From Desulfosarcina sp. (lineage in GTDB: Bacteria > Desulfobacterota > Desulfobacteria > Desulfobacterales > Desulfosarcinaceae), in NCBI GenBank assembly GCA_014237405.1, contig JABZFO010000115.1, forward strand, positions 1 through 64,000: a stretch of DNA of 64,000 bases. Direction: 5' to 3'. The position numbers were made by a program, and so were the translations under genes. Of the stretch, positions 1-64,000 are shown one piece after another; position 1 is the first letter of the stretch; each line of letters begins with the position of its first letter. The notes beneath the pieces were generated by a model. The model was not told the origin of the DNA. It searched no databases and saw nothing but the letters and a program-made list of their open reading frames with translations.

Positions 1-485
1 TCCGCTGCGTCAAGGAACAGCTCCCCGTCGATGACTGTCACCCGGACTTGGTCGCTGCAGGCGGCAAGGCCCAGCAGGATGGATACGGTGGTCGGGCAGA
101 AAGGACAGTGGGGCGTAATGTAAACCTTTACCAGGGCCGGCGCCCGGAGCTGCGTCAGTCGCTCCTGCACATCCGGGGCGATGCGATCCGCGAAAGCATT
201 GCCATCGCCCAACGCAGCCAGAAACGGAGCCAGTTCCCGATCCAGGGGCAGGGCCTGGTAGGCCACATGGCTGCCGATGAACACGGTGGGCAGGGACACC
301 ACCGCATCGCCGTCTTTTTTCGCCCGGACACGGGGGGTCAGATCGGCCACATACTCAACAAATGCTTTGAATTTTTCATCCATCGAATGGCTGGTGGTCG
401 CATATCGAAGGGTTATTTCGCCATCGAGTCCCTGGCCCCATTGCCGGATCTGTTCTTTTTCGTTATCAGTCATTTCAGCCATCAT
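1..485 (-). CDS. Thioredoxin/glutaredoxin-fold protein, C-terminus cut by window edge
   Basis: Reverse-strand reading from ATG at 485: MMAEMTDNEKEQIRQWGQGLDGEITLRYATTSHS...LVKVYITPHCPFCPTTVSILLGLAACSDQVRVTVIDGELF; CPFC redox motif. Confidence 0.75.
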   Translation of the reverse strand, partial: MMAEMTDNEKEQIRQWGQGLDGEITLRYATTSHSMDEKFKAFVEYVADLTPRVRAKKDGDAVVSLPTVFIGSHVAYQALPLDRELAPFLAALGDGNAFADRIAPDVQERLTQLRAPALVKVYITPHCPFCPTTVSILLGLAACSDQVRVTVIDGELFLDAA

Positions 486-555
486 GCCTCCCGGTATTAC
501 CCCCCAACTTTTGACGAGACCATCAACTTTTAATCCTTTGTAATTTTTGAGCAAT

Positions 556-648
556 TCCCTTGAACCCTCGAACCCTCGAACCCTTGAACCCTTGAACCCT
601 TGAACCCTTGACCCCTTGAACCCTCGAATCCTTGACCCCTTGAATCCT
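556..648. repeat. Short tandem repeat array, unit close to CTTGAACCC (9 bp)
   Basis: About 10 degenerate copies (cttgaaccc / ctcgaaccc / cttgacccc); same unit recurs at 27133-27207. Confidence 0.9.
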
Positions 649-736
649 GATAGGTTTAGCAACGCTTAGGGCATGACCGCCACCCACTGGCCAAATTCCG
701 AAAGTTGAGTTATCCGGCCAGCGCCTGAAAGCAGCC

Positions 737-1183
737 CTATTTCCCAAAATTGAATTTTTCCGCAAGCAGACGGCGGGTGGCAGGATTTACCGTCAACCGC
801 GCCAGCTCATCTTCCGTTATCCAGCGAGCATCGGCGGCATCATCACCGGCCCGGGGCTCACCGCTCACATAATCGGCAGCCAGATCTACGATCACATAAT
901 GATACTTCACCTCGCCGCGGTCATTTTGTTGAATGACATCAAAGACGAAGACCGGCTCTCCGGCCCGGATCACCACACCGGTCTCCTCTATGATCTCCCG
1001 TTCAGCAGCCGCCTGGAACGTTTCCCCCAGGCGGATGCTGCCGCCGGGGATGGCCCACATGCCCCGGGATGGAGAATTGCCGCGCTGAACCAGCAGCACG
1101 GCATCGCCCTTGAAGACCACTGCCCCTACCGCCGGTCGGGGCGCGTCAGGATATTTCCGGGTTGTCGAGGTATGGTTTTCCAT
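737..1183 (-). CDS. NUDIX hydrolase
   Basis: NUDIX box GGSIRLGETFQAAAEREIIEETGV; likely start MENHTSTTRK. Confidence 0.85.
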   Translation of the reverse strand: MENHTSTTRKYPDAPRPAVGAVVFKGDAVLLVQRGNSPSRGMWAIPGGSIRLGETFQAAAEREIIEETGVVIRAGEPVFVFDVIQQNDRGEVKYHYVIVDLAADYVSGEPRAGDDAADARWITEDELARLTVNPATRRLLAEKFNFGK

Positions 1184-1347
1184 GATGCCCGTGATCAGTG
1201 GTATCACCATTTGCCGGTTGCTTCAATTTGAAATTGGAACGATAGCCAATCCGGGATCATTGACGCACTCGGTAAATTCTGATAGCTGCAACAGCGTCCA
1301 TCAACCTTAGGGCCTAGGCCCTGAATCTCGACAGGACTAGACACGTT

Positions 1348-2407
1348 ATGGATATGCTGCTGGAAGAAAAACATCGCGCCGTCCGCCAGTCGGTGCGCCG
1401 GTTCTGCGATCGGGAGCTTCGTCCGATTGCCGCGCAGATCGACCAGGAGGCCCGGTTTCCCTGGGAAGTGGTCGATAAAATGGGCGCGCTGGGCTATTTC
1501 GGTATCCGCCATCGGCCTGTGTGTCACCGTCCACAACAGCGTGGCCGTCTACCCCATCATGGCCTTCGGCAGCCGGGCGCAGATCGAACACTGGGTGCCG
1601 CCCCTGGCCCGGGGGGAAAAAATCGGCGCCTTCTGCCTCACCGAACCCAATGCCGGCTCCGATGCCGGCGGAATCGAAGCCACGGCCCTGGCCGATGACG
1701 ATAATTACGTGGTCAACGCCAACAAGGTCTTCGTGACCAACGGCGGCATCGCCGACGTCTGCCTGATTTTTTGCCGGACCGATCCGGCAGCCGGACGGCG
1801 GGGCATCAGTGTGGTGGTGGCCGAGCGCGGTACAGCCGGTTTTGTGGTGGGTGATCTGGAAAACCTTTGCGGCATGCGGGCCAACCCGGTCTGCTCCATC
1901 CGGCTTTACGACTGCCGGGTGCCCAGGGAAAACCTGTTGGCCGGGGAAGGCATGGGCTTGAAAATCGGTATGGCTGCCCTGGATATCGGCCGTATGGGCA
2001 TCGGCGCCCAGGCCTTGGGTATCGCCCAGGCGGCCCTGGAGGAGGCGGTACGCTATGCCCGGCAGCGGCAGCAGTTTGGAGTTCCCATTCAGCGGCACCA
2101 GGCGATCCAGACCATGATTGCCGACATGGCCACCCAGGTGGATGCCGCCCGGCTCATGGTCTATCGGGCCGCGGCCCTGAAAGACAAGAATCTTCCCTTT
2201 TCAAAAGAATCGGCCATGGCCAAGCTTTTCGCCTCCGAAGCGGCCACCCGGGTGACGGATCTGGCCGTCCAGATCCACGGCGGCTACGGATACAGCAAGT
2301 CATACCCCGTGGAGCGCTACTACCGGGACGCACGGGTTACCCGCATCTATGAAGGCACCTCGGAAATTCATCGCATAGTCATTGCCAAAAGCGTTTTAGC
2401 CGGTTAA
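1348..2407 (+). pseudogene. Acyl-CoA dehydrogenase, frame-disrupted near 1500-1515
   Basis: Frame 1 gives MDMLLEEKHRAVRQSVRRFCDRELRPIAAQIDQEARFPWEVVDKMGALGYFGI; frame 2 gives [55 protein letters not shown]...YRDARVTRIYEGTSEIHRIVIAKSVL. The FAD-domain segment between them is missing. Confidence 0.85.
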
Positions 2408-2424
2408 CACGAAGGAGCACCCCA

Positions 2425-3195
2425 TTGCATATCATCGTCTGCATCAAATCCGTGGTTACCGAAGCACCCCGGGGGAAAATTGTCCGCACGGCAGATAAAT
2501 GCGCCCTCAACCCCTTTGACCGGCCGGCGCTGGAGGTGGCCCTTCAATTGAAGGAAAAGCACGGCGGTTCGGTAACCGTACTCTCCATGGGACCGCCCAC
2601 CGCCGAAGCAACCCTGCGGGAAGCCCTGGCCACGGGTGCGGATCGCGCCGTGCTGCTGTGTGATCCGGCCCTGGCCGGCTCCGACACCCTGGCTACATCG
2701 ACTGCCCTATGTGCCGGAGCACAATACCTGGCGCCTTTCGACCTGTTGCTGTTCGGTACACGGACCTCGGACAGCGATACCGGCCAGGTCGGTCCCCAGA
2801 CCGCCATGCTGCTGAATCTCCCCATGGTTACCGGCGCTGTTAAGATCGATGGAACCCCTGAAAGTATCACCGTGGAACGGAAAGTGGACGGGTTCCAGGA
2901 AATATATGAAGTGGCCATTCCCGCGGCGCTCACCATTCACCCGATAGCTGCCGTACCACGGGATCCGGCGCTGGGGGGCATCGCCGATGCTTTCGATGAA
3001 ATGCCCGTGGAAACCATTACCATCGGGCCGTTGGGTATCGATCCGAAGCAGGTAGGTGATGCAGGCTCACCCACTCGGGTGCTTTCCATGAAACCGGTAA
3101 AAAAGGAGAGAGCCTGCCAATGGATCGAAGGAACACCGGTGGCGCAGGCCGATGCCCTGGTCCGACAACTGGTGGATTCGGGTCTGATCGGCTGA
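2425..3195 (+). CDS. etfB: Electron transfer flavoprotein subunit beta (TTG start)
   Basis: MHIIVCIKSV...LNPFDRPALEVALQLKEKHGGSVTVLSMGP...LLFGTRTSDSDTGQVGPQTAMLLNLP typical EtfB. Confidence 0.9.
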   Translation: MHIIVCIKSVVTEAPRGKIVRTADKCALNPFDRPALEVALQLKEKHGGSVTVLSMGPPTAEATLREALATGADRAVLLCDPALAGSDTLATSTALCAGAQYLAPFDLLLFGTRTSDSDTGQVGPQTAMLLNLPMVTGAVKIDGTPESITVERKVDGFQEIYEVAIPAALTIHPIAAVPRDPALGGIADAFDEMPVETITIGPLGIDPKQVGDAGSPTRVLSMKPVKKERACQWIEGTPVAQADALVRQLVDSGLIG

Positions 3196-3274
3196 TTGGC
3201 ACCGGGCGGGGAAAAAGCCCTTTCGATTATATCCATGTGAAAGCTATCGCAAAATAAACGCGCAAGAGACAACC

Positions 3275-4879
3275 ATGATTAACGCGACAAACAACGAGAT
3301 CTGGGTATTCGGCGATCTTCGCACCCGCCACCTGCTGGACTTGAGTCTCAAGGTTTTGGTAAAGGCTGCGGGCCTGGCCAGGAAAACGGGAGACCCGGTC
3401 GTCATGTTCTTGCTGATACCGGCGGCAACCAATCTGTTGACCGTTTCAGAGAACGAGGCGTGCGCCATCCAGGAAATCGTGGAAGATGAAGCCATCGCCT
3501 GGGGCGCGGATGTGGTATATCTCTTTGAAAACGAGCGTTTCTCACCGCCAACCGCCCATCTTTTTGCAGATGCCCTGACGCCGGTATTCAAGGAAAAATC
3601 CCCCCGGCTGGTGCTGTTTCCCCTCACCGATTTCGGCCGGGACCTGGCCGCCCGAACCGCGGCAGCAGCACGGGCCGGACTGATGGCGGACTGTGTGGAA
3701 TTCAGATTGGGAGAAGACGGGGCTGTCGTGGGCCTCTGTCCGGCCTGGGGCGGGGAAATCATGTCCGAAATCACCTATGTCCCCGGCCGCGGCACCGGTT
3801 TTGTCACCGTGCAGCCCCACGGCGGAACCGGTGAAAAGGATACGAAGCGAAAAGGCCGGATTGAACGCATGGTCCTGGCGGATATCCCTGAGGCAAAAGA
3901 GATCCGGCTGGTTTCCGTCAAACCGGCACCCCTGACCGGCGACGATCTCGAAAGCGCCCGCACCGTGGTGGTGGGCGGTGCCGGACTGGGCAGCATGGAG
4001 AACTTCGGGCAGGTGCGGCAGTTAGCCGCCGCCATGGCCGGACAGGTGGCCGCCACACGGCCGCCGGTGCTCAACCACTGGGTAGCCGAGGATCGGCTCA
4101 TCGGCCAGACGGGGAGAACCGTACGTCCGAACCTGCTGATTTCCGTTGGCACCTCGGGTGCAATCCAGTACACCGCCGGCATCATGGAGTCGGGTACAAT
4201 CGTGGCCATCAACCGAGATCCCGCCGCACCTATCTTTCGACTGGCGGACATCGGTGTGGTTGCCGATGCACCGACTTTTCTTCCCCTGCTGATCTCGCGG
4301 ACCAGACAAGCGGTCATGCGCCGGCTGGCCGATGACATGTGCACTGACACGTCGGTGCACATGAAAAGAAGCGGCTTCGGAGAGAAGATCAGGGCGCTGC
4401 GCGAGGCCCAGGACTGGTCACAGGAACACCTGGCGGAAGCCACCGGTCAGACGCCGGAGTTCATTGCCGGTGTGGAGTCCGGTGAGATCTCTCCGCCGGT
4501 GGCATTTATCCTTCGCCTCTCCGGCGCCTACGGCGTAGATCCGGGCACCTTTCTGCGACATGAAGAAAAAGAGTGGATCCGGGATCAACGGACCCAGGCC
4601 TACGTCAACCGCACCCGCAACTACTCCTATCAGACACTGACATCCGGTGCCGACCATGACCACCTGCGGGCCTTCATGGTGACCATCGAACCCCACCACG
4701 ATCACAAGCCGGTGGCCTACAAACATGAGGGCGAAGAGTTCATCTTCGTCATGGAAGGCGAACTGGAATTCACCCTGGGCAGCAAGGTGCACACCCTGAA
4801 AAAAGGGGAATCCATCCATTTCCATTCCAATACCCCCCACAAGCTCAAGAGCCTGTCCGCGGAGATGACGCGCGTTTGA
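3275..4879 (+). CDS. etfA: Electron transfer flavoprotein alpha subunit fused to XRE-type HTH and cupin domains
   Basis: C-terminal FAD domain SVGTSGAIQYTAGIMESGTIVAINRDPAAPIFRLADIGVVAD, then HTH FGEKIRALREAQDWSQEHLAEATGQTPEFIAGVESGEISPP, then cupin HKPVAYKHEGEEFIFVMEGELEFTLGSKVHTLKKGESIHFHSNTPHKLKSLS. Confidence 0.85.
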   Translation: MINATNNEIWVFGDLRTRHLLDLSLKVLVKAAGLARKTGDPVVMFLLIPAATNLLTVSENEACAIQEIVEDEAIAWGADVVYLFENERFSPPTAHLFADALTPVFKEKSPRLVLFPLTDFGRDLAARTAAAARAGLMADCVEFRLGEDGAVVGLCPAWGGEIMSEITYVPGRGTGFVTVQPHGGTGEKDTKRKGRIERMVLADIPEAKEIRLVSVKPAPLTGDDLESARTVVVGGAGLGSMENFGQVRQLAAAMAGQVAATRPPVLNHWVAEDRLIGQTGRTVRPNLLISVGTSGAIQYTAGIMESGTIVAINRDPAAPIFRLADIGVVADAPTFLPLLISRTRQAVMRRLADDMCTDTSVHMKRSGFGEKIRALREAQDWSQEHLAEATGQTPEFIAGVESGEISPPVAFILRLSGAYGVDPGTFLRHEEKEWIRDQRTQAYVNRTRNYSYQTLTSGADHDHLRAFMVTIEPHHDHKPVAYKHEGEEFIFVMEGELEFTLGSKVHTLKKGESIHFHSNTPHKLKSLSAEMTRV

Positions 4880-4947
4880 TGATGAACAAGGAGAAAAGGC
4901 CATATATCGGGGTTGCCGTCATTGTTGTCCGGGAGAAAAACCGATGA
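4879..4947 (+). pseudogene. N-terminal remnant of a second NUDIX hydrolase
   Basis: MMNKEKRPYIGVAVIVVREKNR* resembles the first strand of a NUDIX protein and stops where the PHP gene begins (overlap at ATGA). Confidence 0.4.
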
Positions 4948-5696
4948 ACGTCCCATACCTGGTGTCGATTCACGGGGGCCACAGCGGCCAGTTTTGCGGC
5001 CATGCCCAAAACACCCTTGAAGAGATTATCTTGGCTTACATCGACCAGGGATATTTCTGGGTAGGCATCACCGAACACATGCCGCCGACATCGGACGCCT
5101 TTGTATATCCCGAAGAGAAAAGCGCCGGTCTGGACGCCAGGGCACTGAAAGAGCGGTTCGCCGTCTACATGACCACCTGCCGGGAATTTCAGGCCAAATA
5201 TGCAAACGACATCCGGATCTATGTCGGCTTCGAGACGGAAGACTACAGAGGCAGCATCGACTTTGCCAAAGCGCTGATAACCGCATTTTCACCCGACTAT
5301 GTGGTGGGTTCCGTTCATCACGTCAAAGACATCCCCTTTGACTACAGCAAAGGCTGTTATGACCAAGCGATCGACTGCTGCGGCGGACTGGACGGATTGT
5401 ATGCCTGCTATTTCGATCAGCAGTACGAAATGATTCAGGCGTTAAAACCACGCGTGGTGGGCCACCTGGACGGCCTGATCCTGGATTTCAACCTGCGCCC
5501 GCTGTCAAGGGGTGGTGACGAGCCCTACCTGTCAGCGCCTATCCTGAAAAAAGCCTGTGAAATGCGCATCGACATCGTTCCGGGCGATGATTCTCACGGG
5601 GTGGACACTATCGGTTCACACATGCACCGCGCAATCGGAATGCTGCGAGCGGCTGGCCTGAGCACGGCCTGGCGAAAACCCGTCGATGAACCGTGA
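4944..5696 (+). CDS. PHP-domain histidinol-phosphatase family protein
   Basis: VSIHGGHSGQFCGHAQNTLEEIILAYIDQGYFWVGITEHMPP; VVGSVHHVKDIPFDYSK; GDDSHGVDTIGSH metal-binding motifs. Confidence 0.8.
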   Translation: MNVPYLVSIHGGHSGQFCGHAQNTLEEIILAYIDQGYFWVGITEHMPPTSDAFVYPEEKSAGLDARALKERFAVYMTTCREFQAKYANDIRIYVGFETEDYRGSIDFAKALITAFSPDYVVGSVHHVKDIPFDYSKGCYDQAIDCCGGLDGLYACYFDQQYEMIQALKPRVVGHLDGLILDFNLRPLSRGGDEPYLSAPILKKACEMRIDIVPGDDSHGVDTIGSHMHRAIGMLRAAGLSTAWRKPVDEP

Positions 5697-5870
5697 TAGC
5701 GAGCACATTCCCCGCTGCTTGCGGTGGGAAGGTTTCACCTAAATTAAGCGATTAGCTTTTAGCTTTTAGCAATTAGCACAATAATTTCAATATATTGTCA
5801 AATGTCATCATTCCACCCAATGGGTGAAAATCGCATTACTGGTAAACGCCTGAAATATAGGAGCTAACCG

Positions 5871-6146
5871 CTAATTGCGCTGGAGCGTCTCTTTCTCAGC
5901 AGGCGAAAAGGCCGGGTAGTTCGCCTTCGACGTTTTTGTGTCGGGATCGAATTCGGGAAACGGTTCTTTGTTTGCATCCGAACCATTCAACGCGAGGGGC
6001 TCCGAAAAGGATCGCTTCCGGATTGTCCGTCTGTCCCTGCCGCACCGCCGTTCCAACTGACGGTCGGCTGAGGGGATCCAGCGCCGATCGAGTCCTGTTC
6101 TTCGGGAGATTAAGGTGGTTGGCTTGCGGGTCTGATCCTGGTTCAT
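5871..6146 (-). CDS. Small DRR-motif protein of unknown function
   Basis: MNQDQTRKPTTLISRRTGLDRRWIPSADRQLERRCGRDRRTIRKR; repeated RRxGxDRR motif. Confidence 0.5.
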   Translation of the reverse strand: MNQDQTRKPTTLISRRTGLDRRWIPSADRQLERRCGRDRRTIRKRSFSEPLALNGSDANKEPFPEFDPDTKTSKANYPAFSPAEKETLQRN

Positions 6147-6507
6147 AATCGTCCTGTTAGGGCCGGGGAACAAAATAGATTGAGTAAAAATTGCAACGCA
6201 CCGATTGCCATCTTCAGGTTGGGTGCGGTTATACATCTGCTTATCGGCTGAATTGGCGAAAACTTTATTTTCCCGTGCATGGATTCACTCGGTTGAATCC
6301 CTTGGGGTGCGCGCAGCGCAATTCAACTGGGCGAACCAACTGCACAACAGGTAGCGGAGACTGGGCCCCGCTTTTGCGGCTCAATCCCCCTTGACAGTCA
6401 AACTATTTTTCCCTAATGTCTTTTTTGTAAAGATTTCTTGCTCTGCGGCCGAAAAAAAGCAGGCACCATAAAAAAATATCACACGATCACTAACTGGGGT
6501 TTTGCCG

Positions 6508-7071
6508 ATGAACGGTATCTCATCTTTTCACACCGACCGCCGAACCTTCCTGAAAATAGGTGCGTCGGCAATTCTGACAACCGTCTTCACACACCCGGTG
6601 CTGGCCGCTGTCGGCCCCAATGGCCATGAACACCACATATTGTCTTTTTATAATATTCACACCGGGGAGACCCTTAAAACCTGCTACCGCTCAAACGGAA
6701 AGTTGATCCGTCGTGCAGTGAACCGGATCAGCCATATCATGCGCGATCACCGCACCGGTGAAATCAAGCCGGTGGATCCCAGACTGTTGGATCTGCTTCA
6801 TCGTATCGCTATGGAGGTAAAGCCCCGCGCCTCCATCAGCATTATTTCCGGATACCGCTCCCCACGCACGAATGCGGCGCTGAGAAAAGTCACCCCCGGC
6901 GTAGCCCGAAAAAGCCTGCACATGGAGGGCCGCGCCATTGACATCCGGATTCCCGGATACCAGACCACGGCACTTCGCCACCTGGCCATAAACCTTAAAT
7001 CCGGTGGTGTCGGCTACTATCACGACTCTGATTTCGTTCATCTGGATACCGGACCGGTAAAGGTCTGGTAG
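6508..7071 (+). CDS. DUF882/YcbK-like (peptidase M15-type) secreted protein with Tat-like signal
   Basis: DRRTFLKIGASAILTTVF signal; SIISGYRSPRTNAALR...KSLHMEGRAIDIRI...GGVGYYHDSDFVHLDTGPVKVW. Confidence 0.85.
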   Translation: MNGISSFHTDRRTFLKIGASAILTTVFTHPVLAAVGPNGHEHHILSFYNIHTGETLKTCYRSNGKLIRRAVNRISHIMRDHRTGEIKPVDPRLLDLLHRIAMEVKPRASISIISGYRSPRTNAALRKVTPGVARKSLHMEGRAIDIRIPGYQTTALRHLAINLKSGGVGYYHDSDFVHLDTGPVKVW

Positions 7072-7502
7072 CACCGATTTACTGCCTGCCAAACGTGTGA
7101 ACCGGATTATCCATTCACCATAAAGGGCTACCGTTTTCATTCCAAAAACAAGGTCCGGACGGTCAACTCAATCATTTTTTAGTGATATTCTGGCGGCTTG
7201 ACATTTGCCAACCGATCCATTATGCTCATTCTCATAGTGCGTTGCAGCGCCTGCACCTTCTGTTCTCATGCGATGTCTTCGGGCAATTTCTGATCTGCCC
7301 GTGATTATTCTCAGCCCGGCAACGCCGCACAGGCCGCGAATCAACCGGCATTTGGGTCATCGAAAAAAGAAAAATCAACCGAGTTGCTGCTCGCATAAAC
7401 CTTTGAGTTGTTTATCTGCCGAGCGGTACCTCGTTTTTTCTCAATATATATCGTTGTGAGAGAAAAACGATTGTACATCCCTTTACATGGAGGACTCCGG
7501 TT

Positions 7503-7853
7503 ATGAAAAAATTTGCCAAAGATCTAAAAGCCGTCGCCAGGCAGTTAAACACCCTAGCCAAGAAAACCGAAACCATGGCAAAGGCATTCGAAAAAAAACC
7601 CACCTCAGCCGCCCCGAAGAAAAAAGCAGTGCGGGTCGCAAAAAAAAAGGCCGCGCCAAAGGGAAAAGCCCTCACTCCCACAGATCAAGTGCTCGCCATT
7701 ATGAAACGGTTTAAAAAAGGCATCACCGTGGAAGCCTTGAGGGGAAAATCGGGTTTTAACGAAAAGCAGATCAGCAATATCGTTCATCGCGCCTGTACAA
7801 AGGGCAAAATGAGACGGGTTGGACGGGGCATCTACTCTGTATACGACCGGTAG
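7503..7853 (+). CDS. Small basic protein with Lys/Ala-rich middle and winged-helix-like C-terminus
   Basis: [25 protein letters not shown] then [60 protein letters not shown]. Confidence 0.6.
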
Positions 7854-7999
7854 CAATAGGGTGTTGGTTTTATCAGTTTTGTTGCAACCGGCCAGTTGGC
7901 CGAATGGGTCTTGCACTGGGAGAGGTGCTCACCGCTAAAACGGCGGCAACCAAACGTTCGAGACCGGTATGTTTACTTTTTTTTAAGGAGGCTGCAGAA

Positions 8000-8203
8000 A
8001 TGGCAAACGGTGTTGTAAAATGGTTCAGTGACAAGAAGGGGTTTGGTTTCATCGAACAGGAAGAAGGTCAGGGCGACATCTTCGTCCACTTCTCTGCCAT
8101 TCAGTCTGAAGGATTCAAAACTCTTGCGGAAGGCGATCGGGTGACCTTCGACGTGGAGCAAACCGACCGTGGTCCCGCTGCCGCCAACGTTCAGCGAGTT
8201 TAG
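8000..8203 (+). CDS. Cold-shock domain protein (CspA family)
   Basis: [45 protein letters not shown] motifs KGFGFI and DIFVHFS. Confidence 0.95.
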
Positions 8204-8221
8204 CCGATACATCTCCAACTG

Positions 8222-8267
8222 AAAAACAAAGCGGCACCCTCATTCTAATGGGTGCCGCTTTGTTTTT
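8222..8267 (+). terminator. Rho-independent terminator after csp
   Basis: Perfect 18-bp stem aaaaacaaagcggcaccc / gggtgccgctttgttttt with 10-nt loop tcattctaat and T tract. Confidence 0.9.
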
Positions 8268-8309
8268 CAGCGTTTTAATCATCTACTCACAACTATAGCC
8301 GGACAACCA

Positions 8310-9689
8310 TCATACCACGCCCTGATCGATCATGGCATCCACCACCTTGACGAAACCGGCGATATTGGCCCCGTTCATGTAGTTGCCCGGCGTGCCGTAC
8401 TGCTCGGCCGCGCTCAAAGAGGTCTGGTGGATGCTCTTCATGATCATCTGCAGCCGGTTGTCCACCTCTTCCCGCGTCCAGGACAGGCGCATGCTGTTCT
8501 GGGTCATCTCCAACCCCGATACCGACACACCGCCCGCATTGGCCGCCTTGCCCGGGCCGTAGAGCAGCTTGTTCTCGATGAAGATGTCGATCCCCTCGGG
8601 CACCGTTGGCATGTTGGCTCCTTCGCTGACCACGGTGACACCGTTGTTCACCAGATTCTGGGCGTCCTTGGCGTTGATCTCGTTCTGGGTGGCAGACGGA
8701 AAGGCGCAGTCAGCCTTATGGTTCCACAGTGGGTTGAAATCCTGGTCCGGGTTCACCTCGGAGTAAACTGCCGAGGGGTATTTCTCGGCATACTCCTTCA
8801 CCCGCCCCCGGCGCACGTTCTTCAGGTTCATGAGATAGGCCAGCTTCTCCCGGTCGATCCCCGCCTCGTCATAGATGTAGCCGGAAGAGTCGGAGCAGGT
8901 CACCGACTTGGCCTTAAGGTCCAGCAGCTTCTCGATAGTGTACTGGGCCACGTTGCCCGAGCCGGAAACCAAGCAGACTTTTCTATTCAGGGTTTCGTTG
9001 CGGGTGGCCAGCATCTCGGCGGCAAAGTAGACCGAGCCGTAGCCCGTGGCTTCGGGCCGGATCATGCTGCCGCCCCAGTTCAGGCTCTTGCCCGTGAGTA
9101 CGCCGGTGAACTCGTTTCTCAGCTTCTTGTACATGCCGAACAGATACCCGATCTCCCGGGCACCCACGCCGATGTCGCCGGCCGGCACGTCGGTGTCGGG
9201 GCCGATGTGGCGGAACAGCTCGGCCATGAAGCTCTGGCAAAAACGCATCACTTCAACATCCGACTTGCCCATGGGGTCGAAGTCGGACCCGCCCTTGCCG
9301 CCGCCCATGGGCAGCGTGGTCAGGGCGTTCTTGAACACCTGCTCGAAGGCCAGGAACTTGAGGATACTCAAGGTTACCGACGGATGGAATCGCAGACCGC
9401 CCTTGTAAGGGCCGATGGCGCTGTTCATCCCGATGCGAAAGCCCCGGTTCACCTGCACCTGCCCCTGGTCATCCACCCAGGGCACACGGAACAGGATTAC
9501 CCGCTCAGGCTCCACCAGTCGCTCCAGGATCTTGGCCGCACGGTATTCGGGGTTACGGTCCATCACCGGCTTGATGGAAGACATCACCTCCATAACCGCC
9601 TGATGAAACTCCCGCTCTCCAGGGTCCCTGTCTTTTATCAGTTGAAGAATGTCCGACACTTTCTCTCCTCCCTTTAATAATACATTCAC
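8310..9689 (-). CDS. gdhA: Glutamate dehydrogenase (E. coli GdhA-type coenzyme domain)
   Basis: [64 protein letters not shown]; full length 459 aa (true start probably a few codons internal, VSDILQL). Confidence 0.93.
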   Translation of the reverse strand: MNVLLKGGEKVSDILQLIKDRDPGEREFHQAVMEVMSSIKPVMDRNPEYRAAKILERLVEPERVILFRVPWVDDQGQVQVNRGFRIGMNSAIGPYKGGLRFHPSVTLSILKFLAFEQVFKNALTTLPMGGGKGGSDFDPMGKSDVEVMRFCQSFMAELFRHIGPDTDVPAGDIGVGAREIGYLFGMYKKLRNEFTGVLTGKSLNWGGSMIRPEATGYGSVYFAAEMLATRNETLNRKVCLVSGSGNVAQYTIEKLLDLKAKSVTCSDSSGYIYDEAGIDREKLAYLMNLKNVRRGRVKEYAEKYPSAVYSEVNPDQDFNPLWNHKADCAFPSATQNEINAKDAQNLVNNGVTVVSEGANMPTVPEGIDIFIENKLLYGPGKAANAGGVSVSGLEMTQNSMRLSWTREEVDNRLQMIMKSIHQTSLSAAEQYGTPGNYMNGANIAGFVKVVDAMIDQGVV

Positions 9690-9708
9690 ACCAATGGTAC
9701 AGAAGTCA

Positions 9709-10982
<1,274 letters not shown>

Positions 10983-10990
10983 TTACGAAT

Positions 10991-13870
10991 TCAGTCGCCT
11001 TTAACGATCACACACTGGGATCGCCGGCCGTCAACCTTAAGCGTCACCGGCAGCCCAAGCCGCGCATGAGCCACAAAGGTAGCATCGTTCAACCGGGGCA
11101 GCGCAGTCAGCCAGTCCCAGTCCATCCTGCCGCCGGCAGCTCTGGCAACGGTAATATAATTAATTCCCAGCGTGGTGATGTTGTGAAAAAAATGCGAGCC
11201 TTGGGACGGTTCGGCCACAAGCTTGTCCGACTCCGTTTCGACCATGGCGCCCACCCCCGAAATGTCGGCCCATGAAACGGGAATCCCCATCTCACGGGCA
11301 ATCTGAATGGTCTTACCCGGATCGAACACCTCCGGCTTTACAAAAATAATGTCCGCCATATCCTGTTTCTTGGCATTTCCCAGGGCTTTGCCGGAAAAAC
11401 AGAATGCTTCCTCCAATTCTTCTGGAGAAATGTTCACTTGCTCCAGTTCGGCCCGGGCAGTCATGGGCCGGAGCTGAAGAAAGGCAAACTGTTGCGGATG
11501 GTTGTCTTCACCGGTCAGGTTGACGGAGAACTCCATCTCTACCGGGCAGCCCATCCCCTGCTCTCCCAGTTCGAGCATATCCTTTAGAATGTCGGCCAGG
11601 GGAAACTCCCGGTACTTGAGGATGTGGGCAAAGGTGAGCACCCGCTGACCCGGAATATGAACCGTGTCGCGAATGCGATGCTCATCCGGCACGTAGGTGC
11701 TGGCAAGAAGCTGCAAGGGCAGTTCGTTTTCGGCCTCGGTCACCTCACGGTGCCACAGGTTCGCGGAATCGTTGGTTTCCAGGAAGTGGCAGGATCTTTC
11801 CATTTTGAGGGCATAAAAATTGCGCTGGGCGTTCTCAAGGATATCTTCCACGGTCGAGCGCTGGGGAAGCAACTGGGGGTGGGCCGGTGAAAACCGGAGC
11901 GTTTTCTCGCCCTCGACCACGGTTTTTCCCAACCCCATGGCAATGGTGACGATCCCTTCCTCGGGCTTCATCCGGGCAAAGGGATAGTAGTTATGGGACT
12001 GGGCAACACCGGAAATAGCCGGATAAAAACTATCGCCATATTGAGACCCAACCAGTTTTTGGATAATTACAGCCATCTGCTCTTCTTCCGTCCGGTGGCC
12101 CACCCGTTTTGAAAATGCCTTGGGTCCCTTGTAGTAGGTTGAGGCATAGACCAGCTTGATGGCATGAATCAGATGGTTCAGGCGCTGTTCCAGGTCCGGA
12201 CAGTCATTGGTAATCATGTAGGTGCGGTAAAGTCCGGCATAGGCCCTGAATTGGGCGTCCTCCAGCAGGCTGGAAGATCGGATGGCAAGCGGATACGTCA
12301 CCTGGGTCAGGTAGTCCCGCAGTTTCTCCTCGATCCACACGGGAAACATGCCGTTGGCGAAAAGATCGGCGATCTTCTCATCAGGCAGGTCCGTCTTGGA
12401 CAGGTAGCGAAGCTGGTTGTCCTCCACAAAGGACTCGAACCCGTCGGTGGTAATCACCAGGGTCTGGGGGACCAGAATATCCACCCCCTTGTATTTGGCG
12501 TACAGCTCCAGATTCTGGCGTAGCAGGGAAGCAACGAATGCCAATCCCCGGGCCTTTCCCCCCAGCGAGCCTTTTCCGATCTTGAAAAATTCCGTATCGA
12601 AATCCGCGTCGGCCGCATCGAAATCGGCAACGATCCCCTTCTGGCGCCGTTTGCGCCGGTCGGCAATGATTTCGACCAGATGACGGCGGTGGCTTTCCAC
12701 GTCTGAGAAGTCATCATCGCTGATGGGGCGAACCTCTGCGGCCAGCGCCATCTCGGTGCGGGCGAACAGCCAGCGCGAAAAATCGTTTCGTTTGCTGTGG
12801 TACCGGAAAGATTCCTCCGGTATGGTAAGCAAGTGCCGCTCCAACGCCTTCAGGTTGGAGGCGCGACCGATTTCCGATCCGTCGGGCAACCGAAAAACGA
12901 AATCACCGAAACCCAGGCGCTCCTTGAAAAACCGACGCACATCCTGGTGCAGGGTGTCTGAATTCTTGTCCACAAATGCGGCGGGGATAGGCTCCGCCTT
13001 CAGGGCATTGGCCGGCTCCGAACTGGTAAGCAGCAGTGGAATATCGAAACGCCGCTCCCGTACGTGTTTGAGAAAATCCACACCGGTAGTGTCGCTCAAG
13101 ACGCCGTTTCGTGGAAAGCGGACATCGGAGATAACCCCCAGCACGTTGGCTTCGAACCGCTCGTAAAGGGCCAGGGCCTCCTCGTAGTTTCCGGCTACCA
13201 TAATTTTCGGCCGGGCCCTCATGGTTACCAGCCGATGCTCTTCATTCAGGGTTCCTTCCATGACCGCCTGGGTCTGACTTACCAGTTCCCGGTAAAAAAT
13301 AGGTAACAGAGAGGAGATGTAATAGGGCGAGTCCTCCACAAAAAGGATGACCCGGACTCCCGCTGATGCGGTGTCCGTCTCCACGTTCATCAGGTCTTCG
13401 GCACTCTTGATCAGCGCCACCAGGATATCCGTATTGCCTGACCAGACAAAGGTCCGGTCGATTCCCGGGGCGCGGTCCGGCTTGCGTATTTCCGGAGAAG
13501 GAATGGTGTCGTGGGAAAGCAGGATGACCGGCAAATCCGGCGCCTTTTTCTTTATTTGATGACCTAGTGCGGCGGCCTCCATGTCCGAAAGTCGGGGCAT
13601 GGTGATGACCATATCAAAGGGTTTGTTGTCCAGGGTGGTAAGGGCCTGTTCGGCTGAAGAAACCCAGGTGAGGCGCGGAGGCTTGCTGAGGTTGAGTCCC
13701 CGGTACTCATTGACGATGCGCTCGGAGAGCCGGCAGTCCTCCTCCATGATCCAGGCGTCATAGGGTGTGGATACCAGCAGAATATTGCGCACCTTACGGG
13801 CCATCAGTTCGTGGAAAAGCTTGAACCGGGAATCGGCTTCGTTAAAGAATGGTTCTGTGTTCAATGCCAT
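10991..13870 (-). CDS. PEP synthase/PPDK N-terminal-domain protein with receiver-like N-terminal regions
   Basis: 959 aa: GKGSLGGKARGLAFVASLL, LAIRSSSLLEDAQFRAYAGLYRTYMI, AVIIQKLVGSQYG, TIAMGLGKTVVEGEKTLRFSP; receiver-like segments such as VRVILFVEDSPYYISSLLP. Confidence 0.75.
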   Translation of the reverse strand: MALNTEPFFNEADSRFKLFHELMARKVRNILLVSTPYDAWIMEEDCRLSERIVNEYRGLNLSKPPRLTWVSSAEQALTTLDNKPFDMVITMPRLSDMEAAALGHQIKKKAPDLPVILLSHDTIPSPEIRKPDRAPGIDRTFVWSGNTDILVALIKSAEDLMNVETDTASAGVRVILFVEDSPYYISSLLPIFYRELVSQTQAVMEGTLNEEHRLVTMRARPKIMVAGNYEEALALYERFEANVLGVISDVRFPRNGVLSDTTGVDFLKHVRERRFDIPLLLTSSEPANALKAEPIPAAFVDKNSDTLHQDVRRFFKERLGFGDFVFRLPDGSEIGRASNLKALERHLLTIPEESFRYHSKRNDFSRWLFARTEMALAAEVRPISDDDFSDVESHRRHLVEIIADRRKRRQKGIVADFDAADADFDTEFFKIGKGSLGGKARGLAFVASLLRQNLELYAKYKGVDILVPQTLVITTDGFESFVEDNQLRYLSKTDLPDEKIADLFANGMFPVWIEEKLRDYLTQVTYPLAIRSSSLLEDAQFRAYAGLYRTYMITNDCPDLEQRLNHLIHAIKLVYASTYYKGPKAFSKRVGHRTEEEQMAVIIQKLVGSQYGDSFYPAISGVAQSHNYYPFARMKPEEGIVTIAMGLGKTVVEGEKTLRFSPAHPQLLPQRSTVEDILENAQRNFYALKMERSCHFLETNDSANLWHREVTEAENELPLQLLASTYVPDEHRIRDTVHIPGQRVLTFAHILKYREFPLADILKDMLELGEQGMGCPVEMEFSVNLTGEDNHPQQFAFLQLRPMTARAELEQVNISPEELEEAFCFSGKALGNAKKQDMADIIFVKPEVFDPGKTIQIAREMGIPVSWADISGVGAMVETESDKLVAEPSQGSHFFHNITTLGINYITVARAAGGRMDWDWLTALPRLNDATFVAHARLGLPVTLKVDGRRSQCVIVKGD

Positions 13871-14255
13871 GGGTCAGCTACCTTCCCCGCGGTAAAAAAG
13901 CCGCAGGTGGAGCCATCCTTCACCTGTTGCGGCACTGCAAAACAATCGGCTATAGTTGAGGGCACTTCAAGATGTCAAGCAATTTATTGTCGCCATATCG
14001 TAACGGAAATCATTGCAAAAGGAAACCGCATGCCCTTGAAAGAAATCACAATAGCGGTTGTTTCCGCTTCCGTTGTCTGGTAACCTATTTAATGTATTAC
14101 GGTATTAACGGTTACCCGGTTGCATCGGCAACGCATTTATTAGTGCTGTTCAAGCCCCTTTTCACTATTGGTTTTAATAAAAGACGATCGGACGTGCCTG
14201 TTCCCTGAGAAATCGGCGGGGAAAGGGACCGACGTTACCGACTGGCGCGCTGAAC

Positions 14256-15537
14256 ATGACCAGGCAAACATCTTTGGACACCACAGACGCCAATGCATTG
14301 CTGCGATTATGGCGCAGTGTATTCCCCGTACCGCTACGTCCACGCACCGAAAAGGATCGCAAACGCTTTTTACGAAGCAACCTGATTCTGCATTTTCGGC
14401 CACCTGCCGTAAAAGAAAAGACATTGACATTCACCCTCTCCTGGGGGTTGGGCGGCATGGCGGCCACACTGGTGCTGCTGCAAATGGCCACTGGAATACT
14501 CTTGAAATTCATCTATGTACCCACACCGGTAGACGCCTATGCCTCGGTTCAAACGATCATAACCCAGGTGCCTTTTGGCCGACTCGTCCGCAATCTCCAC
14601 CACTGGTGCGCCAACCTTCTCGTGGTTATTTTGATGCTGCACATGCTTCGGGTCTTTTTTACCGGCGCCTTTCATAGCCCCCGGCAGTTTAACTGGATCA
14701 TCGGCCTTGTCCTTTTTACCATGGTACTGGCGGCGAATCTGTCCGGCTACCTGCTGCCCTACGACCAGCTGGCCTACTGGGCCGTCACCGTTATTACTGC
14801 CATGTTGGGCTATATTCCCGGCATCGGCGGCTGGCTGCATCGGGCCTTGGGAAATGGCGCAGAGTTGGGGCCCCAGACCTTGCCCTTTTTCTATTCCATG
14901 CACACGGCCGTGATCCCGGTCCTGCTGGTCGGCCTGATGGGGTTTCATTTTTGGCGAATCCGAAAGGCTGGCGGCCTTGTCGTGCCACGAAAATCATCCG
15001 AGCCAATGGACGAGATGCCAACCCGGATTCCGGTGGTCCCTCATCTGCTGGTAAGAGAAGTCTCCACGGCACTGGTGTTGACGGCGACAGTAGTGGTGCT
15101 TTCCATCTTTCTCGACGCCCCACTCTCAACACCGGCCAATCCGGGATTGAGTCCCAACCCGGTGCGGGCGCCATGGTATTTTGCCGGGCTTCAGGAGCTT
15201 TTGCTGCATGTTCATCCTGCCGTGGCCGTATCCGTGATTCCCCTTCTGTACGGCGATGGTCATCACCCCTGCCCTGATCGTGGTTGATGCCCTTGTCGTC
15301 AAAACAGCTCCATGGGCCGTTGGGATATCCCCCTTTGTCCGTGACGGCATCTTACCGCTACTGCTCTTATCGGTCTTGGCGGCTGGTTATGTGCTGGCCA
15401 TGAGAAAACGATTTTGTGCCACGCTGAACGAAACTGCCCAGTCACTGTTTGTGGTGATGGTTACCGCTCTGGCGGTGTTGACCGTTGTAGGCGTGTTTTT
15501 CCGTGGACCGTCCATGAAACTGATCTGGCCGATATGA
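14256..15537 (+). pseudogene. Cytochrome b (b6/subunit IV-type fused), frame-disrupted near 15258
   Basis: FGRLVRNLHHWCANLLVVILMLHMLRVFFTGAFHSPR, LSGYLLPYDQLAYWAV, PVRAPWYFAGLQELLLHVHP in frame 1; C-terminal helices MVITPALIVVDALVV...GVFFRGPSMKLIWPI in the next frame. Confidence 0.85.
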
Positions 15538-15549
15538 GGAAGGGCCACG

Positions 15550-16077
15550 ATGACAAGTCAGAAAACCCAACAATCCACTGAAAGCGCACAATCACCGGAA
15601 AACAACGCCCGTCGCAGCCTGCTTAACGGGCTGTGGCTGATCCTGAGTGGCCTTGCCCTGGCGGAGATCGCCTGGTTGATTGTATCCTTCTTGAGGCCGT
15701 TGAAATCAAAAGTCTCGTCTGGCCAACACGCCGCAATAATCGACGCCGGCCCGGCAGATCGGTTTATCCCCAACACAGTGACCGCCTTTCCACGGGGCCG
15801 ATTTTACCTGGCCTGCCTGGAAGACGGCGGTTTTCTGGCCCTCTCGCGCCGCTGCACCCATTTGGGCTGCACGGTGCCGTGGGACCCGGGAAAGGCACAG
15901 TTCGCCTGCCCCTGTCACGCGTCGGTGTTCGACATCCGCGGCGACGTGATCCAGTCCCCGGCCCCTCGGGCCCTGGACCGTTTCATCGTCTCCATTGAAA
16001 ACAACCGGGTGATCGTGGACACCAGCAGGCCGATCCAGCGAAGCGCGTTTCACAAAGAACAGGTGGTGTACAAATAA
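15550..16077 (+). CDS. Rieske [2Fe-2S] protein
   Basis: CTHLGCTVPW and CPCHASVFD motifs, N-terminal TM. Confidence 0.92.
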   Translation: MTSQKTQQSTESAQSPENNARRSLLNGLWLILSGLALAEIAWLIVSFLRPLKSKVSSGQHAAIIDAGPADRFIPNTVTAFPRGRFYLACLEDGGFLALSRRCTHLGCTVPWDPGKAQFACPCHASVFDIRGDVIQSPAPRALDRFIVSIENNRVIVDTSRPIQRSAFHKEQVVYK

Positions 16078-16090
16078 AGGATTCGAGGGA

Positions 16091-16243
16091 ATGAACATCG
16101 AACGTCCAACATCGAATGATGAATGTGAAAAGATAAAAACCGGATATTATGATGTGATAAAAGGAAATGGCTGTTGAATTTTCGGCATTTGGTAGTTGTT
16201 TCATTCAACGTTGGACGTTCGATGTTCGATGTTGGACGTTCAT
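16091..16243. repeat. STRR-armed inverted-repeat element
   Basis: Left arm atgaacatcgaacgtccaacatcgaatgatgaa, right arm ttcattcaacgttggacgttcgatgttcgatgttggacgttcat, about 75-nt core. Confidence 0.8.
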
Positions 16244-16372
16244 CTTTCAAAGACCCCTTGAACCCCTAACATATCCAGTATAACGAAGGATAAAATCGCC
16301 ATTACCATAACCCGCTGGAAAATCACAGGCATCGTCGCCACCCTGGTCATCATCCTCTCAATACCGCTTTAT

Positions 16373-18616
16373 ATGGTTCAAGAGAGGGCAAGGCGTTCTG
16401 CAGCAAAAGGAACCATACCGCCTGCCGCCGCCTTTGTGGGCAGCGAAGCCTGTCGGGACTGCCACCAAAGCGAGTATGACAAGTGGAAGGGTTCCCACCA
16501 CCAGTTGGCCATGGCCGTGGCATCGGACGAAACGGTCCTGGGAGATTTCGCCGATGCCGAGTTTCGCCATTTCGGCGTGACCACCCGGTTTTATAAAAAG
16601 GACGGCCGGTTCATGGTGGCCACCCAGGGGCCGCGGGGAGAAATGGGGGAGTTCGAAATCACCCACACCTTCGGCTGGTTTCCGCTGCAGCAGTACCTGA
16701 TCCCCTTTCCCGGCGGGCGACTCCAGTGCCTTCCCATTGCCTGGGATTCTCGGGAGAAGCGATGGTATCACCTGTACCCGAACCGTTCCCTGGCTGCCGA
16801 CGACTGGCTCTATTGGACCAATAACGCCCAGAACTGGAATGCCATGTGTGCCGAATGCCACTCCACGGACCTGCGCAAGAATTATAACCCGGACACAGAC
16901 ACCTATCGGACCGCCTGGTCGGAGATCAGCGTGGGGTGTGAAGCCTGCCACGGCCCGGGATCGGAGCATGTGGCCTGGGCACAGCTGCCGGAGATGGGGC
17001 GTCCGGACACGGTCAACACGGCCCTAACCGTTAAGACCAGCGAGCTTACCTCGGCCCGGCAGATCCAGCTGTGCGCCCCCTGCCACGCCCGCCGCATGTC
17101 CCTGGATGACAACATCCATGCCCACGCTGATTTTCTCGACTACGGCATCCCTCAACTGCTCAGCGAAGGCATGTACTTTCCCGACGGTCAAGTTCTGGAT
17201 GAGGTGTATGTCTACGGCTCCTTCATGCAGAGCAAAATGCACGCCCGGGATGTGCGCTGCAGCGACTGCCACGACGTACACAGCATCAGGCGGATCAAGG
17301 ACGGCAACGACCTGTGCCTCCAGTGCCACCGGGCGGCGATTTACGATACCAGGGATCACCACTTTCACAAAAAGGCGGGGGAACCGGGCGATCCGATCCG
17401 ATCCAACACCGGCGAGGTACTTTTCGATGTGGGCAGCGGCGCCCTCTGTGAGCAGTGCCACATGCCCGGCCGGAAATACATGGGTGTCGATTACCGCCCC
17501 GACCACAGTTTCCGCATCCCCCGGCCGGATTTGAGCCTCTCTTTGGACACACCCAATGCCTGCAACCGTTGCCATGTGAACAAAACAGTGAGGTGGTCGG
17601 TGGATGCCATGGCCAAGTGGTACGGAGAGAAAAAACGGCCTCACTATGGCACCATCCTGACCGCCGGGCGACAGCAGGATCCGGACGCGTTAGCCGCGCT
17701 GGTCCCTTTGGCCGGGGACCGGCTCTACCCGGCGATTGTCCGGGCGACAGCCCTGTCTCTGGCATCGTCCTATCCCGATGAGGCCGCGGTTAGCGCTCTC
17801 GAACGGGCCCTTTCCGACGAGTCGGCCATCCTTCGCCACACCGCGGTGAATCGACTCGTCATTCCGGACCCACAGCAACGAATTGCGCTTGTCGGGCCGC
17901 TGCTCTACGACCCGGTGCGGGCCGTGCGGATCGAAGCGGCCCGAAGTCTGGTCACGGCGGCACAAAGCGGTCTCGGAGCACCCCTTCGCAAACCCTACGA
18001 AAAGGCCCTGGCCGAATACGTCAAGGCCATGGAACGTAGCAGCGATTTTGCCGCATCCCGCCACAATTTGGGCAATCTATACGCCGATCTGGGACAGACG
18101 GACCGGGCCATCAGCCATTACCGTAAAGCCATCGATATCGACCGGCTCTTTTACCCGGCCAAGGTGAACCTTGCCATGCTTTACAATACTCAGGGCCAAA
18201 GAGATTTAGCCGAAGCATTGTTGCGGGACGTGGTGGACGAACACCCGAACCTATATGAAATTAAGTACTCCCTGGGCCTGCTGCTGGCGGAAAAAAAGGC
18301 GTTTGATGCGGCCGTCATTTACCTGGGCGATGCAGCCGCCGGTTTGCCCCAGCGCACCCGGATCCAGTACAACCTGGCGCTGCTGCTTAAGCGGCTCAAC
18401 CGAAAGGTGGAAGCGGAGACCGCCCTCAATCGGGCACTGACCGTGGACCCGAGCAATCCGGACTACCTTTACGCGTTGGCGGTCCTTTATATGGAATGGA
18501 ACCGGCTGGACGATGCCCTGAAGGTAGCGGTGCGACTGCGAGAAAACCACCCAAACCTTGCATTAGGTCACGATCTGGTTAATTATATTAAAAGTTCTAT
18601 TGCCATTAAAAAATAA
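16373..18616 (+). CDS. Multihaem cytochrome c with HEAT/TPR C-terminal region
   Basis: CxxCH motifs CRDCH, CAECH, CEACH, CAPCH, CSDCH, CLQCH, CEQCH, CNRCH; then TPRs (ASRHNLGNLYADLGQTDRAISHYRKAIDIDRLFYPAKVNLAMLYNTQGQ). In-frame TM-like ITRWKITGIVATLVIILSIPLY lies upstream of the ATG, so the true start is uncertain. Confidence 0.9.
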   Translation: MVQERARRSAAKGTIPPAAAFVGSEACRDCHQSEYDKWKGSHHQLAMAVASDETVLGDFADAEFRHFGVTTRFYKKDGRFMVATQGPRGEMGEFEITHTFGWFPLQQYLIPFPGGRLQCLPIAWDSREKRWYHLYPNRSLAADDWLYWTNNAQNWNAMCAECHSTDLRKNYNPDTDTYRTAWSEISVGCEACHGPGSEHVAWAQLPEMGRPDTVNTALTVKTSELTSARQIQLCAPCHARRMSLDDNIHAHADFLDYGIPQLLSEGMYFPDGQVLDEVYVYGSFMQSKMHARDVRCSDCHDVHSIRRIKDGNDLCLQCHRAAIYDTRDHHFHKKAGEPGDPIRSNTGEVLFDVGSGALCEQCHMPGRKYMGVDYRPDHSFRIPRPDLSLSLDTPNACNRCHVNKTVRWSVDAMAKWYGEKKRPHYGTILTAGRQQDPDALAALVPLAGDRLYPAIVRATALSLASSYPDEAAVSALERALSDESAILRHTAVNRLVIPDPQQRIALVGPLLYDPVRAVRIEAARSLVTAAQSGLGAPLRKPYEKALAEYVKAMERSSDFAASRHNLGNLYADLGQTDRAISHYRKAIDIDRLFYPAKVNLAMLYNTQGQRDLAEALLRDVVDEHPNLYEIKYSLGLLLAEKKAFDAAVIYLGDAAAGLPQRTRIQYNLALLLKRLNRKVEAETALNRALTVDPSNPDYLYALAVLYMEWNRLDDALKVAVRLRENHPNLALGHDLVNYIKSSIAIKK

Positions 18617-18628
18617 AAGGAGATCCCC

Positions 18629-19012
18629 ATGAAGTCCGTGAAATGGATCGTAATCATCTTGCTGTGTCTCTTTGTTTCTGGTAGCCTTAGCCCGCTTCCC
18701 GCCGTTGACGAGCAGCGACAGGCCTACGACCGGATGGTGGAAGAAGCCACCAGAGAGGCCGACGAATACCTGCAGGAAAAAGAGAACAAAATGCAAGCAA
18801 CGGAAGCGGAAGCCCAATCGAAGCAGGATGCAGCCCTTGCCGAGCGTATCCAGGCGGAGCAGGAACGCATCGAGGCGGAGATGGACGCTGTGCGTGGACG
18901 CGGCCTCGGTCCCACCTTCACCCAGGGCATGAAGGACAACCTGCTGCAGCAGCTGCAGGACAAGCTCACTCAGTTGATAAGCGATCCGCAAACCTACTTC
19001 GGGGAGCAATAA
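18629..19012 (+). CDS. Secreted coiled-coil hypothetical protein
   Basis: Signal-like N-terminus; Glu/Gln-rich helix; RBS aaggagatcc. Confidence 0.55.
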   Translation: MKSVKWIVIILLCLFVSGSLSPLPAVDEQRQAYDRMVEEATREADEYLQEKENKMQATEAEAQSKQDAALAERIQAEQERIEAEMDAVRGRGLGPTFTQGMKDNLLQQLQDKLTQLISDPQTYFGEQ

Positions 19013-19085
19013 TCGTCGATATCCTTACAATGAAAATGCTTCCCGGCTACACGCGCTTTCAACCTTCAACACGGCAAAGAAAAAA

Positions 19086-20237
19086 ATGATGAGATCTAAA
19101 ACACTATGCCTGATTGTCTGGTCACTGTTCCTGTTTGTCGCATGCAGCGAGGAAAAAAAGGCCCAGGCGCCGCCGCCCCCTGAAATATCCGTCATCGAAA
19201 CCCGCGCCCAGGACGTTTCCCTTTACCTGGAATTTGTGGGAGAGACCTCCGGATTGAAAGACATCGCCATCCGGGCCCGGGTGGAAGGTTTTCTGGAGGG
19301 GATCCATTTCCAGGAAGGTTCCGAGGTCAAAAAAGGCGCTCTGTTGTACACGCTTGAGAGCCAGCCTTTCGAAGAGAAGGTCGCCGCCAGGATGAGTGCC
19401 GTTGCCGTAGAGAAAACCATGTTGGCCAAAACCAAGGGGGACCTGGACCGGATCAAACCCCTGGCAGAGATTAATGCGGTCAGCCAGAGCGATCTGGATG
19501 AGGCCGTGGCCGCCTATGAAGCGACGCTTTCTTCCCTCGAGGCCGCCAAAGCCACATTAAGGGCAACGAAGATTGAACTCAGCTACACCAAGATCTACTC
19601 CCCCATTTCCGGAATCATCGGCAAGACAAAGGCCAAGGTGGGCGATTTTGTCGGTAAAGATCCAAACCCGGTTATTTTAAATACCGTCTCTCAGGTGGAC
19701 ACGATCCTGGTGACGTTTTTTATCACGGAAACCCAGTATCTGATCGTGGCCCGGGCGATCGCCAAAGCCGACCCGGAGGAGTTGGATGACCGTGAAGCAA
19801 ATCTGGAAATGATCCTGATCGACGGATCGGTGTATGAACACAAAGGTAAGTCCGACTTCGTGGACCGGGCGGTGGATACCACCACCGGCGCCATGCTGGT
19901 CCAGGCCTCTTTTCCCAACCCCGACAAACTGCTGCGACCCGGCCAGTTCGCCAAGGTGAGAATCAAAGGGCAGGAGGTCAAAGACGGCATCCTGATACCC
20001 CAGCGCTGCGTGATGGAGCTTCAGGGGCTGTTCAATGTGTTCGTGGTTGATGCGAGCAATAAAATCGAGACCCGGGAAATCACGGCCGGGGCGAAGGTCG
20101 GATCCTTCTGGCTGATCTCCGAAGGGCTCAAGCCCGGCGAGAAGGTGGTCTATGAAGGACTTCAGAAGGTAAAGGACGGGGCGACCGTCGACCCCAACGT
20201 CGTAGACGTGAAATCAACAGACCGGGGAAAAAAGTGA
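19086..20237 (+). CDS. RND efflux membrane fusion protein (AcrA family), lipoprotein-like
   Basis: LFVACSEEKK lipobox; VEGFLEGIHFQEGSEVKKGALLYTLESQPFE; VGDFVGKDPNPVILNTVSQVDTILVTFFITE. Confidence 0.9.
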   Translation: MMRSKTLCLIVWSLFLFVACSEEKKAQAPPPPEISVIETRAQDVSLYLEFVGETSGLKDIAIRARVEGFLEGIHFQEGSEVKKGALLYTLESQPFEEKVAARMSAVAVEKTMLAKTKGDLDRIKPLAEINAVSQSDLDEAVAAYEATLSSLEAAKATLRATKIELSYTKIYSPISGIIGKTKAKVGDFVGKDPNPVILNTVSQVDTILVTFFITETQYLIVARAIAKADPEELDDREANLEMILIDGSVYEHKGKSDFVDRAVDTTTGAMLVQASFPNPDKLLRPGQFAKVRIKGQEVKDGILIPQRCVMELQGLFNVFVVDASNKIETREITAGAKVGSFWLISEGLKPGEKVVYEGLQKVKDGATVDPNVVDVKSTDRGKK

Positions 20238-20243
20238 TCAGAC

Positions 20244-23200
20244 ATGGGTGATTTTTTTGTCAGACGGCCCATCGTGGCCATGGTGATTGCCATTTTCATG
20301 GTCATCATAGGAGTTGTTTTTCTCGGCGGTCTTCCCATGGAGCAGTACCCGGACATCACGCCCCCCATTGTCGAGGTCCGGGCAACCTATACCGGGGCCA
20401 ACGCCGTCAGTGTGGAGCAGTCGGTTGCAACGCCTTTGGAGCAGCAGATCAACGGCGTGGACAACATGATTTACATGAAGTCCACCAACGCCAATGACGG
20501 CACCATGACCATCCAGGTCTCCTTCGAGATCGGTACCGATCCGGACATGAATACGGTATTCACTCAGAACCGGGTGGCGGCGGCCACCGCCAAGCTGCCG
20601 GAAGAGGTCAAGCGGTTTGGCGTGACCACCGAAAAATCCCTGCCCAATATTCTCATGCTCATCTCCCTGACGGCGGAGGACCCCCGATTCGATCAGCAGT
20701 TTCTGGGCAACTATGCCCTGATCAATATCAAGGACATTCTCGCCCGCATCAAAGGCATCGGCCGGGTGAACGTCATCGGCGCCAGCGACTATTCCATGCG
20801 CATCTGGATCAGGCCCGACCGGCTGGCCCACCTGGGCATATCCGTTCCGGAGATCCTGGAGGCCATCCGGGCGCCCGACCGCCTGCAAAATGAAAAGGAG
20901 TTCGGCGAGATCGTCGTCCGGACCACATCGGAAGGGTCCCAGGTGAAGATCAAGCATATCGCCAGGGTGGAACTGGGCGTTGAGACCTACAACGCGTTTA
21001 CCCGCTTGAACAACAAGCCGTGCGCCATGATCGCCCTGTACCAAGCCCCGGGCTCCAATGCCGTGGCCCTGGCCGAAGAGGTCAATAAGGCCATGGTGGA
21101 CTTGTCCCGGACATTCCCCAAAAGCGTTCGCTATGACGTCTCCCTGGACACGACCAAAGCCATTACGGCGGGCATCGATGAAATCATCACGACCCTTGTC
21201 ATCGCCCTGGCCCTGGTGATCCTGGTGGTCTATATCTTCATCCAGGACTGGAGGGCGGCACTGATCCCCACCATCGCCATCCCCGTTTCCCTCATCGGCG
21301 CCTTCATCGTATTTCCCATGATCGGTTTTACAATCAACGTGTTGTCCCTGCTTGGTCTGGTGCTGGCCATCGGCATCGTTGTGGACGACGCTATTGTGGT
21401 GGTGGAGGCCGTCCAGGTAAATATTGAGAAAGGTATGACGCCCAAGGAGGCGACCAAGGCCGCCATGCAAGAGGTGACGGCACCAATCGTCGCCACCACC
21501 CTGGTGCTGGTTGCGGTATTCATTCCCGTGGCCGTCATGGGCGGCATAACCGGGCGGTTGTACCAGCAGTTCGCCATTACCGTGGCGGTCTCTGTTGTAT
21601 TTTCTTCCATCAACGCCCTCTCTTTGAGTCCGGCACTTTGCGGACTCCTGCTGCGAAAACAAAAACCCATCCGGGGCCCCCTGGGAGCATTTTTCAGGTT
21701 GTTCAACAAGGTTTTCGACAAAACAACCGACGCATACACCGGCTTTACCAAAATCGTGACCCGCAGAATCGCCATCGGCATTGTTTTTATTATCGTGCTG
21801 ACGGTGGGCTTGGGCTTTTTAGGGAAACTGCTGCCGGGCGGGTTTATGCCCAATGAGGATATGGGCTACCTGATGGTTAACATTCAGCTGCCCGACGCCG
21901 CCTCGCTGCAGCGGTCCGATGCGGTGACCAAAAAGGTGGAGAAAATCATCCAAAAATACGAGGAGGTCGAATATGTCACGGCGGCCACCGGATTCAGTAT
22001 GATTTCCGGCAGCATGTCCTCCAATGCCGCATTTGTTTTTGTCTCTCTCAAGGATTGGAATGTGCGCGAAAAAACAGCCAACGATGTGGTTGCGGCGTTG
22101 AACCGGGAATTTTTCATGGGTGTGAACGAAGCCCAGGTCTTTGCCTTCGGCCCACCGGCCATTCCCGGCCTGGGGAGCGGATCCGGGTTCACCATGATGG
22201 TCCAGGACCGGGTGGGAAATACCCCCGAATATCTGGCGAAGCAGACAGACAGCTTTATTCAGACGGCACTGGCCCGGCCGGAAATCGGGTCCATGTTCAC
22301 TACCTTTCGGGCCACAGTCCCCCAGCGTTATATGGAGATCAACCGGGACAAGGTGCTCAAGGCCGGTGTCTCCCTGAATGATATCTACACCACGGTGGGC
22401 GCCTTTCTCGGCGGTTCCTACGTCAACGATTTCAACCGGTTCGGGCGGCTCTACAAAGCCTACATCCAGGCGGAGCCGGAATACCGGATCAATGAAGACA
22501 AAATCAACCTCTTCTTTGTTAAAAACAAAGACGGTGACCGGGTTCCCCTGAGTGCATTTGTCAGCATCAAGGAGATCGCCGGACCGGATTTCACCACCCG
22601 ATTCAATCTGTACCGGGCCATCGAACTGACCGGCGGGCCGGCTCCCGGCTATACATCCGCCCAGGCACTGGATGCCCTGGAAGCTGTGGCCAAAGAATCC
22701 CTTCCCGCGGATATGGGATACGCGTGGAGTAACATGTCCTTCCAGGAGAAGAAGGCCTCCGGAACCGGCGCCATTGTGTTTGTCTTCTCCCTGCTGTTCG
22801 TCTTTCTCATCCTCGCCGCCCAGTACGAAAGCTGGTCGCTGCCCTTCAGCATCCTTCTGGGGACGCCCTTTGCCATTTTCGGCGCCTTTCTGGCGCTGTT
22901 TCTGGCCAGGATGACCAGCCCGAGCTACGAGCTGAATGTGTTTGCCCAGGTCGCACTGGTGATGCTGATCGCCATGGCCGCCAAAAATGCCATTCTCATC
23001 GTTGAGTTCGCCAACATCGAGTTCAATAAGGGCCTGTCGCTCTTCGATGCGGCCATCAAGGCGGCCAGACTGCGTTTTAGACCCATATTGATGACGGCCT
23101 TCTCATTCATTCTCGGCGTTATGCCCCTGGTGGTGGCATCCGGCGCCGGTGCCGAGGCCCGGGTGGTGATGGGAGTGGCGCTGTTGGGCGGGATGACCCT

Positions 23201-23297
23201 GGCCACGATACTGGGGGTGTTTTTCTACCCCATGCTGTTCGTCTTCATCGGCAAGATCGCCGGGTATGAGAAAAAGCGGGAACTTCAAAAGGAGTAG
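20244..23297 (+). CDS. RND multidrug efflux permease (AcrB family)
   Basis: MGDFFVRRPIVAMVIAIFMVIIGVVFLGGLPMEQYPDITPPIVEV; 1017 aa, about 30 aa shorter than typical owing to loss after ILEAIRA. Confidence 0.93.
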   Translation: MGDFFVRRPIVAMVIAIFMVIIGVVFLGGLPMEQYPDITPPIVEVRATYTGANAVSVEQSVATPLEQQINGVDNMIYMKSTNANDGTMTIQVSFEIGTDPDMNTVFTQNRVAAATAKLPEEVKRFGVTTEKSLPNILMLISLTAEDPRFDQQFLGNYALINIKDILARIKGIGRVNVIGASDYSMRIWIRPDRLAHLGISVPEILEAIRAPDRLQNEKEFGEIVVRTTSEGSQVKIKHIARVELGVETYNAFTRLNNKPCAMIALYQAPGSNAVALAEEVNKAMVDLSRTFPKSVRYDVSLDTTKAITAGIDEIITTLVIALALVILVVYIFIQDWRAALIPTIAIPVSLIGAFIVFPMIGFTINVLSLLGLVLAIGIVVDDAIVVVEAVQVNIEKGMTPKEATKAAMQEVTAPIVATTLVLVAVFIPVAVMGGITGRLYQQFAITVAVSVVFSSINALSLSPALCGLLLRKQKPIRGPLGAFFRLFNKVFDKTTDAYTGFTKIVTRRIAIGIVFIIVLTVGLGFLGKLLPGGFMPNEDMGYLMVNIQLPDAASLQRSDAVTKKVEKIIQKYEEVEYVTAATGFSMISGSMSSNAAFVFVSLKDWNVREKTANDVVAALNREFFMGVNEAQVFAFGPPAIPGLGSGSGFTMMVQDRVGNTPEYLAKQTDSFIQTALARPEIGSMFTTFRATVPQRYMEINRDKVLKAGVSLNDIYTTVGAFLGGSYVNDFNRFGRLYKAYIQAEPEYRINEDKINLFFVKNKDGDRVPLSAFVSIKEIAGPDFTTRFNLYRAIELTGGPAPGYTSAQALDALEAVAKESLPADMGYAWSNMSFQEKKASGTGAIVFVFSLLFVFLILAAQYESWSLPFSILLGTPFAIFGAFLALFLARMTSPSYELNVFAQVALVMLIAMAAKNAILIVEFANIEFNKGLSLFDAAIKAARLRFRPILMTAFSFILGVMPLVVASGAGAEARVVMGVALLGGMTLATILGVFFYPMLFVFIGKIAGYEKKRELQKE

Positions 23298-23310
23298 GTG
23301 CAAAGAGACA

Positions 23311-24708
23311 ATGAACATGCGCATAAAGAGATTCAGGGGACTGATACTATCGGCGGTGCTGCTGTTTCTTTCGGGCTGTGCGGTGGGACCGGACTTCATA
23401 GAACCGGTTGCCAATGCACCCTTGCACTCTCTGGTTTCCATGGCCCTTGAAAACAACCGGGACCTGAAAATTGCCGTCAGCCGGATCGAACAGGCACGGG
23501 CCACTGTCGGATTTACCCGGGCCGACCAGTACCCGCACATAGATGTTGAAGCCGGTATACAGACAGGCAACTTCAGCGGCGGTTCGCGATCTCCGGACAC
23601 CAACTCCACCGTATACCTGGCCGCCCCCTTGAGCTGGGAAATCGACTTCTGGGGCAAATTCAAACGGTCCACCGAGGCGGCACGGGCGGAGCTGATGGCA
23701 TCCGAATACGGCCTTAATGTTATTCAGCTGGCCCTGATTGCGGATGTGGTGACCACCTATTACCAGCTTTTGGATTTTCACCAGCGGCTGGCCATCTCCG
23801 AGTCCACCCTCGATTCACGGATGGGCAGCCTTAAAATTATCCAGCAGCGGTTTGACAAGGGCATCATTGCCGAGCTCGACGTCAACCAGGCCCAGATCCA
23901 AAAGGAAATCGCCGCCGCCGCCATCCCCCTTTACGAGCGCTCCATTTCAAAGACCGAAAACGGCCTCAGCATTTTACTCGGCCGGTTGCCCGCTGCCATC
24001 AAGACACGCAAGAATCTGGCCGGGCAGCCGACGCCACCGGAAATCCCGGTGGGCATGCCGTCGGACATCCTGGAGCGCCGCCCGGACATCATCCAGGCCA
24101 GGTACCTGCTGAAGGCACAGACGGAGAATATCGGCGTGGCCGAAGCGCTGCGGCTTCCGGCCATCTCCCTCACCGGAACGCTGGGGGTGGCCAGTACGGA
24201 GATTGCCTCCATTACCACCCAGGGAGGCGTCTGGTCTGTGGGCGGAAGGCTGCTGGGACCGATTTTCGATTTCAACAAGAATAAAAGGCGGGTGGAGATC
24301 GAAGAACAAAAGATGCAGCAGGTCCTTTATCAATATGAAAACACGGTGCTGACCGCGTTTCGGGAAGTTGAAGATGCCCTGGTCGAGATCGCCACCTACC
24401 GCAACGAACTGGCCGCCATCGAACGCCAACAGAAGGCGGCAGAAAATGCCAATAAACTCTCCAAAGAGCGCTACGACAAAGGCGTGAGCAGCTACCTCGA
24501 AGTGTTGGACACGGAGCGAACCCTGTTTTCCGCCGAGCTGCAACTGTCCGAACTGCAGCAGCGGTACCTGAGCGCCTATGTCAACCTGTATAAGGCGCTG
24601 GGCGGCGGGTGGATTACCAAAGAGGAGATGAACGAGAACACCTATCCGGAGCGGCCTATGAACTATACGACGGAGCTGGATCACACGGTCGTTAATATAG
24701 CCAGGTAA
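23311..24708 (+). CDS. RND efflux outer-membrane factor (OprM/NodT family) with shortened N-terminus
   Basis: LSGCAVGPDF lipobox; LENNRDLKIAVSRIEQARATVGFTRADQYPHIDVEAG; GMPSDILERRPDIIQARYLLKAQTENIGVAEALRLPAISLTGTLG. Confidence 0.9.
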   Translation: MNMRIKRFRGLILSAVLLFLSGCAVGPDFIEPVANAPLHSLVSMALENNRDLKIAVSRIEQARATVGFTRADQYPHIDVEAGIQTGNFSGGSRSPDTNSTVYLAAPLSWEIDFWGKFKRSTEAARAELMASEYGLNVIQLALIADVVTTYYQLLDFHQRLAISESTLDSRMGSLKIIQQRFDKGIIAELDVNQAQIQKEIAAAAIPLYERSISKTENGLSILLGRLPAAIKTRKNLAGQPTPPEIPVGMPSDILERRPDIIQARYLLKAQTENIGVAEALRLPAISLTGTLGVASTEIASITTQGGVWSVGGRLLGPIFDFNKNKRRVEIEEQKMQQVLYQYENTVLTAFREVEDALVEIATYRNELAAIERQQKAAENANKLSKERYDKGVSSYLEVLDTERTLFSAELQLSELQQRYLSAYVNLYKALGGGWITKEEMNENTYPERPMNYTTELDHTVVNIAR

Positions 24709-24788
24709 AATGGATTCAGTCTCCGGACATCCAACTTCTGAACTCGGTCCTCAGTCATCCGTCATCCGACCTCCGAAAGAAACCACCC

Positions 24789-24938
24789 ATGCCACACCTT
24801 TTCACCAATGCCTACATCGTCGTCGGCAGCATTTGCGGCGCGGTCAGTCTCCTGCACCTGCTGATCTTTCTTCGCCGGCGTGAAGAAAAAATCCAGTTCA
24901 GCACCGCTGCAGGTGGACCAGAAATAAATCTGAGATAG
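24789..24938 (+). pseudogene. Possible N-terminal membrane-anchor remnant of a truncated protein
   Basis: MPHLFTNAYIVVGSICGAVSLLHLLIFLRRREEKIQFSTAAGGPEINLR*: one TM plus basic stretch, then abrupt stop. Confidence 0.25.
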
Positions 24939-25073
24939 TCTCACTATTTGCGTAAACTGGTGGAGGGCGAATCCTTCCCGCGAGGCGCCCACGCGCGGGT
25001 GGTTCCAAATGCCTTGCATTGCTTGCTTGCATTGATTACATTGTAATACATAATAATACAATGGAGGTAATGT

Positions 25074-25218
25074 ATGAGCACGGCTATTTCCATACGAATT
25101 CCTGATGAACTGGCATCAAAATTAACTGAAATTTCAAAAGATCGCCATCGACCGGCTTCATGATGCATCCGATTCTATCATCAGTATTGAAGATATGAGG
25201 AAAGAGCTTGAACTATAA
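25074..25218 (+). pseudogene. RHH/RelB-like antitoxin, internally disrupted
   Basis: Frame 1 MSTAISIRIPDELASKLTEISK; shifted frame KIAIDRLHDASDSIISIEDMRKELEL*, the expected antitoxin C-terminus, directly before the toxin. Confidence 0.65.
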
Positions 25219-25480
25219 AATTGCATTCAAGAAGTCGGTTTCTCGTGACCTCAAGAAGCTCGGCAAAGATCAGGCCGAGAGAATACTAAAGGAAATCGAG
25301 GAAAAGCTTCCAGAAAAAGCAGACACGTTCCCACCCTTGAAAGGAAAATTTACTGGTCTTCGGAAATTTCGGGTTGGCAACTACCGGGTGATTTACGCAA
25401 TCATCGAAGGGATTGCGATTATTCACAGAATCAGTCAACCCCATCGTTGCATAAAAAACATGGCTAATCGCGTTAGATAA
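25208..25480 (+). CDS. RelE/ParE-family toxin
   Basis: MNYKIAFKKSVSRDLKKLGKDQAERILKEIEEKL...PPLKGKFTGLRKFRVGNYRVIYAIIEG. Confidence 0.85.
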   Translation: MNYKIAFKKSVSRDLKKLGKDQAERILKEIEEKLPEKADTFPPLKGKFTGLRKFRVGNYRVIYAIIEGIAIIHRISQPHRCIKNMANRVR

Positions 25481-25590
25481 GGTGATATTGCTATATAAAA
25501 GTATTCATGAGCGGCTTGATCAGGATTGTACCATTGGTTAATACAAGGACCTTGGCCGTTTTTCTGATTGTTTTTTACCCTGCGGGAAAA

Positions 25591-25679
25591 CCGGAGCGCT
25601 ACAGAGCCTTTGTTGTCAAGGGTTTGCAGTAGAAGTGCTACGGCTTCACCCTTTCCGCCGCGGCTCTGTAACGCTCCGG
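25591..25679. repeat. Long inverted repeat / structured element
   Basis: ccggagcgctacagagcc (25591-25608) pairs with ggctctgtaacgctccgg (25662-25679), one mismatch in 18; inner complementary segments aagggt/accctt and gtag/ctac. Confidence 0.7.
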
Positions 25680-25733
25680 CTTTTGCAACGATTGGGTCAA
25701 CTGGGAGAACGCTACCGATGAGGACATGACAAG

Positions 25734-26064
25734 ATGAAAAAATATCAAACATGCTGGTCGAAAATAGCAGTGCTGACGGCGATGATCGGATGGGGGCTAT
25801 GTGATCGAAATCCGCCGTGTGGCGCCGGACGGCACTATGCAGGCCGGCTATTTCAATCCCCGCCCCATCAATGTATCAAGGGCTGAAGCCTCCATATTCA
25901 AGGAACACATCAAGGTCGAGGTGGAACTGCGCGATACGGGATATCCCGGCTCGACCTACACCCTGCTCTACGATCCGAACAAGGATGCCCTTCTAGGTTA
26001 CTATTACCAGGTCGTCCAGAGGCAGAACTTTGACGTGATATTCGTTCGGATGGTTAACCAGTAA
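25734..26064 (+). pseudogene. Small secreted protein, frame-disrupted near 25795
   Basis: Signal-like MKKYQTCWSKIAVLTAMIGWGL in one frame; GYVIEIRRVAPDGTMQAGYFNPRPINVSRAEASIFKEHIKVEVELRDTGYPGSTYTLLYDPNKDALLGYYYQ in the next. Confidence 0.55.
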
Positions 26065-26103
26065 CACTTTCCCGAAAAGTATTAACGGGGGGAGCTATTC
26101 GCC

Positions 26104-26328
26104 ATGGGAAATGAAAAGCCAGCTAAAGACCGACGAACGGCAGATCCATACATGGATCGACGCTCCGGCGAAGACCGGCGTGAGGCCTACGACATTGATT
26201 ATTTTACCGGGGGCGGAACTGAAAGAAGAAAGCGAGTGGATCGCCGTAAACGCGAGGAACGGCGGAAGGATTGCACGCAGATATCCAAGTGGTCGAGCGT
26301 TTGCGTGGATGAAATCAAGAACAAGTAG
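26104..26328 (+). CDS. Small DRR-motif protein
   Basis: DRRTADPYMDRRSGEDRREAYDIDYFTGGGTERRKRVDRRKREERRKD; RBS ggggggagc. Confidence 0.6.
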   Translation: MGNEKPAKDRRTADPYMDRRSGEDRREAYDIDYFTGGGTERRKRVDRRKREERRKDCTQISKWSSVCVDEIKNK

Positions 26329-26392
26329 AAGCTGTAGGCTTTAGGCCAGGTAGCATCGTTCGAAGTTACCTGACAAGGAAAAAGGATCTGCC

Positions 26393-26900
26393 ATGAAAAA
26401 CCTGCTGTCATTTTTAAAGCTCACCGCCCAGGGCGGCCTTCTGGTCCTGTTGCCCATCCTTTTGTTCATTCTCCTGCTGATGGAGATCGTCGAACTGGTG
26501 GTGGGCCTGGCCACGCCCATCGCCGACCTGTTGCATCGCCATGAAATCAAAAGCAGCCAAGGGCCTGGGCAATTGGATCGAGGAAAAAACCATCGCCAAG
26601 CTGCCCATCTACCGGTTCGTCAAAGACCTCGTGTCCGGGCTGGTCGGTGCTGAAAAGGCGGCCAGTTTCAAACCTGCCCTGTTTGACGCCGGGAACGGTC
26701 AGCGGGAAATCGTCTATGTGGTCGAAGACCTTGGAAATGAAGGTCTCACCGTACTCTTTCCGCATGCCCCCACCGGTTTTGCCGGACCGGTCAAAATCGT
26801 CCCCAAAGCCCGCATCGCGCCCCTGGACGCCAGCCTGGGTGATATGAGCCTGGTGCTGAGTCACATGGGCCTGGGGGCTGGGCGGCTGTTAAAGAGGTAA
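26393..26900 (+). pseudogene. DUF502 family membrane protein, frame-disrupted near 26535
   Basis: MKNLLSFLKLTAQGGLLVLLPILLFILLLMEIVELVVGLATPIADLL in frame 1; KSKAAKGLGNWIEEKTIAKLPIYRFVKDLVSGLVG in frame 2; second TM helix absent. Confidence 0.7.
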
Positions 26901-27093
26901 GGGGTCAAGGATTCGAAGGGTCGAGGAAAATGCTCAAGAAGTGCAAAGGGATAAAAGTTGCCTGCGATGGGGATTACCCTCCATGAGCGCTAAGTTGTTG
27001 TGTGGGATTAACTGATAAGATGAAAAAACAGGCATATGACATAGAGGCAAGGTTGCTCGAATATTCGGCAGTTGGCATCAGGTTAAATTCAAA

Positions 27094-27120
27094 GTTGGGC
27101 GTTCGATGTTGGACGTTCAT
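27094..27120. repeat. Right arm of STRR-armed element
   Basis: gttgggcgttcgatgttggacgttcat; preceding gaatattcggcagttggcatca matches the core of the 16091-16243 element. Confidence 0.7.
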
Positions 27121-27132
27121 CTTTATAGGGAA

Positions 27133-27207
27133 TCCTTGAACCCTTGAACCCTTGAACCCTTGAACCCTTGAACCCTTGAACCCTGGAACCCTTGACCCCT
27201 TGAACCT
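27133..27207. repeat. Short tandem repeat array, unit CTTGAACCC
   Basis: cttgaacccttgaacccttgaaccc... directly upstream of the CDF fragment. Confidence 0.9.
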
Positions 27208-27220
27208 CAATAGGAACCCC

Positions 27221-27592
27221 ATGCGCGAAATCGAACAACGATCCCTGAACCTGGCCAAATGGGCCAATCTGTTCATGGGAGTGGCCGGCATCGTTGCTGC
27301 CATCGGCTCCCACGCCAGTGCGTTGATGCTGGATGGCCTGTTCTCCGGCGTAAACTTCCTGGCGGCGGTGCTGGCCGCCCGCGTGGCCGCATCCATCCAG
27401 CAGAAGCCCAACGTCCTGCGGCCATTCGGCTACGAGATCGACGAGCCCATGTACGTGATGTTCCGATCCCTGGTGCTCACCGGTGTCATCATATCAGGGA
27501 CCAAATCAGCCATGCCGCCCAATCCGTTCACACACCGAGTCGGATGGAAATTATTTTCACGGGAAAATACCCTTATGAATAGGATATCCTAA
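27221..27592 (+). pseudogene. Cation diffusion facilitator family protein, truncated
   Basis: MREIEQRSLNLAKWANLFMGVAGIVAAIGSHASALMLDGLFSGVNFLAAVLAARVA then loss of homology after FRSLVLTGVII. Confidence 0.6.
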
Positions 27593-27607
27593 ACAAAGGA
27601 GAGCAAC

Positions 27608-28459
27608 ATGAAAGCATTTTTGCGGCAGTTACTGGCATTGACCACGGCAGTTGTGCTTTTTCTCATGCCCCAAGCCGGTTTGTCCGAAGAATGGGACCTG
27701 GATGAGCGTCCCTGGGAAAAATTCGGTGCCAACTTAGGTGTGTTCATCTCTGCAGTGGACAGCAATTTCAGAATCGGATCCGGAGTCGGTCTGAACATCG
27801 ATGTGGAGAAGCTGCTGGGGCTGGATACCAGCAACGTAGTTTTTCGCACCGATGCCCTGTGGCGGTTTTCCAAAAACCGGCGCCATCGGTTGGATTTCAC
27901 CTGGTTTAGTTTTCGAAGGGACGGCAACCGACAGATATTGGAAGACATCACCATCGGGGATGGCGACGACCAGATTATCATCGAAGCGGGAACCAGCGTC
28001 AATGCCTTCTTTGACCTGGACATCTACGAACTGGCCTACAGCTATTCGTTCTTTCAGGATGACCGCATCGACCTGGCGGCCGGGATCGGCCTGTACATCA
28101 TGCCCATTGATTTCGGTCTGACTGTCAGCGGACTCGTCGATGAACAGGGATCGGAGAAATTCACCGCGCCCCTGCCGGTACTGGGCCTGCGCATGGACAT
28201 TGCCCTGACCCCCCAGTGGTTCATTCGCACCGGATCCCAGGTCTTTTATCTGGAATACGAAAACTTCACGGGATCGGTGCTGGAATTCCGGGCGGCAGTG
28301 GAGTACAACCCATGGAAGCATGTGGGTATCGGGTTGGGTATTGACGCTCTATCAATCAATGTGGAGGCGGATGGGGAAGACTGGCCGGGAATCGACCTCA
28401 AAGGCGAATTCGATTTCAACTACACCGGCCTACAGCTTTACCTGCGGTTGTTTTTTTAG
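27608..28459 (+). CDS. Outer-membrane beta-barrel-like protein
   Basis: Signal peptide; alternating aromatic strands (LDFTWFSFRRDGNRQ; YELAYSYSFFQDDRIDLAAGIGLYIM; LQLYLRLFF C-terminus). Confidence 0.6.
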   Translation: MKAFLRQLLALTTAVVLFLMPQAGLSEEWDLDERPWEKFGANLGVFISAVDSNFRIGSGVGLNIDVEKLLGLDTSNVVFRTDALWRFSKNRRHRLDFTWFSFRRDGNRQILEDITIGDGDDQIIIEAGTSVNAFFDLDIYELAYSYSFFQDDRIDLAAGIGLYIMPIDFGLTVSGLVDEQGSEKFTAPLPVLGLRMDIALTPQWFIRTGSQVFYLEYENFTGSVLEFRAAVEYNPWKHVGIGLGIDALSINVEADGEDWPGIDLKGEFDFNYTGLQLYLRLFF

Positions 28460-28488
28460 CCGTCCGACTTAGGGCCTGTCCTAAAGGA

Positions 28489-30921
28489 GTGCGCATGCCA
28501 TTTAACATTAAACGATATCCGTTTTACATCGGCATCACCACGCTGGTGGTGGTCGTCGTCGTTACGCTGACCGGCCTGTTCTTGTGGATCAGCCACCGGG
28601 AGAGCAAGACAGCAGCCATCCAGATGGCCGACCGCCTGTTTTCGGAGATCAACGAGAAGACGCTGGAGCGCTACGAGAGCACCCTGGAGTCGGTGGCCGG
28701 GCTGGCCGGCACGGCCGTGCGCATGCCCGGAATGGCTACAGCACCCACGGGAGACGAAAGGCCCCACCCGGGCATGGAACTGATGATCGAGGCCCTGGCT
28801 TTTTATGATTATCTCTTTTCTACCTATACCGGGTATGACGACGGCAGCTTCATCCAGATCGTTGCCGTGCGGGACGACCCGGGATTTCGCAGTTTGTACG
28901 GCGCACCGGCGGGGACCACCTATGTCCTGCGCACCATCTCAGCCGATTCCGAAGGGCTGTTGAAACAGCGCTGGCGTTTTCTAAACCGGGATCGGCATGT
29001 CATTGGAGAAAGAGATGACCTGGATCCGGACTACGACCCCCGCGTAAGGCCCTGGTACATCCAGGCCCAGCAGGAGGAGACGGCGTTTTACACCCAACCG
29101 TATATCTTCAGTTCCACAAAGCTCCCCGGCATCACCTGTGCGGAAAAGCTGTTTAACGGCGGCGGGGTCTTCGGCGCCGACATCACCCTGGATCGATTTT
29201 CCGTATCCCTGCAACGACAGAAAGTGTCCGACAACGGCATGCTGTTTCTCTTTGATCGCACGGGTCGGATCATTGCCCACCCCAAAGAGAACCCCATCAG
29301 AACCGGCACAAATGAATCGCTTAAGTTTCTCACCGGTGATGAATCCGGCGATCCGCTGGTCCGGGCCATCGTCGCCGGATACCGTGCCGGTCCTGAGGGC
29401 ATGCTCAACCGCACCCGTGAGATGGAGATACACGGGTCAGACTATCTGGTACGGTTGACCGCCATAAAAGCAGAGCTCAAATTTGACCAGATTCTGGCTT
29501 CCATCGCCCCGGTTTCCGACTTTACCGGCCACATCCGGCGGATGCAGCAGCGGATTTTTCTCTTCTCCGGCCTGGTGTTGCTGGTGCTGCTGCCCCTGTC
29601 CCTGCTGGTGTCCCGTAAGATCTCAGGCTCTCTCACTCAGCTGGAACAGGAATCCAGGAAAATCCAGCAGTCAGATTTTTCAGAATCTAAACCCTTCGAC
29701 TCCAGCATCAAGGAGATCTACTCCCTCATCAAAGCCTTCGTCCTGATGAAAAGCATGATCCGGGACTACATAGCCAAATTGATCCAAGCAAAGCAAGAAA
29801 TCGAAGCCCTGTTCACAGCCGTCACCGAGCTCCTTGCCGGCGCAATTGATGCTAAGTCCCCTTATACCGGCGGCCACTGCAAACGCGTGCCCGAAATGGC
29901 TAAAATGCTGTCCATTGCAGCCCATGAGTCCAAGGAAGGCCCTTTTGCCGATTTCAGCATGGATACAGAAGATAAGCGACGAGAGTTCGAGGTGGCAGCC
30001 TGGCTGCACGACTGCGGCAAGGTCACCACACCCGAATACGTGGTGGACAAGGCCACCAAGTTGGAGACCATCTACAACCGGATCGCCGGTGATGCCGACG
30101 ACGCGGTTCTTCAGGCGGAACTGGAAAAGACACAAAAGCAGATCGCAGATGATTTCGCATTTGTGGCCGAGTGCAACATCGGCGGCGAGTTCATGGCCGA
30201 CGAGAAGATCGAAAGGCTGAAGCAGATCGCCGCCCGCACATGGACGCGTCACCTGGACGACCGCATGGGCATCTCCCAAGACGAAGCCGCACTGAAAAAC
30301 ACACAACCGCCACCGACACTGCCGGTGGTCGAACACGTGCTGGCCGACAAGCCGCAGCACGTCATTCCCAGGACCAACCAGGATCCTTTCGACGGCAACA
30401 CCTACGGTTTCAATATGACCGTCCCTGAGAATCAGTACAACCTGGGCGAGCTTTACAACCTGAGCATCCGCAAAGGCACCCTGTCACCGGAGGACCGCTT
30501 CAAGATCAACGAACATATCATTCAGACCATTATAATGCTCAAACGACTCCCCTTCCCCGAAAACATGAAGAATGTGGCTGAAATCGCCGGCACCCACCAC
30601 GAGACCATGATCGGCACCGGGTACCCCAGAGGCCTTAAAAAGGAAGAGATGTCCATCCCCGCACGGATCATGGCCATTGCCGACATTTTCGAAGCCCTGA
30701 CAGCGACCGATCGCCCCTACAAGATGCCGAAGACGTTGAACAATGCCCTTCGCATCATGAGCTTCATGCGAAACGACCAGCACATCGATGCCGAACTCTT
30801 CGATCTGTTTCTGAAAAGCGGGGTTTATCGAACCTATGCCGATCGATTTCTGGACCCGGCCCAGATCGACGTGGTGGATGTTCACCAGTACCTTTCAAAA
30901 CCTGAAGCAGACCGTACATGA
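28489..30921 (+). CDS. Cache-HAMP-HD-GYP signalling protein
   Basis: Extracytoplasmic sensor (DPDYDPRVRPWYIQAQ), TM, HD-type AWLHDCGKVTTPEYVVDKATKLE, GTHHETMIGTGYPRGLKKEEMSIPARIMAIADIFEALTATDRPYK. Confidence 0.9.
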   Translation: MRMPFNIKRYPFYIGITTLVVVVVVTLTGLFLWISHRESKTAAIQMADRLFSEINEKTLERYESTLESVAGLAGTAVRMPGMATAPTGDERPHPGMELMIEALAFYDYLFSTYTGYDDGSFIQIVAVRDDPGFRSLYGAPAGTTYVLRTISADSEGLLKQRWRFLNRDRHVIGERDDLDPDYDPRVRPWYIQAQQEETAFYTQPYIFSSTKLPGITCAEKLFNGGGVFGADITLDRFSVSLQRQKVSDNGMLFLFDRTGRIIAHPKENPIRTGTNESLKFLTGDESGDPLVRAIVAGYRAGPEGMLNRTREMEIHGSDYLVRLTAIKAELKFDQILASIAPVSDFTGHIRRMQQRIFLFSGLVLLVLLPLSLLVSRKISGSLTQLEQESRKIQQSDFSESKPFDSSIKEIYSLIKAFVLMKSMIRDYIAKLIQAKQEIEALFTAVTELLAGAIDAKSPYTGGHCKRVPEMAKMLSIAAHESKEGPFADFSMDTEDKRREFEVAAWLHDCGKVTTPEYVVDKATKLETIYNRIAGDADDAVLQAELEKTQKQIADDFAFVAECNIGGEFMADEKIERLKQIAARTWTRHLDDRMGISQDEAALKNTQPPPTLPVVEHVLADKPQHVIPRTNQDPFDGNTYGFNMTVPENQYNLGELYNLSIRKGTLSPEDRFKINEHIIQTIIMLKRLPFPENMKNVAEIAGTHHETMIGTGYPRGLKKEEMSIPARIMAIADIFEALTATDRPYKMPKTLNNALRIMSFMRNDQHIDAELFDLFLKSGVYRTYADRFLDPAQIDVVDVHQYLSKPEADRT

Positions 30922-31011
30922 TAGAAGTAGGCTGTAAAATATCGAAATCCGGTTATCTGAAAAGACCAAGCTTGTTGGCGTGCAGCGATACAAAGGGGTA
31001 AAGGTGCCGGA

Positions 31012-32094
31012 ATGACCAGACGGATGGTTGGCATACTTATTCTGCTGCTGGTGTGGACCGCAGCAGTTTATGGAGAGGACGACACGACCGCCGAAAGATG
31101 GCCGGACAGGGTCAATGTCAAAGGACAACTCCTGGAAGGTCAAATTGAGGGTCTGGATGCCCGGGGGATAGTATTCGGGACTTCCTTCGGCAGGGGAACA
31201 ATCAGAATCGATTATGCAGATATCACCCACATCACCTCCGGTCGTCCGTTGCGCATCTACTTTGGAAGCGATGAAGTTGAACAGGGGTTTTTGACGGGGA
31301 TAGAAAACGGATCGCTCATTCTGGAAAGACCCGGCGGGAAACCGGTTCCCATCCGCCAGGATTCAATTGTGACCGGGCTTTCAGTGGCAGAATATGAGGC
31401 ATCCGGTCTCAAACGCCTCAGAACAGATTTCCGCCACTGGAATGCCAGTTTGAATCTCGGATGGCGATACGAAGAGACCACCATCGACAAAAACAAAATC
31501 GAGTTCGGCATCGGATTGAGGCGTCGCAAGAAGCCGACACGAATGGTTTTCAAATTCGACTATGCCTATGAACTGCAAAGCGTCGAAGGTACGGAGATGA
31601 CCACCAAAGATGAGCTTTCCACCTTTTTCCTGGGAGAATTTGATTGGAAAGAGAAGTGGTTTCTTTTCGCCCGGCCGGCCGTGGATCGAGACAAGCCCCG
31701 GCTGATCGAAAAGCGTTATTACCCGGCGGCCGGTGTGGGTTTCCGGTTTTATGAAGATCAAAATCATCTGCTCCAGATTCCTTTCGGTGTGGGCTACGTT
31801 GATGAGACCTTCATCGGTTACGGAGACAATTCGTACACCAGCGTCTATATCGGTTTTGAAGGTATCTACACCTTTGACAGCGGCATCACGATGACGGGAA
31901 ATATGCTCTACATGCTGGGATTGTCCGATCCTGATAAAGAGTTTCTGATGCGCTTATATTTTGAGCTTAAACTGCCCATTGTCGATCCGGTCGCCCTGCT
32001 GATGAGAGTGACCAATATCAACGACAACAATCCGGCCCCGGATGTGGGGAATAACAAACTGACCACCCTCACGGCCATTTCCCTGGATTTTTAA
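31012..32094 (+). CDS. DUF481-like outer membrane protein
   Basis: Signal peptide; VKGQLLEGQIEGLDARGIVFGTSFGRGTIRIDYADITHI; C-terminal beta-barrel. Confidence 0.6.
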   Translation: MTRRMVGILILLLVWTAAVYGEDDTTAERWPDRVNVKGQLLEGQIEGLDARGIVFGTSFGRGTIRIDYADITHITSGRPLRIYFGSDEVEQGFLTGIENGSLILERPGGKPVPIRQDSIVTGLSVAEYEASGLKRLRTDFRHWNASLNLGWRYEETTIDKNKIEFGIGLRRRKKPTRMVFKFDYAYELQSVEGTEMTTKDELSTFFLGEFDWKEKWFLFARPAVDRDKPRLIEKRYYPAAGVGFRFYEDQNHLLQIPFGVGYVDETFIGYGDNSYTSVYIGFEGIYTFDSGITMTGNMLYMLGLSDPDKEFLMRLYFELKLPIVDPVALLMRVTNINDNNPAPDVGNNKLTTLTAISLDF

Positions 32095-32221
32095 TATCGA
32101 GCGACAGCCGATGAGATTCGATTTGCAATTCATTTATGGACACTGTCTAACGCAGCATAAAAAGTAAAATCTCACCCGTTTTAATTCTTGATTTTAGTAT
32201 CAGTAATGATATTACTTATCC

Positions 32222-32482
32222 ATGAAAAATATGCATGAAAAGCTGAAACAGCTCAAGAACAATCCAAAGGACGTCAAGTTTGCGGATCTTAGCAAAGTAT
32301 GTGAATTCTATTTTGGTAAACCACGTCAATCCGGATCAAGTCATAGGATATTTAAAACGCCATGGCAAGGTGATCCCCGTGTAAACATCCAAAATCATAA
32401 AGGCAAAGCGAAAGTATATCAAGTCAAGCAGGTATTGAAAGCTATTGAAAGATTGGAGGTAGAACATGGCACTAAAGAATGA
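32222..32482 (+). CDS. hicA: HicA-family toxin
   Basis: GSSHRIFKTPWQGDPRVNIQNHKGKAKVYQVKQVLKAIERLE; overlaps HicB start. Confidence 0.8.
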   Translation: MKNMHEKLKQLKNNPKDVKFADLSKVCEFYFGKPRQSGSSHRIFKTPWQGDPRVNIQNHKGKAKVYQVKQVLKAIERLEVEHGTKE

Positions 32483-32795
32483 TCATTACACATATCGAGT
32501 GACTTGGTCAGATGATGACAAAGAATATGTTGGATTATGTACAGAATTCCCAGGTATTAGCTGGTTAGCGAAAACTCCGGAATCCGCCTTAAAGGGAGTA
32601 CGAAAAGTTGTCGCTGAAGTTGTAAATGATATGAAAAAAAACAAGGAATCCATTCCAGAACCAATTGCTGTTAAACACTATAGTGGGAAATTCATGGTAC
32701 GTATTCCCCCCGAAGTACATAGAACATTAGCTATTAAAGCGGCAGAGGCTGGAGTTAGTCTGAATCGTCTGGCGAGTTCTAAATTGAGTCAATAG
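32466..32795 (+). CDS. hicB: HicB-family antitoxin
   Basis: YRVTWSDDDKEYVGLCTEFPGISWLAKTPESALKGVRKVV...FMVRIPPEVHRTLAIKAAEAGVSLNRLASSKL. Confidence 0.88.
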   Translation: MALKNDHYTYRVTWSDDDKEYVGLCTEFPGISWLAKTPESALKGVRKVVAEVVNDMKKNKESIPEPIAVKHYSGKFMVRIPPEVHRTLAIKAAEAGVSLNRLASSKLSQ

Positions 32796-32842
32796 CTATG
32801 GGTGGTATATAGGGATAGAGAAACAACTAAAGAGAGGCGCAT

Positions 32843-33463
32843 ATGAGATCAATGAATCTTATGTCTACCAAATGGATGGCCCTGGCGATGGTGATTGCAC
32901 TGGTAACCTTCCCGGCCTGCTCCAAGCAGTCAGTTGAACGCGCCGGCCAGGGTGCCGCAACTGGCGCAGTGGTCGGAGCCGTAGGGGGAATGGTCAGTGC
33001 GCTGGTATTTGGCGGTAACGTCGCTGACGCCGCCGCCCGTGGCGCGGTGTGGGGGGGCAGTACCGGTGCCGCCGCCGGTGCCATGTCCGGTGCCGTAGCT
33101 GATAACAACCAAAAAAAAGCCCAGCAGGCCAACGAACTGGAAACGTTAAAAAAACAACTGGGAGAGGATGCCTTCCAGGGGTTGGATGCCCTGGTGCAAT
33201 GCAAACACGAGGTGGCCCAGGGGTATGGACGCACCGCTGCCAAATCCGACAACCAGGACTATGCCCTGGCCGGCCTGTGGCTCCAGGTGCTGGCCTATGC
33301 GGACAGCCGTCAGGAGGAAAAGGCCCGGGCGCTTTTTCCGGACCTGGTTTCAGAAGACAGTAAAATCTCATCAGCATCCCAGGCGGAAACCGAAATGCGC
33401 AAGGCGCTGCAGAAACTGAAGGATATCCGACAGGAGTATAACCTGCCCAAGAGTTGCAGCTGA
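32843..33463 (+). CDS. Glycine-zipper lipoprotein
   Basis: VTFPACSKQ lipobox; GAATGAVVGAVGGMVSALVFGGNVADAAARGAVWGGSTGAAAGAMSGAVADNNQ. Confidence 0.7.
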   Translation: MRSMNLMSTKWMALAMVIALVTFPACSKQSVERAGQGAATGAVVGAVGGMVSALVFGGNVADAAARGAVWGGSTGAAAGAMSGAVADNNQKKAQQANELETLKKQLGEDAFQGLDALVQCKHEVAQGYGRTAAKSDNQDYALAGLWLQVLAYADSRQEEKARALFPDLVSEDSKISSASQAETEMRKALQKLKDIRQEYNLPKSCS

Positions 33464-33559
33464 TGACCGAGGACTGAGATCGGAAGTCGGAGGTCGGAGT
33501 GTTGAGGGCTGATGACCAAAAACTGAAAAAACAACGCATGGCAAACAAAGGAATGTAGA

Positions 33560-34225
33560 ATGAACGCACGTAAAAAAATCCGAGCTTATCTACTGATTTC
33601 TGCCCTGATGATCACGCTATCAAGCCTGCCGGGCCAGTGCCTGGCCGACAATTATGCCAACCCCGGCACCTACTTCATCTTTGGCGGATTGACGGGTTTC
33701 GAAGATTTCCAGAACACGGGTGTGGACGATTTCAAGGATGCGTGGGGTATCGAATTCAGGGTTGGCCACCGATTCAACAAATATCTGGCCGCCGAGGGCG
33801 ATCTCGGAATGATGAATGGCTTTGATGCAACCATCAACCTGTCCGATCTAGATCCGAATCTTTCGGGTACGGACAAAGTGACCCTCGATACACTGATTCT
33901 CACCGCCAACCTCAAGGCTCACCTGCCACTGGGCCGGCTGGATCCTTATGCGCTGATCGGCGCGGGAATCATGTACGCCAACGTCCGGTCTTACTACCCG
34001 ACGGGATCTGTCTGCTGGCCCGGGTATTACGGCTGGTACTGCAGCGATGCCTATGCCAGTATAGACGACGCCACGGCCTTCGTCACCAAGTTCGGCGTCG
34101 GCACTGATATTCACATTAACAGGCAGTGGGCGATTTCCCTGGACGTCTCCTATGTGGTCCCCTATTCCAAGCTTTCCGATCTCAGGTACACGTCCTTTGC
34201 CTGGGGGGTCAGGTATGCTTTCTAA
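33560..34225 (+). CDS. OmpA/OmpW-like outer membrane beta-barrel protein
   Basis: Signal peptide; GIEFRVGHRFNKYLAAEGDLGMM; C-terminal FAWGVRYAF. Confidence 0.7.
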   Translation: MNARKKIRAYLLISALMITLSSLPGQCLADNYANPGTYFIFGGLTGFEDFQNTGVDDFKDAWGIEFRVGHRFNKYLAAEGDLGMMNGFDATINLSDLDPNLSGTDKVTLDTLILTANLKAHLPLGRLDPYALIGAGIMYANVRSYYPTGSVCWPGYYGWYCSDAYASIDDATAFVTKFGVGTDIHINRQWAISLDVSYVVPYSKLSDLRYTSFAWGVRYAF

Positions 34226-34242
34226 CAAAGGAAAAATAAAAA

Positions 34243-36308
34243 ATGAATGACCAGGTGAAAAATAAAAGGGGCATCTCTCTTTCCACCCAAATCCTCATTG
34301 GTTTAACGCTTGGGCTATTCGTCGGCCTGTTTTTCGGAGATAGAGCATCGGTACTCGCCATCGTAAGCAGAGCCTACATTGGTCTTATCCAGATGTCGAT
34401 CCTGCCATACATGGTGGTATCATTGATGCTCGGCATCGGGTCTTTGAGCTATGAGAAGGCCGGAAAGCTGGCTATCACGGGGGGCATCGTTCTGGTCGCC
34501 TCCTGGTTTCTGGCCTTTACCATCGTATTTCTAATGCCCTTTGCTTTCCCCTCCATGGAATCCGGCTCTTTTTTCAGCACCAGCCTGGTGGAAGTTGCCG
34601 AGGTGGACTTTATCGACCTTTACATTCCAGTCAACCCGTTCAGCTCCCTGGCTCGTACAGTGGTACCTGCAGCAGCAGTGTTTAGTGTCATCTTTGGTAT
34701 CGCGCTAATTGGGGTTGAAACCAAGCAAAGCCTGCTTGAGCTTTTGACGGCCACCTCCAAGACACTTACCCGTATTGCGATGATGGTGGTAAAAATCACT
34801 CCCATTGGTGTCTTCGCCATCGCCGCAAATGCTTCCGGCACGATGACCATTGAAGAGTTCGGCCGGCTGCAGAGCTATATCATACCTTTTATCGCCGCGA
34901 CCCTTTTACTGGTTTTTTGGATTCTTCCGGGACTGGCGGCCGCGATAACACCTTTTAGCTACCGTGAAATCCTCAAATCTGCGCGTGATGCACTGGCAAC
35001 CGGCTTCGTCACCGGCAACCTGTTCATCACGCTGCCAATGATAGTGGAGAATGCCAAAACGCTTTTTGAGGATCGTAAGATAAAAAATGACGACGCCGAT
35101 AACTATATTGAGGTGTTGGTTCCGACCTCCTTCAACTTTCCCAACATCGGCAAACTGCTGACCCTGTTCTTTGTCCTCTTTGCCGGCTGGTTTGTCGGCA
35201 AAAATATTGCTCTTGCAGACTATCCAGGCTTCGCAGTGATAGGATTGTTTACTTTGTTTGGTGGTGTGGATTTAGCACTGCCGTTCCTGTTGGACCAAAT
35301 GCAGATTCCTTCAGACATGTATGAGCTCTATGTAGTTACCGGAGTCCTCAACAGCTGGTTTGCGACCCTTCTTGCAGTCATGAACCTGTATGCATTCACG
35401 CTGGTGGCTACATGCGCAGCAACGGGTGTAATGAAAATCAATTGGTCACGCATTTCCAGGTTTGCAATAATTTCGTTGGTTATTTTTGTTGCTTTCCTCC
35501 TGGGAATGCGTTTCCTGCTGTCTGAGATGGTAAGCAAAGAAGACATTCAGCGACGCACCCTGATGCAGTCCGTGGCAAGCTGCGGGTAGGCTACAACGGT
35601 GAAAACCTACCGTTCTCTTATCATAACAGAAACGGCGATCTGATTGGTTTTGATATAGAGTTAATGCATTTACTGGCACGGGAGCTGGAGGTAGAGGCGG
35701 AGTTTATCCCATGGACATACGAAACGCTTTTCAAAGATCTCAATCAGAACAAATTTGATGTGGCGATAGGTGGGATGATTGTCACCCCAGAGCGGCTTAC
35801 CAAGGCCAATTTTTCGAATCCCTACATGAATATTACCACAGCCGTGGTTGTAGAAGACTACAGACGCCATGAGTTTGAAAGCTGGCGTTCGATAGACAAA
35901 GAACACCTTATTCGTTTGGGTTTGGTAGGGGAAGGTCGGGCGAAAGGTGCCAAGCGCTACTTGCCGAATACTGATATCGTACTGATGGAATCCTATAGCG
36001 AATTTTTCACGGACAATCCAAAAGGGGTTCACGCACTCGTCATCAGTGCGGAGGCGGGATCAGCCTGGACGATCCTCTACCCCGCCTATTCCGTTGTTGT
36101 GCCAGAGCCTCACATCAAAGCGAATGCTGCTTTAGCTTTGCCGCTGGGTGATTCGGATTTAGAGGACTTTTTTAATGACTGGCTACAAATGAAGAAGACC
36201 AGCGGAATTATCAACAAGCTTTACGACAATTGGATTTTGGGTACGAAAGTGGAGCAGAAAAAGCCACGCTGGTCAATGGGGCGGGACGTGTTTGGTTTGT
36301 GGGAGTAA
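34243..36308 (+). pseudogene. Dicarboxylate/cation symporter with C-terminal solute-binding domain, frame-disrupted near 35570
   Basis: 34243-35589 is DAACS-like (LSTQILIGLTLGLFVGLFFGD...); after ..RRTLMQ the shifted frame reads VRGKLRVGYNGENLPFSYHNRNGDLIGFDIELMHLLAREL (SBP family 3). Confidence 0.7.
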
Positions 36309-36346
36309 AGGCCCAGCCTTTTTTTTAAAACCCTTGATCGAGGCGG

Positions 36347-36781
36347 TCAAGCAGAAAGGTTCTCGACTAGGCCGAGCCGCTTGGTTCGCTTCTTGGCCAG
36401 GGTTTTCAGCGCCCGTGAAACCTCTGGCAGTGCGCGGATCTTCTCCGCTGCATCGGTATAGTAGCGAATGGCCCGTTTCTCAAGAGAAATGGCCGCCGCC
36501 AGGATAGCCGCGAGGTCCATGCCATCCGCATCCCCCACCGCTTTTTGGTAGCTGTCTCGAACAAAATCCCGAATCGGTTCCAGGATCATCTCCGTCACGT
36601 TCTCCCGCCGGGTCCGCTGTACCAGGGAGACATTCTTCTTGCCCTCCCTGGCAAGCGTCTCAAACAGTTCCTGGTGAGTCGCTGCGGCCGCTGTGGACGC
36701 AGCCTTGCTGTAAAATTCCATATCCTTCTGCTCTACCGCTTCGGCGAAGTTCAGTATCGCACCAAAATTGGCCAGGGGCAT
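36347..36781 (-). CDS. Ferritin-like domain protein
   Basis: AVEQKDMEFYSKAASTAAAATHQELFETLAREGKKNVSLVQRTRRENV...ISLEKRAIRYYTDAAEKI. Confidence 0.55.
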   Translation of the reverse strand: MPLANFGAILNFAEAVEQKDMEFYSKAASTAAAATHQELFETLAREGKKNVSLVQRTRRENVTEMILEPIRDFVRDSYQKAVGDADGMDLAAILAAAISLEKRAIRYYTDAAEKIRALPEVSRALKTLAKKRTKRLGLVENLSA

Positions 36782-36794
36782 GATTTATCTCCTA

Positions 36795-36840
36795 ATTCAC
36801 AATTCGATGTTGGACGTTGGATGTTCGACGTTCATCTTTT
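36795..36840. repeat. STRR (GATGTTGGACGTTGGATGTTCGACGTTCATC)
   Basis: Same 8-10 bp unit family as the arms at 16200-16243 and 44850-44880. Confidence 0.8.
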
Positions 36841-36857
36841 CAATCCCTGAATTCCCC

Positions 36858-36900
36858 AATTCCGTCCTCAGTCCTCAGTCCTCCGTCCTCCGTCCTCAGG
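36858..36900. repeat. STRR (TCCTCAGTCCTCAGTCCTCCGTCC)
   Basis: Tandem gtcctcagtcctcagtcctccgtcctccgtcctcag; related strings near 24740-24779, 33464-33500 and 44640-44680. Confidence 0.8.
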
Positions 36901-36902
36901 CA

Positions 36903-38357
36903 TTAATACCACCGTTCGATTACCACCTTCATATCCGTGTAAAACAGGAAAATCTCCTGACCGTGGCCCTTGATGTCGCCGAACATGGAATTGCCTGCGC
37001 CGCCGAAAGGAAAAAAGCTCATGGGTGCAGCAATGCCGATGTTGACGCCGATCATGGCCGGTTTGACCCGGTATTTGAACTCCCTGGCCGCAGCGCCGCT
37101 GGCGGTGTAGATGCAGGCGGCATTGGCATAACCGCGGGTGTTGATCAGATCCACCACCGCATCCATATCCGCTGCCCGGACAATGCTCACCACCGGCCCG
37201 AAGATCTCCTCTTTGGCGATGGTCATCTCCGGCGTGACGTTATCGAAAACCGTGGGCCCCATGAAAAAGCCGTTGGGGTAGCCATCCACCTGTATCCCAC
37301 GTCCGTCCAGCACCAGGTCCGCCCCTTCTTGGATACCCTTTCCGATGTACCCTAACACCCGCTCCCGGTGAGCGGCGCTGATCAGCGGTCCCATGAAGGT
37401 CTGCTCGTTAAGACCATCCCCAACGGTAATGGTCTGGGCTTCGGTGATGAATTGCTCCACCAGACGGTCGGCAATGTTCCCCACCGGTACCAGTACCGAA
37501 CCGGAGAGACAGCGCTGACCCGTGCAGCCAAAAAAGGAGGTGAGCAGAGACGGCATCCCCTGATCCAGGTCTGCATCAGGCATGATGGCCACAATATTCT
37601 TGGCCCCACCCAGAGACTGAACCCGCTTGCCCGTCTCTCCGCATTTGCGATAGATGTGCCTGGCCGTGGGTGTCGATCCGACGAAACTGATGCCCTCGAT
37701 ATCCGGGTGATCCAGCATGGCGTTGACCACGTCCCTCGAGCCGTGAACCATGTTGATCACCCCTTCGGGAAATTCCACCTCGTCAACGATTTCCATAATT
37801 TTCGTCTGGGTCATGGGGACCTGTTCCGATGGCTTGTAGACAAAGGTATTTCCGCTGACCACGGCATAGGGCATGAACCACCAGGGAACCATGGCCGGGA
37901 AATTATAGGGTGCAATACAGCCGAAGACCCCCATGGGCTGCCGATGGCCGTAGCAGTCGATGTTCTTGGCGATATCCTCGAGGGTGTAGCCGCACATGAG
38001 CGTGGTCACGCCGGTGGCGTGCTCCACGTTTTCGATCATGCGGCGCACTTCCCCCCGGGCTTCGTCGATGGCCTTGCCCTGTTCGGTGGTGAGCACCACG
38101 GCGATCTCCTCGAAACTCTCTTCGAAAGCCTCTTTCAGCCGGAACAGGTAGCGGGCCCGGGTCAGGGGTGGGGTTTCCCGCCAGGATTCAAAGGCCGTCC
38201 GGGCGGCTGTGACGGCTCGATCCACGTCCGCCGCAATTCCGTAGGCCACGGTAGCGATCTTCTCTCCTTTTGCCGGGTTCCACACATCCCCAAAAGTGGT
38301 GGAATCGGATTCCACCCATTCACCATCAATGTAATTCTTCATCAAGGGCAAAGACAT
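36903..38357 (-). CDS. mmsA: CoA-acylating methylmalonate-semialdehyde dehydrogenase family
   Basis: PSEQVPMTQTKIMEIVDEVEFPEGVINMVHGSRDVVNAMLDHPDIEGISFVGSTPTARHIYRKC; FFGCTGQRCLSGS active-site region. Confidence 0.9.
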   Translation of the reverse strand: MSLPLMKNYIDGEWVESDSTTFGDVWNPAKGEKIATVAYGIAADVDRAVTAARTAFESWRETPPLTRARYLFRLKEAFEESFEEIAVVLTTEQGKAIDEARGEVRRMIENVEHATGVTTLMCGYTLEDIAKNIDCYGHRQPMGVFGCIAPYNFPAMVPWWFMPYAVVSGNTFVYKPSEQVPMTQTKIMEIVDEVEFPEGVINMVHGSRDVVNAMLDHPDIEGISFVGSTPTARHIYRKCGETGKRVQSLGGAKNIVAIMPDADLDQGMPSLLTSFFGCTGQRCLSGSVLVPVGNIADRLVEQFITEAQTITVGDGLNEQTFMGPLISAAHRERVLGYIGKGIQEGADLVLDGRGIQVDGYPNGFFMGPTVFDNVTPEMTIAKEEIFGPVVSIVRAADMDAVVDLINTRGYANAACIYTASGAAAREFKYRVKPAMIGVNIGIAAPMSFFPFGGAGNSMFGDIKGHGQEIFLFYTDMKVVIERWY

Positions 38358-38410
38358 ATTTACAGACTCCTTTTCTGGATTTTTATTCGTTGGCCCTGCT
38401 CGTGGGACGA

Positions 38411-39415
38411 CTAAAATTTCTCTTTACTATATGTCTCACAAATCTTCATATACCCGGTTATAAAGGCATCATTCTCTTCACGATTACCTATCGATACCCT
38501 TATGAAGCCTGATGGCAATTGATTTGAGAGATCCGATATCAGGATGCCAATATCTGCCAGTTTGCCCACCATATCAGGAACATCCGTCTTTATGAGTAAG
38601 AAGTTGGTCATACTTTTGTATACCGGAACTGCCAAGTTGTCATTTAGCACGTTCCATATGCGCTCCCTTTCTGCAATAACTCGACAAACGTTTCTCCTCA
38701 TATAGTCAGGATTCTTCAGTGCTTGTATCGCCGCACATAAACTGGGTCTGGGTAAAATCATATAAAATGAAGAAAACGCATCCAAAAATGCCTCTCCTGC
38801 GATCATATAGCCTATTCGAGCGCCTGCCAGGCTGAAGGCCTTGTCCATCGTTCTCGTAATCGCAAGATTGGGGTGCTCTTGCACCATATCCGCAAAAGTG
38901 ACCCCTGAAAATTCATAGTATGCTTCATCGACCACAATAAGTACATCTCTATGATCGACAATAGACCCCACCATTTTGCGATCCAGGAGGATTTTACCCG
39001 TCGGATTGTTAGGATTATCTAAGATCACTAAACAGGGTTCGTTCAACTGATCCAATAAAAGATCAGGATTCAAATCGAAGTCCGGTGGGCTAAGTCGAAT
39101 GCTGATCAACTTGGTTGCGAACTGTTTTGCCGCTTGAACGGTGGGGAAAAATGATGGGCTTACAATGACGATTTTCCTTCCTTTCGAATACGTATGGATG
39201 ATCTCTCTTAGCAGAAGGTCTGATCCAGGACTCTGAATGATATGTTTTTTGGGAACTCCGGAGTAATCAGCCAAAAGCCCAAGAAGCCGCTCAATATCTT
39301 CTGGTTCGCTATAACGATTCAAATCCATCAGGCTTTTCCGGGCGCTTTCAATGATTTCCTTTGAAGGAGGATATGCCACTTCATTCATGTTCAGCTTAAT
39401 GGGCTCTTTCAGCAT
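38411..39415 (-). CDS. PLP-dependent aminotransferase, histidinol-phosphate aminotransferase-like
   Basis: LDNPNNPTGKIL; VDEAYYEFSG; TMDKAFSLAGARIGY. Confidence 0.85.
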   Translation of the reverse strand: MLKEPIKLNMNEVAYPPSKEIIESARKSLMDLNRYSEPEDIERLLGLLADYSGVPKKHIIQSPGSDLLLREIIHTYSKGRKIVIVSPSFFPTVQAAKQFATKLISIRLSPPDFDLNPDLLLDQLNEPCLVILDNPNNPTGKILLDRKMVGSIVDHRDVLIVVDEAYYEFSGVTFADMVQEHPNLAITRTMDKAFSLAGARIGYMIAGEAFLDAFSSFYMILPRPSLCAAIQALKNPDYMRRNVCRVIAERERIWNVLNDNLAVPVYKSMTNFLLIKTDVPDMVGKLADIGILISDLSNQLPSGFIRVSIGNREENDAFITGYMKICETYSKEKF

Positions 39416-40515
39416 CTGACCTTCACCATCATTTTTTCTTTATAGCCTACTGTGACCTCCATGTATCCGGAGAGGAGCCTATCCAGATCTAAATCACCTG
39501 TATCAACTCGCAGACAGTCCAGCATGTTTATCTTGTCCCTTGTTGCCACCACCATGATGTTCTCCCTGTCCACTTGCTTTATTACTTCCGTGGACAACTG
39601 CTTACTCCCTCTGCCAAGAATAAATCCATTGCCGCCAATAGGAGTCAAAATCACTTTTCTCTTCTCGTATTTGTCAAACAGTTCTAAAATGCCTTTCTCG
39701 TTCAGATCTCTTCCCACGGATTTTCCCTCGAAAATCGCATCTATCCCAAGAAGTGTTTTTGGAACTCCAAGTTCATCGGAAATGGCCTTCAGGGTTGTTC
39801 CTGGACCGAGTAGATACAAAACCCGTTTATCCATCTCCTCCACGGTATACACGGCAATTTCCTTTTTCCACTCCACAGAGGATCCACTGATGCCTGAGGC
39901 TTCCTTAGCACCCTGCAATAATTTCTTGACATTGGGCACCAAGAGATAACCATAAAGTCTGGATGCCAACCTTCCCTCTCTAAAGGCGTTTTCGTCTATA
40001 TCCAGGACTTCTTCTTCTGTCACATCAGTGCTTTCTACAAAGGCTTCTATCATCTCGGCAGCCGCTCTGGCACTGACCGAAAACACCGAACTGAAAACTT
40101 TTACACCACCGGGCACTGCAACGACAGATATCTTAGAATTGATCGCATCGTAAATATCCCTTGCAGTGCCATCGCCACCCACAAAAACCAAGAGTTCGAT
40201 ACCGCTATTTACCATTTCCTCGCTGATTCTTTTTGTATCCTCTGCCGCGGTGTCCCCGGCAACTTTCCCGATTACGGTATATGGCATATCAGTACCTTCG
40301 ACATGTCGTTCTCCCATCTTGCCAGGTGCGACAAACAGTGTAATCCTGTCTTTGGTCCTGATGTGGGATAAAACGTCTTTGGTCCTTTCTGGAGTGACGG
40401 GCTTTGCGCCCAATTCCAGTGCCTTCTTGTACATTTCTCCATCCGTCCCCTTGAGGCCAACAGTGCCCCCCATCCCTGCTACGGGATTTACTATCAAACC
40501 TATTTTCCTCTTCAT
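39409..40515 (-). CDS. ATP-NAD kinase-like / AcoX-like protein
   Basis: KIGLIVNPVAGMGGTVGLKGTDG; LLVFVGGDGTARDIYDAI; TPIGGNGFILGRGSKQLS; 7-bp overlap with the downstream aminotransferase. Confidence 0.85.
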   Translation of the reverse strand: MKRKIGLIVNPVAGMGGTVGLKGTDGEMYKKALELGAKPVTPERTKDVLSHIRTKDRITLFVAPGKMGERHVEGTDMPYTVIGKVAGDTAAEDTKRISEEMVNSGIELLVFVGGDGTARDIYDAINSKISVVAVPGGVKVFSSVFSVSARAAAEMIEAFVESTDVTEEEVLDIDENAFREGRLASRLYGYLLVPNVKKLLQGAKEASGISGSSVEWKKEIAVYTVEEMDKRVLYLLGPGTTLKAISDELGVPKTLLGIDAIFEGKSVGRDLNEKGILELFDKYEKRKVILTPIGGNGFILGRGSKQLSTEVIKQVDRENIMVVATRDKINMLDCLRVDTGDLDLDRLLSGYMEVTVGYKEKMMVKVRC

Positions 40516-40563
40516 ATCTCTCTCTGCTTTCTCCTCGTCTCCATAGATAATAGATGAACCAAA

Positions 40564-40687
40564 GAATTCAGAAGCCAGGAGTCAGAGGAACTCGGATGTC
40601 GCTTCGCTCCGGCAAATTTGATATTTTTTTGACTGAGCCGAAGGCGAAACCCTTATTCTGAATTCTGGATGCTGACTCCTGGATTCC
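40564..40687. repeat. STRR-armed inverted-repeat element (second family)
   Basis: gaattcagaagccaggagtcag ... ctgaattctggatgctgactcctggattcc are inverted arms around about 70 nt. Confidence 0.75.
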
Positions 40688-40842
40688 TTTTCGGACTGAT
40701 TCCGGCAGAGCCTATTATCTCTGACCTGGCCCAAAGGACCAGTTTTTCAAAGGATAAATAAACGCCCTGACCAGGATTCGACCACTGGTGAATTCAAGGA
40801 TCTTGGCCGTTTTCCGCCATGTTTTTAATGCAACCTTAGGGT

Positions 40843-41052
40843 CTATTCTCGTATCATGGCCGCTCCACACTTAGGGCATTTCTGCTCATAACAGGGGCTT
40901 CTCAATTCATGGGCTGTTTTTTCACCGCAGTTGGGGCAGACACAATATCCACCCGGTCCTGCCGCAAAACCACCTCCACTGCCGCCTTGGCCACGACCTC
41001 TCCCTGTTCCCGGTCCCTTTCCTTTTGGTCCTGTTCCGTCCCCTCTTGGCAT
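40843..41052 (-). CDS. DUF5320-like Gly-rich protein with C-terminal zinc ribbon
   Basis: MPRGDGTGPKGKGPGTGRGRGQGG...CVCPNCGEKTAHELRSPCYEQKCPKCGAAMIRE. Confidence 0.6.
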   Translation of the reverse strand: MPRGDGTGPKGKGPGTGRGRGQGGSGGGFAAGPGGYCVCPNCGEKTAHELRSPCYEQKCPKCGAAMIRE

Positions 41053-41296
41053 TTTATTTACCTCCTTTTGGTCTTGGTTTAACGTGAAAAATTAGGAAGT
41101 TGCTTTTTACTGATCTGAGTATGGCAGTAAGGCAGTTGTGTGTCAATAATCAAGCCGATACAGCATGTTGTATGTTACAAAATCAGACAGTTATGGATAT
41201 TTTGACCCCCCTCGTCATAAAATGAACTACCTCGCGGCAAGCCACGAGGTATCTAAAGTGATTGTACCGATTATATCGCAGCAAGCTGCGGGAAAT

Positions 41297-41461
41297 TAGG
41301 GCTTCGGAAAAAATAAAATCCACAGAGATGACGCCGGATTTTTGTCCGTGTTCAAGGCGCATCGGTAACTTCATACTGGTTGTATGTGGCCATCGATGCA
41401 ACGCGGAACACGGGTAAAAAGACAAGTAAGATCGTGGATTTAATTTTTCCCGAGGCCCTTA
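41297..41461. mobile_element. MITE-like element (about 165 bp)
   Basis: Terminal inverted repeats tagggcttcggaaaaaataaaatccac / gtggatttaatttttcccgaggccctta; interior also imperfectly palindromic (cgtgttc..gcatcg..catac / gtatg..cgatgc..gaacacg). Confidence 0.8.
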
Positions 41462-41584
41462 GACCCGGACGAAATTAACTTTTGCCAACATAATTTCCCA
41501 TACCGATTCATAGGTCATCGATCGATGAAAATCCATTGACATCGGCCATACTTTTGGGTTTATTGAGTCCCGAGAACCATTGAG

Positions 41585-41840
41585 TTCATCCAGGCGCCCA
41601 AGGGGCATAAGTGCCTCGGCCCTAACAGGGAAAGCGGTGAAAATCCGCTGCGGACCCGCCACTGTAAGTGGGGACGAAAGCCGCGACAACTCACTGTCCG
41701 GCACTCAATTCTATTATTTGATGGTCAGAACTGCTTTTAAACAGAAGCTTCGACCATTAAAAAAAAAATAACGAATAGAGTTGAATGCCGGGCGGGAAGA
41801 GGCGGCCGGTAGAACGAACCACGAGCCAGGAGACCTGCCA
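41585..41840 (+). promoter_or_regulatory. Cobalamin (B12) riboswitch with extended variable arm
   Basis: cagggaaagcggtgaaaatccgctgcggacccgccactgtaagtggggacgaaagccgcgac ... gagccaggagacctgcc. Confidence 0.95.
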
Positions 41841-41900
41841 GGATGATACAATCGAAAGCGCCTTCGCGGTCAAGGCTGATTCAGTGATCTGGCAGAACCT

Positions 41901-41936
41901 GCCCCGCCTTGATATCTTTCGAGGCGGGGCTTTTTA
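41901..41936 (+). terminator. Riboswitch expression-platform terminator
   Basis: gccccgcctt gatatctttc gaggcggggc ttttt between riboswitch and btuF. Confidence 0.85.
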
Positions 41937-41953
41937 TTGCCGGAGAAAAACCA

Positions 41954-42948
41954 TGGGAAACCAATTGGTAGCCATGCAACCATTTGAAACCGCTACACCA
42001 CGATATCCAGAAAGCGACTTCCGGAAAAAACGTTTGGGACAGCCTCTTAATCTGTTTCTTTTCATCCTCTGCCTGCTGATCATTCTCCCCGCTCCCAGTG
42101 CGGCAAAAATGGTCACCGATCAGTTGGGGCGACGGGTCCGCATGCCGGACCACCCCCAACGTATCGTCTCCATGGCGCCCAGCATCACCGAAATCGTTTT
42201 TGCTTTAGACCTGTCCAACCGACTGGTGGGCGCCACCCAGTTCAGCGACTACCCGCCCGCAGTCAAGGCGCTGCCCAAAGTGGGCTCATACGTGCACCTG
42301 GATGTGGAAAAAATCGTCGCCCTTCACCCCGACCTGTGCATCGCTGTCAAGGACGGCAACCCCATCTCCGTCGTCAGCAAACTGGAGTCGGTAGGCATCC
42401 CGGTCTATGCGGTGGACCCGATAAATCTGGACGCGGTCATGGACACTCTGCTGGAATTGGGGCGCCTGCTGGATGTGAACGACCGGGCAAAGGCCATTGT
42501 GGCCGAGATGGCCGATCGGATTCAGCGGGTGCAACAGCGCGTATCCGGCGCTTCTAATCGGCCCGCCGTCTTCTTCCAGATCGGCATCTCCCCCATCGTC
42601 TCCGTGGGCACAAAGACCTTTATCCACGAGTTGATCGTCATGGCCGGCGGAACCAATTTGGCTCACGGCAAGACCCCCTACCCCCGCTTTTCCAAAGAGC
42701 AGGTGATCGTCCTGCGTCCGGAGGTGATTATCATTACCTCCATGGCCCGGATGGCGGTGTTCGAACAGGTGAAAGCCGACTGGCAGCAGTGGCGGGAGCT
42801 GCCGGCCGTTAAAAACGACCGGATCTACCTTGTGGACTCCAATGTGCTGGATCGCCCCACACCCCGCCTGGTGGACGGTTTGGAATTGCTGGCCCAGCTG
42901 ATCCACCCGGATCGTTTCAACGCCGTGGGAACAGGGGCACAGCCGTGA
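41954..42948 (+). CDS. btuF: Cobalamin/Fe-siderophore periplasmic binding protein (BtuF-like)
   Basis: RIVSMAPSITEIVFALDLSNRLVGATQFSDYPPAVKALPKVGSYVHLDVEKIVALHPDLCIA; downstream of B12 riboswitch. Confidence 0.85.
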
Positions 42949-43864
42949 CCAAAACGCCGTCATCACTGCCCGTTAACATAGCCCTGGTATCCCTGGTACT
43001 GGCCCTGCTGCTCGTGGCGGCCATCGTGTTGGGCCTGGCCATGGGATCTTCAGGCGGCAGCATCACGGCGGTATGGGCCACGCTTTTCCAGGACGGTACC
43101 GGCGATGCCATGCAAGGCGCCATCATCTGGCGCATCCGCTTTCCCCGGGTGCTGCTGGCAGCGCTGGTAGGTGCGGCCCTGTCGCTGGGCGGTCTGGTGT
43201 TCCAGGCGCTGCTCAAAAACCCGCTGGCCGAACCCTATATCCTGGGCGTCTCCGGCGGTGCGGCCATCGGCGCCATCATTGGCATCATCCTGGGCCTGTC
43301 CCGCATCCCCGGCGTAGGCGTCACCGCTTTCCTGGGAAGCCTGGCCACCTTGCTGCTGATCATCATCATCTCTTCCGGCCGGGCCATTCTGGTCAAAGAC
43401 GCCCTGCTGCTGTCCGGCGTCATGATCAACGCCTTTTGCAGCGCGGTGATCATGTTTTTGCTCTCCATCACCCAGGATTCCAGCCTGCACAACATCATCT
43501 TCTGGCTCATGGGGGATCTCTCCGCCTCCCAGATCCACCATGTGGGCATGCTCGCCGCCGTACTCCTGCCCTGCTTTATCGTGATCTTCATTCATTCCAA
43601 CCGGATGAACCTGGTGCTGTTGGGCAGCGACATGGCCGCATCCATGGGCGTCAACGTGCGTCTGGTGACCCTGGTGCTGCTCGTCACCACCTCGCTGATG
43701 ATCAGCGTCACGGTCAGCCAGTGCGGCCTTATCGGATTCGTGGGCCTGGTCATTCCCCACCTGCTGCGGCTGGTCATCGGCCCCGACCACCGCCCGGCGG
43801 GGTGATCACGGCCATGATCGGGGCACCACTGTTTATCATTCTGCTGAGGCGATCAAAACAATGA
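42945..43864 (+). pseudogene. btuC: FecCD/BtuC permease, frame-disrupted near 43797
   Basis: WRIRFPRVLLAALVGAALSLGGLVFQALLKNPLAEPYILGVSGGAAIGA ... GFVGLVIPHLLRLVIGPDHR; conserved C-terminus GVITAMIGAPLFIILLRRSKQ* follows immediately in another frame. Confidence 0.85.
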
Positions 43865-44667
43865 GTGCTGCCGTTCGCGTCAACCGGTTGAGCTGTTCCT
43901 ATCCCCGGGCACCGGTGCTGTGGGACCTGTCATTCGAGATGGCCGGCGCCGAGTTTTTCATCGTCATCGGCCCCAACGGCTCGGGCAAGACCACGCTGGT
44001 CAAGGCCCTGGCCGGTCTGCTGCCCGTTTCCGGTGGTGACATCTTCATACAGGACCGGCCGCTGCGGCAGATCAACAGGAAAGAACTGGCCCGGCGGGTG
44101 GCATATGTAGCCCAGACCAGCGCCGACGACAGCCCCTTTACCGTTCGGGAGATGGTCCTCATGGGCCGGTCCCCCTACCTGGGTGTCTTGGGTGTGGAGG
44201 GGAAGACGGATATTGACATCGCCCGCCAGGCCATCGCGTTCACCGGTCTGAACCACCTGTCGGGCCGCCGCATCGGCAGCCTTAGCGGTGGCGAACGCCA
44301 GCGGGCCCATATCGCCCGGGCCATCTGCCAACAGCCGGACCTAATCCTGCTGGACGAACCCACCGCCGCCCTGGACCTGGCCCACCAGATCCGCATCATG
44401 AATCTGATGAAACGGCTGAAGCGGGAGAACGGCACCACAGTGGTGATGGTATCCCACGACATCAACCTGGCGGCCATGTACGCCGACCGTCTGCTTCTGC
44501 TGGTAAACGGTCGCGTGGCGGCTTGCGGCCCGCCAGCGCAGGTCATCAACGAAAAGACCCTTGCCGGGGCCTACGGCTGCCGCCTCCTGGTGGACCGAAG
44601 CCCGGCCGGCCCCTGGCCCCGGGTGAGCCTGATACCGGAGGGCGGAGGACTGATGACGGAGGACTGA
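43861..44667 (+). CDS. btuD: ABC transporter ATPase (BtuD/FecE-like)
   Basis: GPNGSGKTTLVKAL; LSGGERQRAHIARAICQQPDLILLDEPTAALDLAHQ. Confidence 0.95.
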   Translation: MSAAVRVNRLSCSYPRAPVLWDLSFEMAGAEFFIVIGPNGSGKTTLVKALAGLLPVSGGDIFIQDRPLRQINRKELARRVAYVAQTSADDSPFTVREMVLMGRSPYLGVLGVEGKTDIDIARQAIAFTGLNHLSGRRIGSLSGGERQRAHIARAICQQPDLILLDEPTAALDLAHQIRIMNLMKRLKRENGTTVVMVSHDINLAAMYADRLLLLVNGRVAACGPPAQVINEKTLAGAYGCRLLVDRSPAGPWPRVSLIPEGGGLMTED

Positions 44668-44760
44668 GAGCTGAGGACAGCGCCGCCGCCAGCAGTTTGC
44701 CGGTTTAATCGGAAATGAAACCATATTTCCGGAACGCTGGGCTGCGGTCTTGATTAACAA

Positions 44761-44880
44761 ATTGAACATCGAACATCGAACGTTGAACATCGAATGATGA
44801 GGTCGCTACGCTCCACCGATTTATGAAATGGATAGAATACCTTATTCGACGTTGGATGTTCGATGTTGGGCGTTCAGCTA
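44761..44880. repeat. STRR-armed inverted-repeat element
   Basis: Left gaacatcgaacatcgaacgttgaacatcgaatgatgag; right ttcgacgttggatgttcgatgttgggcgttca. Confidence 0.8.
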
Positions 44881-44932
44881 TTTAATTACCCTATAGTCTA
44901 AAAACCTATTAACTTATTGTTAAGGACACCCT

Positions 44933-45571
44933 ATGATCGACATCTTCAACAGCGGCGGGCCGGTAATGGTCCCTCTGCTCCTTTGCTCTCTGCTCTCTCT
45001 CACGGTGATCATCGAACGCGGCATCTTCTGGACCATCGTAGGCATGCGATCCAGCCAGCCCCTGGTGAACGAGGTGATGGAACTGTGCCAGGTGGGAAAC
45101 TGGGAGGGGGTCCGAAAGATTGCAGACGGCTCAAAAAGCTACGTCATCCGGATTCTCATTTCCGGCATCCTGCACCGCAACTACTCAATGGTCAAGGCCA
45201 TGGAGTCGGCCGCAGCCGATGAGATCGCTCGTATGCGCCGCTACATGGGTGTGCTGGACACCATCATCACCGTATCTCCCCTGCTGGGCATCTTCGGCAC
45301 GGTGATCGGCATTATCGGTTCTTTTGATATGCTGGGTGCAGGCGGCATCGATCATCCGGAGCTGGTCACCCGGGGCATCGCCCAAGCCCTGATCACCACG
45401 GCCTCGGGTCTGGGCATCGCCATTCTCACGGTCTTTCCCTTCAACTACTTCAACGCCCGCATCGAACGGGCCGCCCGGTTCATTGAAAAGTACGCCACCA
45501 GCCTGGAAATCATCTACGAGAAGATTGCCGACAAAAACGGATCCGCCGTGGAGGCCGATCATGAAGGTTGA
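44933..45571 (+). CDS. exbB: ExbB/TolQ/MotA proton-channel family protein
   Basis: VLDTIITVSPLLGIFGTVIGIIGSFDMLG...GIAQALITTASGLGIAILTVFPFNYF. Confidence 0.93.
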   Translation: MIDIFNSGGPVMVPLLLCSLLSLTVIIERGIFWTIVGMRSSQPLVNEVMELCQVGNWEGVRKIADGSKSYVIRILISGILHRNYSMVKAMESAAADEIARMRRYMGVLDTIITVSPLLGIFGTVIGIIGSFDMLGAGGIDHPELVTRGIAQALITTASGLGIAILTVFPFNYFNARIERAARFIEKYATSLEIIYEKIADKNGSAVEADHEG

Positions 45572-45848
45572 TCTGGGCAATCATCGCAAGGCTCGCATCG
45601 ACATGCTGCCGCTCATCGACATCGTTTTTCTGCTGCTGGTCTTTTTCATCTACGCCATGCTCTCCATGGCCGTTCACCATGCGCTGCCCGTGGCCCTGCC
45701 CGTCTCTTCCACCGGGTCTGAAAAAGATCCCGGTGTGCTGCTGTTTGCCGACAACAGCATCACTTACCAGACCCTTTACGGAGTCATCGACCAGATCAAG
45801 ATGGCGGGAATCAGCCGTCTCTCCCTCGAGTGTGAAAGGCAGCCATAG
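45561..45848 (+). CDS. exbD: ExbD/TolR family protein, internally shortened
   Basis: RKARIDMLPLIDIVFLLLVFFIYAMLSMAVHHALPVALPVSSTGSEKDPGVLLFADNSITYQTLYGVIDQIKMAGISRLSLECE; only 95 aa. Confidence 0.88.
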   Translation: MKVDLGNHRKARIDMLPLIDIVFLLLVFFIYAMLSMAVHHALPVALPVSSTGSEKDPGVLLFADNSITYQTLYGVIDQIKMAGISRLSLECERQP

Positions 45849-46601
45849 ATGCGGCGGATTCTGCCGGCTTTTGTGATGGCGTCCCTGATCCACGCGGCCC
45901 TGTTGATGGCGGACGCGAAGTGGCTCATCCACCACGCCCCTCTTGCTCCCCGGACCCAGGTGATCACCATGCGACTGGTGGATCGGGTACCGTACTGCCC
46001 GCCGACCATCAACACGCTTCCTATACCGCCGCCTCCGATACCGCCAGAGCCCAGAAAGCCGGCAGTCAATCCGAAACCTGTAGTTAAAAAATCCAAAACT
46101 TTCAAGAAAAAGCCACCGGTGAAAAAAGTCCCGGTTCCTTCACCATCGAAGCCCACCCCCATGTTGGCCGACCATGAACCCGATCCGGAACCGGCGGTGC
46201 CTTTGCCGGAAACGGTATCACAACCGGCCACATCAAGTCCGGCTGAGCCCGCCAAGGCATCTCCTTCGGCAACTTCCAGAGATTCGGACAAACCGCCAAG
46301 TGAGCCGACAGAAGCAATGGCGACAGTCGTCATGGCAAAACCTCGCTACAGCGTAAATCCACCGCCGGTGTATCCTTCGATCGCCCGCCGGCGAGGTTAC
46401 CATGGAACGGTAATCCTTGAGGTATTCGTGAAGGAGAACGGCCGGGTCGGCGATCTGCGCATCTTTCAATCCAGCACACACAAGCTGCTGGACCGGGCAG
46501 CGATGAAGGCCGTCAAGCGCTGGCAGTTCGAGCCGGGCCGGCATGGAGATCGAACCGTGGCTATGTGGGTGCGGGTACCGGTTGAATTCCGCTTGCAGTA
46601 G
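45849..46601 (+). CDS. tonB: TonB family protein
   Basis: Pro-rich linker; C-terminal NPPPVYPSIARRRGYHGTVILEVFVKENGRVGDLRIFQSSTHKLLDRAAMKAVKRWQFEP. Confidence 0.92.
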   Translation: MRRILPAFVMASLIHAALLMADAKWLIHHAPLAPRTQVITMRLVDRVPYCPPTINTLPIPPPPIPPEPRKPAVNPKPVVKKSKTFKKKPPVKKVPVPSPSKPTPMLADHEPDPEPAVPLPETVSQPATSSPAEPAKASPSATSRDSDKPPSEPTEAMATVVMAKPRYSVNPPPVYPSIARRRGYHGTVILEVFVKENGRVGDLRIFQSSTHKLLDRAAMKAVKRWQFEPGRHGDRTVAMWVRVPVEFRLQ

Positions 46602-46957
46602 TTGGCTACGGATGGGTTAAAAATTCCGCTGAGGCCTGAGAAATCCATTGACTTTGACGGTCCTGTTTTCGGAAAATCCGGGTGCGGGAACGGCGCCCCG
46701 AGCCGCGGCGGAAAACCCGGCCCTTATGAAGTTCATCAGACAGCGGCGCATGAACGCCACCTGCGAAGGTTCGGGCAGAGGTTTGATTCAACCCCGGATT
46801 TTGGCTTGTGTTTTGCGCTCTTTTTAAATAGAAACCGCAAGACGATCCATTCGGCAAAACCACCCCCCAGTGTCAGAATTGATGAATAAATTGTTTTGCG
46901 TGGCGATGGTTCGTAATCGTTCATATTTCTAATTGGTTTACCGCAAACACCACTGCC

Positions 46958-49211
46958 ATGACCACTCGTAAAATCCAGAAAAAAAAGACCAAGCGCAAGA
47001 CCATACTAAAAGCACGGCGAAATACCCAGCAGGTCAGCCTGCGGTCGGACAAGGCAGACTATTTTTTCATTGAAGCCCAGTGGTACCGGGATCAGGATAA
47101 CCTTGAGAAAGCGCTGCAGCTTTTAAGAAAAGCGTTGAAACTGAATCCCAAAAACGCACCGATGTGGCCAGTTGGCGGATCAATACCTGTCATTGTTTAT
47201 CGATCTGCTTATTCAAAAGGAGAAATTTCAGCTCGCTCTGGAAATGGCAGATCGAGTGCTTGAGCGGCTGCCCAGGATGAAAGTTGCCAACAAACGCCGG
47301 CTTCGCACGCATGCCAAGCAGAACCAGGTGTATTGCCGCTATCAACTACAGGTTCAGCACTCCCAAGCAACCCTGAAAACACCCGCCGTTTCCCGGTTGA
47401 AAGGTCCCAGACAGGAAAAGCCGGCTGACAAATCATCGCCCGCAACGTCCCCCAGGCCAGCAGTGCCAGAGCCGTCACTTCCGTCCATCCCCGTGAGCAT
47501 TGTCATTGACCGGGGATCCTTTCAAAACGCATTGTCCACAGGGGTGGCTTCAACATACCAGCAATATGAAGTTGCCCTGGAGGCCCAGCGCATCCGTTTC
47601 AGGGATTCTTTCGAAAACCTGATCTGCCTTTCCGATCTTCATCACGTCCGATCGCTTTGGTATCAGGAAGAAACCGCCCGCAAGGTCCTGAAAACCTTTC
47701 GGGGGCGTGCCCTTTTATCGGACGAGGTCGGACTGGGCAAGACCATCGAGGCATCCATTGTACTGCAGGAGTATATCCAGCGGGGCATGGTGAAAAACGC
47801 GCTAATCCTCACCCCCACGCCGCTGGTCAGCCAGTGGAAGGAGGAGCTCAAAACCAAATTCGACCTGGATTTTCCGTCCACCGACGACCCGGATTTCCGC
47901 AAAAATGACCAAACGCTCTGGGATCAACCGTTTATTCTGGCTTCCATCAATCAGGCCAAATCCAAACGCAACGTTGAAGCGGTGACTCGCCGAGAGTATG
48001 ACATGGTGATCGTTGACGAAGCCCATCACCTGAAAAACCGCAAAACGCTCAACTGGAAACTGGTCAATGCACTCAAAAAGCGGTTCCTGCTCTTGTTGAC
48101 CGCCACACCGGTGGAAAATAACCTCATGGAGCTGTACAACCTGATTACCCTGCTCAAGCCGGGCCAGCTTAAAACGGCATCTGCCTTTCGGGAATCGTTC
48201 ATGACCAAAGGGGACCCCACCAGCCCGCAAAACCGCGCCCGGCTCAAGGCGCTGCTGGGTCAGGTGATGATCCGTAACACCCGTGCCTTGGCCAAGATCA
48301 ATATACCGCCGCGTTTTGCCGAGACTATCCGGGTGGAGCCCACCGCCAGTGAAAAGGAGCTGTATGAGCGGATCACGCTTCTGGTTCACGATATCAACCG
48401 AACCGACGGGACCAGAAACAAGCTGCTGCTTAAAAACCTCTTGGCCGTGGCCGGCTCATCTCCCCGGGCGGTGGAGTTGACCCTTACGCGTATGCTGGCT
48501 AAAAAAGAACTTCTCTCGGATCATGAAAAGCAGATCCACGCGATCCGCAACTTGTCCCGATCCATGGGGGACACCCGTAAGAACAAGATTCTGCTCAAAC
48601 TGATCCGGGCCGCGCCGGGTAAAAAGATCATTTTTGTTAAATATATAGGTACGCTGGAACATATAAGGGATTTTTTAACCTGGGAAAATACCCCCCATGC
48701 GCTTTTTCACGGTCAAATGACCAACCAGGCCAAGGATGAACAGATCCAAAGCTTTAGGGAAGCCAAGGATATTCTGCTCACCACGGAAATTGGTGGAGAG
48801 GGACGCAATTTGCAGTTTTGCCACCAGATGATCAACTACGATCTGCCCTGGAATCCCATGAAGATCGAACAGCGCATCGGCCGGATTCACCGCATCGGAC
48901 AGGAGAACGAAGTGCGCATTTATAACCTGTGTGCAGCGGGCAGCATCGAAGACTATATCCTGGAGATCCTGGATCGTAAAATCAACATGTTCGAGATGGT
49001 GATCGGTGAGATCGACATGGTACTGGGTCGTGTCAGGGGTGAAAAGGATTTTGCCGATCGGATCTATGATATCTGGCTGCAGTCGTCATCGCCGACCGAT
49101 CGCGAAAAAGGCTTTGCTCAACTTGCCACCCAACTCAAGCGATCCAAAACCCAATACAAAACGACCCAGGCCCTGGATGAAAAACTTTTCGGAGAGAATT
49201 ATGAGCTCTGA
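46958..49211 (+). pseudogene. SNF2/HepA-type helicase with N-terminal TPR region, frame-disrupted near 47160; 47172-49211 helicase part intact
   Basis: TPR-like ADYFFIEAQWYRDQDNLEKALQLLRKALKLNPKNAP in one frame; LADQYLSLFIDLLIQKEKFQLALEMADRVLERLP and helicase DEVGLGKTIEASIVLQEY, VDEAHHLKNR, TATPVENNLMEL, QRIGRIHRIGQ in the next. Confidence 0.85.
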
Positions 49212-50177
49212 TCCGACCCTCGACCTGGAAACGTTTGTGCAGCAGTTTTTTACCAGCCGGGGCGCGGATATCGATAAAAAGGGTGGCCGCCTGGATGTAC
49301 TTGCGCCCCGGGAACTGGCCCGGCGGATCGGGATTCCGGACTTGTGCAGCCTGAAAATTGGAAGCGAGGACCCTGACGGCTATGGCGTTCACTACGGCTC
49401 GCCGCTGCTGGAAAAAATTGCGGAAATAGCTTGCGATACAGTACCACTCACCATCGTTCGGCTGGCGTTTCACTATATCAAAAGCCAGGGTTTCGACCGG
49501 CTGATTCAGGAACTGTTTACATTTCGCGGCGCAGTCGTGCGGGTAAAAAACACAGCCACCGTAAAAACCGAGTACCTGCTGTTGACCTGCCGCTTTTTGG
49601 CCCAAAGTGACGAACAAAAAGAGGGCTTGGTGCCCCTGGCTTTTAATCTTGAAACCGGAGCACCGGCCGGCGGCATTGAAGCCATGCTTGACACAACCGA
49701 AAAAAAATATGAGACGGGCAGGCTTGGTGCCGCTTTTGAAGAAGAAAAGATGCGCATGATCACCCAATGGGTGCGACGCCAGGCGCCCAAGATTCTGGAA
49801 GCGCAAATCGAATCGTTTCGCGACAGTATGAATCGTCGATTCCGCCGGGATGTTGCCAACCTGGAGGAGTATTACGCCGAATTGAAGCAGGAGATGACGG
49901 AGAATTTAATGCGTTCGGGCCTGTCCGAGCAGTTGATTCAGGAGAGAAAAGAAAAAATCGGTCTTATTCCGGATGAAATGGCCAAGAAAAAGGACGATCT
50001 GTTTAAAAAATACAGCATCAAGGTCAAACTTAAGCTCAGCGGGTCCATGTTGATTCGGACGCCGGCCGTTAAGCTGTTTTGGAAGGTTGCGGGGACGGTA
50101 CATACCAGATTTGTTTCTGCGATCAGTTGCATCTGCTGTGCCCCCAATGCGGACAGAGGTGCCCGCTCTGCGCATAG
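49201..50177 (+). pseudogene. Helicase-linked coiled-coil protein with C-terminal zinc finger, frame-disrupted near 50080
   Basis: MSSDPTLDLETFVQQFFTSRGADIDKKGGRLDVLAPRELARRIG... in frame 1; GCGDGTYQICFCDQLHLLCPQCGQRCPLCA* in the next frame. Confidence 0.6.
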
Positions 50178-50274
50178 CAGTATCATATGGTCACCCCTCG
50201 GCTCTCTTCTTTCAAAGTACCGAACGCCAAGGCATTTCTTTTACCTAAACCGAGTGTTATACAAATTAAGTCCT

Positions 50275-52293
50275 TCATTGAACCCCTTCTGCCGGGGTTA
50301 ACCGCCCGGTAACACCGTTGAGCAAGGCGTCAAAGGCCATCTTCAATACAGGAGGCAGCGGTTTGTCGAAGGCAAAGGCCTGTTTTTCATGAATCGGTTT
50401 ACCGGCGATCGCTGCGGCCATCTGATCGCACCAGGCTTCGAATCCGCCGATATCCGCGATCAGTCCGCGTTCATAGTGATCGCTGATGGCCAGGGCTGCT
50501 TCGATGAACCCGGCATATTCGGGGTCCAGCAACAGGTGCTCCAGCTCGCGGTTCAGCGTATTCTTCTCAATGCCGCAGTTGCAGTCGCCCACCAGACCGA
50601 AGAGGCTGATCCGCCGGTCCTTGAGCCGCTGAAAAATATTGCGCTCCCGAACAATGCCGTTTTGTTTGAACACCGCTTCCCGGACCCCGGCATAAACCGC
50701 CTTGGCAATGAGTTCGCCCATTTTGGAGTGGCCGCCGGCATTGTCGATCCGGGGACCTTGGCCTTCCACCACGATGATGTTGTCCGTGCCGGTGCCCGTG
50801 GCTGGATTCACCAGGGGCGTTTGACTGCTGCGGATGTCCATATCCCACAGCGCGGCGGTCTTGGCTTCGGTGGCGGAGATGATGGCCCGGTTCATGGCTC
50901 GGGGGGTCAGCCGCATGTTGGACAGGATCACCATATTGATGGTGCCGGGCTCGTAAAAGGCGCCGACGTCCTCACCCATGCGCACGGCATTGGAGCATAC
51001 CCCCGCCGTGACCAGGGCGTAGACGGTCATCTCCTTGAACTGCTGTCGCTGAACCGACAGATTGTCCATATCCGCACCGGTGAAGAGCAGGCTGGTGTCG
51101 GAAAAACTCATGTCAATGGATTGGATGAGCTGGTTACGTGAGGTTTCGAGGCCGATATGGTGGTACAAACCCCACACCTGGGGCGGCGAGTAGCTGTTGC
51201 CCACGTGGCGAATATTCCGGCGAAAGCCCTCCAGCGTGGAGGAAACAGACATGGGAGACGCCAGGTGGATAAGCAGAGTTTTATGGATGTAGTCGTTGAC
51301 GGTGCTCTCCACGGTTTCTGCGGCATCCACGTAATCCAGATCCAGTGCGATGGGTCGCGACGCGATCCGGCCATTCTCCCTCACCAGCGGCAGCGCGGCG
51401 AATTCATCCCCGTATATCCGCGATGCCAGACAGCTGACAAAATACCCGGTCCGGCTCGACAGGCGGCAGGTCAAATCACAGGGAAAATAGAGGATGCGTC
51501 CGTTTTTAACCGCATCAACATCTTTCCATCCGGGCCGGTTCAGCAGTGTCATGGCGGCCTCACGGTCCCCGCCGCAGCCATAGATCACCTGAGGATTAAA
51601 CGCCTGCCAATCCTCAAGCGTCACCGGCACAATACTGCCGGGTTTTCCCAGCTTCGGCGGGATCCCCCCGGCCAGCCTGATCATCTCATTTTGAAAGGAA
51701 TCATCACCGGGCGTCATCACCTGGTCCCGGCCCATGAGGCGGATCACCCGCTTGCGTCCGGATGCGGGGATCGGGGCAATTTTACCTGCCGTATGCGCCA
51801 AGTCCGCCTGGATAGCGCGGATGAGATCATCGGCTGCGTCGTCCCGGTCAAAGAGCTGACCGAGCAGCCGTATAGAGAGGTAGAGGTCGTCCAAAGAGGC
51901 AAGCGGCAGCTGAATCAGCCGGGGTCGGTCCTTGCCGACGTAAGCCTCGACTACGGACTGATGCAGGTCATCAAGAAAGATGACATCGGGTTCCAGGGAG
52001 TCGATCAAGTCCAGGGAGGGGGCGAAGAAGCCGCCGACCACGGGTTTGGTGGCGGCATCTGGTGGATAGGTATCATGGTAAGTGACCCCGCCGACCGCAT
52101 CACCGGCACCGATACGAAACAGGATCTCCGTGATGGACGGCACGATGGACACCACCTTTTGGGGCGGCTGAACAATGGTGAGGGTGCGTCCGGCCGCGTC
52201 CTGAAATTCAATCGGCAGGCCGGCAGGTGCCGTTAACGGAGACAGGAGAAAAAGGGCCAACAGGCCCATAACGAATCGTGCAAGCAATCGCAT
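50275..52293 (-). CDS. Fusion of BtuF-like periplasmic binding domain and CbiZ adenosylcobinamide amidohydrolase
   Basis: Signal peptide; KVVSIVPSITEILFRIGAGDAVGGVTYHDTYPPDAATKPVVGG; C-terminal half NMVILSNMRLTPRAMNRAIISATEAKTAALWDMDIRSSQTPLVNPATGTGTDNIIVVEGQG (CbiZ-like). Confidence 0.85.
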   Translation of the reverse strand: MRLLARFVMGLLALFLLSPLTAPAGLPIEFQDAAGRTLTIVQPPQKVVSIVPSITEILFRIGAGDAVGGVTYHDTYPPDAATKPVVGGFFAPSLDLIDSLEPDVIFLDDLHQSVVEAYVGKDRPRLIQLPLASLDDLYLSIRLLGQLFDRDDAADDLIRAIQADLAHTAGKIAPIPASGRKRVIRLMGRDQVMTPGDDSFQNEMIRLAGGIPPKLGKPGSIVPVTLEDWQAFNPQVIYGCGGDREAAMTLLNRPGWKDVDAVKNGRILYFPCDLTCRLSSRTGYFVSCLASRIYGDEFAALPLVRENGRIASRPIALDLDYVDAAETVESTVNDYIHKTLLIHLASPMSVSSTLEGFRRNIRHVGNSYSPPQVWGLYHHIGLETSRNQLIQSIDMSFSDTSLLFTGADMDNLSVQRQQFKEMTVYALVTAGVCSNAVRMGEDVGAFYEPGTINMVILSNMRLTPRAMNRAIISATEAKTAALWDMDIRSSQTPLVNPATGTGTDNIIVVEGQGPRIDNAGGHSKMGELIAKAVYAGVREAVFKQNGIVRERNIFQRLKDRRISLFGLVGDCNCGIEKNTLNRELEHLLLDPEYAGFIEAALAISDHYERGLIADIGGFEAWCDQMAAAIAGKPIHEKQAFAFDKPLPPVLKMAFDALLNGVTGRLTPAEGVQ

Positions 52294-52433
52294 GTTGCTC
52301 CAATGGATATCAAAGGGTTGCAGAACCGCGTAGGCGAGCGCCCCACAGGTGCCCGCATACGCAGTAATTGTAATCAGGTGCCGTCGAGCCGCAACAGACA
52401 GACAGTCTTGCGGACGATGGCGGGTCAGACCAG

Positions 52434-53717
52434 CTATTTCGAGAAAAAGCCAAATACCGCCGTATCAATAAAGCAGGTACTGCTGCTTCCGCCGCCACCC
52501 GATCCGCTGCCGGCGGTTCCTTCCGTGGTAAAGGCGACCATAATGGGATTGAGATTGGTGGAGATCTTCTCGTCGATGGTGTCATCGGAGGTGTCGAGCA
52601 CGGTCACCTCAGCATCGGTCTGGTTGCAGATCCAGAGCATGCCGTTTTGGTCCGCATAGGCACCGGACTGCATGCCGGCAATATTCTTTCCCGTCAGATC
52701 GGCATGGACCGGCCCGCCGACCGCACCCGTCGTCGGTGAAAAGCCATAGACGGTATTGTCGCCCCAGCCCGCATAGCCGATGAAATAACCCTTGTCTGCA
52801 GAAACGATCGCCATGCCCGATATGTTGCCGTAGGGATGACTGCTGGCATCGCCATCATCCACCAGAAGGGCGGTGTCATAGTTGGACGGGTCGATGGTGA
52901 TGATGCCGCCGGAGTATACCGGTGGCGTGGAGAAAAGGCTGCCCGCGCCCTGAAGGTAGATGGTGTCGTTGGCGGCAAGATACTGGATGGCGCCGGGATT
53001 TTTTATCGGCAGCGGGATGCCCTTGACGCCGTCGGTGTTGGCAACGCCGGTATCGATCTCCGTATCGGTGGCGGTGTCAAACAGGGCCACATAGGCGGTA
53101 TTTGGTTGACCCCACGGAAAGCCACTGCGATCCAAGCGCTGAATACAGATGTACAAGACGCCATCGACGATGATGCCGTTGTCCATCTCAGGGATGTCGT
53201 CGAAATCGGCGTAACTGCTCAGATCCAACTCCCCGATTTTAAACTCAGCCTCGCTGGCGGCGGACGGGTTGACGATCCAGGCCTTGGTTTTGCCGTAACG
53301 CAGCACGTAGGCCTTCTGATCATTTAAAAAAATCATTGCGTGGGGATTGGCGCTGCCGGTTTCACCGCTGTCCAATACGGAGTACTGGTAAACGGGTGTG
53401 TCCGGAGCAGCGATGTCGAACTTGGTGATGCTGTCGGATTGGTAGCGTGCGATGCGATAGAAGTAGTTCTCGTAGGCCGCGACCATAATGTCCGAAATGG
53501 TCGGCAACAGGTCGTTCTCAACAGTGCGCGGGCCGCCTACCGGATCGACGCTGATGATGGAATGGGCACCGCTGGAGTAATCAGCCGCCACAGTGGCGAC
53601 CACCGCGGTCTGCACGACTTCAGAGAAAGCCAACGTTGGAATTGAGGCAATGATGATCGCGGTCAACAGCCCGACCCGAATGAATGGATTTCTGACTCGT
53701 CTCAATGGGTGGTTCAT
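52434..53717 (-). CDS. Secreted beta-propeller-like protein with CFIDTA C-terminal motif
   Basis: Signal peptide; repeated NISGMAIVSADKGYFIGYAGW / NGMLWICNQTDAEVTVLDTSDDTI; C-terminus GSGGGGSSSTCFIDTAVFGFFSK. Confidence 0.65.
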   Translation of the reverse strand: MNHPLRRVRNPFIRVGLLTAIIIASIPTLAFSEVVQTAVVATVAADYSSGAHSIISVDPVGGPRTVENDLLPTISDIMVAAYENYFYRIARYQSDSITKFDIAAPDTPVYQYSVLDSGETGSANPHAMIFLNDQKAYVLRYGKTKAWIVNPSAASEAEFKIGELDLSSYADFDDIPEMDNGIIVDGVLYICIQRLDRSGFPWGQPNTAYVALFDTATDTEIDTGVANTDGVKGIPLPIKNPGAIQYLAANDTIYLQGAGSLFSTPPVYSGGIITIDPSNYDTALLVDDGDASSHPYGNISGMAIVSADKGYFIGYAGWGDNTVYGFSPTTGAVGGPVHADLTGKNIAGMQSGAYADQNGMLWICNQTDAEVTVLDTSDDTIDEKISTNLNPIMVAFTTEGTAGSGSGGGGSSSTCFIDTAVFGFFSK

Positions 53718-55801
53718 GGTTCGCTCCTTTTTTGTGTGGGTTGCTGGGTTGAGAATGTATATTTAACGGAGGCAAAAAACGACCTGCCGGGCAAGGGAAA
53801 CCCGTTGAAATCTTCATACCTCTCATCGGCCAGGTTCTTTCCTTCGAGCCAGAACATCCACGATCCGAAAGCCCAGGAAATGCCGGCATTGACTTCCTTC
53901 TTGTCCACTGCCGGCAGCAGATTGGCCGCATCGTAATACATGCCGGTTTCCATGACGTATTCACCATACACGGTGACGCCGGCATAGCGGGCCTCGATCC
54001 GCCCGAGTAAGGAATTTTCGAATCGGCCGGGAAGGCGCTTACCATCAAAAGCTTTGATGTCGCTCTCGTTCTTCGGATCCTGGTGGGTAAGGTTCGCGAC
54101 CGCCCGGAAACGATCCAGAAATTCGGCAGTACCGCTGAGCTCGACGCCCCGAATCAAGGCACCGGACATGTTTACGGATTTGCCGATCCCCCGGGCATCG
54201 TAGACCCGGGTGATCAAATCTTCCGCATCATTGTGAAAGTAGGCTGCATTGAGGGAAAGCCGCTGAAGCCAATCGACAGGGGCAGCCCACTGACACTCGG
54301 CGCCGATATCGAAATTGATTCCTCTCTCCTCCTTGAGATCCGGATTGCCGACGAACAGGCCACGATCACCGAAAAGCTCGAAGAAGGAGGGCTGGCGCAC
54401 GTATTTGGCCAGATTGGACTTGAGCTTCAGCCATGCCAGCGGCCCGTAGACCAGACCAATTTGCGGGGTGAGATAATTGTCGCTGCGGTTCTCTTGCCCA
54501 AGGGGTGTGCCCCAGATGCTGGTCCCGGCCGCGAGGGTGTCTTCAATCCAGCTATAACGGGCGGCCGGTGTGACGATCAGGGATTCGTCAAACAAGAAGA
54601 TGCTGTCCTGCAGCCCCAAAGAAAACGTGTCGCGCTGGCTGTCCCTCGGGTTGGATTTGCCCAGATGATCTTCACTCTCATACGTCTCGTGGAGCAGGTT
54701 GACGGTACCGATCAGGTTCTGCCAGTCACCCATCCATTCGACGAACATATCCGCATTGAACCGATCGGTAGTGTAGGTGTTGTGCTGTTCATCCAGCCCG
54801 ATGTGACCGCCCCGGTCGTCATACTCCTCTTCTTTCCAGGTGTAGGACAGTCGGGTGTTGGTATTGAGATGGGCGGCCGTGAGATCGTCCGCTGTCAGCT
54901 TGGCGGTGGTGATGTTGCGGATGGTGTCCAGGGTCGAACGGGTCAGGGGGCTGTTGTTCCAGCTGGGGATGCCCTGATCCTTGATGAAGAACTGATTCAC
55001 CAAATCCAGCCGCAGGGTATCCGAAGCGTCATATCCGGCCTTGGCCAGCAGGTTGGCCTGTTCCACCTGGGCGTTGTTCCGCTTTTCTACGCGATCGTCG
55101 TTGGGATTCCATTCCGTCCCATTGTCGTTCAGGATCTCAAAATCATTGTCAGAAGCAAGGTAGTCCGCTGAGATCAGATAATCGAAACGCCCCGGCTTGT
55201 GATTGATGAAGCCGTTGATCTTTCGGCTGTTGAAGGAACCGTATCCACCGGATGCACTGACATTGAGCCCCTTTTTGGATCGCAGGGTACGAATGTTAAC
55301 CGCTCCGCCGATGGTAGAGCCGCCAAAGTTGATGGGAATGGCGCCCCGGTAGATATCGATGGCGGCGACATCCGACAGGGCAATGGTACTGAGGTCGACG
55401 CCGCCGCCGGAGGCATCGTTGAGCAGAATGCCGTCCATGAAGACCAGCACCTGATCACTGGATGACCCCCGCAGGGAGACCGAAGAAAACGAACCGAGTC
55501 CGCCCGACTGGCGCACCTGTACGCCCACTTCTTTTTCGATGATTTCAGCGATATTTTCGGTTTTTCCTTCAAAGGCTTCCCGCTGGATGGTGGTGGTCAT
55601 CACCGGTGTGATCTCCCTGTCCACATCACCGGTGCGCAAGGGCTCGTCCATCTTCTGTGCGGTGACGACCACGGCATCCATCATCACCGGCTGTTTGGAC
55701 GTTTCCTGTTCCGCTGCAAAACCGACGGCCGCAATAAACAGGCTGACCATCCCAATTCCCAATGCGACTAATCTCTGCATCCATCTCCTCCGGAAAAACA
55801 A
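53714..55801 (-). CDS. btuB: TonB-dependent cobalamin receptor (BtuB-like)
   Basis: Plug domain VGVQVRQSGGLGSFSSVSLRGSSSDQVLVFMDGILLNDASGGGVDLSTIALSDVAAIDIYRGAIPINFGGSTIGGAVNI; under a B12 riboswitch. Confidence 0.9.
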   Translation of the reverse strand: MFFRRRWMQRLVALGIGMVSLFIAAVGFAAEQETSKQPVMMDAVVVTAQKMDEPLRTGDVDREITPVMTTTIQREAFEGKTENIAEIIEKEVGVQVRQSGGLGSFSSVSLRGSSSDQVLVFMDGILLNDASGGGVDLSTIALSDVAAIDIYRGAIPINFGGSTIGGAVNIRTLRSKKGLNVSASGGYGSFNSRKINGFINHKPGRFDYLISADYLASDNDFEILNDNGTEWNPNDDRVEKRNNAQVEQANLLAKAGYDASDTLRLDLVNQFFIKDQGIPSWNNSPLTRSTLDTIRNITTAKLTADDLTAAHLNTNTRLSYTWKEEEYDDRGGHIGLDEQHNTYTTDRFNADMFVEWMGDWQNLIGTVNLLHETYESEDHLGKSNPRDSQRDTFSLGLQDSIFLFDESLIVTPAARYSWIEDTLAAGTSIWGTPLGQENRSDNYLTPQIGLVYGPLAWLKLKSNLAKYVRQPSFFELFGDRGLFVGNPDLKEERGINFDIGAECQWAAPVDWLQRLSLNAAYFHNDAEDLITRVYDARGIGKSVNMSGALIRGVELSGTAEFLDRFRAVANLTHQDPKNESDIKAFDGKRLPGRFENSLLGRIEARYAGVTVYGEYVMETGMYYDAANLLPAVDKKEVNAGISWAFGSWMFWLEGKNLADERYEDFNGFPLPGRSFFASVKYTFSTQQPTQKRSEP

Positions 55802-55840
55802 AAAAAATCCCCGAACCGATAGTAATTTCGATCCGGGGAT
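55798..55840 (-). terminator. Riboswitch expression-platform terminator upstream of btuB
   Basis: Minus-strand atccccggatcgaaattactatcggttcggggat followed by a T tract. Confidence 0.85.
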
Positions 55841-55907
55841 GTCCCTTTTTTATCCGCGGCAATCTGTTAAGAGCCGGACACCGTCCACGCGTTCTCGACT
55901 CATTTGT

Positions 55908-56065
55908 TCAGGCAGGTCTTCTGACTCACGGATCATCCTACCGGCCGCACCTTCCCGACAGCAGATGCCGTCAGTGGCGTTTTTGCGGCTTTCGTCCCCG
56001 ATTACAGCGGCGGGCCCGCCCCCGATTTGCACGGGGTTCCCCTTAGCTCTTTATGAGCCCCTGAA
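55908..56065 (-). promoter_or_regulatory. Cobalamin riboswitch (minus strand)
   Basis: Reverse complement: aggggaaccccgtgcaaatcgggggcgggcccgccgctgtaatcggggacgaaagccgc...gtcagaagacctgcc. Confidence 0.95.
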
Positions 56066-56258
56066 CTAAATTAGCCCAATTCATACCCGACTCGTATTTT
56101 TTGTCAAGCCATTTTCTCATCCATTGGCTGCGCGCACCGCTTCGCTGAGCACGATGCTCGTTCAGGCTGCCCACCGATTGTTTTCCAATGTACATCAAAA
56201 CACCCCTGTGTTATGGCTGTCCGGTCTTGTCCGTATGGATCGAAAGGGGAATTTCCAC

Positions 56259-57444
56259 ATGAATCAACCACTATTCGAATTGAAACGCGATCCCCACCGC
56301 TGGGTGGTTTTTTCCGTCATTTGCCTGATCTATTTTTTCGTCTATTTTCACCGGGTCTCCACCTCGGTCATCGTATCTGACCTGCTGGCAGCGTTCAACA
56401 CCACGGCCACGGCGCTGGGGTTCATGTCGTCCATATATTTTTACATCTACGCCCTGGAGCAGCCCATCGTTGGATATCTGGCGGATCGCATCGGCCCGCG
56501 GCGGGTGATTGCCTACTGGAGTATGACGGCGGCGGCCGGGTGCTTCATCTTCGGTATGGCGCCGTCCATCGGGTGGGCATCGGTGGGCCGTGGGACTGCT
56601 CATGTCCGTGGGTAACTTCGGCGCTGTGGTCGCCACCACACCGCTGGCCTGGGCGGCCGGCACCTGGGGATGGCGTCCCACCTTTTTTCTCATCGGTGGC
56701 GTCACGTTAGGGATGGCCATCCTCATGCTGACCGTCACCCACGATATCCCGCAACCGAAGAAATCGGATCCGGGAAATGGCCATGCGCCCGGCACACCAT
56801 CACCGGGCCTGGCGCGAAACGCGGTCACGATCATTTCTTCCCGACAGTTCTGGCTGGTAGCCGCCATTTTCTTCGGCATTTACGGCACGGCAGTGACCCT
56901 CCAGGGATTGTGGGCCACACCCTTTTTAATGGCCGTACTGGACATCGAACGCATCCTGGCCAGTAAGCTGAACATGCTGATCCCCATCGGGGTCATCATC
57001 GGTGCACCCTTTTTCGGCTGGCTGCCGGATCGTTTCTCCCTGAACAAGGGCAATACACTGACCGTTATCACGGCTGTTTACACCCTGTGCTGGCTGGCCA
57101 TCCTTTTGATCTTCGGCCGGTTGGGTATCTTCGGATTCGCAGTGATCTTTTTCGTGATGGGATTTGTGATCGGCGGGTTCATCAGCACCCTCTGGGGCAT
57201 CCTTCGGGAAACCACGCCCACCGAACGGCTGGGGTTGACTTCGGGTGTCCTCAACCCGGCTCCTTTTCTTGGGGTTGCCGCCTTCCAGATGCTGACCGGC
57301 AACATCATCGACCGGGCCGGACGCGCCGGGGATCTCTATCCGCTTTCGGGCTTTAAAAGCGCATTCAGCGTCTGCCTGGCTGGAGCGGCAATCTGCCTGG
57401 CACTGTCGTTTTTTATCAAAGCCAAGCCCATTAGAAGTGACTGA
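56259..57444 (+). pseudogene. Major facilitator superfamily transporter, frame-disrupted near 56595
   Basis: VFSVICLIYFFVYFHRVSTSVIVSDL...GMAPSIGWASVGR in frame 1; GLLMSVGNFGAVVATTPLAWAAGTWGWRPTFFLIGGV in the next. Confidence 0.85.
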
Positions 57445-57534
57445 AGTCGCTGCCACCCATCCGCATGCAAAAGAGAATTCGGGTGCCAAAAATCTATGGC
57501 ATCACTTTTAGCCAGATTATCAAAAGCCGCGGAA

Positions 57535-58146
57535 TCACTGCACCTGGAAAGCGGTCAGCGTTTCGGCGACCGCTCGGCAAAGGGCTTCGAGCACACGGCT
57601 GTGGGCAGCGGCCAAGTCGTCAAACCCCGAACTGGGCATTGGTTCCGAAAGGATCGTTCGATGGGACTGCACCACCGAAAGCGAATCACCATGGGCGACT
57701 GTCCACACCGCATTTAGCAGCATCTTTTTATCGGATATACCGATCAACTCCAGAAATTGAAAAGAGACGGTGACATCCGGCTTCAGGCCCACCGGCCAGG
57801 TTGCATTGACAACGCGGGCATGGGGCATGAGTGCCTGAAGGTTTTCGCCGAGTACCTTCTGCACCATGCGGTCCGGATAGTCGGCCCATCGGTGGAGGGA
57901 TGAAATTTCCAGCTGGTGGGGCCCGGACCGGGTCACCATCTGGGTGCGGTTGATATATCCGGGCAATTCAACTGGACGGATGCCAATGGTGATGACACCG
58001 CTGGCATCGGTCTCCGATTCTGCCATCTGCCCGGGGATCGAACTGAGCGTGTAATAGGTCACCGGTGGCGTCATGGACCGGCATCCTGAAAATGCGGCGA
58101 TCAGCGTACAGTTGACGACAAGAATCATCAGTGAAATACGGCTCAT
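57535..58146 (-). CDS. pqiC: PqiC/ABC transport auxiliary lipoprotein
   Basis: YYTLSSIPGQ...IGIRPVELPGYINRTQMVTRSGPHQLEISSLHRWADYPDRMVQKVLGENL. Confidence 0.85.
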   Translation of the reverse strand: MSRISLMILVVNCTLIAAFSGCRSMTPPVTYYTLSSIPGQMAESETDASGVITIGIRPVELPGYINRTQMVTRSGPHQLEISSLHRWADYPDRMVQKVLGENLQALMPHARVVNATWPVGLKPDVTVSFQFLELIGISDKKMLLNAVWTVAHGDSLSVVQSHRTILSEPMPSSGFDDLAAAHSRVLEALCRAVAETLTAFQVQ

Positions 58147-59825
58147 TTCTGATCTCCTTTTCCGAAGATGATGGCGTCGGGATGACGCTCCAGATAGTCG
58201 GCAAGGACTTCCACTGCCCGGGCCGCCTCCTGAAGCTCCAGGAGCAGGCGGTTCAGGTTGTATACGATGGGCGCACCTTCGCCCAGCACGGTGTTGGCGG
58301 TGGCAAGGGCTTCCTCGCCCCGTGCCAGGGATTGTCGAGCCTGGTCCAGCATGCCGTTAACTTTCGGCAGGGTGCCGTCGTTGAGATCGGATGTCACCTT
58401 TTTAAATTCGGCAAAGCTCTTGTCAATGTTGTCGATGGCGCTTTCCAGGGTTTTGGATCCGGTCATGGCGTTGACCTGTCGGGCGGCTTCCCGGATGTCT
58501 TCCAGCGTCTCTTCCAAGGGAAGGCTGTTGAAGCGAGCCAGCAGCCGTTTGGCCGTTGCCGTAATCTCTCCCACCGTGTTGGGGATGGTGGGCAGTACCG
58601 GGTAGGCGTCATCCGTGCGGATTTTCCGGGGTTCGGCATCCGGGTGAATGCTCATGCTCACATAGCATTGGCCGGTGAGCAGGTTTCCGGTGCGCTGCTG
58701 CGCCCGCAGCCCTTTTTCCACCAGCTTCTCAATCACTTTATACTCCGGTATGGCCAGTTCACCGGAAAAATCGATCCGGTCCGGTTCGATGGCGATGAGC
58801 ACCGGAATCCGAAAGGTCAGCTTATCCTGATCGAACAGCAGCCGGATACTGATCACTTCTCCGATCTTGATGCCGTGAAAGTCTACCGGGGCGCCTGCCG
58901 ACAGTCCTCGAACCGTCTCTTTGAAGTAGAGCAGGTAATACTCACGGTAGCTGTAATATGCCGCATTGGCGGCGTCAAGATTGTCATAAAGGATGAACTC
59001 ATGATCCTCAGCCATGGGCTGGGCCGTTTTAATGTCCTTAATCGTAAAAAAGGAGATGCCGCCCACCAGCAGACTGGCAAGAGAGGGCGTATCGACACGG
59101 ACACCGTCGGCACTGATATTCACATCCAGACCGCTGGCATTGTAAAACCGGGAACTGCGTTTCACCTGGTTGTGATAGGGGGCTTTCACGAAAATCCCAA
59201 GGAGCACGCCGGTCCCGTCTTCGGCCATGTCCACATTGGTAACGCGGCCCACCTTGACCTGTCGGTAGTAAACCGGAGATCCGATAGCCAGGGAGCCCAA
59301 TTTCTCGGAACTCAGGTTGAATTGCCGGCCCGGCGTATTCCGGGAAATGGCCGGCGGCTTTTCCTTGCCTTCGAACCGATGCACCACTTTCCCGTCGGTA
59401 CCAGGCGTCATGCCGATGTAGGCGCCGGAAAACAGCGTGCTGAGCCCGGACACTTCACCTACGGCCACCCGCGCTCTGACGATCCAGAACAGGGTGTCCC
59501 GCGTGAGATGAGCAGCCACATCGCGGCTCATGGCAGCAGTGACCAAAACCTGAGAGAGATCCTCGCTGAGCTGAATGTTCTGGACCTTGCCGACGGTGAC
59601 GTCTTTAAACTTGATCTCCGTTTTGCCGGGCATCAGCCCTTCGGCGGATTTAAAGACGATGGTAATGGTGGGCCCGGTTTCCCGGACGGCTTTGACGGCC
59701 AGCCAGACGCCGACCAGCACCGCTATAAGAGGAATCAGCCAGATAATCGAAAAGCGCTTGCCGCGCTGGATCTCAGGCTCCGGTATCGGTTCGGCAACAG
59801 CGGGGTCAGTGGGCGATTGATTCAT
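58143..59825 (-). CDS. pqiB: PqiB/MCE intermembrane lipid transport protein
   Basis: FSIIWLIPLIAVLVGVWLAVKAVRETGPTITIVFKSAEGLMPGKTEIKFKDVTVGKVQNIQLSEDL; repeated MCE domains. Confidence 0.92.
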   Translation of the reverse strand: MNQSPTDPAVAEPIPEPEIQRGKRFSIIWLIPLIAVLVGVWLAVKAVRETGPTITIVFKSAEGLMPGKTEIKFKDVTVGKVQNIQLSEDLSQVLVTAAMSRDVAAHLTRDTLFWIVRARVAVGEVSGLSTLFSGAYIGMTPGTDGKVVHRFEGKEKPPAISRNTPGRQFNLSSEKLGSLAIGSPVYYRQVKVGRVTNVDMAEDGTGVLLGIFVKAPYHNQVKRSSRFYNASGLDVNISADGVRVDTPSLASLLVGGISFFTIKDIKTAQPMAEDHEFILYDNLDAANAAYYSYREYYLLYFKETVRGLSAGAPVDFHGIKIGEVISIRLLFDQDKLTFRIPVLIAIEPDRIDFSGELAIPEYKVIEKLVEKGLRAQQRTGNLLTGQCYVSMSIHPDAEPRKIRTDDAYPVLPTIPNTVGEITATAKRLLARFNSLPLEETLEDIREAARQVNAMTGSKTLESAIDNIDKSFAEFKKVTSDLNDGTLPKVNGMLDQARQSLARGEEALATANTVLGEGAPIVYNLNRLLLELQEAARAVEVLADYLERHPDAIIFGKGDQK

Positions 59826-60468
59826 CGTTTTTCTCCAGCGCGTCCCAGATTAGTCTCGGATCGAAAGTCATGGCGGCAATCATGGTAAGAACCACCACAG
59901 CAGCAAAAAAGACGATCCCTCTTCCGGCTACGATGGTGCTCAGGTATCCGAGCCGGACCAGGGCCACCAGCACCGTCACCACAAACACATCCAGCATGGA
60001 CCAACGGCCCACCACCTCGGTGATGCGATACAACCGGGTGCGCTCTTCAGGCCGCCAACTGGAGCGCCGCTGCACCGAAAGCAGCAGCCCGCTCAAGGCG
60101 GTCAGCTTGGCAATAGGAACCACGATGCTGGCCACGAAGATAATCAGGGCAATCCCCCAGGAGCCGGTCTGCATGAAAAAGATGACCCCGCTCATGATGG
60201 TGTCGGACTGGGTGCTGCCCAGGTAGGTGGTGACGGTAACCGGCAACAGGTTGGCCGGAATATAGAATATAAAGGCCGCAATCACCAGAGCCCAGGTACG
60301 GGTGATGCTGTTTGGCTTTCTAAAATGAAGTCGCGCACCACATCGGGGGCATCTGACATGCACCCGGCCGGCCATCGACGTCCGGCGGACCAGCAGGCCG
60401 CAACTGTGGCAGTTGAACAGGCCGGATCGGGCGGCAGTATGGGCTGCATGCACGCAGGTCATCGCCAT
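59806..60468 (-). CDS. pqiA: PqiA-family membrane protein (second half)
   Basis: FNCHSCGLLVRRTSMAGRVHVRCPRCGARLHFRKPNSITRTWALVIAAFIFYIPANLLPVTVTTYLG. Confidence 0.85.
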   Translation of the reverse strand: MAMTCVHAAHTAARSGLFNCHSCGLLVRRTSMAGRVHVRCPRCGARLHFRKPNSITRTWALVIAAFIFYIPANLLPVTVTTYLGSTQSDTIMSGVIFFMQTGSWGIALIIFVASIVVPIAKLTALSGLLLSVQRRSSWRPEERTRLYRITEVVGRWSMLDVFVVTVLVALVRLGYLSTIVAGRGIVFFAAVVVLTMIAAMTFDPRLIWDALEKNDESIAH

Positions 60469-61070
60469 CCATCCATTCTCTCCCAGATGGTGCGGGGATC
60501 CAGAAACACATTGACTGCTGCCAGCACAAACACCAGCGCAAGAAAGGCGAACAGGGCCGTGCCGGGGATGATAGTGGCCATTTTCGCCAGCTTGACCACA
60601 GATACCAGGATTCCCAGCAAAAATACCTCGGTCATGCTCCACGGGCGAAGGATGAGGGCCAGCCTGAAAATCCGCCGACTGGCCGGCAGGCAAGCACCCC
60701 GTTTCATCGGCCACAACACGTACACGAGGGCCCCCAGCAGTACACAGGGAATAAGCATGCTGGTGAACAGGACCAGTATTGCCACCCCGGCCATGCTCTC
60801 CTGGGAAAGGATAATCGTACCGGTGATGAGGGTGGTCTCCAGAATGGACCCCTGGGACTCCAGCGATAAAAAGGGGTAAAGGTTGGCGATAACCAGAAGC
60901 ACCAGACCGGTAATGGCGCAGGCCAGGGTCCGATCAATGGTTTCCGGATAGTGGACGTACAATAACGACCCGCAACGGCTGCACCGGGCTTTGCTTTTTT
61001 CCGGCAGCGATTGCACGCGGTGCAGCAGGTCACACTCGTGGCAGGCAATCAGCGTTTGCGTCGTAGCCAC
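60459..61070 (-). CDS. pqiA: PqiA-family membrane protein (first half)
   Basis: LIACHECDLLHRVQSLPEKSKARCSRCGSLLYVHYPETIDRTLACAITGLVLLVIANLYPFLSLESQG. Confidence 0.85.
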   Translation of the reverse strand: MATTQTLIACHECDLLHRVQSLPEKSKARCSRCGSLLYVHYPETIDRTLACAITGLVLLVIANLYPFLSLESQGSILETTLITGTIILSQESMAGVAILVLFTSMLIPCVLLGALVYVLWPMKRGACLPASRRIFRLALILRPWSMTEVFLLGILVSVVKLAKMATIIPGTALFAFLALVFVLAAVNVFLDPRTIWERMDGWR

Positions 61071-61346
61071 AGAACACCTTCAGTTTCATCATCGGCGTTT
61101 TTCCGGAAAACCGGCATGCCCCGAATATGGGCCATCAGCGGGGCAATACTCAGCAGCAAATTCCGGAAACCGTTTTAGGGCCGCGGAAAATGTTCGGGAC
61201 GGCAGGGATACGGCCAATTATTTGAAATACCGTTTAAATACCACTATTTCCGAAACCATGCAATGGTTTCATGAACACTGGCGGGTCCACGGCCGCATGC
61301 ACATTCCGCCTGGAGTCGTCATTCTCACCGGTGATTTGAACGTGTT

Positions 61347-61505
61347 TCAGGCAACCTGCAGATCGGGTTTGCCCTTGCGGCGGCGAATCACCTTTACAAC
61401 GGTGGGTGTCGTTTTAGCGTGGGAACCGGCATTCCGGTTTTGGTCGGTTTGCATAAACAGCTGGAACAGCTTGGCCTCAATTTTCTTTCGTTTGTTCTCG
61501 TCCAT
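61347..61505 (-). CDS. Putative 52-aa basic protein
   Basis: MDENKRKKIEAKLFQLFMQTDQNRNAGSHAKTTPTVVKVIRRRKGKPDLQVA*; amphipathic and charged, with plausible start and stop. Confidence 0.35.
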   Translation of the reverse strand: MDENKRKKIEAKLFQLFMQTDQNRNAGSHAKTTPTVVKVIRRRKGKPDLQVA

Positions 61506-62196
61506 CAATTTTTCTTTTTAGTCTTTCTTCTTGGTTGTCAGTTATGGTTCTACCCCACTGCAGACAGGTAAATCAGGAGTATCCAGCTATAAATTGCACA
61601 CAGCGGTTCACCACATGTGTGATTATCAGCAATCCACCAGCCGTTCAGGGATTTACGTCTGCATTACGCTTTATAAAGGGAGGCAAACACCGCTTTACGT
61701 AGGGGTAAACGCATTACCTGCCAGCGGCAGGAATTCTGCGTTGGCGCCCTATCTACAACAGATAAACAGACTTGGCAAGCACTAAATGCCGATAGGTCAA
61801 CTCTCATGGATTCTTTTTTCCACCGGAACAATCATACAATGTCGCACAATCAGAACCAATCGCCGCCCATATAGACGCATACCTGCGCCCCTGTGTTTTG
61901 ACGACTCCCCTCCCCCACTGCCTTTATGAAATTGTAATTACAGGGTTTTTTTAAGTAACCGGCTTTTATGGATCGGGCACATTTTATGCTCTACTGCGAA
62001 GCTGGGGTTTAATATTCCGTCGCCTGGGACGATAAAATCGGATAAAACCTGTTTTTGATACCTCTCCGCTTGCGGCGGAGTAGTTTATTTGGTAAAGGTA
62101 CTCACAGGGTCCAATGCCCTGCCAATTTTGGAAACTCGGTCAACTTGTAATCCAATTGCAGATGACAACCCTTAATCAGAACAGGAGGCGGCATCA

Positions 62197-63516
62197 ATGA
62201 ATGATGATCTCATTCAGTTGGGCGGTAAAAAGCGGAACACCTTCATGGACAAGGTCAAAGAGATCCTCCCGGAAGGAGGCAACTTAAATCTGTGCCTCAC
62301 CTGCGGGGCGTGCTCTTCCGGATGCCCGGCAACCGGTCTGGAAGGTATGGATCCACGGAAATTTTTACGCATGGCGGCGCTGGGGCTGGATGAAGAGATC
62401 GCCAAATCGGACTGGCCGTGGATGTGTACCCTGTGCCAGCGCTGCATCTACGTCTGCCCGATGCAGATCGACATTCCGCAGCTGGTCTATAACGCCAGGG
62501 GGCTGAGGCCCAGGGAAGAGCGCCCCAAAGGCATCCTTGGTTCCTGCGACATGGCCCTAAGAAATGAAAGCACCAGTGCCATGGGCACCGCACCCGACGA
62601 TTTCGTCTTTGTGGTCGAGGACGTGCTGGAAGAGTACCAGGAGGCGCAGCCGGAATTTGCCGACATGCAGGCGCCCATCGATAAAGAGGGGGCTGAATTT
62701 TTCTTGAACCAGAATTCACGGGAGCCGGTCACCGAACCGGACGAACTGGTCCCGCTGTGGAAAATCCTGCACCTTGCCGGCGCGGACTGGACGTACGGCA
62801 GCGCCGGCTGGGCCGGAGAAAACTACTGTATGTTTCTGGCGGACAACGACTCCTGGAAGCAAGTCACCAGTACGACCGTGAACCAGGCCAACAAATTGGG
62901 GGTGAAAACGTTTCTCAACACCGAGTGAGGGCACGTCACCTTCTCAGTCCGGGCCGGACTGAAAAAATTCAACCTCGAACACAATTTTGAAGTCAAAAAC
63001 ATCTATGAGTACTATGCCAAGTGGATTCGAGAGGGCAAACTGAAGGTCAACTCAGACTGGAACAAAGACCTGAAAATCAAGTTTACGGTACAGGACCCCT
63101 GCCAGATCGTCCGCAAAAGCTACGGCGACCCCATTGCCGAGGATCTGCGGTACGTCGTCAAATCCGTCGTGGGTGAAGAGAATTTCATCGACATGCAGCC
63201 CAACCGCTCCAACAACTTCTGCTGCGGCGGCGGCGGCGGATTTCTCCAATCCGGTTTTAAAGAACAGCGTCTCGAGTACGGCAGGATCAAAGATCAGCAG
63301 ATCAAGGCCACCGGCGCTGACTACTGCATTGCGGGCTGCCACAACTGCCACGCCCAGATCCACGAGCTCAGCGAGCATTATGGCAGCCACTACCCTGTGG
63401 TTCACCTGTGGACCCTGATTTGCCTCTCCTTGGGTATACTGGGCCCCAATGAACGGGAATACCTGGGTGATGACCTGAAGGAAGTGAACGTCTTTCACCC
63501 GGAAACCGCCATGTAG
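62197..63516 (+). CDS. HdrD/DsrK-like Fe-S/CCG-domain oxidoreductase, candidate selenoprotein with TGA (62926-62928) read as Sec
   Basis: CLTCGACSSGCPATG and CTLCQRCIYVCP clusters; NTE-TGA-GHVTFSVRAGLKKFN continues in the same frame to DPCQIVR, FCCGGGGG and AGCHNCHAQI and stops at 63516. Confidence 0.85.
62929..62961 (+). promoter_or_regulatory. Putative bacterial SECIS element
   Basis: Stem CAGTCC (62945-62950) / GGACTG (62956-62961), loop GGGCC, 16 nt after the TGA. Confidence 0.65.
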
Positions 63517-63526
63517 ATTTTTTACT

Positions 63527-63624
63527 GTCATTCCCGCGCAGGCGGGGCACGTAGTGAAGCATTAGCGCTATCCAGGGCACATTTATTTTTAGGCAACACG
63601 GATCCCCGCCTGCGCGGGGATGAC
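63527..63624. repeat. REP/MITE-like palindromic repeat
   Basis: gtcattcccgcgcaggcgggg ... ccccgcctgcgcggggatgac inverted arms; encodes the VIPAQAGI-type spurious peptide. Confidence 0.9.
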
Positions 63625-63639
63625 GGGCCTGCCACCAGG

Positions 63640-64000
63640 ATGCGCTCTCCGTTGAGCCGCCTGGCGGCAGCCGCCTCCCCGGGGGACAGTATCATGGACA
63701 GCCGCTTGACCGTAAAGGAGCTGGAGTCTCGCTGGGAAAAGGCACTGACGGCGACCCGGACTGCTGCGGCAAGACACCCACGAGCCTACCGGGAGCTGAA
63801 AGCCCTGGCCGCTGAAATCGTCGGGCACCCCATCGATATCAACGACTATTTCCCCACCGTGGAAAAACTGGTCAACCGGCTGGAAACCCTGGATCCCGGC
63901 GGCCGAGGAAGCATCTTCGAGATCTTCAACGCCCGCATCTCGCCATCGAGCATCTGGCACGTGAAGATGCTCAGGATGGAATGCCGGGACCTTTTAGCCC
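63640..64000 (+). CDS. Hypothetical protein, C-terminus beyond window
   Basis: Open frame MRSPLSRLAAAASPGDSIMDSRLTVKELESRWEKALTATRTAAARHPRAYRELKALAAEIVGHPIDINDYFPTVEKLVNRLETL... Confidence 0.5.
   Translation, partial: MRSPLSRLAAAASPGDSIMDSRLTVKELESRWEKALTATRTAAARHPRAYRELKALAAEIVGHPIDINDYFPTVEKLVNRLETLDPGGRGSIFEIFNARISPSSIWHVKMLRMECRDLLA

Follow-up and report, generated by a model that had tools for sequence, protein, structure and literature searches.

An exported binding protein–CbiZ fusion in Desulfosarcina and its relatives suggests corrinoid cleavage outside the inner membrane before import

Characterised CbiZ amidohydrolases are treated as cytoplasmic, and the locus described here raises the question of on which side of the inner membrane such an enzyme acts when it shares a chain with a signal peptide and a binding domain. 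The window, a 64,000-nucleotide stretch of Desulfosarcina sp. (contig JABZFO010000115.1), encodes such a chain. The first-pass annotation had placed a signal peptide, a corrinoid-binding domain and CbiZ in one polypeptide, and this organization was borne out by the open reading frame (ORF), Pfam, and hydropathy and motif analysis:

50275..52293, minus strand: exported periplasmic binding protein (PBP)–CbiZ fusion, 672 aa (ORF, Pfam, AF2 model)
52222..52293, minus strand: signal peptide, residues 1–24, predicted cleavage between APA and G (sequence, hydropathy, GGAG upstream of ATG)
51481..52155, minus strand: Peripla_BP_2 (BtuF-superfamily) domain, residues 47–271 (Pfam, Foldseek, alignment)
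50683..51261, minus strand: CbiZ adenosylcobinamide amidohydrolase domain, residues 345–537 (Pfam, alignment)
50278..50682, minus strand: helical C-terminal tail with CxC (GDCNCG), residues 538–672 (model, alignment)

The frame opens with ATG, and a GGAG Shine–Dalgarno-like motif lies 5 nt on its 5' side, so the start that includes the signal peptide is likely the real one. The N-terminus, MRLLARFVMGLLALFLLSPLTAPA followed by G, has the form of a signal peptidase I-type signal (12-residue hydropathy maximum 2.6). Peripla_BP_2 is matched with an E-value of 7.9e-19, far over the curated Pfam cut-off, and CbiZ (PF01955) over its full length (profile positions 3–191 of 191; E 4.7e-52; 177 bits against a cut-off of 27). 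The whole chain was modeled by AlphaFold (AF2) with pLDDT 89 and pTM 0.87. Foldseek matched the PBP half alone to solved structures, namely binding proteins for heme, siderophores and B12; no CbiZ structure in the PDB was matched. A Foldseek search of viral structures gave no match. The helical tail (~135 residues, CxC) is present in exported CbiZs and absent from the CbiZ of D. mccartyi. The fusion is the sole CbiZ in its genome. A chance or frame-shifted fusion was ruled out by 117 distinct homologues. CbiS (CbiZ–CobZ fusion, NF038002), likewise a bifunctional protein with a CbiZ half, was rejected as an identity on a score of 77 bits against a cut-off of 250, with no CobZ half seen and an exported chain.

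These homologues came from a survey of fusion distribution around Desulfobacterota, which extended the single case of the first-pass annotation to 117 distinct PBP–CbiZ fusions. CbiZ was found in 95/292 genomes of the window's order, with 74 of 108 matches in open frames of at least 600 aa, and in 81/395 genomes phylum-wide, with 53 of 89 matches in such frames; each of 32 such frames taken as a sample from the wider phylum is a PBP–CbiZ fusion. Named carriers include Desulfonema magnum, strain NaphS2 and the cultured Desulfosarcina alkanivorans, Desulfospira joergensenii, Desulfoluna butyratoxydans and Desulfogranum marinum.

Export was assessed across this family, with signal peptides called by hydropathy and motif. 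A strong hydrophobic N-terminal segment preceded by K/R is present in 113 of the 114 fusions with a readable N-terminus, the exception being masked by N, and an export signal was found in 30 of 32 further phylum-wide fusions, the exceptions being one N-masked sequence and one with its signal beyond the stretch that was scored. No such segment occurs in any of 20 unfused CbiZs from across the phylum, and control sets scored as 45/52 positive for BtuF and 3/37 for cytoplasmic BtuD. Across the 117 fusions no convincing transmembrane (TM) segment separates the two domains; five marginal 19-residue stretches, considered as segments that might return CbiZ to the cytosol, all lie inside folded domains. 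Lipoprotein anchoring was likewise rejected, no lipobox occurring in any of the 117. In at least four genomes (L077, L080, L131 and L140; the ORFs of L077 and L131, as called, have an incomplete N-terminus) the chain is PBP–CbiZ–PBP and lies directly upstream of btuC–btuD, and one further genome encodes an exported CbiZ without an N-terminal PBP between a propeller gene and a separate btuF (L204:4796-6112). From the signals, the lack of an intervening TM segment, the triple fusions and the exported unfused CbiZ, we strongly infer that the CbiZ domain is exported to the periplasm, the side on which the first-pass annotation had placed it. For export and architecture, this evidence is as good as sequence can show. 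The opposing reading, a cytoplasmic fusion whose hydrophobic stretch is a non-functional signal, agrees with the treatment of characterised CbiZs, but is scarcely credible for a clade in which the signal is near-universal while unfused CbiZs have none, in which CbiZ can sit between two PBPs, and beside which one genome has an exported unfused CbiZ.

We then compared the CbiZ domains of 115 fusions and 19 other CbiZs in one alignment, the latter taking in those of Dehalococcoides, Paracoccus, Shinella and Cytobacillus. Ten polar positions (T405, T429, N435, E476, K478, T499, T501, T503, D504 and H522) are kept in 115/115 fused copies and present in nearly all of the 19 others; in the window protein N435, E476, K478, the TGTGTD segment at 499–504 and H522 are intact. 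Lack of CbiZ catalytic residues, which would have undone the initial proposal, is not what the family displays: the conserved polar positions, candidate catalytic residues, are retained throughout, and a degenerate CbiZ was rejected. By homology the fused CbiZ is a predicted amidohydrolase, and its substrate class is predicted likewise. An exported scavenger, in which CbiZ would bind corrinoids in the periplasm so as to concentrate or protect them with little or no catalysis, would suit the fusion to a binding domain and the riboswitch control shared with an uptake receptor; we regard it as improbable, the invariance of the complete polar set in 115 fused copies being unlike a binding-only domain.

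The binding domain required a more cautious name. Its fold is that of PF01497 behind a signal peptide, and V. cholerae BtuF (5ysc) stands together with heme and siderophore PBPs in its list of Foldseek matches. We aligned it to the E. coli BtuF sequence, in which we take Y50, W66, W85 and W196 to form the B12 cage and E72 and E202 to dock to BtuCD. The cage sites correspond to H73, F89, D108 and I221 in the window protein, and neighboring BtuF-like proteins vary at these sites too; the docking sites correspond to D95 and E227. Glutamate occupies the docking sites in 59/62 and 62/62 neighboring BtuF-type proteins and is kept in 4/4 second PBPs of triple fusions, whereas among the first PBPs of fusions the sites are acidic in just 62/114 and 85/114 (Fisher p 2.5e-9 and 9e-7, the relatives not being independent). 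Because docking glutamates are near-universal in BtuF-type and second PBPs and relaxed in first PBPs, the data suggest a division of labor in which the first PBP would deal with substrate on behalf of CbiZ, leaving the docking to BtuCD to a canonical BtuF that is either free-standing or part of the chain. Three cysteines, C240 within the PBP domain and C272 and C276 just C-terminal of it, are kept in 114, 114 and 113 of 114 fusions, and R185 and Q201 are invariant; the cysteines are possible ligands of a metal or of the corrinoid cobalt. Two of the three are rare at these sites in neighboring BtuFs. The domain thus shares its fold and Pfam family with BtuF and differs in its replaced cage aromatics, relaxed docking glutamates and invariant cysteines. 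The label "BtuF" given at first holds as membership of the BtuF/heme/siderophore PBP superfamily and is otherwise too specific: as judged from these positions, the domain is not a canonical BtuF, and a corrinoid is its predicted ligand.

On the minus strand, the fusion comes third among the genes of what looks like an operon, behind a cobalamin riboswitch, a terminator-like hairpin, a BtuB-like receptor and a propeller:

55894..56079, minus strand: cobalamin riboswitch heading the operon (Rfam RF00174, 106 bits)
55807..55840, minus strand: terminator-like hairpin with a 13 bp stem and T7, lying between the riboswitch and the receptor gene (sequence)
53714..55801, minus strand: BtuB-like TonB-dependent receptor (Pfam Plug and barrel)
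52434..53717, minus strand: BtuG-like beta-propeller, 427 aa, with N-terminal signal and C-terminal CFI-box (sequence, model, fold search)

The hairpin is a putative attenuator. The receptor scores 126 bits against TIGR01779 (BtuB equivalog), under the cut-off of 600, and is named BtuB-like because of the riboswitch and operon context. It had been described as lying next to the fusion; the two do share the operon but are not adjacent, the propeller gene standing between them. The sequence gives strong grounds for the export of the fusion, its domain order, its control by a riboswitch and its place in the operon.

The propeller was modeled with pLDDT 86, and BtuG chains or complexes fill the first 15 places among its PDB fold matches, ahead of YncE and AztD; a sequence search against the PDB returned chance or designed-propeller matches only. 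Its gene lies directly downstream of btuB in 27/30 cases and also follows btuB in fusion-less loci (L211–L216), and a DUF5074 match was found in 5/23 relatives. By BLASTP, BtuG was reported to be confined to Bacteroidetes (PMC6143338); on the basis of the model, the propeller is a candidate BtuG-like protein outside Bacteroidota. The Bacteroides BtuB–BtuG–BtuF locus resembles the window in its riboswitch, TonB receptor, propeller directly after the receptor and PBP. It differs in that the propellers are only 14–15% identical, that the window operon includes a CbiZ enzyme, and that no lipobox cysteine with the Bacteroidetes surface export signal was seen on the window propeller, which has the C-terminal CFI-box instead.

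Import functions are encoded on the opposite strand of the window, behind a second riboswitch:

41575..41856, plus strand: second cobalamin riboswitch, heading btuFCD–exbBD–tonB (RF00174, 99 bits)
41785..42948, plus strand: separate canonical BtuF, probably starting in truth downstream of 41785 (sequence)
42945..43864, plus strand: btuC, apparently broken (tblastn against the intact relative L063)
43861..44667, plus strand: BtuD-like ATPase (profile searches)
44933..46601, plus strand: ExbB, ExbD-like and TonB (Pfam for ExbB and TonB; ExbD by sequence reading)

The btuC gene lacks ~30 codons and has a frame shift near 43790 (region 43780–43864; tblastn against L063), which reflects either real loss or an assembly error.

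Genome context was counted on the same strand within 4.5 kb at 70 fusion loci with sufficient flanks. TonB-receptor, Btu, Exb/TonB, CobN-like or propeller genes lie nearby at 67/70 loci (by type, a TonB receptor at 53, a btuF/C/D gene at 32 and a CobN-like gene at 23), and cobalamin riboswitches were found in 16/16 related loci scanned. CbiB, CobS and CobT are present in 15/15 carrier genomes checked, so that each of these cells could rebuild from cobyric acid; CbiD, a marker of de novo ring synthesis, is present in 12 and absent from 3, and these at least three of the 15 look like salvagers. The CobN-like proteins of the 23 loci noted above have a signal at the N-terminus and a TM anchor at the C-terminus (e.g., L036:4249-8235, L126:4533-8447 and L149:10989-14930). 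They resemble HmuS, a heme dechelatase (PMC12583661), and their periplasmic substrates may be corrinoids or other tetrapyrroles. Such proteins would fit a pathway in which CbiZ and an exported HmuS/CobN-like chelatase dismantle corrinoids in the periplasm to recycle cobalt or the ring rather than to import cobyric acid. We consider this very improbable, since most loci, the window's included, lack a nearby CobN-like gene, many have btuF/C/D instead, and CbiB, CobS and CobT are universal in the carriers tested.

The most economical reading, and in our judgment the likely one, is that incoming corrinoids are cleaved to cobyric acid in the periplasm, with import and rebuilding to follow. The signal peptide would send the fusion to the periplasm. 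Corrinoids, probably passed on by the BtuG-like propeller, would come in by way of the BtuB-like receptor. Once captured by the N-terminal PBP domain, they would be presented to the attached CbiZ, a substrate hand-over that is speculative. CbiZ would hydrolyze the aminopropanol amide, so that a cobamide loses its nucleotide loop and cobinamide its aminopropanol, and would release cobyric acid or a close relative; this product would be carried to BtuCD by the separate BtuF or, in some genomes, by the second PBP on the same chain, and cytoplasmic CbiB, CobS and CobT would build it up again into a cobamide bearing the lower ligand that the cell prefers. The broader proposal of a periplasmic corrinoid-remodelling compartment in Desulfobacterota and relatives, in which cobamides enter by the BtuG-like propeller and BtuB, PBP–CbiZ strips the nucleotide loop and only cobyric acid is imported, leaving the inner-membrane importer indifferent to the lower ligand, has in our view an even chance of being right. 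Counting against the cleavage-and-rebuilding reading are the apparently broken btuC of the window, the pocket differences at the B12 cage, the de novo corrin capacity of most carriers tested, and the fact that characterised CbiZs were assayed on adenosylated corrinoids, forms that the periplasm may not supply.

Its main rival is an exported enzyme for cobinamide salvage only, cleaving cobinamide, and perhaps breakdown products too, but not complete cobamides, and so recovering precursor without remodelling the lower ligand. Archaeal CbiZ is a cobinamide enzyme, and in the tree a long distance separates the exported clade from the CbiZs of alphaproteobacteria, which makes it unsafe to carry bacterial-type specificity over to it. 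However, many bacteria import cobinamide intact and phosphorylate it by CobU, so periplasmic cleavage would gain little, and the three CbiD-less carriers would profit more from cobamide remodelling. We hold cobinamide-only salvage to be unlikely.

Known systems place the fusion in relief. The CbiZ of Rhodobacter sphaeroides and Methanosarcina (adenosylcobinamide/pseudo-B12 amidohydrolase, PF01955) shares the whole domain, the polar positions and the association with corrinoid-transport genes; it is treated as cytoplasmic and lacks a PBP, whereas the fusion is exported behind a PBP and bears the helical CxC tail. The BtuD–CbiZ fusion of Bacillota (Cytobacillus spongiae, L222:2918-4387) also ties CbiZ physically to the BtuFCD importer, but on the cytoplasmic ATPase, so that the same reaction would be placed on opposite membrane faces. 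No description of an exported CbiZ was found in the largely open-access literature searched. A link between cobamide remodelling and uptake has been raised for CbiZ and CbiR and left open (PMC7733943), and dependence on partners for corrinoids has been proposed for sulfate reducers (PMC10553843). Many sulfate-reducing and related bacteria fuse CbiZ to a secreted corrinoid-binding-type protein, which suggests that B12-like molecules are dismantled outside the inner membrane before import. The fusion ties the enzyme physically to the uptake side in secreted form and in cultured strains, making the coupling directly testable. If periplasmic cleavage is correct, its separation from cytoplasmic rebuilding would explain how the cell's own finished cofactor is spared, and genome-based prediction of corrinoid sharing among sulfate reducers would change.

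In the CbiZ tree, the window protein stands beside that of D. alkanivorans and of a genome of the same genus. A single origin of exported CbiZs is not rejected (AU p 0.43), with deep placement unsure because of long branches (D. mccartyi, Cytobacillus, Shinella). The triple-fusion state requires two changes on the tree and may have arisen twice. Unfused, signal-less CbiZs of ~388 aa (L002, L003, L006, L008, L010 and similar) form a separate clade, which coexists with the fusion in some genomes (e.g., G246 and G080).
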